In this document: in pieces, positions 1 to 50,535 of the stretch
Layout: every line of letters starts with the position of its first letter
How positions within the stretch are numbered: the stretch's first letter is position 1
NCBI GenBank assembly: GCA_003134515.1
Contig: PLBM01000042.1
Location: 1 to 50,535, forward strand
Length of the DNA stretch: 50,535 nt
Origin: Acidimicrobiaceae bacterium
GTDB lineage: Bacteria; Actinomycetota; Acidimicrobiia; Acidimicrobiales; RAAP-2
Reading direction: 5' to 3'
Program-made: the position numbers and the translations under genes
Notes under the pieces: generated by a model
The model's input: the letters and a program-made list of their open reading frames with translations, nothing else
The model's database searches: none
What the model was told of the DNA's origin: nothing

Positions 1-1
1 G

Positions 2-1501
2 TCACTCGGCGAGTCCGGCGTGACCCTTTCGACGATCGCCGGGCTGGTGACCAACGTCGAGGTGACCGCCGTTGACTCTGAAGAGGTCGACGAATTGAAG
101 GGCGACCGTCGCATGGCGAAGGTGCTCGCGCGAGCGCTCGCCACCCGCGAGCGCCCCCTGCGCCACGACGTCGAGATACCGGTGGGTCGGGCGATCGCCG
201 TGCTGCGGGCGGGCTACACCAAAGAGGCCGTCGAACGGGCCCGTCGACGGCCGGGCAATCATAATCAGCGCCGCTCGGCCGTCGGACGAGAGCTCGCGAC
301 GCGCCTGGCTCACGAGTACCACGAGCGTTTCGCGCACGAGGCACTCGAGGAGACCAACGCGGTGGGCGAGTTGGCCGAGCTCATACGCACGACGCCCCAG
401 TTCAAAGAGGCGTTGCAGCGGATCTGGCCCCGACTGTCGGGTCAAGAGCTCTTGCACGACCTTTTGGGCGCGCCCGCGCTATTGAAGGCGGCCGGTAAGG
501 ACCTCTTGAGCGAACACGAGATCGAGGTGCTGTTTCGACCGCGATTCCAGTCGCTCGATGAGATCGCCTGGACCAAGGCCGACGCCGCGCTGATCGACGA
601 AGCGAGGGTGCTGGTGGGACCGCGGCGACGTCCACGCCCCCTGCCCAAGCCCGAAGAGCCGGGCCTCCTCGCCGGGGTGGACCTCGACGCCTACTCGGGC
701 AGTCATCGCGCGGCGGCCCGTCGCGAAGCCCAACGACTCGCCGTCGTGCAGTCCCAAGAGCTCGACGAAGCGGAGTTTGTCACCTACGGGCACATCGCGG
801 TGGACGAGGCGCAGGACCTCTCACCGATGGAGCTGCGCGTTCTAAAGCGCCGTGACCTCACGGGTTCGATGACGATCGTCGGCGACATGGCCCAGGCGAC
901 CACGGCGTCGTCAGCGTCATCGTGGGACGCCTTGCTCGAGACGCTCACGCCTCGACGTCCGCCCAAGCGCGTTGATCTGACCGTGAGCTATCGCACGCCT
1001 GAAGAGGTGTTGAACTTTTCCGCGGCGACGTTGGTGGCGGCGGCGCCGGACCTGGTGCCTCCCCGTCCGGTGCGCCGAGCGGGGACCCAACCCATTGTCA
1101 AGCTCGTGCGTCCTGAGGAGTTCGCACACGCGCTCCTAGACGTCACGCGTAGTGAGATCGACGCCGTCGCGCCGGGGCGCGTCGCGGTGATCGTGGCCGG
1201 CGCACGAGTGGATGAAATGGTGGCGACGCTACGCGCCGGCGGCCTCGAGGCGGTCGATCCGCGGGACCAGGATTCGAAGGGCCTCGCCGCCGATCTCGTG
1301 GTCCTGGCCGCCGAGGGCGCCAACGGACTTGAATTCGACGCCGTCGTTGTTGTCGAGCCTGGTCAGATTGCCAATCGGGGCGCGCGCGGGGCTGAAGGGC
1401 CAACGCCGCGCGGTCTGCGCACGCTCTACGTGGCGATGACGCGTCCCACGAGGCGACTGGCCGTCGTGGCGTGTCAAGAACTTCCTTCGACGTTGCGCTA
1501 A
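2..1501 (+). CDS. HelD/HelR-type UvrD-like helicase (RNA polymerase recycling ATPase), 5' truncated by window edge
   Basis: Frame open from base 2; motifs VDEAQDLSPMELRVL, GDMAQAT, LTVSYRTPEEV, GLEFDAVVVVEP, LYVAMTRPTRRL typical of HelD-like SF1 helicases. Confidence 0.85.
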   Translation, partial: SLGESGVTLSTIAGLVTNVEVTAVDSEEVDELKGDRRMAKVLARALATRERPLRHDVEIPVGRAIAVLRAGYTKEAVERARRRPGNHNQRRSAVGRELATRLAHEYHERFAHEALEETNAVGELAELIRTTPQFKEALQRIWPRLSGQELLHDLLGAPALLKAAGKDLLSEHEIEVLFRPRFQSLDEIAWTKADAALIDEARVLVGPRRRPRPLPKPEEPGLLAGVDLDAYSGSHRAAARREAQRLAVVQSQELDEAEFVTYGHIAVDEAQDLSPMELRVLKRRDLTGSMTIVGDMAQATTASSASSWDALLETLTPRRPPKRVDLTVSYRTPEEVLNFSAATLVAAAPDLVPPRPVRRAGTQPIVKLVRPEEFAHALLDVTRSEIDAVAPGRVAVIVAGARVDEMVATLRAGGLEAVDPRDQDSKGLAADLVVLAAEGANGLEFDAVVVVEPGQIANRGARGAEGPTPRGLRTLYVAMTRPTRRLAVVACQELPSTLR

Positions 1502-1533
1502 ATCGAGGGGCGCGGAGTGCGCCTCGGGCCGTT

Positions 1534-1550
1534 CATTTCTACTAGAAATG
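1534..1550. promoter_or_regulatory. 17-bp perfect palindrome CATTTCTA-C-TAGAAATG just upstream of ctaE
   Basis: Read directly; 8-bp arms, 1-nt centre, ends 5 nt before the ATG at 1556. Confidence 0.6.
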
Positions 1551-1555
1551 TAGGG

Positions 1556-2152
1556 ATGAGTCAGGCCGTTTCCCCCGAAAGCCTGGCGAAGCAAGAGAAG
1601 ATTGTCCACGATCGACCGCCGATGTTGGCCATCGGCGTGATGATTTGGCTCGGATCCGAGCTGATGTTCTTCTCGGGACTCTTCGCCGCCTTGTTTACCA
1701 TTCGCGCGCACCTCGCGACGTGGCCGCCTCTGGGTACGCACCTTGACGTCTTGCAGGCGGGCATCTTTACCCTGATTCTCATCGCCTCGTCGTTCACGAT
1801 GCAGCGCGCGGTGTGGTTGATCGAGCACCGACATCGCGGCGCGGCGCGTAACTGGGTGATTGCCACGATCATCATGGGTACCTTGTTCGTGTCGAATCAG
1901 GCCTACGAGTGGACCCACATCGCGACGCGCTGGTACACCAACTCCTACGGCTCGGTCTTTTTTATCACGACCGGTCTGCACGGATTGCACGTGATCTTGG
2001 GCTTGGTGGCGATGTCGTTCCTCTTGTTTCGTATGCGGGGCCGTGAAGGTGACGCCGGCGAGCTCGCGACCTTTCAGGGCGTGAGCTACTACTGGCACTT
2101 TGTGGACGTCGTCTGGATCGGGCTCTACTCGGCCCTCTTCTTGTTGAAGTAG
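1556..2152 (+). CDS. ctaE: cytochrome c oxidase subunit III
   Basis: Start MSQAVSPESLAKQ; GSELMFFSGLFAALFTIRA, HGLHVILG, YYWHFVDVVWIGLY motifs; followed by qcrCAB. Confidence 0.95.
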   Translation: MSQAVSPESLAKQEKIVHDRPPMLAIGVMIWLGSELMFFSGLFAALFTIRAHLATWPPLGTHLDVLQAGIFTLILIASSFTMQRAVWLIEHRHRGAARNWVIATIIMGTLFVSNQAYEWTHIATRWYTNSYGSVFFITTGLHGLHVILGLVAMSFLLFRMRGREGDAGELATFQGVSYYWHFVDVVWIGLYSALFLLK

Positions 2153-3049
2153 ATGGGTTTGACGTCACCTCTCATTAAGCGCGCGGCGCTCTTTAGTGTC
2201 GCGGGACTCTTCGTGCTCGCGCCCGGGGCGCTCTTCGTGGGTGCCGCGCACGCAGCCAACTACAACCCCACCGAGACGTCGCGACGCGACGCCGGCACGC
2301 CCAACTCCACCATCGTCATCAAGAACAAGGCCGGCACGGTGATCGAGTACGGCAACAAGTACATCCTTTACAACGCACCCCCGTCCAAGCTCGACAACCT
2401 TGGCAAGGCGCTCTTCATGGAGAACTGTGCGTCGTGTCACGGTACCCAGGCCGACGGCATCCCCGCCAACGGTACCGTGGGCGCTTATCCCGACCTCGTC
2501 GGACTCGGTCCGGCGACCGTCGACTTCTGGGTCGTCTCGGGACGCATGCCCTCGGCCAACCCCCGCGTCGTCGAGGCCTCGCGACGGCAACCGCGTCTGA
2601 CGCCAAACCAGGCGCTCGCGATCGCGGCGTGGGTGAACTCGTTGGCCCCGAGTATCCCGCTTATCCCTACGCCCAATCTCGCCAACGCCAACGTCTCGGA
2701 CGGTGCGGCCCTGTTCGCGCTCAACTGCGCGTCGTGTCACACGATTGAAGGTGACGGGGACGCGCTGGCCGCGAGCACGTTCTCGCCGTCACTTCGAAAC
2801 ATCCCGGCCTATCAGGTGGTCGAAGCCATTCGCACCGGCCCAGCCAACATGCCGCGCTTCACGGGCAACTTGAGCGACCAGCAGGTGCTGGACGTCACGA
2901 AGTACGTCACCACCGAAATTCAACACCCCAACAACCCCGGTGGGTTCGGCCTGGGCGGGCTCGGTCCGGTCGCGGAAGGCTTTGTGGGACTGCTCTTGGG
3001 CGTCGGGGTCTTGGTGCTCGTGTGCTACTGGATCGGAGAGCGCGAGTGA
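2153..3049 (+). CDS. qcrC: menaquinol-cytochrome c reductase dihaem cytochrome c subunit
   Basis: Two CASCH haem motifs; N-terminal signal/anchor and C-terminal TM; adjacent to qcrA/qcrB. Confidence 0.95.
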   Translation: MGLTSPLIKRAALFSVAGLFVLAPGALFVGAAHAANYNPTETSRRDAGTPNSTIVIKNKAGTVIEYGNKYILYNAPPSKLDNLGKALFMENCASCHGTQADGIPANGTVGAYPDLVGLGPATVDFWVVSGRMPSANPRVVEASRRQPRLTPNQALAIAAWVNSLAPSIPLIPTPNLANANVSDGAALFALNCASCHTIEGDGDALAASTFSPSLRNIPAYQVVEAIRTGPANMPRFTGNLSDQQVLDVTKYVTTEIQHPNNPGGFGLGGLGPVAEGFVGLLLGVGVLVLVCYWIGERE

Positions 3050-3984
3050 GCGAACCCGAAGAGCATCGCACGCCCGTGTCGCTGAGTGGTCTCAGCGAGA
3101 ACGACCCGCACCTCTTGCCCGCGGCGAAGAACCCCAAGACCGTCGAGCTGGTGATCGCGATCAACTTCTTGCTGGGCACGGTGTTGACCGCCGGCTTTGG
3201 GGCGTGCTACTGGATCAATGCCCAACCCTGGAAGCTCGGCGCCACGCTCGGAGGTGGACTGTTCTTCTTTGGTGTCGGTCTGGTCGCGTGGGGTAAGTAC
3301 CTCATGCCCCGGGGACCGTTTGTCGAAGAGCGTCACGTGCTCGCCAACAGCGAGGCCGATCGCGACGCGTTCGCGGCGGCGATCGTCGAGCGCGGGGGTG
3401 CGGTGATGAAACGGCGCAAGATGCTGGGCGGCATCCTCGCCGGAGGTCTGGGCATCTTTGGGGTTGTCGCGATGTTCCCGGTGCTGCGTAGTCTCGGGCC
3501 GCTGCCCAAGGGCACCCTCTTTCACACCGACTGGCGCAAGGATTCCTACGTCGTCGACCAGAGCGGTCGACGCGTCTCGGCCGGCGATCTCGCGGTCGGC
3601 TCGATCATGACGGTGTTTCCCGAGGGCACCCAGGACTCCGAGCGCGGCCAAGCCGTCGACCAGACGGTGTTGATTCGAGTCTCGAACCAGAAGTTCACGA
3701 CCCAAAAGGGCCGCGAGTCGTGGGCCCCCTTGGGCTACGTGGCCTATTCCAAACTGTGCACGCACCTCGGTTGCCCGGTCGGACTCTACGAACAGCAGTT
3801 GCAACTGCTGGTGTGCCCGTGTCACCAGTCGATGTTCAACGTCAACAACGGGGCCGTGCCCCAGTTCGGACCGGCGCCGCGTCCGCTCCCTCAGTTGCCG
3901 CTCTACATCGACTCTCAAGGCTTCCTTCGCGCTCAGGCCGACTACGACCAGCCCGTTGGACCGGGCTTTTGGGAGCGCGCGTGA
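3046..3984 (+). CDS. qcrA: menaquinol-cytochrome c reductase Rieske iron-sulfur subunit
   Basis: CTHLGC...CPCHQS Rieske motif; three N-terminal TM segments; GTG start overlaps qcrC stop. Confidence 0.95.
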   Translation: MSEPEEHRTPVSLSGLSENDPHLLPAAKNPKTVELVIAINFLLGTVLTAGFGACYWINAQPWKLGATLGGGLFFFGVGLVAWGKYLMPRGPFVEERHVLANSEADRDAFAAAIVERGGAVMKRRKMLGGILAGGLGIFGVVAMFPVLRSLGPLPKGTLFHTDWRKDSYVVDQSGRRVSAGDLAVGSIMTVFPEGTQDSERGQAVDQTVLIRVSNQKFTTQKGRESWAPLGYVAYSKLCTHLGCPVGLYEQQLQLLVCPCHQSMFNVNNGAVPQFGPAPRPLPQLPLYIDSQGFLRAQADYDQPVGPGFWERA

Positions 3985-5519
3985 GCGAGGTCACGCTCAC
4001 CAACAAGCGCGCGAAGCGCCGCGCCGCGGGTCCCTACGGCAAGGTCGGCAAGGCGCTCAACGAACTTGATGATCGCCTCGGCGTTGCCAAGGGCGGGCGC
4101 ACCTTCATGGACAAGATCTTTCCCGACCACTGGTCGTTCATGCTCGGTGAGATCGCGCTCTACTCGTTCGTGATCCTGCTCGCCACGGGAATTTTTCTCA
4201 CCTTCTACTTCATCCCGAGTTCAGCGATCGTCACGTACCACGGGTCCTACCTGCCCCTCGTCGGTCAAAAGGTCACCCAGGCCTTCTCCTCCACGGTCGA
4301 TATCTCCTTTGCGGTGCGGGGCGGTCTTTTGATGCGCCAGATGCACCACTGGGCCTGCGACATCTTTGTGGGCGCTCTCGTAGTGCACATGGCTCGCGTC
4401 TTTTTCACCGGTGCGTTTCGAAAGCCCCGCGAACTCAACTGGACCATCGGGGTCACGTTGTTAACCCTGGCGATCGGCAACGGGTTCCTTGGTTACTCAT
4501 TGCCCGACGATCTCGTCTCGGGCACCGGCATTCGCATCGCCTACTCGATCATGTTGTCGATACCCTTCGTGGGCACCTACCTCGCGTTCTTCATCTTTGG
4601 GGGGAACTTCCCGGGCGCCTCGACCATCCCGCGGTTCTATATCCTGCACTGTCTGATCCTGCCGCTGGTCATCATGGGACTCGTAGGCGCGCATTTATTC
4701 CTGCTGGTTCGACAAAAGCACACCCAGTTCCCCGGCGAGGGACGTACCGAGAAGAACGTTGTGGGATCGCCCATGTTTCCGGTCTTCATGGCCAAAACGA
4801 CCGGCTTTCTCTTCATCGTGACGGGCTTTACCGCGCTACTCAGCGCGTTCGCCCAGATCAACCCCATCTGGCAGTTCGGTCCTTACGACGCGTCGCGCAT
4901 CTCCTACGCGGTCCAGCCCGACTGGTACATGGGCTTTTTGGATGGGGCGCTACGCATATGGCCCTCGTGGACGTTTCACAGCTTCGGCCATACGATCCCC
5001 TTCGAGGTTTTGCTACCGGCCGTGGTCTTGCCGGGCCTGATCTTCGGTCTCGCCTACGCCTGGCCGATGTTGGAACGGTTGTACACCAAAGACAACGAGA
5101 TCCACCATCTCTTGGATCGGCCGAGTCAACGGCCCAAGCGCACCGCCGTGGGCGTCGCGGCGCTGGCCTTCGTGACGATGCTCTTTATCGCGAGTTCCAC
5201 CGACGTCATCGCGAACTTCTTTCACATCTCACTGAACACCGTCTTGTGGCTGATGCGGATTACGACCATCCTCGTGCCCTTGGTGGCGTACCCGATCGCC
5301 TACAAGATCTGTAAAGAGATGCAGGGCGTGCACGGGGCTGGCAAACGAAAGACCCCCAACATCGTCTCGCGCACCGTCGAGGGCGAGTACCTCGCCACGC
5401 CGACGCCGGCCTACCACGACGACCTCGGGCACGACCTCGCGGCGACGGTCGTGCCGACGTTCATCGAGAGCGAGCCCGACGACACCGACGAGGGCGGCGT
5501 GAGAATCGTCGATCGCTAG
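3981..5519 (+). CDS. qcrB: menaquinol-cytochrome c reductase cytochrome b subunit
   Basis: Cytochrome b motifs (HHWACDIFVGALVVHMARVFFTGAFRKPRELNW, QPDWYMGFLDGALR); GTG start at 3981 overlapping qcrA stop; the longer ORF from 3720 overlaps qcrA. Confidence 0.95.
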   Translation: MSEVTLTNKRAKRRAAGPYGKVGKALNELDDRLGVAKGGRTFMDKIFPDHWSFMLGEIALYSFVILLATGIFLTFYFIPSSAIVTYHGSYLPLVGQKVTQAFSSTVDISFAVRGGLLMRQMHHWACDIFVGALVVHMARVFFTGAFRKPRELNWTIGVTLLTLAIGNGFLGYSLPDDLVSGTGIRIAYSIMLSIPFVGTYLAFFIFGGNFPGASTIPRFYILHCLILPLVIMGLVGAHLFLLVRQKHTQFPGEGRTEKNVVGSPMFPVFMAKTTGFLFIVTGFTALLSAFAQINPIWQFGPYDASRISYAVQPDWYMGFLDGALRIWPSWTFHSFGHTIPFEVLLPAVVLPGLIFGLAYAWPMLERLYTKDNEIHHLLDRPSQRPKRTAVGVAALAFVTMLFIASSTDVIANFFHISLNTVLWLMRITTILVPLVAYPIAYKICKEMQGVHGAGKRKTPNIVSRTVEGEYLATPTPAYHDDLGHDLAATVVPTFIESEPDDTDEGGVRIVDR

Positions 5520-5571
5520 CCATCTCGAAAAGGGCTGGTGCTGGACAATTAGTGACGTTTTCGCGCGTGCC

Positions 5572-5577
5572 TAACAT
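5572..5577 (+). promoter_or_regulatory. candidate -10 (TAACAT) of hut operon, compatible with a leaderless transcript starting at GTG 5584
   Basis: TAACAT ends 7 nt before the GTG start codon. Confidence 0.35.
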
Positions 5578-5583
5578 GGCTTC

Positions 5584-6504
5584 GTGGCATCGACGCACGA
5601 CCCCCAGTGGCCCTCGGCGGCCACGTTATTGCACCCTCAGCCGGTGTTGGGTCGAAGGAACGTGGCGCTACTTGGTGTGTCGACGTACAAGACCTCGCTG
5701 TCGACCCGGTCGTCCTTAAGTACGCCCAAGGCCATTCGCCGGGCGCTCAAGCGTTTCTCGACGTGGTCGTTTCTCGATCAGTTCGATCTGGCTGAGTTCG
5801 TGGCGCTAGTGGACTATGGCGACGTGAAGGACCCCGACGGGAAAAAGGGTTCCGCGCGCGTCGCGACGGCGCTGGCGAACATTGCCGAAGAAGCGCGCCT
5901 CACCATCGTGCTCGGCGGGGACAACGCCGCGACCTGGCACGCGTTACGCGCACTGGCCAAAGGTCACTTCGAAGAGTACGGGCTTATCACGTTGGACGCG
6001 CACCTCGACTCGCGCGAAGGCCGCTCCAACGGCTCGCCGGTGCGCCAACTCTTAGACGAGGGCCTGGACGCGCGTCACGTCGTTCAGGTGGGACTCGGTG
6101 AGTTCACCAACGCGCCGGCTTACGCCCGTCGTGCCCTTAGCGCCGGCGTCACGGTCATCGAGCGGGACGCCTTTCGAAAAGAGGACGTCACGTCGATCGC
6201 TCGACGGGCTCTTGGAATCGCGGGCGCGGGGGGACGAAAAATCTACGTGGACATCGATCTCGACGTCGCCGATCGATCGGTCGTGCCCGGTTGTCCCGCC
6301 GCGGCACCCGGCGGACTGAGCGCCGACGAGGTGCGACGATTCGTGCGCGAGGTGGCGACCTCGAGTGAGGTCGTGGCGATTGACTTTACCGAGATTGACG
6401 TCGAGCGAGACAGCGGGGACGAGCGGACCGTTCGCTTAGCGGCACTCTTGGTGCTCGACGCACTCGCGGGCGTGAAAAGGAGATCGAAGTGGCCGTCGTC
6501 GTAG
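5584..6504 (+). CDS. hutG: arginase-family formimidoylglutamase-like protein
   Basis: Ureohydrolase motifs GGDN, LDAHLDSR, VDIDLDVADRSVVPG; first gene of hut operon. Confidence 0.8.
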   Translation: MASTHDPQWPSAATLLHPQPVLGRRNVALLGVSTYKTSLSTRSSLSTPKAIRRALKRFSTWSFLDQFDLAEFVALVDYGDVKDPDGKKGSARVATALANIAEEARLTIVLGGDNAATWHALRALAKGHFEEYGLITLDAHLDSREGRSNGSPVRQLLDEGLDARHVVQVGLGEFTNAPAYARRALSAGVTVIERDAFRKEDVTSIARRALGIAGAGGRKIYVDIDLDVADRSVVPGCPAAAPGGLSADEVRRFVREVATSSEVVAIDFTEIDVERDSGDERTVRLAALLVLDALAGVKRRSKWPSS

Positions 6505-8018
6505 GCCTCGAACCAATGACGAGAGCCCAGCTCGTCGCGGTCGCTCGAATGTTCGAACCCGTCTCGCTCAGTGAAGAGGTCCTCGCGCGACTTACCCGTC
6601 AACGCGCCGGCATCGACGTGCTCGTGACCAGCGGCGAGCCCATTTACGGACTCTCCACGGGATTTGGCTCACTCGCCACCACGTCGATCTCGCCCGAGGA
6701 GCGACGCGACCTACAACGTTCGTTGATCCGTTCGCACGCCGCGGGCGTCGGTCCCGAAGTGGAGAACGACGTCATCCGCGCGATGATGGTCTCGCGATTG
6801 ACCAATCTGTGCAGCGGCGTGTCGGGCGTTCGTCCAACGACCGCCCAGGCATACGCGGCGCTGCTCAACTCGGGCATCACGCCGATCGTGCACGAGTTCG
6901 GCTCGCTCGGTTGTTCGGGGGATTTGGCGCCGCTTGCGCACGTGGCCCTCGCGCTGATGGGTGAAGGCGACGTGCGTGACGCCGGGGGAGCGCGCCGCTC
7001 CGCAGCCGACGCGCTCAAGGACGCGGGACTGACACCGATCGAGTTGGCCGAAAAAGAGGGACTCGCGCTCATCAATGGCACCGACGGCATGTTGGGCCAG
7101 CTCGTACTGGCTATCGACGACGGCGTGGCGTTAATGCAACAGGTCGACCTCGCGGCGGCGATGTCCATTCAGGCTCTTCGAGGGACCAATCGGGTCTTTC
7201 TCGCCGAAGTTCACGCGCTGCGACCGCACCCGGGCCAACTGGCCAGCGCCGAAAACCTCGCCGCGCTGCTCGAAAACTCCGGAATCGTCAGTTCACATCT
7301 CGACGACCCCTCTCAAGTCCAAGATGCTTACTCGTTGCGCTGTGCGCCCCAAGTGCACGGTGCGGCGCGCGACACCTTTAGCTACGCCACGAACGTGGCC
7401 GATATCGAACTGGCGGCCGCGATCGATAATCCCTCGGTGCTGGCCGACGGCTCCCTCGTCTCCAACGGCAACTTTCACGGCGCGCCCGTCGCCTACGCGC
7501 TCGACTTTCTCGCCATTGCCTTGGCCGACGTCGCCTCGATGTCCGAGCGGCGCACCGATCGACTACTCGACGTGAATCGCAGTTACGGCCTACCGGCGTT
7601 TCTCGCACACAAGGCCGGCGTGGATTCGGGTCTCATGATCGCCCAGTACGCCCAAGCGGCGCTGGTGAGCGAGATGAAGCGACTGGCCACGCCGGCCAGC
7701 GTAGATTCGATTCCCTCTTCGGGCATGCAAGAAGACCATGTCTCGATGGGTTGGCACGCCGCTAGAAAGTTGCGCAAATCCCTCGACGCGTTTCGCGATG
7801 TCGTGGCAATCGAAATGCTCGCCAGCGCGCGCGCCCTAGCGTTGCGAGCGCCCTTAACGCCGTCGCCGGTGACGGGCGCGGTCGCCGAAAAGGTGAACGC
7901 GCGCTCAGGGGGACCGGGACACGATCGGTGGCTCTCACCAGAGATCGCGGCGGTGAGTGAGCTCGTGGCCAGTCGAGAGCTACTTGACCTGGTCTCACGG
8001 TTCGTGACGTTGCATTAA
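6489..8018 (+). CDS. hutH: histidine ammonia-lyase
   Basis: YGLSTGFGSLA; GSLGCSGDLAPLAHVALALMGEG; SNGNFHGAPVAYALDFLAIALAD; hut operon. Confidence 0.95.
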   Translation: MAVVVGLEPMTRAQLVAVARMFEPVSLSEEVLARLTRQRAGIDVLVTSGEPIYGLSTGFGSLATTSISPEERRDLQRSLIRSHAAGVGPEVENDVIRAMMVSRLTNLCSGVSGVRPTTAQAYAALLNSGITPIVHEFGSLGCSGDLAPLAHVALALMGEGDVRDAGGARRSAADALKDAGLTPIELAEKEGLALINGTDGMLGQLVLAIDDGVALMQQVDLAAAMSIQALRGTNRVFLAEVHALRPHPGQLASAENLAALLENSGIVSSHLDDPSQVQDAYSLRCAPQVHGAARDTFSYATNVADIELAAAIDNPSVLADGSLVSNGNFHGAPVAYALDFLAIALADVASMSERRTDRLLDVNRSYGLPAFLAHKAGVDSGLMIAQYAQAALVSEMKRLATPASVDSIPSSGMQEDHVSMGWHAARKLRKSLDAFRDVVAIEMLASARALALRAPLTPSPVTGAVAEKVNARSGGPGHDRWLSPEIAAVSELVASRELLDLVSRFVTLH

Positions 8019-8021
8019 GGA

Positions 8022-9686
8022 GTGCTGATGCAAGGAGCCCGCCCCGTTCGAGCCGCGAGAGGCACGTCGATGAGCACGCTCGGCTGGCCCCAAGAGGCGG
8101 CGCTGCGGATGTTGCAGAACAACCTCGATCCCGAAGTCGCCGAACGGCCCGACGACCTGGTGGTCTACGGCGGGACCGGTCGCGCCGCTCGCGACTGGCC
8201 CAGCTTTGACGCACTGGTACGAACGTTGACGACGCTCAAGCCCGACGAGACCATGCTGGTCCAGTCCGGGCGTCCGGTCGGGGTACTGCAAACCCACGAG
8301 TGGGCGCCTCGGGTCTTGATCGCCAACGCCAACCTTGTGCCCGACTGGGCGACGTGGCCGGAGTTTCGCCGCCTCGAGGCGTTAGGTCTCACGATGTACG
8401 GTCAGATGACCGCCGGGTCGTGGATCTACATCGGAACCCAGGGCATCTTGCAGGGGACCTACGAGACGTTCGCCGCCGTGGCGACCAAGCGATTCGCCGG
8501 CACGCTCGCGGGCACTTTGACCCTCACCAGTGGCGCGGGGGGTATGGGCGGCGCCCAGCCGCTCGCCGTCACGATGAACGACGGGGTCTGTCTTTGCATT
8601 GACGTCGACCCCACCCGTCTCCAGCGCCGCGTCGATCAGCGTTACCTCGATGAGTGGACGAGCGATCTCGACGAGGCGTTACGTCGCGTGTTGGCCGCCA
8701 AGTCGAGTCGAACGCCACTGAGCGTGGGGCTGTTGGGCAACGCCGCGACGATTCTGCCGGAGTTACTACGTCGTGGCGTCGAGGTCGACATCGTCACTGA
8801 CCAGACTTCGGCGCACGATCCGTTGAGCTATTTGCCCGAGGGCATCGAGCTCGGTGACTGGCACGACTACGCCGAGAAGAAGCCCGAGGAGTTCACCGAC
8901 CGCGCGCGCGAGTCCATTGTGCGCCACGTTGAAGCGATGGTCGGCTTCTTGGACGAGGGCGCCGAGGTCTTCGACTACGGCAACTCGCTACGTGGCGAGG
9001 CGCTGCTGGGTGGCTACTCACGCGCTTTCGCCTACCCCGGCTTCGTGCCGGCGTACATCCGACCGCTCTTTTGTGAGGGCAAGGGGCCCTTTCGCTGGGC
9101 CGCGCTCTCCGGCGACCCCGCCGACATCGCCGCCACCGACCGGGCCGTACTTGCACTCTTTCCAGAGAACGATCTACTGCGGCGTTGGATCACCAAGGCC
9201 CAAGACCGCGTCGCCTTTCAAGGACTGCCGGCACGAATCTGCTGGCTCGGCTACGGAGAGCGCGACCGCGCGGGCGTGGCCTTCAACGATCTGGTCGCCT
9301 CGGGAGAAGTAAGGGCCCCACTCGTCATTGGCCGGGATCACCTCGACAGTGGCTCGGTCGCGTCGCCCTACCGCGAGACCGAAGCGATGCTCGACGGATC
9401 TGACGCGATCGCCGACTGGCCGCTCTTGAACGCGCTGGTCAGTACAGCCTCGGGCGCGTCGTGGGTCTCGATTCACCACGGCGGTGGCGTGGGTATCGGG
9501 CGTTCGATCCACGCGGGGCAGGTCTGCGTTGCCGACGGCACCGCGTTGGCGGAGCAGAAGCTTCGCCGAGTGTTGACCAATGACCCCGCGACGGGCGTGT
9601 TGCGTCACGTCGACGCCGGGTACGAGATCGCCGAGGAGACGGCCCAGGCACACGGACTGCGCATTCCCATGCGCGAGGTTTCATGA
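8022..9686 (+). CDS. hutU: urocanate hydratase
   Basis: [62 protein letters not shown]. Confidence 0.96.
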
Positions 9687-10849
9687 CGACCCGGGTCGTG
9701 AGGAACATCGGTGAACTGACGACGAACGATCCCGCGATCGGCGACGAGAGCTCGCTCGGGCGGCTCTTGGACGCGGCGATGGTAGTTGACGACGAGCGGG
9801 TTCTCTGGATCGGGCCAAACGCGAACGCACCCGATGCCGACGAGGCGTTTGATGCGAAGAACGGCGCGGTCATCCCGGGATTCGTCGACTCGCACACTCA
9901 TCTGGTCTTCGCAGGCGAACGAAGTGACGAGTTTGAAGCGCGCATGGCCGGTGTGCACTACGACGGCGGGGGTATTGGGCGAACGGTCGGGGCCACACGC
10001 GCCGCGTCTCGTGACGAACTGCGACAAGGAACGAAAAAGCGCATCGCCGAACTCTTTGCGGGTGGCGTGACGACGGTGGAGATCAAGTCGGGATATGAAC
10101 TTACAACCGAGGGCGAAGCGAGAGAGCTCGAGATTGCGCAAGAGTTCACCGATGAGGTGACCTGGCTCGGTGCGCACGTCGTACCGCCGGAGTTCAAGAA
10201 CAATCGCGAGGGCTACGTGGAACTGCTCTGTTCGACGATGCTCGACTCGTGCGCTCCGCTCGCGAAGTGGGCCGACGTCTTTTGCGATCGGGGCGCCTTC
10301 AGTGTCGAAGAAGCACGTGAGGTGCTGGAGCGCTCGCGTGCCGAAGGCCTCTTGTTGCGACTACACGCCAACCAACTCGCGCACAGCGGCGCGGTCGCTC
10401 TCGCGGTGGAACTCGACGCGGCCAGCGTGGACCACTGCACGTTCCTTGAGGACAGCGACATCGATCTCTTGAGTGCGTCAGCGACCGTGGCGACGCTCCT
10501 TCCCGGGGCAGAGTTCTCGACCCGCTCGGAGTACCCTTCCGCCCGCCGCCTGCTCGACGCCGGGGTCACGGTGGCCCTTGCGACGGACTGCAATCCGGGG
10601 TCCTCGTACGTGACGAGCATGGCCTTTGTTATGGCGCTCGCGGTGCGAGAGATGTTCATGAGCATCGACGAAGCGCTGTTCGCCGCTACCAAAGGTGGCG
10701 CCCTCGCCCTTCGTCGTAACGACGTTGGACATCTCGGCATTGGCGCGCGGGCTGACTTTGCGATTCTGGACGCGCCGCGAGCCGCCCACTTGGTCTATCG
10801 ACCCGGCGGCAACGTGGTTAGGGACGCGTATCGCTCTTCGAAGTCTTGA
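9683..10849 (+). CDS. hutI: imidazolonepropionase
   Basis: Amidohydrolase motif [56 protein letters not shown] overlap with hutU. Confidence 0.95.
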
Positions 10850-10955
10850 CGAGATAGGGATTGTGCGTTGGGAGACGCGGATTGGCCAGTGGTCGGCAGA
10901 CGAGCGACATATCGAAGTTAGTTCTTTCGAGAGTCACCACTTTAAGAGCGTCTGG

Positions 10956-11819
10956 TTACGACGCCTTATCAATTCTGATATCACCCGAGACGGTGTTCAC
11001 CTTGATGTTGAGCGACTCCTCGTCGTTCGCGCCTTCGCCTGACGAGTCAAGATCGATGTTCGAGCCCATGTCGCCCGAGACAGTCCGGCCGTTCACGTCG
11101 ACGGCAAGTCCATGGGCTACGCGAACCTTGACGTCGCCTGAGACGACCCGCACGAGTAGATCGCCAGGGCGATCGGCCGAGACGACCACGTCGCCCGAGG
11201 CGCTCATGATCTCGGTCTTCGTCGCGGCACCGAGGCAGTCCACGTCACCCGAGGCGCTGCGGCACGTCAGGCTCTCGAGCACGCGCCCGGCGTGTACGTC
11301 ACCCGAGGCGGTATGCACTTCGAGGTTCGTCGATGAATCGGGCACGTCTACGTCGCCCGAGACGCTGGCTACAGTCACGTGGTCGAGTGTTCCGTGAGCG
11401 GAGGTGTCGCCCGAAACGGTGGCGACCTCCAGAGAGGATTGTTGGGGCAGCACGACCAATACGTCGAGGTCGGAATGGCCAAAGTCGAGCCACCTCCTTT
11501 TCGCCCCCGCCCGAAAGCTCTTCCGCGAATCAGAGTGCTCGCCGGGCTGCGTTCGAATCTCCAACTTGTTGCTCGCGGCGTCGAAGTGGACTTTCGCGAG
11601 TTCCAAAAGCTGCTCGTCCTTTGTCGAGTTGACACTCAGCGTGACCTCGAGTAGGTGACCTTCGCCGGTGCGCACCGTCACGTCACCGCTACGTGTCGAA
11701 ACCTTTGCGTGCACCGGACCCGAGGGGGAGTAGGACTCCCTCCGTTCACGATCGCTCGCGCCCACGCGGGTCGAGCCCGCCTCGGGGGACACCTTCGCGG
11801 CATTATTTTCGACTGACAT
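10956..11819 (-). CDS. DUF4097-type repetitive beta-strand protein
   Basis: Repeated SGDV/SGDT strands (ASGDVHAGRVLESLTCRSASGDVDCLG...); RBS GAAAGGA before ATG. Confidence 0.8.
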   Translation of the reverse strand: MSVENNAAKVSPEAGSTRVGASDRERRESYSPSGPVHAKVSTRSGDVTVRTGEGHLLEVTLSVNSTKDEQLLELAKVHFDAASNKLEIRTQPGEHSDSRKSFRAGAKRRWLDFGHSDLDVLVVLPQQSSLEVATVSGDTSAHGTLDHVTVASVSGDVDVPDSSTNLEVHTASGDVHAGRVLESLTCRSASGDVDCLGAATKTEIMSASGDVVVSADRPGDLLVRVVSGDVKVRVAHGLAVDVNGRTVSGDMGSNIDLDSSGEGANDEESLNIKVNTVSGDIRIDKAS

Positions 11820-12047
11820 GGTGAATTCCTTTCAACTAATACTTACGAGGACTCTCCTCGCGACCTTCGCGGGAAAGTGGAGCAATTGGCCTAACGGTCG
11901 TAGGAAGAAGTCGTCGCATGAATGACGCTCGCCTCCGCAAGCCTCGAAGTTCAGCGTGCCGCGACGTGCGCCGCGAAAAGTCTCGTAGGGCGCGTAGCTC
12001 CGTACTGGAATTGGCAGATTTCTCATCGGTTGTCACACATCCCTTAA

Positions 12048-12503
12048 TTAGGCGCGGCCCTTGCCGCGAAGTTGGCGTTTTCCAAATGACGACGATCCCG
12101 ATGGTTCGCTTCGTACCGTGCGCTCAAGCGAGCGCACGATCCACGAGTTCACCGACGATCCAACGTCGGTCGCGAGGTGTTCGATGCTCTTTTTGAGTTC
12201 GTCGTTCAGTCGAAGCGCGATACGCGCCGAGTAGTCGCCGGGCGAGGCACCCGCGTCGGCGTTGACGGCGACCAGGCGCGCTAGATGTACCTCGTCACCT
12301 TCGAAATTCAACGTCAACGGCGCGCCGTCGAGGAGGTTGAACTCTTGAACGAGGCCATTCAGCGCGTCGAGGAAGTGCTTCTGGAGTGCGGGCTCGAAGG
12401 CCATGCCCAGACGCTCGATGATCGCCGCCGCCTCGGGCCCGGCAATCTCCGCCAGGTTCTTGAAGTCCTCGCGGATGCTTTGAACAAATTCCGATATCAA
12501 CAT
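12048..12503 (-). CDS. ribbon-helix-helix/HicB-like DNA-binding protein, probably co-transcribed with the DUF4097 gene
   Basis: C-terminal RHH-like segment ARIALRLNDELKKSIEHLATDVGSSVNSWIVRSLERTV. Confidence 0.65.
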   Translation of the reverse strand: MLISEFVQSIREDFKNLAEIAGPEAAAIIERLGMAFEPALQKHFLDALNGLVQEFNLLDGAPLTLNFEGDEVHLARLVAVNADAGASPGDYSARIALRLNDELKKSIEHLATDVGSSVNSWIVRSLERTVRSEPSGSSSFGKRQLRGKGRA

Positions 12504-12536
12504 GATGCGAATATAACATCACTATGATGTCAATAT
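12504..12536. promoter_or_regulatory. candidate operator/promoter of the RHH gene
   Basis: Direct repeat GATG-NN-AATAT at 22-bp spacing (12504, 12526) with embedded IR ACATCA-cta-TGATGT (12516..12530); minus strand reads TTGATA-N18-TATATT then ATG 6 nt later. Confidence 0.45.
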
Positions 12537-12646
12537 CAAGTAATTTCGGTAATTTCTATTTTGTTGTTCTAAACCCATGTATTTCAACGGAAAAGCCGCC
12601 GCGAAGCCCACCGATCGCTTTTCCGTTTCTATCGACCAAAGACAAT

Positions 12647-13456
12647 CTAACTCCGCCGAGGCGCCCAGCGGAACCTGCGAAGGGCGATCACGAAGGCGAC
12701 TGCACCCCAGATCGCGACGACGAACAGGTCATGCCAGGCCCAAACCGAGACCCCGGGCTGAAGTTTAAACGGCGCGTCTACCGCCCTAATGAAATGGTGC
12801 ACAGGGAAAAAGTTGGAGAACTTCGCGAGGCCGGACTTGGGGTTCAAGGGGAACCACAGCCCCGACAAGAACAAGAGTACGAAAAAGACGGCGCTGGTTA
12901 TCGGGCCGGCGGACTCCTGGTTGGGGATAAAGGTGCTGAAGGCTACCCCTATCGCGGAGAAGCTCACGATGCCCACGACGAGTACCACCGCGAAAGCCGC
13001 CCACGCGTGGGGAAAGGAGACGGCGTAGCCGTAGCGGCCGATGGCCAGCAACAACACGACCTGCACCAACGCCACGATCATCGTGCTCACGAAAATCGAC
13101 ACGAGCAAAACCCACGTCGGTAGTGGGCTCAAGCGGAGCCGCTTCAATAGACCTGTCTCTCGGCGTACTACGAGGATGGTCGCGAGCATGTCAAAACACG
13201 CGGCCATCACGCCGTAAGCCACGAAGCCGGGCACGTAGTACTGGACGAGCCTGATGTTGCCGAGATAACTTATTCGCGAGTTGCCGGCACTGGCGCCCAA
13301 CAAGACGAGAAAGAGCACGGAGAATCCGACCGTAAAGATGGCGCCGGCGCGATTAATCCAGAACGCCATTTGCTCATAGCGCACCTGGTGCGCGACGAGT
13401 CGGATATCGGCGGGGGCGAAGTTGCGGTGCGCTGAGGTATCAGTTCGTTCATTCAT
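12647..13456 (-). CDS. ABC-2 type transporter permease
   Basis: Multiple TM segments, FLSGLWFPLNPKSGLAKFSNFFPVHHFIRAV; adjacent to ATPase. Confidence 0.88.
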   Translation of the reverse strand: MNERTDTSAHRNFAPADIRLVAHQVRYEQMAFWINRAGAIFTVGFSVLFLVLLGASAGNSRISYLGNIRLVQYYVPGFVAYGVMAACFDMLATILVVRRETGLLKRLRLSPLPTWVLLVSIFVSTMIVALVQVVLLLAIGRYGYAVSFPHAWAAFAVVLVVGIVSFSAIGVAFSTFIPNQESAGPITSAVFFVLLFLSGLWFPLNPKSGLAKFSNFFPVHHFIRAVDAPFKLQPGVSVWAWHDLFVVAIWGAVAFVIALRRFRWAPRRS

Positions 13457-14378
13457 GATCGACTCCCTCGCCTTGGTCAGACGCTTGATGCGTGAGGGCT
13501 AGATAAACGTCCTCCAGGGTCTCGCGGGTCACGCTGAGGCCCATCAGGGACAAATTATGCTGGATGGCCCAATTGGTGATGTGGTTGAGGACCGCTAAAT
13601 CGTCATCGGTCTTGAACTCAACGGCGGCGCCGTCGACGTGCGAAGGAGTTATCGGCAATTCCGCCACGCTCACGTTGTGGGGAAGCGTGAAGCGGATCGA
13701 AACGAGACCCCGATCGCGTCCGCCTAGTGACGCCGGTGACCCGTTCGCCACGATATGGCCGCGCGCTAACACGGCGACGTTTTGGGCTAGCGCCTCTACT
13801 TCATCCATGTAGTGACTCGAAAGAAGCACGGTCGTTCCTTCGGACGCGAGCGTGCGAATTAACTCCCACGTCGTGCGTCGAGCGGCCGGGTCGAGGCCCG
13901 TAGTGGGTTCATCGAGGAAGAGTAACTCGGGGTTGCCAATGATCCCCAGCCCGACGTCGAGCCGTCGCTGCTGACCCCCCGAGAGTTTCTTGATTTTGTC
14001 ATCGGCTTTCTCGCGAAGCCCCACGAGTTCAATCACTTCGTCGACCGGACGTGGCGCGGGGTAGAAGCCGGCGTTTCGCTCGAGGACTTGGCGGACAGTG
14101 AAGAACGACTCAACGGCGAGCTCCTGGAGCACCACGCCAATCCGGTTGCGGAGCCACCGTTGGTCGTTGCGCTGGCCGGGGTCAACTCCGAGCACCCGCA
14201 CGTCGCCGCCGTCGCGGCGAGTAAAACCTTCGAAGACTTCGATACAAGTGGTTTTACCCGCGCCGTTTGGCCCTAGTAGCGCAAAGACTTCGCCTTCTTC
14301 AACGTCAAAATTAACGTCATCGACGGCGCGAAGGTCTCCGTAGGACTTGCGAAGGTGCTTCACACTGATTGCGGGCAT
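13449..14378 (-). CDS. ABC transporter ATP-binding protein
   Basis: Walker A LGPNGAGKTT, signature LSGGQQRRLDVGLG, Walker B LLFLDEPTTGLDP. Confidence 0.95.
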   Translation of the reverse strand: MPAISVKHLRKSYGDLRAVDDVNFDVEEGEVFALLGPNGAGKTTCIEVFEGFTRRDGGDVRVLGVDPGQRNDQRWLRNRIGVVLQELAVESFFTVRQVLERNAGFYPAPRPVDEVIELVGLREKADDKIKKLSGGQQRRLDVGLGIIGNPELLFLDEPTTGLDPAARRTTWELIRTLASEGTTVLLSSHYMDEVEALAQNVAVLARGHIVANGSPASLGGRDRGLVSIRFTLPHNVSVAELPITPSHVDGAAVEFKTDDDLAVLNHITNWAIQHNLSLMGLSVTRETLEDVYLALTHQASDQGEGVDHE

Positions 14379-14573
14379 TGCTCACGTTCCAAATCGCGCA
14401 GTCAGGCGCCTAGCGACGACCTGGCAATCAGGAAGAGTATCAGGACAGGTCTGGATCGAGAGTGGCTAACACGTCAGTCACTCGCTTCGACGCGCTTTAT
14501 TCACCATTTGTGTGCAAATTTGCCAATTGCATCTTGGAGAATATTCCTCGCGCCATCAAGTTACGAGGATGCG

Positions 14574-15509
14574 TCAAGTCGTATCGTGGCTCGTCGGCAA
14601 TGGCACAGTCTCTTTTGGCGAATCGGCGTCGTGATTCAGCCGTTCGACGGCGGCGTCAACTTCGCCCCCCACGACGATAGCTAGACCGGTGAGATAGAGC
14701 CAAAAGATGAGAATGGCGACGCTGGCGAAGGCCCCGTACGTCCGTCCGTAGGAATCGAAGCTGGATGTGTAAAAGGAAAAACCGAGCGAGACGACCGCCC
14801 ACAAAAAGGTGGCAAAAAGGGCGCCGGGGCTCGTCCATCGCCATCGCGCGCGCGCTCGATTGGGCGCCATGTAGTAGAGAAGTGACATCAACAGATTCAT
14901 CAACGCCAGCGCGATGACCCAGCGCATCATCGTCCACACCGCGCTAAACGCGGTGCCGCCAAGTGGCGCCGATTCCTTGATGAGGTTGCCCAACTGGGGA
15001 CCGAAGATCACCAGAATCGACGCGGCGCCCCCGAGGATGGTCGCCCCTAGAAGCAGAGGTATCGCTACCGCGCGCTTGTGCAGGAACGTACGGTCCAACG
15101 GCAACCCGAAGGCCATGTCGAGACCTTCTTCGACGATGACCATGCCCGACGTGGCGCTCCAGAGCGCGATCACGCACGCCGCGACGGTGGCGAACAGGTC
15201 AGCTCCGGTGTGTTGAGTGGCGTGGGTGATGGCTGTGGTGAAGACCTGGGCTGCCCCAGCGGGCAGCGATTTGGTTACGCCATTTATCAGGCTGATCACC
15301 ACGTGGCGCGGCACCGTCACCAGAGCGGCGAAGCCCAAGAGGGCAATGATGATCGGGAAGATGGCGAGGAACCAGCGATAGGCGAAGGCGCCTGCGGCCA
15401 TAGTGACGCGATTCAATCTCACGTGGGTCATGGCTGAGCGAAGGACCGCTTTCCACTTCGCAATCCACGCTTCGCTTTCAATGTCCGTACGCAGACGTGG
15501 ATACTTCAT
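14574..15509 (-). CDS. YihY/virulence factor BrkB family membrane protein
   Basis: GAFAYRWFLAIFPIIIALLGF; YYMAPNR; multiple TMs. Confidence 0.88.
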   Translation of the reverse strand: MKYPRLRTDIESEAWIAKWKAVLRSAMTHVRLNRVTMAAGAFAYRWFLAIFPIIIALLGFAALVTVPRHVVISLINGVTKSLPAGAAQVFTTAITHATQHTGADLFATVAACVIALWSATSGMVIVEEGLDMAFGLPLDRTFLHKRAVAIPLLLGATILGGAASILVIFGPQLGNLIKESAPLGGTAFSAVWTMMRWVIALALMNLLMSLLYYMAPNRARARWRWTSPGALFATFLWAVVSLGFSFYTSSFDSYGRTYGAFASVAILIFWLYLTGLAIVVGGEVDAAVERLNHDADSPKETVPLPTSHDTT

Positions 15510-15817
15510 GATGGCCGCATCCCTTGTTCGCCATTTTCGTCAAACGCGTCGTCACCGGCGGTTGGGTGACGAGTTACGGCACTCAGCAAAGGGTGCAACT
15601 ACGTCGTCAACGTTCGCCTAAGGCAATCAACCAATTGAGATCCGGTGTCGTGGACGTTCGTGGTTCGCCGGCGCTCATCTCCAGTGACACGCCCCCGTCC
15701 GCCTTGAGTGGGGGCGCCCCTCCGAGAGAAGCGTCAAGCGGTGATAACGGCTGCGAGGCGGGGGCCCCTAAACGAGCGGCGTCGTTCGACACCTCGACGC
15801 CGCTTAGCAATTCTTCA

Positions 15818-15861
15818 CCGTCGACAGGGACCAAAAGGGGGCTTTGGATCCCTGTCGACGG
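15818..15861. repeat. strong inverted repeat/hairpin, CCGTCGACAGGGACCAAA-loop-TTTGGATCCCTGTCGACGG
   Basis: 13-bp perfect outer stem, inner CCAAA/TTTGG with one bulge. Confidence 0.75.
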
Positions 15862-15866
15862 GCGGA

Positions 15867-15884
15867 CCACCGTGTCCACGGTGG
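15867..15884 (-). terminator. hairpin CCACCGTGTCCACGGTGG 11 bp past the csbD-like stop
   Basis: 8-bp self-complementary arms, directly 3' of the minus-strand CsbD ORF. Confidence 0.45.
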
Positions 15885-15895
15885 GGTTTAACGAA

Positions 15896-16069
15896 CTATT
15901 CCTGGAACGCATCCTTGACTTTCTCGCCGGCCTGCTTAAGGTTGCCCTTCACCTGGTCGGAATTTCCGTCGGTTTCGAGCCGCTGGTTGCCAATCTTCTT
16001 ACCAGCGGCCGCCTTGATCTTGCCCTTGAATATTTGGGTCGCGTTCTTAACTTTGTCTTTGTTCGACAT
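15896..16069 (-). CDS. CsbD family stress protein (57 aa)
   Basis: Manual minus-strand translation MSNKDKVKNATQIFKGKIKAAAGKKIGNQRLETDGNSDQVKGNLKQAGEKVKDAFQE*; absent from the supplied ORF track. Confidence 0.88.
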   Translation of the reverse strand: MSNKDKVKNATQIFKGKIKAAAGKKIGNQRLETDGNSDQVKGNLKQAGEKVKDAFQE

Positions 16070-16140
16070 TCTTGGTCCTGTTTCCTTCTATCAAGGAGAG
16101 GCGATTTCCTCTCACACTTCCTACGAACTTCGGTGAATCA

Positions 16141-16335
16141 CTAATCTCGACGTGCGATGACGGTCACCGGTCTCGCCGTCGCTCGTGTAAGTCGGGGATC
16201 GTTAGCGAGGATTCGTGCGCCGGGCACCCATGGAGGCGTAACACGTCCAGATTCGCCATTGGTTGAATTTTCGATGACGCCACTCGAAGTTCCGCGAGCA
16301 ACGACGGTGCTTAGCGCCATTCGGAGAAGACCCAC
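16141..16335 (-). pseudogene. truncated DUF6458-like gene remnant (intact homologue at 27568..27831)
   Basis: First ~11 codons and the leader match the second locus (MGLLRMALSTVVA vs MGLPGMVLSAIAA), then similarity and TM character stop. Confidence 0.45.
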
Positions 16336-16418
16336 CTCACACCCTCTTCTGACTTCCCTGACGCACTGTCAGGCGAGAAGGAGGCGGGGTCTGGACGTCC
16401 TGATTTGTAGCGTAACAC
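16298..16418 (-). promoter_or_regulatory. leader element copy A, shared with 27793..27913
   Basis: Minus strand GTGTTACG...AGGACGTCCAGACCCCGC...CCTGACAGTGCGTCAGG...GTGGGTCTTC. Confidence 0.65.
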
Positions 16419-16559
16419 CTACTAGGAAATTTCAATCAAGGGCGTCCGAGATCCTCAGGTCTAATGATGCCCACTGCGCCCTGGCTCACCATCGGAGTGG
16501 ACCGACAACTGTGACTCACTGGGCTTTAATTTCACCAGTTCAACCATTGTGTTGCGTCA

Positions 16560-16715
16560 TTAGTAGTAGTGCTTTCGGCCCCCGACCGCGTGGCCCAGTG
16601 CGCCCAGGAGCCAGAGGACCAGTCCGGCGACGAACACAATCGTCCCGAGTGTCCAAACAATGGCGATTCCGGTGATGAGTCCAATGGTCAGAAGTACCAC
16701 GCCAATGAACATCAT
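16560..16715 (-). CDS. DUF6131 family small membrane protein (51 aa), copy A
   Basis: MMFIGVVLLTIGLITGIAIVWTLGTIVFVAGLVLWLLGALGHAVGGRKHYY*. Confidence 0.82.
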   Translation of the reverse strand: MMFIGVVLLTIGLITGIAIVWTLGTIVFVAGLVLWLLGALGHAVGGRKHYY

Positions 16716-16855
16716 GGGGCCTCACTCTTAATTCGTCCTCTTTAGTCTAAGCAGATACGCCGCGGTGACCGTGGCGCGTCGTGTTCTACTACTCTCTCCT
16801 CAAGGTGGGACTCGGGGCCCCCGGCCATTTCGTTGGCGTAGGGAGGGGTGGCACG

Positions 16856-16972
16856 ATGAAGGATTTTCTGATCGAAAGTGACCCGACCACTCGACCGATG
16901 CGCGAGGAGTCTCTCGCCATGAAAGAGGAGCACGCCAAGGATATGTTCGCCCTCCGTGACGGAATTGCGTAA
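16856..16972 (+). CDS. possible small protein (38 aa) MKDFLIESDPTTRPMREESLAMKEEHAKDMFALRDGIA
   Basis: ATG preceded by a strong purine-rich RBS (GGGAGGGG); charged amphipathic content; no family recognised. Confidence 0.4.
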   Translation: MKDFLIESDPTTRPMREESLAMKEEHAKDMFALRDGIA

Positions 16973-16984
16973 TCGACTGTCGGA

Positions 16985-18421
16985 TTGACTAAGTTGAGCG
17001 TCCCCCCGGGCCCGGTCACCACGCTCGCCCGAGCTGTTCGAGAACGTCGCGTCAGCGCCACCGCCCTCGTCGTCGCCTCGATTGAACGCCTCGAGCGCGC
17101 CGAAGTATTGAACGTATTGGCCGAAAAGACCTTCGACGAGGCTCTACAGTTGGCGCGTCGCGTCGACGACGAAGGTTCTCTTCAGGGCGCGTTGGCCGGC
17201 GTCCCGACGTTGATCAAGGATCTCGAAGACCTGGCCGGTCACCCGACGCGCAAGGGCTCAATGGCCCTGCGTGACGCGCCGCTCGCGCTGAGTAATGGTG
17301 TCGTGCCGGGTCGACTTCTTCACGCGGGTGCCATCGTCGTTGGAAAGTCGACGCTGCCTGAGTTCGCGATCGAGGGATACACCGCGAACCTCTTGACCGG
17401 CGTCACGCGCAATCCTTGGAACCTCGACTACGCACCGGGCGGCTCAAGTGGTGGATCGGCCGCCGCACTCGCCGCCGGCTTGGTCGGCGTGGCGACCGCG
17501 ACGGACGGCGGCGGCTCGGTTCGCATCCCCGCCGCGCTCTGTGGGCTGGTCGGATTAAAGCCCACCAACGGCGTGGTGGGACGATGGCCGGTCCCCGACT
17601 GGATTGACTACTCCACCGATGGACCGTTGGCGACCTCAAGCGACGATCTGCGTCTTCTCTTTGACGTCATGTGCGGCCCCGTGGCCGGCGATCCGACGTC
17701 GCCGCCGGCCACCTTGCTTAACCAATGGTCTCTACCCGAGGGCCGATCGGTGCGGCTCTTCGCGGCCGAGAGGACCTCACCCTTCGGGCCGCTCAGTCGA
17801 CCGGTCGCCGCTCTCTTTCACGAGGCCGTCGACGCGTTCGCCGATCGTTTCAACGCGCAGGTCACGTGGCTCGAGGCGGAGGGGCTCTTTCGCGACGGCG
17901 ACCCGGACCTGGACTGGTTCACCATAACGAGCGCTGAACACGTGGCCTCACTGGGCCGAGATTGGGTGAATGAGCACATGGATGAGTTCCACGTGGCCAC
18001 CCAGGAGTTCCTCGGTACGGGACTTCGTATCGCCATCGACGAGTACCTCGCTGCTCGGCGACGACGATATCTCTATGTTCGAACGCTCGATGAGCTGTTG
18101 AGTCCCCACGGCCTACTGCTCACCCCCGCCGTCGCGGCGGAGGGCTGGCTCGCCGACGGGCGAATGCACACTGGCGCCAGCGTGCAGGGACTCGCGCCCG
18201 AGGTCTATTCGACCGCGTTGCAGAACGTGACGGGCCATCCCGCCCTCAGCCTTCCGTTCGGGCACCTCCCCTCGGGCGTGCCCTTTGGGCTTCAGGTCAC
18301 GGCCGAGCACTATCGCGACCACCGCTTGTTGGACGTCGCGGCGCTGATGGAAGCGGCCTATCCCTGGGCGCGCGTGGCGCCGGGCTACGAGGGGCTCGAA
18401 ACGATTCTGGAAGTGCTCTAG
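16985..18421 (+). CDS. amidase family protein
   Basis: Amidase signature [47 protein letters not shown]. Confidence 0.93.
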
Positions 18422-18452
18422 GGCATCGAAACTCTCGGGGTGCTGTGAAACA

Positions 18453-19079
18453 ATGGGTGTCGTGTACGTTCCTTCCAAGCACGCGCTGAACGACGACGAC
18501 GCGTGGCAAGTCGTCAAGGACGCCGGCGCCGGGATGCTCGTTATCGATACGCCGAACGGACTAGCCAGCGTCTACGTGCCCGTGGTGGTGAGCGAGGATC
18601 GGCGAACTATGTGGTCACACCTCGCTAAGGCCAATCCCTGGTGGCAAGGGGTGGGTAGCGACACCGACGTGCTCGCGCTCTTTCTGGTGGCGAGCGCGTA
18701 CGTGTCGCCGACGTACTACCCGAGCCGTCTGGAGAACCCGGGCGTCGTGCCGACGTGGAACTACGTGGCGGCCGAGGTACGCGGGCGACTGACGCTCCAT
18801 GAGGACCCCGATTGGAAATTGAACCAGGTTCGTGGCGTCACCAGCCAGTTCGAACGGGGTCGTGAACCTGAGTGGCGCGTCGACGATATGGATCCCACGT
18901 ATCGAGAGCAGCAGCTCAAGGCGATAGTTGGGATTGAAATTGACGTGCTCTCTATCGAGGGCAAGGCCAAGATGTCGCAGAATCGCCCCGAAATCGACCA
19001 GCGGAGCGTGCAAGGTCACCTGGCTGAGGGATCACTCAGCGAACAGAATGTCGCCCTGCGAATGAATCCCCCGCAGTAG
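18453..19079 (+). CDS. PaiB-like FMN-binding negative transcriptional regulator
   Basis: HLAKANPWW; SPTYYPSRLENPGVVPTWNYVAAEVRGRL; KAIVGIEIDVLSIEGKAKMSQNRP. Confidence 0.9.
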   Translation: MGVVYVPSKHALNDDDAWQVVKDAGAGMLVIDTPNGLASVYVPVVVSEDRRTMWSHLAKANPWWQGVGSDTDVLALFLVASAYVSPTYYPSRLENPGVVPTWNYVAAEVRGRLTLHEDPDWKLNQVRGVTSQFERGREPEWRVDDMDPTYREQQLKAIVGIEIDVLSIEGKAKMSQNRPEIDQRSVQGHLAEGSLSEQNVALRMNPPQ

Positions 19080-19225
19080 TTCGCACTTTTGAGTTCGACC
19101 GGCCGCGCCGATCGCCCTGTCTCGTCGCGACCATCCTCCCCGAGTGGGCAATCGGCGCTATTTTCTTCATAGGTGTTGCACGGGCGACACCGGCGACGCG
19201 ATTCATTGCAGTTTCGTCGTAGTTC

Positions 19226-20725
19226 TTGGGGGGAACGATGAGCGAAGCATTTACGCCAGAGTCACTGGGCGCCAAGGTACCGGTGGTGCCCGGTGAACAC
19301 GAACGACTCCGCCAGGGCGCGCTAGGTCTGCTCGACATATCGGCCGCGACCATGGCCAACATCGGTCCGGCCATGAGCTTTTACTTCGGCTTTGGTTTCC
19401 TCGCTTTCACCGCCGGCCTCGCGTCGCCGCTCACTATCATTGCCGCCGGCATCGCGATTCTGTTTCTCGGCAATACCCTGTCCGAGTTCACCAAGGTCCT
19501 GCCGTCAACGGGGGGGTTCATCTCCTTCATTGGCAAAACCTTCGGGGGGAGAACCGCGGTCACCACCGCGATTCTCACTGGCGCCGGCTACATCGCGGCT
19601 ATGGCGTCGGTGATCGCCATCGTCGGCGGGTTCTTCCAGACGATCATGCAGAACTACCACGTCGGCGGTCTGCAGAGCGTGCCCTGGGGAGTGTGGGTCC
19701 TGATCTTCTTGGCCTTTGCGGTGTTCATGATGGTGCGCGGCATCTCGATTTCCACCCGGTTGGCGGGATTCTTCTTCGCCTTTGAGATGGCCATCATGAT
19801 TTTGGTGAGCGTGATCACGTTGGTGAAATTTCACGCACACATCAACTTCCGACCATTCGAGCCAAAGAACATCACCGGTGGGTTCAAGGGACTGGCCGCA
19901 GGCTTTCCACTCGCCATCTATCTTTTTATCGGTTGGGAGAACTCCGCGGCCTTGGCCGAAGAGACCAACGACCCACGCAAGAACGTACCCAAGGCCGTGT
20001 TTACCTCGATCTGCATCATGCTGGTCGCCTACACGTTCTTCGCGTTCTCCACGGTGGTGGGCTTTAAGGACAACGTCGGCACCCTGACTACCGCGGCCGT
20101 GCCGTTTCTCTCGGTGGCCCGCGAAGGCTTTGCGGTGCTGCTCTTCTTCGCCTTCCTCGCGGGCATGACCTCGACGCTCGGGGCTTTGATTGCGGGCACC
20201 AACTCCCAAGCTCGGCTCATCTTTAATGCCGGGCGCGAAGGACTCTTGCCCTCGGTCATCGGCAAGGTCCACTCCACGCGCCGCACGCCGATGAACGCGC
20301 TCTTCGTCTTTCTGGGACTGGGGGTGGCGATCATTGGGATATGGGGCCTCGGCCATATCATCGGTGGCCCCGCCAACTCGGGTTCGATGAGCGCGCTCGC
20401 CATGTTCGTCGAATCCTCGACCTTTGGCACCATCCTCTTGCTCATCGTTTACGGACTCTCGAACGTGGCGTTGCCCTTTTACTACAAGAAGTACCACCCC
20501 GATCTGTACAAGCCCTTCCGTCACGCGGTGCTGCCAGCCTTTGGCGTGCTGTGGATCCTGGTGCCGCTGTACTACCTCGCTAAGCCCGGACAGCCCGCGC
20601 CGTATAGCTGGTACCCGTACATCGCGCTGGGGGTACTGATTCTCGCGATCATCTACGCGACGTTCCTCGTGGCGCGCGATCCGGGCATCGGCGATCGAGT
20701 GGGCTCGATCATCGCCGACGAGTGA
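19226..20725 (+). CDS. APC family amino acid permease
   Basis: 12-TM-like hydropathy; FIGWENSAALAEETNDPRKNVPKAVFTS. Confidence 0.9.
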   Translation: MGGTMSEAFTPESLGAKVPVVPGEHERLRQGALGLLDISAATMANIGPAMSFYFGFGFLAFTAGLASPLTIIAAGIAILFLGNTLSEFTKVLPSTGGFISFIGKTFGGRTAVTTAILTGAGYIAAMASVIAIVGGFFQTIMQNYHVGGLQSVPWGVWVLIFLAFAVFMMVRGISISTRLAGFFFAFEMAIMILVSVITLVKFHAHINFRPFEPKNITGGFKGLAAGFPLAIYLFIGWENSAALAEETNDPRKNVPKAVFTSICIMLVAYTFFAFSTVVGFKDNVGTLTTAAVPFLSVAREGFAVLLFFAFLAGMTSTLGALIAGTNSQARLIFNAGREGLLPSVIGKVHSTRRTPMNALFVFLGLGVAIIGIWGLGHIIGGPANSGSMSALAMFVESSTFGTILLLIVYGLSNVALPFYYKKYHPDLYKPFRHAVLPAFGVLWILVPLYYLAKPGQPAPYSWYPYIALGVLILAIIYATFLVARDPGIGDRVGSIIADE

Positions 20726-20737
20726 GTTGACGGTCGT

Positions 20738-20775
20738 CGCTCGGGGTTAAAGTCAAGAGTTTCAAACCCCGAGCG
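20738..20775. terminator. candidate bidirectional terminator between convergent APC permease and gluconokinase genes
   Basis: Perfect 11-bp arms CGCTCGGGGTT/AACCCCGAGCG, 16-nt loop. Confidence 0.65.
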
Positions 20776-20853
20776 TCGCCGCGGCTCGTCCCAAGCATGA
20801 GTGTCGCGAACCAGTGATTCGGTGGCGTCAAAGCCTGGTGCGATATTCACCGG

Positions 20854-21402
20854 TTAGCCGCTTTCCGGGTAGATACGCCACTCGGTCTCAAGCTGGCTGA
20901 CAATCTCATCGGGCGTTAAAGAGATATCGACGCGCACTCCGCGTTCGTCGCGCTGGAGTGGCTCAAGAGTGGCGAACTGGGACGCGAGTAGTGAAATGGG
21001 CATGAAGTCGTGAGGTCGAGCTTCGAGTCTTGCTTGGATCAGATCGAATGCGCCATCCAGCATCACAAAGTAAGTATCCGGGACGTACTCACGCAAGAGG
21101 TCGCGATATTTCCGTTTTAGCGCCGAGCACGCGACAACGCATCCGGGGACGTGAGAGTGCGCGTCCTTGAGTAGTTGCCCGATGGCGTTCAACCACGGTG
21201 TTCGATCGTCGTCGCTGAGCGCGTGGCCATTTGACATCTTGGCGAGGTTGTCGGGACTGTGGAGCGCGTCCCCGTCGATGAACTCAAAACCGATTCGCTG
21301 GGCTAGGGCCCGAGCGATCGTACTTTTACCCGATCCCGACACTCCCATGACGACGATCGATCGAACTTGGCCCGTGTGCATCACGCCTAACTCTTCTTGC
21401 AA
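20854..21402 (-). CDS. gntK: gluconokinase
   Basis: VMGVSGSGKSTIARALAQRIGFEFIDGDALHSPDNLAKMSNGHALSDDDRTPWL. Confidence 0.93.
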   Translation of the reverse strand: MQEELGVMHTGQVRSIVVMGVSGSGKSTIARALAQRIGFEFIDGDALHSPDNLAKMSNGHALSDDDRTPWLNAIGQLLKDAHSHVPGCVVACSALKRKYRDLLREYVPDTYFVMLDGAFDLIQARLEARPHDFMPISLLASQFATLEPLQRDERGVRVDISLTPDEIVSQLETEWRIYPESG

Positions 21403-21525
21403 TTTTCTCCAAGGGTAACCGGCGCGCCGCCGCCGTCGGATCAGCTCGGCCCAGGACCGTCGCGCTATCGCGGTGTTAAGTTATATCTCGACGTGCGTCG
21501 CGAGTCGTGGAGATCGGACTCAACT

Positions 21526-21711
21526 ATGTGGATACGAACAGTTATTGGTGTCATCTGCTGCCTCGTGGGCGCCGTGTGGATCGCTCAAGGTACGAACGTG
21601 ATGCACGGTTCGGGAATGAGCGGGCACGGGGGTTGGGCGTGGCTCGGCGCGATCGTGCTGTTGATAGGGGTAGCGATTCTCTTGAGGGATCGGCGCCCTC
21701 GGAGAGGCTGA
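21526..21711 (+). CDS. small two-TM membrane protein
   Basis: MWIRTVIGVICCLVGAVWIAQGTNVMHGSGMSGHGGWAWLGAIVLLIGVAILLRDRRPRRG. Confidence 0.6.
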   Translation: MWIRTVIGVICCLVGAVWIAQGTNVMHGSGMSGHGGWAWLGAIVLLIGVAILLRDRRPRRG

Positions 21712-21850
21712 GCGGCGCGACTCGTATTCGAGAAGTCGGCGCTCGGTCACAGTGGGTGAAACTGAAAACGAGCTAAGCCCGTGACGACGTTACCGCTCGC
21801 TACTACTCTTAGTCGGTGAGGCGAGAGCCTCGCGGGGGAAAGGAACTCTG

Positions 21851-22966
21851 ATGAGTGGTGTACGAGTGTTGGTGGGCACGCGAAAGGGCATGTTCATTCT
21901 TACGTCGGACGGCAAGCGTAAGACGTGGGTCGTCAGTGGCCCGATGCTCGAAGGCTGGGAGGTTTATCACGTGAAGGGCTCACCTGTTGACCCCAACCGG
22001 ATCTACGCGTCCCAGACCACGGATTGGTTCGGACAGATAATCCAGCGATCCGACGACGGGGGCGCAACGTGGGCGCCCGTCGGCAATCAGTTCCAGTATG
22101 ACGGCGTCACGGGCACGCACCAGTGGTACGACGGCACCCCGCACCCCTGGGAGTTCGCCCGGGTCTGGCATCTCGAACCTTCGCTGAGCGATCCCGACAC
22201 GGTGCTCGCCGGCGTCGAGGACGCGGCCCTTTTTCGCTCGAGCGACGGCGGTGAGAACTGGCACGAACTCTCAGGACTGCGCACGATCGGGTCGGGCTCG
22301 TCCTGGCAGCCCGGTGCCGGCGGCATGTGCCTGCACACGATTCTCGTGAGCCCGAGCGACGCCCAGCGGATCTGGGTCGCTATTTCGTCGGCGGGCGTCT
22401 TTCGCACTGACGACGGCGGCGTGAGTTGGAGTCCGAAGAATAAGGGTCTGCACTCCGAAGGCATCCCCGACGGGGACGCCGAGGTCGGTCACTGCGTGCA
22501 CCGCATCGCCCTGCACCCGTCGCGACCCGACACGCTGTTCATGCAAAAGCATTGGGACGTCCTGCGCAGTGACGACGCCGGCGATTCGTGGGTCGAGATC
22601 AGCGGCAACCTGCCGTCGGACTTTGGTTTCGTCATTGACGTGCACGCGCACGAACCTGAGACGGTCTACGTCGTGCCCATCACCAGTGATTCAGTGCACT
22701 TCCCGCCCGAAGGCAAGTTGCGCGTCTATCGCAGTCGAAGCGGGGGCAACGAGTGGGAGCCGCTGACCAAGGGGCTACCCCAAGCCAACTGTTACGTGGA
22801 CGTGCTGCGCGACGCGATGGCCGTGGACTCACTGGACGACTGTGGTGTCTACTTCGGCACGACCGGCGGACAGGTCTACGCCTCGGCCAACGCCGGGGAC
22901 AGTTGGGAGCCAATCGTTCGCGATCTGCCGGCGGTGTTGTCGGTCGAAGTGCAAACGTTGGCATGA
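21851..22966 (+). CDS. BNR/sialidase-like beta-propeller repeat protein
   Basis: Repeated Asp-box-like S.DGG..W segments ([36 protein letters not shown]). Confidence 0.87.
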
Positions 22967-23259
22967 TCCGGGTCGTGCTTCCGGCCCACTTAAGGACGCT
23001 CGCGCATGTGAATCGCGAGTTCGATCTCGACGTGCCCGGCCCACTCACGCAGCGATCGGTGATCGACGCGCTCGAAGCCCGTTTTCCGGTCTTGCTCGGG
23101 ACGATCCGCGATCCGCTCACTCAAAAGCGCCGTCCGTACGTGCGCTTTTTCGCGTGCGAGGAGGATCTATCGCACGACTCGCCCGACGCGGCGTTGCCCG
23201 ACGCCGTCGCCACCAGGGCGGAACCGTTCTTCGTCATTGGCGCGATGGCGGGCGGCTAG
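22963..23259 (+). CDS. MoaD/ThiS family ubiquitin-like protein
   Basis: Ends in GG (VIGAMAGG*); ATG at 22963 overlaps preceding stop. Confidence 0.78.
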
Positions 23260-23266
23260 GGCCCGC

Positions 23267-23920
23267 TTAATCGGATCGGGCAGTGTCGCTCGCCGCCGAC
23301 TTCTCCTTGAACCAGCTGGCGGCGTGAGCGCGGGCCCACGTGTTGCTAATCCAGCCAGTAAATATCGATTTCAGCGAGTCGCGATGAGTCAGGGCCACAA
23401 CGATGTGTCCAATGACCACCACGAAGACCGCCCACGCGAAGACGTCGTGGACGAACGTCGCGCCCGTACGCCACGGCACCGGAAAGAACCGGAACCACTG
23501 CAACATCGAGCCCGTGGCCAACAGGACCACGATCGAGGCGCCAATGAAGATGGAGTTCAGTTTTTGACCGGGGTTGAACTTGTCGGCCTTGAGGGGAGTC
23601 CGGCCCATCGACATCAGCCAGCGAATCTCGTCGCGCGTCCAGTAGTTCACGCGTCGCAGGTCTTGGCGCATCTGGTGGCCCCACGGTCCGAGCAATGACA
23701 CCACGATCGGCAGCGGCAGCGCCAGTCCGCTCCACAGGTGAATCATTTCGATGACGTGGCGCTGCAAGACGACGCCCAAGAGCGAGCCGAAGTACAACGG
23801 GATGGCGGTGGCAATGAGTACGCCGAACAGTGCGGCGTTGGCCCAGTGCGCGACGCGCTGCATCCGGTCAAAGCGCAATATGCGTAGTGCTACCTCGGGC
23901 GGAGAGTGGGTGAGGGCCAT
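23267..23920 (-). CDS. membrane cytochrome b (formate dehydrogenase gamma/cyt b561-like)
   Basis: RMQRVAHWANAALFGVLIATAIPLYFG; multiple TM His residues; next to molybdoenzyme. Confidence 0.8.
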   Translation of the reverse strand: MALTHSPPEVALRILRFDRMQRVAHWANAALFGVLIATAIPLYFGSLLGVVLQRHVIEMIHLWSGLALPLPIVVSLLGPWGHQMRQDLRRVNYWTRDEIRWLMSMGRTPLKADKFNPGQKLNSIFIGASIVVLLATGSMLQWFRFFPVPWRTGATFVHDVFAWAVFVVVIGHIVVALTHRDSLKSIFTGWISNTWARAHAASWFKEKSAASDTARSD

Positions 23921-23925
23921 CAACG

Positions 23926-24648
23926 TCAGGTCAGGTTGGGATCGGGATTCGTCGGACCGGTCGTGCCATCGAGCCACCCGTTGACCGGGTACCCGTTATA
24001 TTCCCAAAAACCAGGTTGCACTTGATTCACGACGCGAATCGCGGAGAGCCACTTCAGTGATTTGTAACCGAACATCGGCGCGACGTAGAGCCGCACCGGT
24101 CCGCCGTGCTCGGTGGTGACTGGCGCGCCGAGCATCCGATAGGCGACGATAACGTCGGGCAGGTGGGCCTGATCGATCGTGAGGCTCTCGGAGTCGGCGT
24201 GGTCGTACGACTCAAAGCTCAGCGCCACCGCTCCGGGTTGCACGCCCACGGTATCCAAGATGTGCGAGAGCTGCACTCCCTCCCAGTGGACGTCGGGCAC
24301 TTTCCAGCCGGTCACGCACTGAAAGGTCTTCACGAAGGACGTCACCGGCATCGCTTGGAGGTCGGCCATGGTGAAAGTCATGGGGCGTTGGACCAGACCG
24401 CTGACCTTGAGTCGGTAGTCGCTCGTTTTGATCTTGGGGAACGTACCGGTGATCGAGTAGATCCGGAAGCGATCGCCGAAGGGCAAGAGCCCGCCCAGAC
24501 CGGAACCGACGGCGTTGCCGAGAAAACTCTGTACCTTGTTTCCTACGAGCACGCCCACCGCGCCGAGGGCGGCGAGACCGATGAAGACTCGACGTCCGAC
24601 GTTTACTCGCTTCGGAGTTTCGAAGGGCGTTACTTCTTCAGGCGCCAC
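23926..24648 (-). CDS. molybdopterin-dependent oxidoreductase, sulfite oxidase/YedY-like
   Basis: FQCVTGWKVPDVHWEGVQLSHIL (Mo-ligand Cys); GGPVRLYVAPMFGYKSLKWL; RR plus hydrophobic N-terminus. Confidence 0.9.
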   Translation of the reverse strand: MAPEEVTPFETPKRVNVGRRVFIGLAALGAVGVLVGNKVQSFLGNAVGSGLGGLLPFGDRFRIYSITGTFPKIKTSDYRLKVSGLVQRPMTFTMADLQAMPVTSFVKTFQCVTGWKVPDVHWEGVQLSHILDTVGVQPGAVALSFESYDHADSESLTIDQAHLPDVIVAYRMLGAPVTTEHGGPVRLYVAPMFGYKSLKWLSAIRVVNQVQPGFWEYNGYPVNGWLDGTTGPTNPDPNLT

Positions 24649-24651
24649 GCG

Positions 24652-25137
24652 CTACACCGAGTCATTCACCAGTCGCCCCCAGTCGCCGGACTTGCCGCCG
24701 GTCTTTCGTAGGAGGACGAGGTCTTCAATATGTGCGGTCGGATCGAGGTCGAGCAGCGAACTGACCACGCTTAGCGCCGCGACGGCGCAGGCAGTGAGCG
24801 CTTCCATCTCTACGCCAGTGTGATGAACGGTCACCACGGTTGATTGAATGCTCACTCCTTGCGCGTTTTTCGTTACGTCGACTTGGATGTCGTCGAGGCT
24901 GAGCGGATGACACAGTGGAATGAGATTCGCCGTTTGCTTTGCCGCCTGAATGCCCGCGATTCGAGCCGCGTGCAAAACGTCGAGGGCGTGGGTCGCCGTG
25001 CCAGGTGCGGGAATGTCAGCGTCGGTAAACACCGTGCAGCTGGCCTGCGCGCTGCGACGCGATGTCTGCTTTCGCGAGACGTCGACCATGCGTAACTTGC
25101 CACTGCTGTCGACGTGCGAAAGTTGCTTTTTCACCAT
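24652..25137 (-). CDS. moaC: cyclic pyranopterin monophosphate synthase
   Basis: MVDVSRKQTSRR; NLIPLCHPL; VEMEALTACAVAALSV; ORF can extend to 25251. Confidence 0.94.
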   Translation of the reverse strand: MVKKQLSHVDSSGKLRMVDVSRKQTSRRSAQASCTVFTDADIPAPGTATHALDVLHAARIAGIQAAKQTANLIPLCHPLSLDDIQVDVTKNAQGVSIQSTVVTVHHTGVEMEALTACAVAALSVVSSLLDLDPTAHIEDLVLLRKTGGKSGDWGRLVNDSV

Positions 25138-25446
25138 CACTCCGCCCTCAATTCGCTTCGAGCCGATCTCGCAACTCATGATGCAACTGCCGTAGTTCGA
25201 GATGTTACTCGGGTGACTTGAAAAGTGGACTTTGCGGTACGACCTGTGCACGACCGAGGGTCTCAGCGATTCGGCTCCGGACCAATGAAGTGTGTCGCAT
25301 CGACGCTTAGCCGCAGATGGTTCACCATGGCACGAATAGCGCGCGAATGTTTAAAGTGACGCTGGTAGTCTTCTCAACAGCCAGTCATTCCGGCTCGAAT
25401 GTGAAAATTGTGTACTTGACGTCGACTCCGTAGGGGACCTAGCTCC

Positions 25447-26619
25447 GTGGCACTAACCAACGAAACGCCAAACTCTGCCATTCAGGGCATTGGCGAGAGC
25501 GACCAGTTCGACGCGTCATTGTTCATGGAGCCGGGTTCGACGCCCGTGGCCGTCTCGGTGCGTCCCCATCGCGCGGGTCTCGAAGGCCATGCCGCCACGA
25601 ATAGTCGATCGCCCGATGCCGCCATGCCGCAAGTGGGACCATTGATCGATCGCTACGGTCGGGTTCATAACGACCTTCGTATCTCGGTCACCGATCGCTG
25701 CAATCTTCGCTGCGTCTACTGCATGTCCGAAGAGGGCATGACGTTTTTGCCTCGAGCGGAGTTGCTGACCTTTGACGAGATGACCCGCGTGGCGCGCGTG
25801 GCTCACGAGCTAGGCGTCACGTCGATACGCCTTACCGGCGGCGAGCCTCTTGTTCGAAGGCGACTGCCCGAACTGGTTTCGAACCTCGCGGCGATCGGTT
25901 TCGACGATCTGGCCTTGACCACCAACGGTATGCAACTCGCCTCAATGGCGGAGTCTCTGGTAAATGCCGGACTCACGCGCGTCAATGTCAGTTGCGACTC
26001 ATTGCGAGCTGAGCGCTTCGAGTCGATTCGTCGTCGTGGCGATCTCGCGACCGTGCTCGGCGCGATGAGCGCGGCGGAAGCGGTCGGCCTCACGCCACTC
26101 AAGGTCAACGTCGTGTTGCTTCGTGAGACCAACGACGATGAAATTCTGGATTTCGCGGCGTTTGCCCGCGAGACGGGACGAATCGTGCGGTTCATTGAGT
26201 TCATGCCGCTCGACGCTCAAGGCGAGTGGGACCGGGATCGTCTTGTACCGGGCCGCGAAGTCTTCGAACAGATCAATGCGGAGTGGCCACTCGAAGCGGT
26301 CGGCGACCACGTCGGTCCGGCACCCGCTGAACGATTCCGATTCGCCGACGGGCGAGGCGAGATCGGACTCATCTCGTCGGTGACCCAACCTTTTTGTGGC
26401 ACGTGCAACCGGCTTCGACTGACGGCCGACGGATCGATTCGCAACTGCCTGTACTCCGATGACGAACACTCCGTGCGCGACGTCTTGCGCGGCGGGGGTA
26501 GTGACGACGAAATTGCCCAGATACTTCGACGGTCCGTGTGGGCCAAGTTTCCGGGCCACGCCATCAACGAGCCCGAGTTCTTGCGTCCCGTTCGCTCGAT
26601 GTCCATGATCGGTGGGTAG
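25447..26619 (+). CDS. moaA: GTP 3',8-cyclase (radical SAM)
   Basis: RISVTDRCNLRCVYCM; RLTGGEPLVRR; C-terminal CGTCNRLRLTADGSIRNCLYS. Confidence 0.96.
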   Translation: MALTNETPNSAIQGIGESDQFDASLFMEPGSTPVAVSVRPHRAGLEGHAATNSRSPDAAMPQVGPLIDRYGRVHNDLRISVTDRCNLRCVYCMSEEGMTFLPRAELLTFDEMTRVARVAHELGVTSIRLTGGEPLVRRRLPELVSNLAAIGFDDLALTTNGMQLASMAESLVNAGLTRVNVSCDSLRAERFESIRRRGDLATVLGAMSAAEAVGLTPLKVNVVLLRETNDDEILDFAAFARETGRIVRFIEFMPLDAQGEWDRDRLVPGREVFEQINAEWPLEAVGDHVGPAPAERFRFADGRGEIGLISSVTQPFCGTCNRLRLTADGSIRNCLYSDDEHSVRDVLRGGGSDDEIAQILRRSVWAKFPGHAINEPEFLRPVRSMSMIGG

Positions 26620-26681
26620 GTCCAAAGGACTTCCACTTGTTCGGGCCAGCGCCCCCTGGACTCACTAACTATTGTCTTTGA

Positions 26682-27083
26682 ATGGCGAAATACCGTATTG
26701 GCCAAGCCGCTCAACTCCTCGGTGTCAGCGTCGACACGTTACGTCGTTGGGCGGTGGCCGGGCGCATCGAATCGACCGCCGGGTCCGACGACCGTCGCTA
26801 CTTTGACGGCGCGGCACTGGCCACGCTCGCCATTGAGATTGCCGGCGAACAGAAGTCGAACCAACCCCGGGCCCAGTCCGCGCGCAATCGATTCGTCGGC
26901 ATCGTGACCAAGGTGGTTAAGAACACGGTGGTCGCCCAAGTCGAGATCCAGGCCGGACCGCATCGGTTCGTGTCGCTGATCACCCGCGAAGCAGCCGATG
27001 AACTCAAGCTGGCCCCGGGCGTGGTTGTGGACGCGGTGGTAAAGGCCACCAACGTCGGCGTGGAGATCCCTTCGGATTTTTGA
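26682..27083 (+). CDS. MerR-like HTH plus Mop/TOBE molybdate-binding regulator
   Basis: YRIGQAAQLLGVSVDTLRRWAVAGRI N-terminus; C-terminal Mop domain ARNRFVGIVTKVVKNTVVAQVEIQAG...LITREAADELKLAPGVVVDAVVKATNVGVE. Confidence 0.9.
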   Translation: MAKYRIGQAAQLLGVSVDTLRRWAVAGRIESTAGSDDRRYFDGAALATLAIEIAGEQKSNQPRAQSARNRFVGIVTKVVKNTVVAQVEIQAGPHRFVSLITREAADELKLAPGVVVDAVVKATNVGVEIPSDF

Positions 27084-27141
27084 AGTGGGGCGAGTGAGTT
27101 ATCGCCAAACTGACTCGACGGGTCTGCCACCGGGCACGGGG

Positions 27142-27175
27142 CGTCAATTTGAGAAATATTTTCCTCAATCTGACG
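27142..27175. repeat. imperfect 34-bp inverted repeat CGTCAATTTGAGAAATA/TTTTCCTCAATCTGACG
   Basis: 13 of 17 positions complementary; AT-rich island downstream of the Mop-domain regulator. Confidence 0.5.
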
Positions 27176-27293
27176 TTTGTTCAAGTGGCGATAACTAGAA
27201 GCACCAAGCGCTCGAGCGCCACGACCAAACTGATTGCTTCGGGCGCCCGCCGGGAACCACTGGTTCTAGCGGGGCCTGGGACCGCATTGAAGA

Positions 27294-27449
27294 TCAGTAG
27301 TAGTGCCGTCGACCTCCAACAGCGTGCCCCATCGCTCCGAGAAGCCAGAGAACCAGCCCTACTACGAACACAATCACGCCGATTGTCCATACAATCGCAA
27401 TTCCCGTTATGAAGCCGATAATGAGAAGAACTACGCCGAGAAAAATCAC
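27294..27449 (-). CDS. DUF6131 family small membrane protein (51 aa), copy B
   Basis: GTG start after AAAGGAGG; VIFLGVVLLIIGFITGIAIVWTIGVIVFVVGLVLWLLGAMGHAVGGRRHYY*. Confidence 0.85.
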   Translation of the reverse strand: MIFLGVVLLIIGFITGIAIVWTIGVIVFVVGLVLWLLGAMGHAVGGRRHYY

Positions 27450-27567
27450 AATGCCTCCTTTGCTAGTACCAATTTTCCATATTGCCGACCACCGCAAGTT
27501 CGCCGCTTCAACAGGGACGAAGACGAGCTGGGCCAAAACTACTTGCGACGCGCAGCGTCCTTACCCG

Positions 27568-27831
27568 TTACTTACTCTCTTCGTGTAGTGAACTTGAGCC
27601 ACCACTCGAGTCAGTAACCTGGCGATCGATGGAGTGAGAACCGGTGCTCACTTGACGTCGCGACGTAGCAAAGACCATCACCGATACGACGAATCCGGCC
27701 GCCCCAGCAATCATGAGGATAAGACCGACGGTGGAAAGACGAAAGCCCGTTCCTTGATAGGTAACGGCCCAGTACATAATCGCCCCTGCAACAGCTGCGA
27801 TGGCACTTAATACCATTCCGGGAAGACCCAC
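27568..27831 (-). CDS. DUF6458-like small membrane protein
   Basis: MGLPGMVLSAIAAVAGAIMYWAVTY..STVGLILMIAGAAGFVVSVMVF. Confidence 0.7.
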   Translation of the reverse strand: MGLPGMVLSAIAAVAGAIMYWAVTYQGTGFRLSTVGLILMIAGAAGFVVSVMVFATSRRQVSTGSHSIDRQVTDSSGGSSSLHEESK

Positions 27832-27913
27832 TTCACACCTCCAGCTAGCTCCCTGACCAAGTGTCAGGTGAAAGGGATGCGGGGTCTCGACGTCCTACTG
27901 TGAAACGTAACAC
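27793..27913 (-). promoter_or_regulatory. leader element copy B, shared with 16298..16418
   Basis: Minus strand GTGTTACG...AGGACGTCGAGACCCCGC...CCTGACACTTGGTCAGG...GTGGGTCTTCC. Confidence 0.65.
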
Positions 27914-28130
27914 ACGTGAGCGCACTTCATGATGAGTTTCCATGACAATCGATGCATCGTGGACGATCCTGGCGACCTACTTCGCACATCGCCATACTTC
28001 GCTAAGGCAAATTGCACACCGACGGCGAACTTGGCGAATGGTGCTGCGCTTCACCCACATGAAGTAAGTAATCGTGGCACTCTGACACTTCGATATGACC
28101 TCCATCACGGAGAGGACTTGCCCTTAAGTG

Positions 28131-30017
28131 CTACGGCGTCGAGACGTTGGCGCTCGATGCGAGCGGCCCGTCGGGGGTGACGGGCCAGAACGCGATCGCG
28201 TCGGGCGAAAACGTCAACTGGCACCGATCGCCCACTCGATACTCGATCGGTTCGCTCGTACGCACTTGGAGTTCGAGCCCGGCGGTGACCGCGACAAAGA
28301 GGTCTACTGCCGTGCCGACGTCGGCAATGTCGATCAATGTGCCATTCAAGGAAGCGCCACGCGGTTCGTCGAGCGCGTCGGCAACCTCGGACGTCGCGAC
28401 AATTGAGATACGTTCCGGACGCACGCTCCACGCCACGATCGTCCCGGCGCGGAGATCCGAGGGGTTGGTGGCGATGAGGGCGCCGTTGGCGTTGAGAAGT
28501 CCGCTGGTCACGACCGTGGCGTGATGCAGGTTCGAGATGCCCAGCAGTCGTGCGACCTCGAGCGACGCCGGTCGAGTGAATACCTGGCGACTCGAACCGG
28601 ATTGCAGCACGCGACCCTCGCTGATGACGACCACCTCGTCGGACAGGAACGCCGCCTCCTCGGGGTCATGGGTCACGAGCAACGTGGCGAGGCCGGTTTC
28701 TCGCTGAAGACGGCGCAGTTCGCGGCGCAGTTCTTGTCGAACAGGTACGTCGAGGGCCGAGAACGGTTCGTCGAGCAGCAGTACCTGAGGCGAACTGCAC
28801 AGCACCTGCGCCAAGGCGACGCGCTGGCGTTGGCCCCCGGAGAGTTCCGAGGGGTAGCGGGCCACGAGTCCCTCGAGGCCTAGGTGCGTGAGCCAATAAC
28901 TCGCCAATTCGGGTGTGGCCATTCTCGCGAAGAGGAGTTGTTGCCATACCGTGAGGTGGGGAAAGAGAGAGAATCCTTGAGCAACGTAGCCGACCCGTCG
29001 TTTTTCGGCCGGGACGTGACGCAGCGACGTCTCGCCGCACCAAAACTCTCCGGGAGTTGCGCCGTAGACACCGGCGAGGCTGCGAAGAAGCGCCGACTTG
29101 CCCGAGCCTGAGGGTCCGAGTACGGCGACGTGATTGACGTTCGACGCGTGGGCGAGCGCCAAATGAAACGTGCCGAGGCGGTAGTCAATATCAAAGTGAA
29201 CGGGCGCGGCGATCACCTTGGTGGGCGATTGGGGTAGGGGAAGGTGTGGTCCACTGGCTCGCCGGCGCGTAAATCGAACCCGACTGATTAAGACGACGGC
29301 CACGGCGACGGCGATGGCGAGGGCGGTGGGGGCCAAGGTTGTGCGCAGGCCAACTCCACTGAACTGGTTGTAGGTGTAAATCGGCAGCGACGTTGGGTTG
29401 TACGCGAGCACGACGACGGCCCCGTACTCGCCAAATGCGCGCAACCACGCGAGGAGCATGCCCGCTCGGATGCCCGGACCGGCAACGGGCACCGCGACGC
29501 GCACGAAACGCGAGAGGTCCGAGTGTCCGAGTGTCGACGCCACGTCCAACAGTCCTTGGTCGACCGAGGTGAACGCGGCCCGGGCCGCGACGATGAGAAA
29601 CGGCGAGGCGACAAAGGTCATCGCGATCACGATGCCGATCTTTGATTCGGTCAGCGACTGGCCAAAGAGCCGGCCCAAAAGGGTGTAGGGACCGATGATG
29701 TAGATGAGCACGATGCCACTCATGAGGGGCGGCAGCGCCAGGGGAATTTGGACGATGAGTCCGACGATCGACGCCCATCGACTCTTCGAACGGGCCAACA
29801 GGTAGGCCAATGGCACGCCCAAGACCGTGATCAACGCCAATGAAATGGTGGCGCAGCTCACTGAAACCCAGAGGGCCGGAAAGAGCCCCGGCACGTGAAA
29901 ACCTCGATCGGAGGTGCTGAGAAAGCGAACGGCGAAGGCGACCAGGGGCACGGCCAGGTACAAGACGATGAGTCCGCCCAAAAATGTCAGCGGGCTTCGG
30001 ACGACGCCGCGCGACAT
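28131..30017 (-). CDS. fused molybdate-type ABC permease and ATPase (ModB-ModC fusion)
   Basis: N-terminal ModB-like permease; C-terminal Walker A LGPSGSGKSALL, LSGGQRQRVALAQ, LLLDEPFSALD and TOBE-like tail in one ORF. Confidence 0.9.
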   Translation of the reverse strand: MSRGVVRSPLTFLGGLIVLYLAVPLVAFAVRFLSTSDRGFHVPGLFPALWVSVSCATISLALITVLGVPLAYLLARSKSRWASIVGLIVQIPLALPPLMSGIVLIYIIGPYTLLGRLFGQSLTESKIGIVIAMTFVASPFLIVAARAAFTSVDQGLLDVASTLGHSDLSRFVRVAVPVAGPGIRAGMLLAWLRAFGEYGAVVVLAYNPTSLPIYTYNQFSGVGLRTTLAPTALAIAVAVAVVLISRVRFTRRRASGPHLPLPQSPTKVIAAPVHFDIDYRLGTFHLALAHASNVNHVAVLGPSGSGKSALLRSLAGVYGATPGEFWCGETSLRHVPAEKRRVGYVAQGFSLFPHLTVWQQLLFARMATPELASYWLTHLGLEGLVARYPSELSGGQRQRVALAQVLCSSPQVLLLDEPFSALDVPVRQELRRELRRLQRETGLATLLVTHDPEEAAFLSDEVVVISEGRVLQSGSSRQVFTRPASLEVARLLGISNLHHATVVTSGLLNANGALIATNPSDLRAGTIVAWSVRPERISIVATSEVADALDEPRGASLNGTLIDIADVGTAVDLFVAVTAGLELQVRTSEPIEYRVGDRCQLTFSPDAIAFWPVTPDGPLASSANVSTP

Positions 30018-30955
30018 TACGGCAGGGTCGTCGTCGTGGTGATGATGGACGACGTCGTAAAGGCCTGCACCGGAATTATCGGCGTCACGCCGTTGGCGCG
30101 AAGGATCTTCTGCCCGCTCTTGCCCAACAGAAATTTGACGAAGGCCCGGGCGGCCGCTGTGTGGGGCGCGTTCTTCAAAATGGCGACCGTGTACTGTCCG
30201 GCGAGGCTCGTGCCGACCAGCGGCACCGTGTTGATGTGCGCCGCGGCCGCTTCCACGGCGTAGAAGAAGCCAGCGTCAAGTTGGCCGGCTTGGAGTTCGC
30301 CCACCAGCGACGTTTCTTGAAAGATGTTCGACGTCGAGCTTGCCAGCGGTGCGAGGGCCGGCACGTCGTGGCTCAGTGCCACGCCGGTCAAGGCGTCGAC
30401 GGCGAGCACGCCCTTGGGATCGGTCGCGGGATCGGTTCGCCCGAGCAAGAAGCCCGGCAAGTCCACCACGTCGTACCAGGGCTTGGTCTTTAACGCCTTG
30501 GCGAACCTGGACGCCGGGTTGTAGCCGAGCACGAGCGGCGACCTGGCGAACTCTTTGTACGTCGTCACCCAACTGCCGCTGGCCGCGCTTTGCAGTGTCG
30601 CGTCCACGGCAGGCGAGGCACTGATGAAGACGTCACCAACCACGGTTCCGCCAGAGATCTCGCTGGCCAGCGCCGACGATCCGGCGGAGATGCCACTGAC
30701 CGTGTAACCCGTCGCATTGTGAAAGGCGGGATCGAGCTTCTGTTGCATGAGGTCGAGGAACGAACCGGCGTACAGCACGTTGACGGTGCCCGAATGCTTG
30801 GTCGTCGTCGCCGCGCTGGAACGGGAGGTGCCAAGGAATCCAAGGAACATCGCCGCGACAAGGAGGGACGAGAAGGTAACGGCCAGCGCGCGCCGATAAG
30901 TCGTCGACGAAATGCGAGCGCCGGGCGATTCATAGCCAGTCAACGAAGTCGTCAT
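30017..30955 (-). CDS. molybdate/tungstate-type ABC substrate-binding protein
   Basis: Signal-like N-terminus; VNVLYAGSFLDLMQQKLDPAF, SAGSSALASEI, DVFISASPAVD, FYAVEAAAAHI; next to ModBC fusion. Confidence 0.85.
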   Translation of the reverse strand: MTTSLTGYESPGARISSTTYRRALAVTFSSLLVAAMFLGFLGTSRSSAATTTKHSGTVNVLYAGSFLDLMQQKLDPAFHNATGYTVSGISAGSSALASEISGGTVVGDVFISASPAVDATLQSAASGSWVTTYKEFARSPLVLGYNPASRFAKALKTKPWYDVVDLPGFLLGRTDPATDPKGVLAVDALTGVALSHDVPALAPLASSTSNIFQETSLVGELQAGQLDAGFFYAVEAAAAHINTVPLVGTSLAGQYTVAILKNAPHTAAARAFVKFLLGKSGQKILRANGVTPIIPVQAFTTSSIITTTTTLP

Positions 30956-31130
30956 TGCGTCTCCTCAGATCGGCTTGACGTTGGCCAACTCGACGCCCAT
31001 GTTTGCGGCGTTAGGAGTGGATGCACCTAGCATTTGCGGTATTCTACGCCGTCTGGCGCAGCAGATACGTTAGTAGACGTTCGTCGAGGGACACGAACTG
31101 CGGTCGGTAGCGCAAAAGTGGTCCCAAACT

Positions 31131-31607
31131 ATGGTGGGGAGCGTGAAATTGGCCCCGAACCATGATTGGGTATTCGTGTCATCGTCCCCGTTATCGCCCG
31201 ATGAGCTGACGAAGTGGGCGACGCGTCCCCAATGCGGCGCGGTCGTCACCTTCTGTGGGACCGTTCGCAATACGTCAACCACTGGCCACGACATCACCTC
31301 GCTGGAGTACGAAACCAGCACCGAGCTCGCGGAGAGTCGCCTCGTCGCGGTCGTGGGTGAAGCGAGGTCTCGCTGGCCGGAGCTTGGCGCCATCGCCGTG
31401 CATCACCGGATCGGCCCGGTCGAGTTGGGCGGGATCACCGTCGTCGTGGCGGTGTCCTCGCCACATCGCCACGAGGCCTTTGAGGCGGCGAAGTACCTCA
31501 TCGACACGGTAAAGAACTGTGTGCCCATGTGGAAGCGCGAAGTATGGCAAGGCGGCTCGGCGTGGAGTGAGGAAGCCCACAGTATCGAGAGCGTGCAAAA
31601 ACAGTGA
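31131..31607 (+). CDS. moaE: molybdopterin synthase catalytic subunit
   Basis: CGAVVTFCGTVRN; HRIGPVELGGITVVVAVSSPHRHEAFEAAKYLIDTVKNCVPMWKREVW; GTG at 31143 is an alternative start. Confidence 0.95.
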   Translation: MVGSVKLAPNHDWVFVSSSPLSPDELTKWATRPQCGAVVTFCGTVRNTSTTGHDITSLEYETSTELAESRLVAVVGEARSRWPELGAIAVHHRIGPVELGGITVVVAVSSPHRHEAFEAAKYLIDTVKNCVPMWKREVWQGGSAWSEEAHSIESVQKQ

Positions 31608-31644
31608 GCGTCGACGTGCCGATGGCGAAACGTAAGGGACGTTC

Positions 31645-32886
31645 GTGATCACGTTGGAAGAAGCGAAGCGGTTCGTGCTCGAGTCGCTCGCGGCACCTAC
31701 GCCCGAGACATTGGCGCTCGAAGACGTACTCGGGTGCGTGGCGGGTGAAGAGGTGCTCGCTCGCGAGTCGGTGCCCGGGTTCCTCAATTCCTCAATGGAC
31801 GGATTCGCGCTTCGAGCCCTCGATACCGCGACAGGATCCGCGAGCTTGCGGGTGATCGGGGCGGTGTACGCGGGTGACGGGAGTTCGCCCCACGTCGGGC
31901 CCGGCGAGGCGACACGAATAATGACCGGCGCGCCCTTACCCGACGGTGCGGACTGTGTCTGTATGAAAGAAGAGGCGATCGTTGACCCCTCGGGCCATAC
32001 GGTGCAGATCGAACGAACGATTCCCGTGGGGGAGTACGTGCGCTCTCCCGGCGAGGACGTCACCATCGGTCAAGTACTCGTCGTAGCGGGCGACGAACTC
32101 AACCCCGCCAAAGTGGGGGTCTTGGCTGGTCAGGGATTTGCCGCAGCGAAGGCGTTTCGCCAACCTCGCGTCGGCGTTCTGTCAACGGGCAATGAACTCG
32201 CCCGGTCCCTCGCGCCACTACAGTCCGGAGAGATACGCGACGTCAATCGACCACTGTTGCTCGCGCTGGTGAAGGAGTCGGGCTGTCTCCCGGTGGATCT
32301 GGGAATCGTGCACGACGACTACGCCTCCATCGCTCAACGCTTGAAAGATGGCGTCAAAGAGTGTGACGCGGTCATCTCGACGGGTGGCGTGAGCGTGGGC
32401 GATCTCGATCACGTGAAGGCCGTCATTGGCGAACTCGGCGGCGACAGCGCGCGATCAATGCAGGTGGCCATCAAGCCCGGCAAACCCTTCGCCTTTGGGG
32501 TCGTGGGGGCGCACCGCGTGCCGGTATTCGGCCTGCCCGGTAATCCGGTGTCGACGCGGGTCAGCTTCGAGTTATTTGTTCGCCCGTCACTGCGCTTTCT
32601 TGCCGGACATCGCGTACTCGAGCGCCCGACCTTCAACATGGTGTTGGATAGTCCGATGCCGCGATCGAAAGACGGAAAACTTCACCTCGTGCACGTCGTG
32701 GCTCGGATCCACGACGACGGAGTGGCGCACATCGAACGGGCGATTCGACACGGCTCGCATCTTTTGAGTGCGATTGGCGACGCGAACGCCCTGGCGATGG
32801 TGCCCGAGAGCGACGGGCTGAAATCGGGTGACGTCGTGCGCGCCATGGTCCTGGACACGGATCAACTGAGCGCTCCCTCGTCATGA
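31645..32886 (+). CDS. moeA: molybdopterin molybdenumtransferase
   Basis: SSMDGFALRA; IMTGAPLPDGAD; ISTGGVSVGD; VFGLPGNPVS. Confidence 0.95.
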   Translation: MITLEEAKRFVLESLAAPTPETLALEDVLGCVAGEEVLARESVPGFLNSSMDGFALRALDTATGSASLRVIGAVYAGDGSSPHVGPGEATRIMTGAPLPDGADCVCMKEEAIVDPSGHTVQIERTIPVGEYVRSPGEDVTIGQVLVVAGDELNPAKVGVLAGQGFAAAKAFRQPRVGVLSTGNELARSLAPLQSGEIRDVNRPLLLALVKESGCLPVDLGIVHDDYASIAQRLKDGVKECDAVISTGGVSVGDLDHVKAVIGELGGDSARSMQVAIKPGKPFAFGVVGAHRVPVFGLPGNPVSTRVSFELFVRPSLRFLAGHRVLERPTFNMVLDSPMPRSKDGKLHLVHVVARIHDDGVAHIERAIRHGSHLLSAIGDANALAMVPESDGLKSGDVVRAMVLDTDQLSAPSS

Positions 32887-32911
32887 ACGTTCGCCTCGAA
32901 CGGCGACGCCG

Positions 32912-33148
32912 GTGACCCGCGTGCTTCTTTTGGGCCCCGCTCGCGAAGCGGCCGGCGCGGGTCACGGCGAGTTCGACGGCGACACGGTGGGCGCGGTCTT
33001 GCAAAATGCGGTGACGCGCTACGGCGTGGACTTTGAACGGGTGTTGGCCGTGAGCCAAATTTGGGTCAACGGCAACGCCGCCGAATCGGGCGACCACATT
33101 GGGCCCTACGACGAGATCGCTGTACTGCCGCCGATCTCGGGGGGATGA
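32912..33148 (+). CDS. moaD: molybdopterin synthase sulfur carrier subunit
   Basis: Ubiquitin-like fold pattern, WVNGNAAE..., DEIAVLPPISGG* terminus. Confidence 0.88.
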   Translation: MTRVLLLGPAREAAGAGHGEFDGDTVGAVLQNAVTRYGVDFERVLAVSQIWVNGNAAESGDHIGPYDEIAVLPPISGG

Positions 33149-33615
33149 TGATGGCCCACCTCGCCATGCAACGTGGCGAGCGCGTGGTCCAAAAGATCTA
33201 GAACGGCCTCGAGACTCTCGAGCGCGCCGGTGGGCGAACCCGGTGTGTTCACAATCAGACTCTGGCCAACGGTGCCCGACCTCCCTCGAGAGAGGGGCCC
33301 AAGGATGTGGGTGGCTCGCATCACTTCGCCAAACCCCGGCGACTCTCGTTCGAGGACTTGCAGCGTCGCTTCGGGCGTGAGATCGCGAGGGGAGAATCCG
33401 GTGCCGCCGGTGGTGACGATCAGTCCCGCGAACTCCGAGGAGAGTTCTCGTAGAGCGGACGCGACGGACTCGATCCCGTCGGGCACGACGCGCCGTTCGA
33501 TCACCTGGTATCCCGCCTCTTCGAGACGGGCGCCCAACAGTGGACCGGTTTGGTCTTCACTTTCTTTTGCCGCGACCGAGTCCGAGACGGTCAGGATTTT
33601 GGCGACGAGGGTCAT
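33106..33615 (-). CDS. MogA/MoaB family molybdopterin adenylyltransferase
   Basis: KILTVSDSVAAKESEDQTGPLL; LIVTTGGTGFSPRDLTPEAT; NTPGSPTGALESL. Confidence 0.92.
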   Translation of the reverse strand: MTLVAKILTVSDSVAAKESEDQTGPLLGARLEEAGYQVIERRVVPDGIESVASALRELSSEFAGLIVTTGGTGFSPRDLTPEATLQVLERESPGFGEVMRATHILGPLSRGRSGTVGQSLIVNTPGSPTGALESLEAVLDLLDHALATLHGEVGHHHPPEIGGSTAISS

Positions 33616-33737
33616 GCCCTGAGCGTAGGTGCTGGTGCGCGCGGTTTCTTCGCGAACCCAGGACCGTTACGACGGTGCTGGCTCCTGTCCCGCGACCGCG
33701 GGATCAATGGCCACACCCCAGCCTCTAATCTGCTTCT

Positions 33738-35162
33738 ATGAGCACGCCAATTCCCCCCTCAACCCTTCCCACGACGCTCGGCAGTCTGCGCGCGTCCGGC
33801 TACGAGTCACGGTCCGTTCGTGATGAGATTCGTCGCAATTTAGAGAGTCGCCTGGCCCAAGGTCTCGCCCTGACCTCGTCGGTCCTAGGTTTCGAGGACA
33901 CCGTGCTGCCCCAACTCGAGACGGCCCTGCTGGCCGGGCACGACATCATCTTGCTGGGCGAGCGCGGCCAGGCCAAGTCGCGCATCATTCGCTCGCTGGT
34001 GGAACTACTCGACGAGTGGCTGCCCATCGTGGCCGGCTCGGACGTGCGCGACGATCCCTTTAGCCCCATCTCGGCCTTTGCGATCGACCTCGTGCGCGCC
34101 CGGGGCGACAAGACGCCGGTCAGTTGGGTTCATCGAACTCGACGCTTCGCCGAGAAGTTGGCGTCGCCCGATACTTCCATGGCGGACCTCATTGGTGAAG
34201 TCGACCCCATCAAGGTGGCCGGCGGTCTCTACCTCGACGACCCCAAGGCGCTCAGTTACGGTCTCGTGCCCAAGTCCAATCGCGGCATCTTTGCGATCAA
34301 CGAGTTGCCCGACCTGTCGGAGCGAATCCAAGTAGGACTGCTCAACGTGCTCGAAGAGCGCGACGTGCAGATACGTGGGCACTTGGTGCGCCTCGAGCTC
34401 GACGTCTTAGTGGTCGCTACGGCCAACCCCGAGGACTACACCAATCGAGGTCGGCTCATCACGCCACTGAAGGACCGTTTCGGCTCGCAGATCCGCACCC
34501 ACTATCCCTTTGAAGTGACCACCGAGATCGCCATCATGCACCAAGAAGCGCGACTGCCCACCTCGCCGGTGCCGATTAAGGTGCCGTGGTTCATCGACGA
34601 CGTTGTCGCGCGCGTCAGCCACGTCGCGCGACGTAGCCATGTCATCAGCCAGAGCTCGGGCGTTTCGGTGCGGCTCTCGATCGCGAACTACGAGACGGTC
34701 GTGGCCAACGCGTTGCGCCGTACGTTGCGCACACACGACGACATGGTCGTGCCGCGCGTGAGTGACCTGAGCGCGATGGTCCAGTCCACCCAGGGCAAGA
34801 TCGAGTTCGACACGATGGACGACGCTGACACCGATCAGGTCATCGCGGCGCTGGTCTCTTTAGCGCTACGCCAGTGCTTTAGCGAGCACGTGCTCTTAGA
34901 GGAGGCGCCCGAGATCGTCGAGGCCTTCAACGCCGAGGTCATCGTGCACACCGGGGACGACTTGCCCGACGGGGACTACCTCGTGGTACTGGGCGCCATG
35001 CCCGCCCTCGAGGCGCCGGTGGAGCGCGTCGCTGGACCCAACGCCAGCGACGGCGAAAAGGCCGCGGCCGTGGAGTTCATTCTCGAAGGTCTTTATCTCA
35101 CTAAGCGCCTGGCGAAGGATGCCTCCGGGGCCCGGGCACTCTATCGCTCGAGGAACCGTTAG
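33738..35162 (+). CDS. ChlI-like AAA+ ATPase
   Basis: GERGQAKSRIIRSLVELL Walker A variant; GIFAINELPDLSERIQVGLLNVLEERDVQIRG; TANPEDYTNRGRLITPLKDRFGSQI. Confidence 0.9.
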   Translation: MSTPIPPSTLPTTLGSLRASGYESRSVRDEIRRNLESRLAQGLALTSSVLGFEDTVLPQLETALLAGHDIILLGERGQAKSRIIRSLVELLDEWLPIVAGSDVRDDPFSPISAFAIDLVRARGDKTPVSWVHRTRRFAEKLASPDTSMADLIGEVDPIKVAGGLYLDDPKALSYGLVPKSNRGIFAINELPDLSERIQVGLLNVLEERDVQIRGHLVRLELDVLVVATANPEDYTNRGRLITPLKDRFGSQIRTHYPFEVTTEIAIMHQEARLPTSPVPIKVPWFIDDVVARVSHVARRSHVISQSSGVSVRLSIANYETVVANALRRTLRTHDDMVVPRVSDLSAMVQSTQGKIEFDTMDDADTDQVIAALVSLALRQCFSEHVLLEEAPEIVEAFNAEVIVHTGDDLPDGDYLVVLGAMPALEAPVERVAGPNASDGEKAAAVEFILEGLYLTKRLAKDASGARALYRSRNR

Positions 35163-37156
35163 TGCCTGTTCGCTACGGGTTTCGTTCCGTTGGCGAGGGC
35201 GACGACTTTGACGATCTCGACGTCGAAGAGATGTTGGCGCTCTTGGCGGATGACTACATGGAAAACGGCGACCTCGACGAGGCTATGGACCGACTGCTGC
35301 GCGAAGGATTCACCACGGAGAACGGCGAGCGGGTCGAAGGGCTTCGCGAGATCTTAGAGCGCACGCGACAAAAGCGCCGCGAGCTCGAACAACAAGCTGA
35401 CCCCGACGGCGAGATGCAGCGCTATCGCGAATGGCTCGAGGACATTGAAGCAATCGAGTCGAAGGAACTCGAAGAGCTGATGAACGAGGCCGACGCTTCG
35501 GGCGACCAGCGCCGCCAAGAGGTGACGCGCGACCTCGTCGATCAAAAGCAGATGCAACGCGATCTCATGAGCGACCGGCTCGGCGATCGGCTCGGCCAGT
35601 ATCGCGACTACGAGTTCGTCTCGTCCAAGGCTCGTGAAGAGTTCGAAGAGTTGTTGAGCGAACTCGAGCGCGATGTCCTCGACACGTACTTCGAGACCAA
35701 CAAGGAGTTCATGGGTCGTCCTGACCCCGAAGAGCTCGCGCGCATGCGCGAGATGATGGACGCGCTTTCGACCATGATCGAACAGGATCGTCGAGGTGAA
35801 GAACTCGATCCCACCTTTGAAGCGTTCCTGGAGAAGTTCGGCGACTACTTTCCGGGCGCGCAGAACCTCGAGGACGTGATTCGCGCCATGGCCGAGCGCG
35901 CGGCCGCGGCCGAGGCGATGTTCAACTCACTCTCGTCGGCACAACAGGGCGAACTGCGCGCGCTCTTCGATCAGATGATGGAGAACATGGAGCTGAACTT
36001 CTCCTTAAATCGACTGGTCTCCAATCTGCGCCAGGCCGCGCCCGATCTGGATTGGAACCGGGCCCATCGCATGCGCGGTCAGGACGGATCGCCGTTCGCC
36101 CGGGCCGCTTCGGTTGCCGAGCAGTTAGGTCAGCTCAAGGGCCTGGAGGAGTTCCTCGGCCAGAGTCACGCCGCCCAGGGCCTGCCCGAAGTCGACGTCG
36201 AAGCCATACGAAGGAACCTCGGTGACGACGCCGCGCGCCATGTCCAGCGTCTCCAAAAGGCCCTTCAGGGCCTGAAGGATCAGGGCTTCATCGATCGCCA
36301 GGGGAGTCGTCTGCAACTGAGCGCCAAGGGGATTCGAAAGATCGGTCAGCTCGCGCTGAAGGACATTTTTCAGAAACTGCGCGACTCGCCGCCCACGGGC
36401 GCGCACCGGGTGGCGGCTTTGGCGCGTGGCGGGGACCGCGAAGAGACGGCCAAGCCCTGGGAGCCGGGCGAGGCCTTCTCGTTGCATCTGCCCAAGACCC
36501 TTCGCAACGCGCTGCTTCGCCAAGGACCGGGCACACCGATCCGTCTGCACCCTGATGACTTTGAAGTCGAAGAGTACGAGGCCACGCGCCGCTCGGCGAC
36601 CGTCATCGCTATCGACCTCTCGCTCTCGATGGCCATGCGCGGCAACCTCGTGCCCGCCAAGAAGATGGTGCTTGCACTCACCCAACTGATCCGCTCACAG
36701 TTCCCGCGCGACTTCGTCGCCGTGGTGGGCTTTGGTGAACGGGCCCAGGAGCTCAAGATCGACGACGTGCCGGCACTCACGATCGACTACAACTACGGCA
36801 CGAACCTCCAACACGCCCTGGCGCTGAGTCGTCACCTGTTGCGCAATGAGCGCGGCGAACGCCAAGTGGTCGTGGTGACCGACGGCGAGCCGACGGCGCA
36901 TCTGATGGCCTCGGGCGAGCCCTTCTTCTCCTGGCCACCGGTGCGCGAGACACTCGATAAGACCATGGCCGAGGTGCTGCGCTGCACCAACGCCGGGATC
37001 ACCATCAACACCTTCGCTCTGGATATCGAGCGCAGCCAGTTCCCCTTTGTCGAGCAGATCGCCCGGGTCAATGGGGGACGGACCTTTTACACCGACGTGA
37101 ACGACCTCGGGGTGTACGCCCTCGACGATTTCGTCAAACACCGTCGGGCGAGTTAG
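35162..37156 (+). CDS. ChlD-like VWA-domain protein
   Basis: MIDAS-like IAIDLSLSMAMRG and VVTDGEPTAH; start overlaps upstream stop. Confidence 0.9.
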   Translation: MPVRYGFRSVGEGDDFDDLDVEEMLALLADDYMENGDLDEAMDRLLREGFTTENGERVEGLREILERTRQKRRELEQQADPDGEMQRYREWLEDIEAIESKELEELMNEADASGDQRRQEVTRDLVDQKQMQRDLMSDRLGDRLGQYRDYEFVSSKAREEFEELLSELERDVLDTYFETNKEFMGRPDPEELARMREMMDALSTMIEQDRRGEELDPTFEAFLEKFGDYFPGAQNLEDVIRAMAERAAAAEAMFNSLSSAQQGELRALFDQMMENMELNFSLNRLVSNLRQAAPDLDWNRAHRMRGQDGSPFARAASVAEQLGQLKGLEEFLGQSHAAQGLPEVDVEAIRRNLGDDAARHVQRLQKALQGLKDQGFIDRQGSRLQLSAKGIRKIGQLALKDIFQKLRDSPPTGAHRVAALARGGDREETAKPWEPGEAFSLHLPKTLRNALLRQGPGTPIRLHPDDFEVEEYEATRRSATVIAIDLSLSMAMRGNLVPAKKMVLALTQLIRSQFPRDFVAVVGFGERAQELKIDDVPALTIDYNYGTNLQHALALSRHLLRNERGERQVVVVTDGEPTAHLMASGEPFFSWPPVRETLDKTMAEVLRCTNAGITINTFALDIERSQFPFVEQIARVNGGRTFYTDVNDLGVYALDDFVKHRRAS

Positions 37157-37225
37157 TTCAAACCCCGCTTCACCAGGTAATTCAAAAATTTCATTTGCAT
37201 TTTGCCCCAAACCCCGCAACAATGA

Positions 37226-37260
37226 CACCGTTGTAATTACAACGGTGGTAGTCACCGTTG
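37226..37260. promoter_or_regulatory. perfect 22-bp palindrome CACCGTTGTAATTACAACGGTG (37226..37247) plus third half-site CACCGTTG (37253..37260) upstream of whiB
   Basis: Read directly; ends 17 nt before the likely GTG start at 37278. Confidence 0.7.
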
Positions 37261-37277
37261 AGGGGGAGGATCACAAC

Positions 37278-37553
37278 GTGGAAATCGTCGAACTCTTGAA
37301 CGGCATGGAAGATCGAGGCTGGCAGGCCCGTGCAAACTGCATGGGCGTCGATCCCGATCTGTTCTTCCCTGAGCGGGGCGCGTCGACGCGCGAAGCCAAA
37401 GAGGTCTGTCGCGGGTGCGTGGTGCGCGAGGACTGCCTCGAGTACGCCCTCGACAACGGCGAGAAGTTCGGTATTTGGGGTGGCATGAGCGAGCGCGAAC
37501 GCCGCCGTCTCCGTCGGGCTCGCGCCATCGAACGTCGCTCGCAGGTGGGCTGA
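37278..37553 (+). CDS. WhiB family transcriptional regulator
   Basis: C...CRGCVVREDC, GIWGGMSERERRRLRR; GGGGGAGGA RBS before GTG 37278. Confidence 0.93.
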   Translation: MEIVELLNGMEDRGWQARANCMGVDPDLFFPERGASTREAKEVCRGCVVREDCLEYALDNGEKFGIWGGMSERERRRLRRARAIERRSQVG

Positions 37554-37557
37554 CCAA

Positions 37558-38373
37558 CTAGGCCAGGCGAGCTTCGATGGTGCTTTCGAGGTTGAGATTG
37601 AGTTGCGCCCAGCGCGCGCGGTCCGTGGCCGTGACGACTTCTTCAGGGACCAGTCCCACCAACTCACAGCGTTCGATCTCGCCTGTGCTCAACAGGGTCG
37701 TCACCTGGTCGTAGACCTGTGAAGGTCCGACGCTGAAGGGCTCGATCAGGTTGCAACTGATCTGGACGAACTCCTTGATTGGAAAGGCCAGCGCGCGCAC
37801 TGCGCGCGAACGGATGGCCTTGGCGACGCGTTTTCCCTCCTCGAGGGTGGTCCCGCGAACCCAGATATTCCATGCCACCAGCACGCCCCGGGCGCCGACC
37901 GCGCTGGCGCCGTGCTCGGCGTTCGCTTCGGGTGGGCCAAAATCGGGCTTGAGATCGAGAAAGGCATGCTTCCGCACGTCGGGCAGGGTGCGAATCGAGC
38001 CGTTGCGCAGCGGTCCATAAAGAAAGACGGGTACCTCCAGCTCGCGACCCAGCCACGCCGCCGTTTCGTCGCGCAGCCCCAGCGCCTCGTCGGCTCGCCA
38101 GTCGTCGAGCGCCACGTAGGGCACGACATCCACTACGCCCAGGCGCGGGTGCACCCCCCACTGACCGCGCAGGTCAATGCGCGCCAGCGCCGTTTCAATC
38201 AGTGTGTGCACGTCGCTAATGAGTTCGTCACGATCGTGGATCAGCGTGAAGACGCTACGCGCATGCGCGGCGTCGGCGTGGCGATCGCGCAACGAGCGTC
38301 CGGCGGCTTGGCTCAGTTCATCGAGGACGTCGAGGCGCCATCCCTCGGAGATGTTGACGACGCACTCAAACAA
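37558..38373 (-). CDS. glutamate formimidoyltransferase (FtcD N-domain-like)
   Basis: FECVVNISEGW; DRDHADAAHARSVFTL-like region; HPRLGVVDVVPYV. Confidence 0.9.
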   Translation of the reverse strand: MFECVVNISEGWRLDVLDELSQAAGRSLRDRHADAAHARSVFTLIHDRDELISDVHTLIETALARIDLRGQWGVHPRLGVVDVVPYVALDDWRADEALGLRDETAAWLGRELEVPVFLYGPLRNGSIRTLPDVRKHAFLDLKPDFGPPEANAEHGASAVGARGVLVAWNIWVRGTTLEEGKRVAKAIRSRAVRALAFPIKEFVQISCNLIEPFSVGPSQVYDQVTTLLSTGEIERCELVGLVPEEVVTATDRARWAQLNLNLESTIEARLA

Positions 38374-38381
38374 GGCGCTAC

Positions 38382-38633
38382 TTAGACAGCGTCGCGGTAA
38401 ATGAGGCGCAGGCGACGGCGTTCGCGAAGCAGGCGGCGACGCTCGCGCTCGCTCTTTCCACCCCAGACGCCGTGGTCGATGTGATTATCGAGCGCGTACA
38501 CGAGGCACTTGCCCGCGACCGGGCACACGGCGCAGATGCGCTGGGCCACGATGACGCCCATGCCGTCACGCGGAAAGAAGGTCTCGGGTGAGTACTCGCG
38601 ACACAGTCCATCGGCCATCCACTCTGTACCCAT
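38382..38633 (-). CDS. WhiB family transcriptional regulator
   Basis: GLCREYSPETFFP, RICAVCPVAGKC, GVWGGKSERERRRL; GGAGG RBS before ATG 38633. Confidence 0.93.
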   Translation of the reverse strand: MGTEWMADGLCREYSPETFFPRDGMGVIVAQRICAVCPVAGKCLVYALDNHIDHGVWGGKSERERRRLLRERRRLRLIYRDAV

Positions 38634-38800
38634 AACCACCTCCCCTCCCACTTCTACTCTCACAGTAGTGACTTAGACGGTCACTCTTCGTTACGTTTAA
38701 TTAATGTCCGCTGAGACCGGTTGCGACTTAGAGGCGTCTTAGAGATCCTCGCGTCCGGTCCGGTAGAATGGCCAAAGTACGAGTATTTCTAAGGAGTTTC

Positions 38801-39079
38801 GTGAGCCAGGTTCCGACAAGTGAAGTCACCGAGGTCGTCGATCCGGTCGGTCACGTCCAGGTCATCTACCTCGGCCCGGTGGCGCCGCACTGGGAGTGTC
38901 GCATGGTCTTTGGCGACGAAGAGCAGATCCAGGCCTTCGTGGACCGGGTGGACGCGCGCCTGCGGTTCTTGCCGCCCCACGACCCGCAGTTTCGCCGCAA
39001 CCGCGAGCGCGTCAATCGCGACGCCGAGCGTGAGAACCTGCTCGTGGAGTGGAACCTCGGCTACGACGAAGAGAGTTAG
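38801..39079 (+). CDS. conserved-looking small protein of unknown function
   Basis: GTG start after AAGGAG; upstream TAGAAT -10-like at 38764; 92 aa, soluble. Confidence 0.6.
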   Translation: MSQVPTSEVTEVVDPVGHVQVIYLGPVAPHWECRMVFGDEEQIQAFVDRVDARLRFLPPHDPQFRRNRERVNRDAERENLLVEWNLGYDEES

Positions 39080-40197
39080 GCCAGCGGCGAGTTCGTCACC
39101 CGCTCGTACCAGGCGGCGGGATCGTGCAGTTCGCTCGCGCTCGGTAGGCCGTCCACTCGAAGCAGGGCGCCAAACACACTGAGTGAGTGCTCGGCGACGA
39201 GCGTGGCGACAAACGCCGTCGCCGCGTCGTGGTGCGGTCCCTGGGTCGTGATGCCAAAGAGCGCCGCAGCCGCGTCTTCGCCGCGCGCGTCGCTTCGACG
39301 GTGACGCGCGTACGCTTCGACCAGTGCCGGGCGCGGTCCGAGCAGGGTTTCGGTGATGTCCTGGGCCGCCGCGCAGAAAAAGGCCAGCAGCACGCTGGTG
39401 GCGGCGTTGATGGCCCGCGTGGCGTCGCTCTCTTCGGGCACGTTGATGCCGTCGAGCAGCGACGCGGGGTCGTTCATCATCTCGTTGATGTCGCCACTTT
39501 CCATCATCGTCTGGAGACGCCCCATCAGATCGCCCTGGACGGCGTGGGCCTCGTTAACGGTGTCGATCAGCAACGCACGCAACGCGTCGCCGGTGCCCGG
39601 CTGGGTGAGGACCAGCGAGGCCACGAACTCTTGGGCCAGCGCGAAGACGTAGACCTCGTCGCGCTCGAGCGACCACTCGCTGGCAAACGTCGCGAGGTTG
39701 TTCACCACGAGTAGTCGCTGTTCGTCGACGCGAGGTAGCGGCAGTACCGCGAGGCTCCAGGCGCGCGCCGAGAAGTGCCCCGCGACTGAGCCCATCTGAA
39801 AGCCCGTGAAGAGCGGACCGATGGTCGAGGCGATCTGGGCCATCATTTGAGTACCCGCGACGTCGAGCTCGTCGCTCGCCGCGAGCGGCGTGGGCATCAT
39901 GGGCGCCATCAAGGGGCGCCACTGTTCGAGCGCCGCCGTCGTCAGCGCCGAACGGTTGACGGCCACGATCGAGGGCTCGCGCGAGACGCCAAAGAGGGCG
40001 TCGACGTGTCGACCCACCAGGGGGGCCAACTCTTCGAGACGCTGGCGTTCGATGGGTAAAGGGTTGGGATCACCGTCATCGCCCCGAGCGATATTGAGGG
40101 CCAGCTGGCTCGCCGTGGTGAACCAGGCGTCGGGCCCCTGCTGGCTGAGCATCGAAAAGATGTCGCCGAACATGTCGCCGAAAGGATTGGTGGTCAC
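39076..40197 (-). CDS. DUF2342-like (zinc-dependent metalloprotease family) protein lacking HExxH
   Basis: Family-like layout (NPFGDMFGDIFSML; MGSVAGHFSARAWSLAVLPLP; LLVVNNLATFASEWSLERDEVYVFALAQEFVASLVL). Confidence 0.65.
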   Translation of the reverse strand: MTTNPFGDMFGDIFSMLSQQGPDAWFTTASQLALNIARGDDGDPNPLPIERQRLEELAPLVGRHVDALFGVSREPSIVAVNRSALTTAALEQWRPLMAPMMPTPLAASDELDVAGTQMMAQIASTIGPLFTGFQMGSVAGHFSARAWSLAVLPLPRVDEQRLLVVNNLATFASEWSLERDEVYVFALAQEFVASLVLTQPGTGDALRALLIDTVNEAHAVQGDLMGRLQTMMESGDINEMMNDPASLLDGINVPEESDATRAINAATSVLLAFFCAAAQDITETLLGPRPALVEAYARHRRSDARGEDAAAALFGITTQGPHHDAATAFVATLVAEHSLSVFGALLRVDGLPSASELHDPAAWYERVTNSPLA

Positions 40198-41288
40198 GAC
40201 ACCAACTTAGAGGGACATCCGAGCGTCACACTCGCGTGGCGCACTGCCGTCTTCCAGTCAATCGTGAGACGCGCCGAGGTGTAGGCCGGGGTCAAGTACA
40301 ACGTCGACACCAGCTGTTCCCAGGTATTGAGGTCCGCGCCGTTCCAGTGGGTGATGACGTCGCCGACGATGACGTTGGCGTGCGCCGCGGCACTGTAGGG
40401 CTCGACCTTGGTGACGAGCACGCCGCCCCCTTGTTCGTTCTTACCCGAGATGCCAAGATCCGCGTGACACCCCCGTCCGGTCGCCACTACTTCGGCGACC
40501 TGGGCGACGAAGCGCGCCGCGTACCACTGGTGACGAGAAGAAAGTACCGCCACCACGTAGCCCTTCGCGTCGACCGCGATGGCGTCGACGAAGCCACTAA
40601 GGCTGGTATCGGACTTCGTGGCGAGGTAGCGCACGACCCCGACGGCGTTATTCGAGGGATCACCGAGCGTGGTCAGCGACCAGTCGTACTCGGGCGTCGC
40701 CGACGTTCCTTTCAAAATGGGCGCCACGGCGATAACCGAGGTGCTCGAGGGCATGGGGTCGAGTTTCAGGGCGGTCACCGGCACGCTCAAGCGCACGATC
40801 GAAAAACCCATCACGTTGTCGTGACCGACGAGCGTGACGGGAAAGTTGGCCTTGGTCGCGGTCGACCCGCTGATGAGCGCATTGACGGGGATGGCGACCG
40901 TGGTCACCGCCAAATCGTGGGGTAGCACGAGGGCCGCGACGTAGACGACGTGACCCGATGACGAAATCGTGAGATCGACGGTGTTGGCCGCGGCAACACG
41001 ACTCGACGCCGGCAGCGCGCTGAGGGTGGTCGCGAGGTGTGCGGGCAAGTTGGCGGCGGGCGTGCCCGCGCCTCGATTGACCACTAATACGACGCCGCCG
41101 ACGACTAAGAGCAGCGCCATCACGCCCGCAGTGACCCGCGGGCTGAGGGATCGGGTCCGGATACTCGTCGTGGTCGCCAACGCCTCAAAGCTCGGCAATT
41201 CGCTCGGATGGACCCAGGGACGGCTTTCGACCGGCGGTCTCGCGCGACGACCCGATCGCCGCCATCTCGAAAAATTCCATCCAGCCAC
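40194..41288 (-). CDS. membrane-anchored trypsin/HtrA-like PDZ protein, apparently non-catalytic
   Basis: One N-terminal TM; protease-like core; C-terminal PDZ GGGVLVTKVEPYSAAAHANVIVGDVITHWNG. Confidence 0.7.
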   Translation of the reverse strand: MAGWNFSRWRRSGRRARPPVESRPWVHPSELPSFEALATTTSIRTRSLSPRVTAGVMALLLVVGGVVLVVNRGAGTPAANLPAHLATTLSALPASSRVAAANTVDLTISSSGHVVYVAALVLPHDLAVTTVAIPVNALISGSTATKANFPVTLVGHDNVMGFSIVRLSVPVTALKLDPMPSSTSVIAVAPILKGTSATPEYDWSLTTLGDPSNNAVGVVRYLATKSDTSLSGFVDAIAVDAKGYVVAVLSSRHQWYAARFVAQVAEVVATGRGCHADLGISGKNEQGGGVLVTKVEPYSAAAHANVIVGDVITHWNGADLNTWEQLVSTLYLTPAYTSARLTIDWKTAVRHASVTLGCPSKLVS

Positions 41289-41345
41289 GGGTTAAAGGCT
41301 AGTAACCAAAGGGTTCTTAATGCCGTCGCCCTAACATCGCTAGTC

Positions 41346-42350
41346 ATGGCTGTAGACGTCGCACTCGACATTGGAACCTCGCGCACGCGCTTGGCGACCA
41401 GTCAACGCGGTGTGCTGTTCGACGAACCCACGATGGTCGCGATTGACAACAACTCCGGGGTCGTCGTGGAGCTCGGACACGGTGCGCTGGAACTGGTCGG
41501 GCGCACGTCGCGCCACGTTGTGGTGTTTCGACCCTTCGCGCAAGGCGCCACCGTTGACTTCGACGTGACCGCACGGCTGATCGCCGCGCTCTTTGACCGC
41601 GCGGGCGTGTCCAAACTCTCTCGAGCTCGCGTGGTGATGAGTGTGCCGTCACTGGCCACGGCCATCGAACGGCGTGCGCTTCGCCAAGCCGCCATTCAAG
41701 CCGGCGCGCGCGAGGTCAGCTTGGTCGAGGCGCCGCTCGCCGCCGCGATTGGTCTAGGTCTGCCCGTCCAAGATCCGGTCGGCTCGGCCGTGACGCTACT
41801 GGGTGCGGGCGCGTCCGAGGCGGCCATCATCTCGTTGGGCGGCATCGTCACCGGCGGCGCGCGTCGCCTCGGCGGCAACGACGTCGACGCGGCCATCGCG
41901 ACGCTGCTGCGACTCAACTTGGGTGTCGTGGTCGCGTCGTCAATCGTCGAGATGCTCAAATGCACCTTGGCGTCCGCCCTAGGGCGAACTGCGGGACTCG
42001 TGGAAGTCGTGCTGGCTCGAAGTGTTGATCGAGGCGAGTTGGTGCAGGTTGAAGTCAGCGCCGAGTTGGTGAACGCGGCCGCGCGCGACGTGCTCAACTC
42101 AACGATTCGCATGATCCAAGAGTGTCTTGGGGACACAGCGCCGGACCTCTCCCAGGACGTCAGCGCAAGAGGCATGACGCTGGTGGGCGGCCACGCCAAT
42201 TTACGAGACTTCGATGAGTTGGTGGCGATCTCTACCGGGGTCGAGGTAAACGTTGCGAGTCAATCAGACCTGGTCGTCATTCACGGACTGCAGGCCTGTC
42301 TTGAAGAGATGGCCTCTCTTCACGCGCTCTTTCGAAGCGCCGACCGCTAA
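41346..42350 (+). CDS. MreB/actin-like protein, divergent
   Basis: DIGTSRTRLA; DEPTMVAID; RPFAQGATVDFDVTARLI; EAPLAAAIGLGLPVQDPVGSAVTLLGAGASEAAIISLGGIV; TLVGGHANLRDFDELVAISTGVEV. Confidence 0.85.
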   Translation: MAVDVALDIGTSRTRLATSQRGVLFDEPTMVAIDNNSGVVVELGHGALELVGRTSRHVVVFRPFAQGATVDFDVTARLIAALFDRAGVSKLSRARVVMSVPSLATAIERRALRQAAIQAGAREVSLVEAPLAAAIGLGLPVQDPVGSAVTLLGAGASEAAIISLGGIVTGGARRLGGNDVDAAIATLLRLNLGVVVASSIVEMLKCTLASALGRTAGLVEVVLARSVDRGELVQVEVSAELVNAAARDVLNSTIRMIQECLGDTAPDLSQDVSARGMTLVGGHANLRDFDELVAISTGVEVNVASQSDLVVIHGLQACLEEMASLHALFRSADR

Positions 42351-42979
42351 CGCTCGGTGTGGCGCAGTTGGGTCACGGCCGAGCGCACCTGCCAGTCCCG
42401 GTCGTCGCTGGCGCGCTCGAGCGCAGCCTCGACGTCGGGGCCCTCAAAATTCGATAGGGCGACGATGGCGCGCCGACGTACCGGCGGTTTGTCCTCTAAC
42501 GCGTTGATGATCGTCGCTCGAGCGCGGTCGTCACCGATCGCGCCCAGGGCCGCCACGGCGCACTCGCGACAGCGAGCGTCGTCGTGGTGCGCGGCGACGT
42601 CGCAGAGTTCCACGACGGCACCGACATAGAGATGTTCACCCAGCGCGAAAGCCGCCCCATCGACGACGAGCGCGTCGTCGTCGCGCAGCATTCGCACGAC
42701 GTCGTCGAGCACCGAGGAGTCCTCGAGCGACGCGTGGGCCAGCTGTTGCAGCCCTTCACGGCGAATCTCGACATTCTCGTCGCCGAGCGCGCGGCGCCAG
42801 AGATCGGGGTTGACGAGCGATTGGCGAACCAGGCCGCGCAGGGCCAACACGCGATGACGAACGTGGGGGGAGTCCAAGTGCAACCTCAAGAGTGCCTCGC
42901 CGTTTTCGCCCAAGGCGAAACTCGTACGTAGCAGTTGGTTCTCTAAGGGTTCCACTAGCGTTGCGTCATCACTTGGCAC
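42347..42979 (-). CDS. HEAT-repeat protein
   Basis: Tandem HEAT-like helices (VRHRVLALRGLV, CRECAVAALGAIGD, RRRAIVALSNF, WQVRSAVTQL). Confidence 0.8.
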   Translation of the reverse strand: MPSDDATLVEPLENQLLRTSFALGENGEALLRLHLDSPHVRHRVLALRGLVRQSLVNPDLWRRALGDENVEIRREGLQQLAHASLEDSSVLDDVVRMLRDDDALVVDGAAFALGEHLYVGAVVELCDVAAHHDDARCRECAVAALGAIGDDRARATIINALEDKPPVRRRAIVALSNFEGPDVEAALERASDDRDWQVRSAVTQLRHTER

Positions 42980-43024
42980 GATCCCATTTCACCACCAAAT
43001 CCGAGCGGGCGTCGTTTCTGGGCC

Positions 43025-44101
43025 GTGTTAGTGACTGCCGCGATCCTGATCGCTCTCGTGCTGGGACTGCACGCGTGGAACACATCGGAGTACGCGCTCA
43101 CCCCGGGCAATGCAACGCCGGTGGCACCGTTGGTGAAGATCCACGGCGTCGCGACGAATCCTCATCACGACAAGATCATGCTCGCCGATGTCTACCTTCA
43201 GTCACTGACAGCCTGGCAGTGGTTGACCATGCACTTTCAATCTCACGTCCAGTTCGTGCCCGCCAGCGAGCTCGTGAATCCGGGTATTCCCAGTGATGAA
43301 CTCGGGGCGCAGGGGTTTCTCGAAATGCGCGATGCCAAACAGGCCGCGGAAGTGACGGCCTTTCGTTCGTTGGGCTGGACGGTGCGCGCCACGCGAACGG
43401 GCGCGATCGTGAATGGCGTGGTGTCACCGTCGCCGGCCCGCTCGGCGAACGTGCACGTCGGCGACGAGATCGTGGCCGTGAACGGCACGCCGGTGCGTTC
43501 GACATGCCAACTCATTGGTTACGTTCACGACCTCGCGCCGGGCACGAAGGTGCGACTCAGTATTGAGCGCGTGAAGATCTCCAACTCCGGGACGTTGTCG
43601 TGGCGCGCGCCGATGACTTTGAATATGCGAACGGCCAGCGTGGCGAGCGGCGTCGGTGCTTCGGGGTGCGTCGGACTGACGGGTCGGGCTCGGTCGTGGC
43701 TGGGCGTGTCGGGCGAGGACGGATACAGCTATCTACTGCCCGCGAGCGTGTCGATCGATACCGCCGACATCGGCGGACCATCGGCGGGACTGGCGATGAC
43801 GTTGTCGCTCATCAATGAACTAAGCGGCGGATCACTGACGGGGCATCACGTCATCGCCGCCACCGGCACCATCGACGTTAAGGGCAACGTCGGCGACGTC
43901 GGTGGCGTGGCGCAAAAGACCGTCGCGGTGCAACGCGCGGGAGCGACCTTCTTCTTCGTGCCCCAAGTGGAGGTGGCAGCGGCGCGCGCCGCGGCCTCAC
44001 CGGGACTCACGATCCTCGGCGTGACGACACTGCGCCAAGCGCTGCGCGACCTGCGAAGCCTCGGCGGCGTTGCGCCCCAGCCCCTCACCGCGCCCTCCTA
44101 A
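43025..44101 (+). CDS. PDZ-Lon protease domain protein (YlbL-like)
   Basis: N-terminal TM; PDZ; Lon-like GGPSAGLAMTL and GGVAQKTVAVQRAGATFFFVP (Ser/Lys dyad present). Confidence 0.92.
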   Translation: MLVTAAILIALVLGLHAWNTSEYALTPGNATPVAPLVKIHGVATNPHHDKIMLADVYLQSLTAWQWLTMHFQSHVQFVPASELVNPGIPSDELGAQGFLEMRDAKQAAEVTAFRSLGWTVRATRTGAIVNGVVSPSPARSANVHVGDEIVAVNGTPVRSTCQLIGYVHDLAPGTKVRLSIERVKISNSGTLSWRAPMTLNMRTASVASGVGASGCVGLTGRARSWLGVSGEDGYSYLLPASVSIDTADIGGPSAGLAMTLSLINELSGGSLTGHHVIAATGTIDVKGNVGDVGGVAQKTVAVQRAGATFFFVPQVEVAAARAAASPGLTILGVTTLRQALRDLRSLGGVAPQPLTAPS

Positions 44102-44139
44102 GCCCAGCTCCTGGCGCGCTACGCCGTAGTCTTTAAGGA

Positions 44140-45804
44140 ATGGACGACCGGCGATCACTTTCTTCGACGCGCCAATCGTCGTCCGAGATTGCTCGGGCAA
44201 ACTTCACGACCCTGCGCAAGGGTGGCGTCGATCCCAACGAGGTTCGCCTTCACTTAGAAGCGGTCGCGCGTGAGATGGGCCACCTCGAGCACCGCATTCG
44301 TGAACTCCAAGAACAGCTGAGCGAATCCCAGCGACGCGTGGCCAATCCCATCCTGGACGAGGCGACCTTGACTGGTGCGCTGGGCTCGCAGAGTGCGGCG
44401 ATACTTCGCTCGGCCCACGAAGAGGCCGGTCGGGTCACCGCCGAAGCACAAGAACGTAGTGCGCAAGTCTTCACCGAGAGCCAACAGCGCAGTGCCGGAC
44501 ACCTCATCGAGGCGCAAGAGCGCGCTACGGCGTTGATCACCGAGGCCGAGAACACGGCCCTGCAGATCGATCACGAAGCGCGCTTGGCCGCCGAGCGACT
44601 TATCGATTCGGCCAAGGTGAATGGTGAAGCGCTCATTGATCGCGCGAGAGAGCAAGGGCGCGCCATCGTTGAGCAGTCCAACGAGGCCCGTCGCACCGTT
44701 TTGAACGACCTCGCCGTCAATCGCAAGGCGTTGCAAATGCAGATCGAGCAACTTCGCGCGGCGCGCGACACCCTGGGCTCGTTCGTCTCGATGGTGCGCC
44801 AACAGGTGGACGACGTGGTGTCGGGTATCGACTCATCTGACGAAGTGGCGCGCGCCGCCGCGCTCGACGCGCTGCGCCAACACTCCAACGCGCCTGAACC
44901 GAGCGAAGAGGAGTTGCTCGCCGGCACGCCCTTACGCGAAGTGCCCGAGAACACGCCCGACGCGCCCGCGGATCCGAACGCCCCCAAATCGCGTTCGCGC
45001 AGGGCCACCAAGGGCGCCGCGCCGGCCGAGTCGCTGCTCGAAGACGATCCGTCGGGCACCGATGTCGTCAACGAGATCTTCGCCCGACTGAGAAAGGCGA
45101 CGCTCGAAGAGCGCGGCGCCTCGGCGCACGCCCCCCGAAAGGTTCCCGCGCACAAGCTCGAGACGCCCGTCGGCGAGCTCTTTCGTCGCCGGGACCAAGC
45201 ACTCGACGAGTCGCTCACGGTGCTGACCCGACGGGTCAAGCGAGCTCTCCAGGACGATCAAAACATCATGCTGGAGCGTCTGCGCGACGTGAAGGCCATG
45301 ATCACGACCGAATTGGAAGATGAGCACGCCCAGCGCGCGCGCTACGCCGAGTCGGCCTACGAGGCCCTCGCGCACGCGGCGGGTGCCGGTGAGCAGTTCG
45401 CCAGAGATGAGGGCGGCGTCGCGGGCGCGCCCCTTTCCAGGGCGGCGCTTGACGACTGCGCGGCCGATCTGGCCGTCACGATCGTGCTGGCTCTGCGCAA
45501 GAAGATCTTGGCCGACGGCAGTGGCGGGGGCACCGAGCGCGCGAACGCGGCCTATCGCGAGTGGCGCGGCGCGCGCGTCGAGCGACTCTGCACCGACGCC
45601 GCCCGACGGGCCTTTCACTTAGGCGTCGTGACGGCCGCCCAGGGCCGTCTCATTCGCTTTGTCGCAGCGCCCAACGACGCGCCGTGTGACGCGTGCGCGC
45701 GCGACGCGGCGAGCGCGGAGCGCCCCGCCGGCGATAATTTTCCCAGCGGCGCGCCGTACCCTCCGCTGCATGCGGGCTGTGCTTGCGCTGTCGTGCCCGT
45801 GTAA
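44140..45804 (+). CDS. DivIVA-like coiled-coil protein with Mu gpF/SPP1 gp7-like C-terminal domain
   Basis: N-terminal LHLEAVAREMGHLEHRIRELQEQL; long coiled coil; C-terminus CDACARDAASAERPAGDNFPSGAPYPPLHAGCACAVVPV. Confidence 0.65.
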   Translation: MDDRRSLSSTRQSSSEIARANFTTLRKGGVDPNEVRLHLEAVAREMGHLEHRIRELQEQLSESQRRVANPILDEATLTGALGSQSAAILRSAHEEAGRVTAEAQERSAQVFTESQQRSAGHLIEAQERATALITEAENTALQIDHEARLAAERLIDSAKVNGEALIDRAREQGRAIVEQSNEARRTVLNDLAVNRKALQMQIEQLRAARDTLGSFVSMVRQQVDDVVSGIDSSDEVARAAALDALRQHSNAPEPSEEELLAGTPLREVPENTPDAPADPNAPKSRSRRATKGAAPAESLLEDDPSGTDVVNEIFARLRKATLEERGASAHAPRKVPAHKLETPVGELFRRRDQALDESLTVLTRRVKRALQDDQNIMLERLRDVKAMITTELEDEHAQRARYAESAYEALAHAAGAGEQFARDEGGVAGAPLSRAALDDCAADLAVTIVLALRKKILADGSGGGTERANAAYREWRGARVERLCTDAARRAFHLGVVTAAQGRLIRFVAAPNDAPCDACARDAASAERPAGDNFPSGAPYPPLHAGCACAVVPV

Positions 45805-45824
45805 GAAAGACGTAGGCTCACTTC

Positions 45825-48725
45825 GTGCGAAGTCCCACCGACGTCCCCTCGCGTCCCCGGCGTATCGGACGGCTCTCGCGGCGATTCTGGATTGGACTGA
45901 TCTTCGTCGTCCTGCTGGTCGGCTTTCTCTCCCTGCGCAACCTGGCGGTGCTGTGGACCGATCAGATGTGGTTCTCATCGGTAGGGCTTTCGAGCGTCTT
46001 TTCCACGCTGTTCTTCGTCAAGGTGGGGCTGTGCTTCACTTTTGGCGCGATTTTCTTCTTCATCATGTGGGGCAATCTCTTGCTCACCGATCGATTCGGC
46101 GCGCGCGATCTCTCCTTTGACCCCGAAGACGAGGTCGTGCGACGTTTTCAAAACGTCGTACGGCCCTACGCCAAGCGCATCTACGCGGCAATCGCGCTGG
46201 TCATGGGCCTCATCGCCGGGCTCAACGCGACGGGCCAGTGGCAGAAGTACTTACTTTTCTCTCACGCGCAGTCGTTTCACATCACGGACCCGGTCTTTCA
46301 CAAAGACCTGGGCTTTTACGTCTTTACGCTGCCTTTTATCTCGTTCGTGGTGACGTGGTTCCTCGTCATTCTCATCCTGGCGCTTCTGGTCACGACGGGC
46401 TTTCACTTCTTGAACGGCGGTATCCGTACCACACGCGCCACGCCGCGGGTGTCGCCGCGGGTGAAGGCCCACCTGTCGGTGATCGGCGCGGCCATCGCTC
46501 TGATGAAGGCGGCGGGCTATCTGCTGGCTAAGTGGGAGTTGGTCAACTCCACCAACGGCTACGCGCAGGGCGCGAGCTACACCGACGTTCACGCCCGCAT
46601 GCCGGCGCTGACCATACTCTTCTACCTTTCGCTGGCCGCCGCAGCAATTCTCTTGTACAACGTGCGCTCGAGGGGCTGGTCGTTGCCGGTGGTGGCGGTC
46701 GGGCTCTGGGTTTTCGTCGCGCTCGTGATTGGCGTGCTCTATCCGACGTTCCTCCAGGCCCTAAAGGTCAGTCCCAACCAGCAGTCACTGGAGTCGCCGT
46801 ACATCCAGCGCAATATCAGCGCGACTCGCGCGGCCTTTGGCCTCGACAGCGTGAAGTACCACGCCTTCGCCGGCTCGACTTCCATCACTGAATCCCAGAT
46901 CAAGGCCAACAAGCCGACGTTGAACAACATCCGACTCTGGGATCCGGCGAACACGATTGCCTTAGAGACGGTGACCCGCCGCCAGTCGATTCGTTCCTAC
47001 TACACGTTCTCCACGTTGTCGGTGGATCGTTACTACATAAACGGCAAGTTGACGCCGGTCTTGATCGGGGCCCGTCAACTCAACACCGCGAGCTTGCCTT
47101 CGCAGAGTTGGGTCAACCAGCACCTGCAGTACACCCACGGCATCGGCGCGGCGGTGGTGGCCGCGAACCAGGTCGACGCCGCGACGGGCAACCCCAACTT
47201 CGTCGTGTCGAACGTCCCACCGGCGTCGACCAACGGCATGCCGACCTTGACCGAGCCCGACATCTACTTTGGCATCAACGACCCCGGATGGGTGGTGGCC
47301 AACTCCAAGCAGCCCGAACTCGACTACCAGGTGAACGCGGGCGCGAACGCGGGCTCGCCCGTTGAATCGCACTACGCGAGCACCGGGGGCGTCGCGGTGG
47401 GCAACATCTTTTCTCGCATGGCGCTCGCGCTACGCCTCGGCGACTTCAACTTTCTCATCTCGAACCAGATCGACTCGAAGAGCCGCGTGCTCTTCGTGCG
47501 CGACGTGCGCCAGATGGTCCAAAAGGCCGCGCCGTTCCTCTCCTTTGACTCCCAGCCCTACGCCGTTATCGCCAACGGCCAGGTGCAGTACGTGCTGGAC
47601 GGCTACACGACGACGAGCCAGTACCCCTACAGCGAGAGCGCCTCGCAGCTCGGCATCACGATGGGCGGTCTGCCCAGCAACTTCAACTACGCGCGCAACT
47701 CAGTCAAGGTGGTCGTCAACGCTTACACCGGATCGATGAAGTTCTACGCCAATGACCCCAACGACCCCATCTTGAAGGCCTACCGCTCGGCCTTCCCCTC
47801 GATGTTCCAGCCCCTAAGTGCGATGCCCTCGACGATTCGCTCGCACCTGCGCTATCCCACGGACCTTTTCTCCGCTCAGGCCGCGACCTTGGGGCGCTAC
47901 CACATCACCTCGGCCAGCGCCTTTTACAGCGCGTCGGACCGCTGGGAGGTCTCGCCCACGACGGGCGCGGGCTCACCCTCTGAGGCGCTCGCGCGCACGG
48001 CCGTGATTGACGCGGCGGGCAACGTGGTCTCCACGTCGCTCTCGCCGATGAGCCCCATCCTTCAAGTCGGTTCCCTGCCCAGCGCCAACCACCAACAGTT
48101 GCTCGAGACCATCGACTACGTGCCGGCGGGCAACTCCTCGACGGTCCAGAGCCTGACGGCGTTCATGGTCGCCACCAGCGACCCCTCCGACTACGGGCGA
48201 CTGAGCGTCTACGAGACCACCCGCGGCACCACGGTCACCGGCCCGCTGCAGGCCGACTCGGAGATTCAACAGACCTCCAAGGTCAGCTCAATCATCACGC
48301 CCTTGGACCAACACGGCTCGAACGTGATCCTGGGCAACAACTTGACGGTGCCGCTCGATTCCAGTGTGCTCTACATCCGTCCGCTCTACGTCACCAGCAC
48401 CTCGAACCCGATGCCCCAGCTGCGCTACGTGATCGCGGTCTTTAATCAAGACGTCGGCATCGAGCCGACGTTGGCTGGGGCGCTCTCGGACGTGCTCGGC
48501 GCGAACGTCAGTGGTCTGACGAGCACCCCCCCGACGGGCAACGGCAAAGGTAAGACCCCGCCCACCACGAGTGCCAGCGTGGCCTCCTATCTCCAACAGG
48601 CCTCGGCCGACTACGCCAACGCACAAAGGGCCCTGGCGAACGGGGACTTGGGGCTCTATCAAAAAGACGTCAACGCCATGAACCAGCAACTCGAACTGGC
48701 GCGGAACTCGCTCGGCGGCGGGTAG
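45825..48725 (+). CDS. UPF0182 family membrane protein
   Basis: 966 aa; seven N-terminal TM segments; IQRNISATRAAFGL; FVVSNVPP; EPDIYFG; FLSFDSQPYAVIANGQVQYVLDGYTT. Confidence 0.95.
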   Translation: MRSPTDVPSRPRRIGRLSRRFWIGLIFVVLLVGFLSLRNLAVLWTDQMWFSSVGLSSVFSTLFFVKVGLCFTFGAIFFFIMWGNLLLTDRFGARDLSFDPEDEVVRRFQNVVRPYAKRIYAAIALVMGLIAGLNATGQWQKYLLFSHAQSFHITDPVFHKDLGFYVFTLPFISFVVTWFLVILILALLVTTGFHFLNGGIRTTRATPRVSPRVKAHLSVIGAAIALMKAAGYLLAKWELVNSTNGYAQGASYTDVHARMPALTILFYLSLAAAAILLYNVRSRGWSLPVVAVGLWVFVALVIGVLYPTFLQALKVSPNQQSLESPYIQRNISATRAAFGLDSVKYHAFAGSTSITESQIKANKPTLNNIRLWDPANTIALETVTRRQSIRSYYTFSTLSVDRYYINGKLTPVLIGARQLNTASLPSQSWVNQHLQYTHGIGAAVVAANQVDAATGNPNFVVSNVPPASTNGMPTLTEPDIYFGINDPGWVVANSKQPELDYQVNAGANAGSPVESHYASTGGVAVGNIFSRMALALRLGDFNFLISNQIDSKSRVLFVRDVRQMVQKAAPFLSFDSQPYAVIANGQVQYVLDGYTTTSQYPYSESASQLGITMGGLPSNFNYARNSVKVVVNAYTGSMKFYANDPNDPILKAYRSAFPSMFQPLSAMPSTIRSHLRYPTDLFSAQAATLGRYHITSASAFYSASDRWEVSPTTGAGSPSEALARTAVIDAAGNVVSTSLSPMSPILQVGSLPSANHQQLLETIDYVPAGNSSTVQSLTAFMVATSDPSDYGRLSVYETTRGTTVTGPLQADSEIQQTSKVSSIITPLDQHGSNVILGNNLTVPLDSSVLYIRPLYVTSTSNPMPQLRYVIAVFNQDVGIEPTLAGALSDVLGANVSGLTSTPPTGNGKGKTPPTTSASVASYLQQASADYANAQRALANGDLGLYQKDVNAMNQQLELARNSLGGG

Positions 48726-48728
48726 CGA

Positions 48729-49544
48729 TCAGTTGGTCCTCGGCGTGCGGGGCGCGGCGAAGTTGTCGCGTCCGGTGAGGCGCGCCGCGATGACGATGGG
48801 GATGAACATCAAGATCACCACGGCGGTCACCACCACGTTGACCTCGGGGAGCTGTTGACCGAGGCGAATGGCGCCAAAGATCCAAATCGGCAGCGTGTTC
48901 TGCGCGCCGGCGGTAAAGGTGGTGACGATCACTTCGTCGAAGCTGAGCGCGAAGGCCAACAGTCCGCCCGACACCAAGGCGGTCGCGATGAGGGGCAGGG
49001 TGACGAAGCGAAAGGTCTGGTGCGCCGAGGCGCCCAAATCGGCCGACGCCTCAAAGAGCGTGGACGAGGTTCGTCGAAGCCGGGCGATGACATTGTTGTA
49101 GACCACCACGATGCAAAAGGTCGTGTGGCCGATGATGATCGTCCAGATCGACAGGTCGATGCCGGCCCACTGAAACGTCGAGTGCAGCGCCACGCCGGTG
49201 ATAATGCCCGGCAGCGCGATCGGTAACACGAGCAGCAAGGAGATCGTGTCGCGGCCAAAGAATTTCGCCCGGTGCACCCCAAAGGCGGCCAGCGAACCCA
49301 GCACCAACGCCAACGCCGTGGCGGCGCAGGCCGCCTTGATCGACAAGACGAAGGCTTGGCGCACCTGTTCGTCGTGCCACGCCACTTGGTACCACGACCA
49401 CGTCCAACTTCGTATCGGCCAGGTCTCGATATTGGAGCGGTCGAAGCTAAAGATGACGATGGTGATGATCGGCCCGAAGAGAAAGGCCAGCACGGCCCAG
49501 ACCCACAGCCACAGACCTCCGCGCGCGAGGAGCCGGCGTTTCAC
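48729..49544 (-). CDS. spermidine/putrescine-type ABC transporter permease (PotC-like)
   Basis: GPIITIVIFSFD; SLLLVLPIALPGIITGVAL; EASADLGASAHQTFRFVTLPLI. Confidence 0.9.
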   Translation of the reverse strand: MKRRLLARGGLWLWVWAVLAFLFGPIITIVIFSFDRSNIETWPIRSWTWSWYQVAWHDEQVRQAFVLSIKAACAATALALVLGSLAAFGVHRAKFFGRDTISLLLVLPIALPGIITGVALHSTFQWAGIDLSIWTIIIGHTTFCIVVVYNNVIARLRRTSSTLFEASADLGASAHQTFRFVTLPLIATALVSGGLLAFALSFDEVIVTTFTAGAQNTLPIWIFGAIRLGQQLPEVNVVVTAVVILMFIPIVIAARLTGRDNFAAPRTPRTN

Positions 49545-50467
49545 AGCGCCTCGAACGCGCCAAAGCGCTTGGCGAGGAGAAGGTACGCCACCATGATGGC
49601 GATGGGCACAGTCGCCAGTGCCGCCGCGAGGGGCAGGTTCCCCCCGACGAGCAGATTGTCGTAAATCGCGTTGCCAATCAATGTCGAGTTGGCGCCTCCG
49701 ACGAGCAGCGGCGTCACGTAGTCACCCAGCGTCAGCGAGAAGGTGAAGATCGATCCCGCGACCAATCCCGGCAGCGCGAGGGGCATGATGACGTGACGAA
49801 AGGTCCACCAACTCGACGCGCCTAAGTCGCTCGACGCGTCCAGCAGCGACGAAGGGATTCGCTCCAGGGCCCCAAAAAGAGGCACGATCATGTAGGGCAG
49901 CCAGATGTAGCTAAACGTCAGCCACATCGCCCCGTTGGTGAAGCCGAGATTGGGCGAGGGGAGTCCGAGGTGTTGGAAGCTCCAATTGAGCGCGCCGCCT
50001 TTTTCCAGGATCGAGATCCACGCGTAGATCTTGGCGAGGTAGCTGGCCCATAGCGGCAAGAGCACCGCGACCAGCAAGAGCCGCTGGCTCCGCTGGCTCG
50101 CCACGCGGGCCATGACGTAGGCGAAGGGAAAGGCGACGATGGCGTCGGTCAGGGTCACCAACGCCGCCAGGATCACCGTGCGTCCGATGATCGAGGGGTA
50201 AGCGCCCGAGGAGATCTGGTGGAAGTTGACGCCGGTGAGTTGGTGCGTGACGTTGCCCGTGAAGCCGTTGATGCTCCAAAACGCCGTGACGAGCATCAAG
50301 AGCAGCGAGCTGACGTAGAGCACCAAGAACCACAGCAGCGGTGGGGCCAGTAGGAACGCCGTGCCCCAGCGCTGGGCCAACGACGAAGAGCGGAGGGAAC
50401 GAGTCCCTCCGCTCTTCGCTGGCTCGAGGGTGGTTACCCCCCGATCTGGACCCACGCGTTGGTCCAC
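49541..50467 (-). CDS. spermidine/putrescine-type ABC transporter permease (PotB-like); true start may be TTG at 50380
   Basis: EIP-type loop DASSDLGASSWWTFRHVIMPLALPGLV; ORF start overlaps upstream SBP 3' end. Confidence 0.9.
   Translation of the reverse strand: MDQRVGPDRGVTTLEPAKSGGTRSLRSSSLAQRWGTAFLLAPPLLWFLVLYVSSLLLMLVTAFWSINGFTGNVTHQLTGVNFHQISSGAYPSIIGRTVILAALVTLTDAIVAFPFAYVMARVASQRSQRLLLVAVLLPLWASYLAKIYAWISILEKGGALNWSFQHLGLPSPNLGFTNGAMWLTFSYIWLPYMIVPLFGALERIPSSLLDASSDLGASSWWTFRHVIMPLALPGLVAGSIFTFSLTLGDYVTPLLVGGANSTLIGNAIYDNLLVGGNLPLAAALATVPIAIMVAYLLLAKRFGAFEAL
50384..50418. repeat. perfect 15-bp-stem hairpin CGAAGAGCGGAGGGA-acgag-TCCCTCCGCTCTTCG
   Basis: Read directly; between SBP stop and first permease core. 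Confidence 0.8.
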
Positions 50468-50535
50468 TCACTGTAGGGAATACAGTCGTTCTTGCCGTTG
50501 CCGCACGCGGCGACCGGCGTCTTCCAGAACTTGAT
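50434..50535 (-). CDS. C-terminus of a PotD-like ABC substrate-binding protein (partial, N-terminus outside window)
   Basis: Manual minus-strand translation ...IKFWKTPVAACGNGKNDCIPYSEWTNAWVQIGG*; immediately upstream of two Pot-type permeases. Confidence 0.7.
   Translation of the reverse strand: MKFWKTPVAACGNGKNDCIPYSEWTNAWVQIGG

Follow-up and report, generated by a model that had tools for sequence, protein, structure and literature searches.

Why should three adjacent genes in the genome of an Acidimicrobiaceae bacterium each encode the homologue of an enzyme whose active site appears to be dead, and do their products belong to a single device? An earlier reading of the letters alone (the original prediction) had proposed that these genes, for a DUF2342-like protein, a PDZ protein and an MreB-like protein, were not simply decaying, and that their products would form an envelope or polarity complex built from repurposed scaffolds. 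The stretch of DNA analysed, hereafter the window, is contig C84 (PLBM01000042.1; 50,535 nucleotides), from a genome of 2.0 Mb that is 83% complete. Among named records, those that come closest belong to Acidimicrobiaceae MAGs, with at most 97% identity in the MreB-like protein (MreB2), and their isolate names (palsa, bog, fen) suggest that the genus lives in peat and permafrost. The features of the locus are as follows:

38768–39079, plus strand: protein of 103 aa, family not known, adjoining the DUF2342 gene
39076–40197, minus strand: Zincin_2/DUF2342 gene (PF10103, E 1.1e-22)
40194–41288, minus strand: HtrA-like PDZ gene (PDZ_2, E 1.6e-07)
41346–42350, plus strand: MreB2 gene, second MreB paralogue (PF06723 MreB_Mbl, E 8.6e-75; best start ATG at 41346)
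41730–41831 (approximate), plus strand: stretch of MreB2 with the changed catalytic residues, VEAPLAAAIG ... LLGAGASE (Ala for Glu, Leu for Asp, Ala for Thr)
42347–42979, minus strand: HEAT-repeat protein (HEAT_2, E 9.5e-17), a neighbour conserved by synteny
43025–44101, plus strand: PDZ and Lon-like (S16) protease (PDZ_2, E 7.7e-13; Lon_C, E 1.9e-08)
44140–45804, plus strand: DivIVA-like protein (PF05103, E 1.9e-08) whose C-terminal domain is unusual
45825–48725, plus strand: UPF0182 membrane protein (PF03699, E 5.1e-246), where the neighbourhood conserved by synteny ends

The genes announced as three consecutive ones do lie where they were placed, and all are intact, but their layout is that of a minus-strand pair (the DUF2342 and PDZ genes overlap by 4 bases) plus a divergent MreB2 on the plus strand, the ATG of which lies 57 bases from the PDZ gene. 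Pfam alignment of the three proteins recovered the domains Zincin_2, PDZ_2 and MreB_Mbl, with the catalytic motifs missing at the aligned sites.

The DUF2342 and HtrA-like proteins

In the first protein, AQEFVA had been read at the site of HExxH, and a DUF2342-family profile, which finds PDB 3cmn with an E of 3.5e-49, sets these residues precisely over HEMTHA; the profile was needed to reach 3cmn, as a PDB search with the DUF2342 sequence alone gave no match. Both His are gone from AQEFV, the motif Glu (E190) is retained, and among 44 homologues E190 is nearly invariant and E294 invariant. The AF2 model (pLDDT 85) has 3cmn as its sole significant PDB match (E 6e-6). The protein resembles DUF2342/Zincin_2 (PF10103; 3cmn) in a near full-length match and in fold, and differs in having no HExxH. 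The motif is found in none of the sampled DUF2342 members of family f1; outside this family the picture is mixed, with intact HELTH (L056), HEIAH (L064), HEVAH (L066), HEVVH (L067) and HEVTH (L070). Since a survey of 2013 found HExxH in only 43% of DUF2342 proteins (PMC3650047), the loss is real yet ordinary, common in its family and not special to this locus.

The second protein consists of an N-terminal WVHPSELP segment common to the order, a predicted helix (49–71), a trypsin-like domain and a PDZ domain, and is predicted to be a membrane-anchored relative of HtrA. Its AF2 model (pLDDT 81) has DegP, DegQ, DegS and M. tuberculosis HtrA as best PDB matches, and Foldseek gives E down to 7.5e-16 to DegP/HtrA with a TM of about 0.5; both models thus return the folds expected of their families. 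The triad columns were defined by L051, the only aligned relative in which all three of His, Asp and Ser occur; no aligned PDZ-family sequence has the full triad, and the window protein reads V, G, V, in agreement with the missing triad of the original prediction. Most relatives elsewhere in the order also lack it, and the loss of the HtrA-type triad is common in the family rather than special to the locus. The gene itself is dispensable, being missing from 22 of the 72 distinct loci of the genus that keep DUF2342 and MreB2 (about 30%). The protein shares the trypsin-like plus PDZ architecture of HtrA, DegP and DegS, but none of the three triad residues can be recognised in it. MamO is a proven non-catalytic HtrA relative (PMC4794232), and the likeness to it is general only: both active sites are degenerate, the PDZ protein has no known metal-binding role, and its WxHPSELP segment distinguishes it from MamO as well as from HtrA/DegP/DegS.

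MreB2 and the order of the losses

MreB, the bacterial actin, is a cell-shape protein. MreB2 follows the MreB_Mbl profile along residues 3–324 of its 333, and the alignment confirms LLGAGASE in place of DIGGGTTE. The losses go beyond those first noticed, extending to the catalytic Glu (Caulobacter E140), the Thr (Caulobacter T167) and the last Gly of GGG. The same genome holds a second, canonical MreB (G000:C87:6580-7542; PF06723, E 9.9e-147) with IEEP, DIGGGTTE and GGG intact, where MreB2 reads VEAP, LLGAGASE and GGH; it lies downstream of clpX-/folC-like ORFs and upstream of ORFs that by eye resemble MreC/MreD. Because an intact canonical MreB lies elsewhere in the genome, MreB2 is a second paralogue and not the sole MreB of the cell, a possibility that had been considered; the congeners likewise carry at least two MreB matches each.

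The genus set comprises 88 MreB2 sequences, 74 of them distinct. The catalytic Glu, the P2 Asp and the P2 Thr are present in none of the 88, as against 100% of 36 reference MreBs, a figure partly due to construction as these were picked for EEP and GGG; a contrast free of that selection comes from the MreB2s of other Acidimicrobiales families, which have Asp in 18/18, Thr in 18/18 and Gln in 18/18. In the genus, Glu has given way to Ala or Ser, the P2 Asp mostly to Val or Leu, and the P2 Thr to Ala, Ser or Val. In Caulobacter MreB, E140 and T167 are the residues that place the attacking water (PMC4051119), and the active-site residues of Spiroplasma MreB5 that were mutated for ATPase assays include E134, D156 and T161 (PMC9195046). 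From its residues, then, MreB2 would be a member of the MreB family by descent that is not a canonical ATPase. Sequencing or assembly error was rejected, as the changes are fixed across 74 distinct sequences, and no close homologue that retains either the catalytic Glu or the P2 Asp turned up in the genus.

MreB2 has retained the following: (i) the Asp of the P1 loop DxGT (88/88); (ii) the equivalents of Asp74, E205 and K208, and the hydrophobic residue of the membrane loop, in all or nearly all of the 88; (iii) at the two positions checked in the interfaces of the antiparallel double filaments that MreB forms on membranes, Ile at the inter-protofilament V118 position (88/88) and Gln at the intra-protofilament S283 position (86/88), Gln being common there in other MreBs. 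With the P1 and E/K residues kept, MreB2 may still bind nucleotide, and residual hydrolysis is possible; with the GER segment beside the E..K pair lost, nucleotide binding may be absent altogether, in which case filament formation would be unsure. Of 81 columns invariant in the reference MreBs, the genus keeps 56 and loses 17, and as some of these lie outside the nucleotide pocket, we do not claim that the losses are concentrated there.

An ML tree arranges the changes in steps. Related MreBs outside the class mostly read EEP, and the MreB2s of Acidimicrobiia read EQP; in a supported subclade of the family, Gln became Ala or Ser and GGG became GAG; the Asp disappeared in the clade formed by genus g214 and the genus of the window; and finally, the Thr and the last Gly were lost in the genus of the window. 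A MreB from outside the class (L242, of G457) reads MEQP, with Gln at the catalytic Glu, and the first step, from Glu to Gln, may have happened more than once. The DUF2342 loss is family-wide, and the HtrA triad is missing across most of the order; therefore the three active sites were not lost together, and a single coordinated loss was rejected on account of these different ages.

In comparisons against six close relatives, dN/dS was 0.05–0.11 for MreB2, 0.07–0.11 for DUF2342 and 0.13–0.22 for the PDZ protein, beside 0.09–0.13 for UPF0182 and 0.17–0.29 for the Lon-like protease, rough values in that they come from Nei-Gojobori counts and that dS, in several of the pairs compared, approached or exceeded 1. 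All three are working proteins under purifying selection, and with their frames intact the view that this is not simple decay holds good.

The conserved neighbourhood and the question of a complex

Throughout the genus, genes for WhiB, an FTCD-like protein, the 103-aa protein, DUF2342, (PDZ), MreB2, HEAT, Lon-PDZ, DivIVA-like and UPF0182 proteins remain clustered, and the block from MreB2 through HEAT, Lon and DivIVA to UPF0182 is also kept in several further families, so that gene order is conserved in the genus and in much of the order. By Pfam domain search, the neighbours of MreB2 belong to other families and are not mreC/mreD. Such a neighbourhood supports a functional link, not a physical complex.

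Some of these neighbours have features of their own. The Lon-like PDZ protease shows a GPSAG serine and a downstream Lys, by which its Ser-Lys dyad is apparently intact, in contrast to the active sites next to it. The C-terminal part of the DivIVA-like protein weakly resembles phage portal/minor head proteins (phrog_2662, E 4.9e-06), and its ending, CxxC ... FP(S/T)G ... PPxHxGCxC, is mostly conserved order-wide. The 103-aa protein is among the most conserved of the locus, with more than 90% identity in several congeners, and its place beside DUF2342 recurs in further families of the order. The congener G434, in which DUF2342 and MreB2 are missing, was considered as a natural knock-out and rejected, as its contig stops 36 bases past the DivIVA-like gene.

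The original prediction thus survives in two of its parts, namely that the proteins are maintained as non-catalytic ones, as their dN/dS indicates, and that they lie in a conserved neighbourhood of envelope/polarity type (HEAT, Lon-like PDZ, DivIVA-like, UPF0182). A joint complex of the three proteins is not supported, because the losses differ in time, the PDZ gene is often missing, MreB2 is divergent, and DUF2342-like proteins also occur with MreBs of canonical type only: G001, G007 and G014 have DUF2342-like matches and their best MreB matches are canonical-type, for which reason a strict co-occurrence of DUF2342 and MreB2 was rejected.

We favour, by a little better than an even chance, a second MreB that is hydrolysis-dead, yet maintained, and probably still able to assemble at the membrane. 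MreB2 would be a lineage-specific paralogue predicted to have lost ATP hydrolysis while keeping the actin-family profile, the P1 loop, the interface residues that were checked and the hydrophobic membrane loop; it would form a stable membrane-apposed filament, or enter the filaments of normal MreB as a non-hydrolysing subunit, and would scaffold the envelope proteins encoded alongside. The DUF2342 and HtrA-like PDZ proteins would be separate, older pseudo-proteases, their folds presumably kept for binding. More tentatively, and as a possibility to which we give considerably less credit, MreB2 could be a genus-wide MreB wholly without ATP hydrolysis that, static and membrane-bound, accompanies canonical MreB as a co-filament or caps it, a pseudo-actin scaffold tethering an envelope module of DivIVA, UPF0182 and the pseudo-proteases.

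Among the alternatives, the one that fares best, although we hold it to be unlikely, keeps the idea of the original prediction and dispenses with the filament: MreB2 would be an FtsA-like or single-subunit adaptor of actin fold that binds a partner (the HEAT or the DivIVA-like protein, for instance) and joins both pseudo-proteases in an envelope complex without catalytic activity. The conserved DivIVA-like, HEAT and UPF0182 neighbours, the reach of the nucleotide-site losses beyond the catalytic residues, and the similar constraint on Zincin_2 and MreB2 would all agree with it; on the other side stand the checked interface positions and the membrane loop, both conserved, the 22 loci without the PDZ gene and the losses that were not simultaneous, and synteny by itself is no proof of a complex. 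An improbable explanation is the ordinary drift of a dispensable paralogue, together with protease families prone to losing their active sites, with no shared or new function. The scarcity of HExxH among DUF2342 members and the triad-less HtrA-like homologues across most of the order would be expected from it, but the selection signal largely contradicts it: dN/dS is well below 1, that of MreB2 at or below its UPF0182 neighbour, the frames are open in all 74 distinct sequences, and the gene order is kept. Lastly, it is more improbable still that other residues, as alternative zinc ligands or nucleophile, sustain activity or that the losses are misalignments or sequencing errors, for E190 and E294 of the DUF2342 protein could leave some metal or substrate binding, but the changes are fixed in dozens of independent MAGs, the 3cmn alignment places the motif clearly with both His lost, and Glu, Asp and Thr of MreB2 are all gone.

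MreB2 among known MreB systems

Of the three losses, that of MreB2 is the real finding, those of DUF2342 and PDZ being ordinary. To our knowledge, the need of MreB for ATP hydrolysis is an open question, so far probed mainly by engineered mutants. With MreB2 and a normal MreB present in one genome, natural proteins could be used to test what hydrolysis does, and related genera offer the stepwise intermediates, from forms in which Gln is the sole change, through Ala/Ser forms that keep the Asp, to forms without the Asp. There is also a caution, in that the annotations “MreB,” “metalloprotease,” and “serine protease” in Acidimicrobiia need not mean enzymes.

A search of open-licence papers on MreB in Acidimicrobiia or on inactive MreB found no account of MreB2. 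Second paralogues of the family are known, as MreB/Mbl/MreBH, e.g., in Bacillus, and as Streptomyces Mbl (reviewed in PMC4255298). MreB2 is like them in standing beside a canonical MreB and in its full-length MreB_Mbl domain, and unlike them in its position, at a DUF2342/Lon-PDZ/DivIVA-like/UPF0182 locus rather than beside mreC/mreD; in MreB2 itself, moreover, the catalytic Glu, P2 Asp and P2 Thr are all lost. The closest precedent is Spiroplasma MreB3, in which part of the catalytic motif is missing and phosphate release is very slow, and which still polymerises (PMC9597168); its host, however, is wall-less, its changes are fewer and different, and MreB2 has in addition lost the P2 Asp.

Follow-up and report, generated by a model that had tools for sequence, protein, structure and literature searches.

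The window analysed here (50,535 nucleotides, positions 1 to 50,535 of contig PLBM01000042.1 from an Acidimicrobiaceae bacterium) contains a reading frame in which a DivIVA-like scaffold is followed by a domain that looks like a phage head protein. This raises the question of whether the likeness to phages is genuine and, if it is, whether the gene is a viral leftover or an ordinary component of the cell, and what its product may do there. The first-pass annotation had suggested a polar scaffold with a domesticated phage domain.

Architecture of the gene and its neighbourhood

An open reading frame with the proposed architecture and Cys/His motif was indeed found at 44140-45804, the coordinates being exact. 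The features of the locus are as follows.

43025-44101, + strand: upstream neighbour, PDZ-Lon (YlbL-type) protein (PF13180 and PF05362), 38 nt before the fusion gene
44140-45804, + strand: DivIVA-MuF fusion gene, single ORF of 554 codons (554 aa) with an ATG start, kept at full length in genomes of the same genus
44179-44500, + strand: DivIVA N-terminal membrane-binding head and first part of the coiled coil (residues ~14-120; PF05103), loop RKGGxDPxEV
44500-44835, + strand: Ala/Glu/Gln-rich coiled coil up to about residue 232, read from the sequence
44836-45171, + strand: low-complexity, Ala/Pro/Glu-rich, fast-evolving linker to about residue 344 (dN/dS about 0.25)
45172-45801, + strand: MuF-like C-terminal domain of about 210 residues, with long helix 1 (KRALQDDQNxxLERLR), a helical bundle and a small strand/knuckle tail
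45685-45786, + strand: putative metal-binding tail C516xxC519 ... H544xxC547xC549, from conservation in 174 bacterial and 33 viral sequences
45825-48725, + strand: downstream neighbour, UPF0182 membrane protein (PF03699, E=5e-246), 20 nt past the fusion gene

The C-terminal domain ends in CDAC, then FPSG, then PPLHAGCAC (written CDAC...FPSGAPYPPLHAGCACAVVPV). In relatives, the gap separating the DivIVA and C-terminal domain matches ranges from 68 to 438 residues. Scans of the locus for promoters and terminators gave no signal above chance.

The DivIVA-like nature of the N-terminus was confirmed by a profile search, in which PF05103 scores 34.7 bits (E=1.9e-8) against a cut-off of 28, with the long Ala/Glu/Gln coil behind it. 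The protein shares with DivIVA/Wag31 (PF05103; NF050102) an N-terminal head bearing the R(K/R)GxDPxEV loop and a long coiled coil; across the order the loop reads R(R/K)G(F/Y)DP and precedes the coil. It differs from this family in its additional MuF domain, in its locus, and in being an extra copy beside the divIVA of the ftsZ-sepF cluster. Neither mark of a Wag31 equivalog is present: NCBIfam DivIVA_Wag31 (NF050102) gives 34.4 bits on residues 62-207, far below its cut-off of 260, and the gene lies outside the division cluster. The canonical divIVA of the same genome (254 aa) is located elsewhere, at 4897-5661 of L235, in the cluster murC-murB-ftsQ-ftsZ-yggS-sepF-divIVA. Many genomes of the order show at least two DivIVA-type matches, and the fusion gene is most likely a second DivIVA-family scaffold beside the canonical divIVA. 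In the genus of the window the membrane loop (44206-44247) mostly contains one additional residue (RKGGxDP vs. R(K/R)G(F/Y)DP).

Relationship of the C-terminal domain to phage MuF

The C-terminus had been likened to Mu F/gp7. At the level of the superfamily this was supported by sequence profiles, profile-profile comparison and predicted fold, whereas the nearest relatives turned out to be portal-fused MuF segments (phrog_2662) and not Mu F itself. The window protein matches phrog_2662, a phage portal family, with E=6.9e-6 over the C-terminal segment of the family. This is the best-scoring family for the domain: it was matched by 24 of 25 homologous domains scanned singly (best E=2.9e-14), and the match spans residues 39-215 of the domain. 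PF04233 was matched by 13 of the 25 homologues at E≤0.5, the best reaching 3.8e-5. The window protein alone shows no match to PF04233, and a search of its own genome with that profile returned nothing because the window member is too diverged. Similarly, tblastn of the domains of the window and of one relative (L035) against 50,697 phage records gave no hit at E≤1, so that the link to phages has to be made with profiles. Scanning viral contigs with ten homologous domains yielded 51 loci. One viral relative (L204) is an 815-aa portal ending in a MuF domain, its gene lying between terminase and the major head protein.

An hhalign comparison of 64 bacterial with 14 viral domains gave 99.5%, E=5e-23 over 202 columns, the viral domains having been chosen because they matched and 13 of the 14 being PF04233 members; independent support therefore comes from their assignment to PF04233, from the control comparisons and from the search by fold. 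When either alignment was reversed the value dropped to 3.2-3.5%, and the DivIVA coil gave 0.2%. An AlphaFold2 model built from the bacterial alignment (pLDDT 92.8, pTM 0.91) is composed of long helices, a short strand and a small tail. Foldseek of this model against predicted viral structures retrieved 47 matches at E≤0.001 spanning the whole domain, and nearly all of those with names are portal, head-morphogenesis or minor capsid proteins. The structural check proposed earlier thus recovered phage head and portal proteins among predicted viral structures and none in the PDB, where Foldseek found no match at E≤0.001 and a profile-based sequence search produced chance-level matches only (ribosomal protein uS19 and ZorA, E≥0.045).

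Could the likeness be due to convergence alone, a cellular helical domain having acquired a similar Cys/His zinc knuckle? The similarity peaks over the final ~50 residues, the window protein itself falls short of PF04233, and no PDB fold matches at E≤0.001. However, the helical part deprived of the Cys/His tail still aligns at 91.6% (E=8e-7, 149 columns), and both the phrog_2662 match and the Foldseek phage matches extend far beyond the tail. We therefore consider convergence highly improbable. Taken as profiles and as a predicted fold, the C-terminal domain is homologous to MuF, notably to the MuF part at the end of some portal proteins, and that a fusion exists whose C-terminal part has this ancestry is nearly certain.

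The bacterial domain shares with phage Mu F/SPP1 gp7 (MuF superfamily, PF04233) a helical domain with W and G positions, a CxxC...PPxHxGCxC tail, and the fold. Unlike those proteins, it has no phage context and no detectable portal gene, it has lost the TET motif, it bears a host-specific KRxLQDEQN helix, and the window member is missed by PF04233 itself. Portal proteins with a fused MuF C-terminus (phrog_2662) are the closest family, but there the domain follows a portal body and here a DivIVA scaffold. In MuF polymorphic toxins and polyvalent proteins (PMC5576092, PMC5512222) MuF is likewise joined to other domains; these are usually effector domains and the products are packaged in virions, whereas here MuF is the C-terminal end of an effector-free cellular scaffold.

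Conservation, distribution and origin

The Cys/His tail had been put forward as the shared feature, and so it is, but the conserved host-specific part also includes the long helix KRxLQDEQNxxLDxLR. Among 174 bacterial homologues, the positions of C516, C519, H544, C547 and C549 hold C, C, H, C and C in 160, 158, 172, 174 and 174 sequences, respectively, and such retention shows that the pattern is not due to chance. In helix 1 of the same 174 sequences, K367 and R368 are each kept in 173, D372 in 171 and L378 in 172. The TET motif of phages (32, 30 and 23 of 33 viral sequences at its three positions) is replaced in the bacterial domains. In one relative (L050 of G052) an early stop has removed the Cys/His tail, with the helical part and the downstream UPF0182 gene retained. 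Hence the tail is not always needed, and the function may centre on the helix-1 region. A simple counting method applied within the genus, with synonymous sites near saturation, puts dN/dS at about 0.12 in the DivIVA/coil part, 0.15 in MuF and 0.25 in the linker. The fusion gene is single-copy and under purifying selection.

Of 61 relatives searched, 59 have the full-length protein, and the domain profile was found in at least 205 of 296 genomes of the class, a lower bound since a limited number of candidates was scored per genome. One genome (G045) was missed by this class-wide domain search, yet its DivIVA part was found by the full-length search. Among 397 genomes drawn from the phylum, families outside the class included, 56 were positive. 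The small class of G428 contributes 8 positive genomes out of 24, and families f78, f100, f107 and f126, outside that class, are positive as well; at least two further class-level lineages therefore carry the domain. A weak match in one genome (G689, L248) was rejected as a false positive, the sequence being glycosyltransferase-like. Named records with the domain are mostly Acidimicrobiia/Acidimicrobiales metagenome-assembled genomes, plus Aquihabitans, Acidiferrimicrobium and Aciditerrimonas. Of the 179 host ORFs that contain the domain, 165 also encode DivIVA in the same frame; most of the remaining 14 are truncated at a contig end or divided between frames. The search for the same fusion in other actinobacteria thus succeeded across the class and in further class-level lineages.

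The neighbourhood is equally constant. UPF0182 lies directly downstream of the fusion gene in all 95 loci with enough flank and in all 19 true members of a more distant set, and YlbL is upstream within reach in 61 of 73 loci. An MreB-like gene is upstream in 38 of the 61 relatives' loci; in the window an MreB/Mbl-family gene (PF06723, E=1.4e-74) occupies 41208-42350, near the fusion gene. The earlier remark that no phage genes lie nearby is correct, as the Pfam-named neighbours are housekeeping genes. The portal or terminase neighbour, or the prophage setting, that goes with the MuF superfamily was not found; the neighbours are YlbL and UPF0182. A search of 37 genomes of the genus for portal genes, made with Pfam PF04860 only, also found none.

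According to Jamet et al., prophages or their remnants hold 96% of chromosomal muf genes (PMC5576092), which makes the DivIVA-MuF family an exception. That frequency would suggest a prophage remnant or an assembly artefact joined to a divIVA gene, but with the identical fusion and neighbours in many families and independent assemblies, purifying selection, and no portal detected in the genus, this explanation has virtually no chance, and a prophage remnant is ruled out by conservation. The fusion is apparently inherited as an ordinary cell component and not as a viral leftover. The proposed domestication thus gains support from the presence, throughout a large clade and outside prophages, of a MuF homologue at the end of a DivIVA scaffold, and the MuF domain has very probably been domesticated as a cellular gene. 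For the direction of transfer we infer phage to cell. In a maximum-likelihood tree one branch parts all viral from all bacterial sequences, with an SH-aLRT of 91 that is below the threshold for strong support and in an unrooted tree; this split fits one origin but falls short of proof. It appears rather likely that an ancestral actinobacterium acquired a capsid-vertex domain from a virus in a single event, and that this domain became a core part of a second DivIVA-type scaffold of the pole or septum, whose gene has stayed in an operon with that of UPF0182 in three or more classes.

Possible role of the protein

In the DivIVA family the heads bind curved membrane and the coils oligomerise. The N-terminal head and coiled coil of the fusion protein would accordingly bind and oligomerise at the curved inner membrane, at the pole or septum, and the flexible linker would present the domesticated phage portal/MuF domain as a protein-docking head. 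The function of the protein may be tied to UPF0182, which it probably places or organises. SPP1 gp7 is a portal-binding, minor internal capsid component that is dispensable yet aids infection (PMC6316719), and MuF can therefore be seen as a docking module on the structural vertex of the phage. Since none of the 37 genomes has a PF04860 portal, the docking partner here must differ from a portal. With a median net charge of -4.1 per 100 aa in host proteins vs. -1.8 in viral ones, the domain is acidic overall, which disfavours nonspecific DNA binding and fits protein docking better. Together with the portal absence and the acidic charge, the fact that UPF0182 is the only near-invariant genomic companion favours a scaffold with a docking head. 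Operon linkage is nevertheless no proof of physical partnership; from these lines we infer membrane localisation, a docking role and UPF0182 as partner. As a mechanism, a protein-docking head working with UPF0182 is put forward tentatively, at somewhat less than even chances. The best explanation as a whole, a second DivIVA scaffold presenting a domesticated MuF docking head and tied to UPF0182, stands at about even chances.

An alternative is a RacA-like nucleoid tether, in which MuF would have kept the DNA binding of SPP1 gp7 and would anchor the chromosome to the pole or septum. DivIVA proteins of other bacteria help to anchor the chromosome, the domain has a locally basic helix 1 (+3), and SPP1 gp7 is described as a DNA-binding protein that the portal targets to the procapsid (Stiege 2003, cited in PMC6316719). 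The net charge argues against a DNA tether, the host domains being more acidic than their viral relatives, and the conserved linkage is to a membrane protein gene and not to segregation genes. We regard such a tether as unlikely.

Defence genes are usually patchy and fast-evolving. A membrane-anchored MuF could serve as a phage-defence decoy that binds incoming portals or head proteins and derails head assembly, given that the domain is derived from a portal-binding protein or has a common ancestor with one; inhibition of virion assembly is a known defence principle (PMC10884400). The PADLOC defence models gave no family for the fusion protein at E≤1, the domain no longer has the TET motif that phage MuF conserves, and the gene is single-copy and class-wide, with a fixed housekeeping context and steady purifying selection. 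A decoy is thus improbable, more so than a tether, and the scaffold with a docking head remains the preferred reading.

Our search of the literature turned up no functional study of UPF0182, a widespread membrane protein. Among other actinobacteria sampled for their UPF0182 loci, YlbL is commonly upstream and no DivIVA was detected, so UPF0182 has no strict need of the fusion protein. The literature search likewise found no publication on a DivIVA-MuF fusion and none linking DivIVA with UPF0182, and a paper on DivIVA-like proteins that includes Acidimicrobiales DivIVA (PMC9858780) makes no mention of phage or fusion. Both parent families are known; the combination, its class-wide conservation and its locus are not found in the literature searched. 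If the scaffold reading is true, this MuF domain, kept vertically across a class as part of a cytoskeletal-type scaffold, would clearly exemplify the domestication of a virus head protein, with a structural module of viral origin put to use in organising the bacterial cell, comparable in spirit to encapsulins. It would also open a first way into the function of UPF0182 and into the little-studied cell organisation of Acidimicrobiia.

In one locus (L310 of G379), a 154-aa DivIVA without MuF is encoded on the - strand at about 3062-3523, 48 nt before UPF0182. This suggests that a DivIVA-UPF0182 pairing can exist without MuF, and the layout is possibly a pre-fusion arrangement. Elsewhere in the window, a 628-aa ORF at 28131-30017 (- strand) joins an ABC permease (BPD_transp_1), an ABC ATPase and TOBE in a permease-ATPase fusion.
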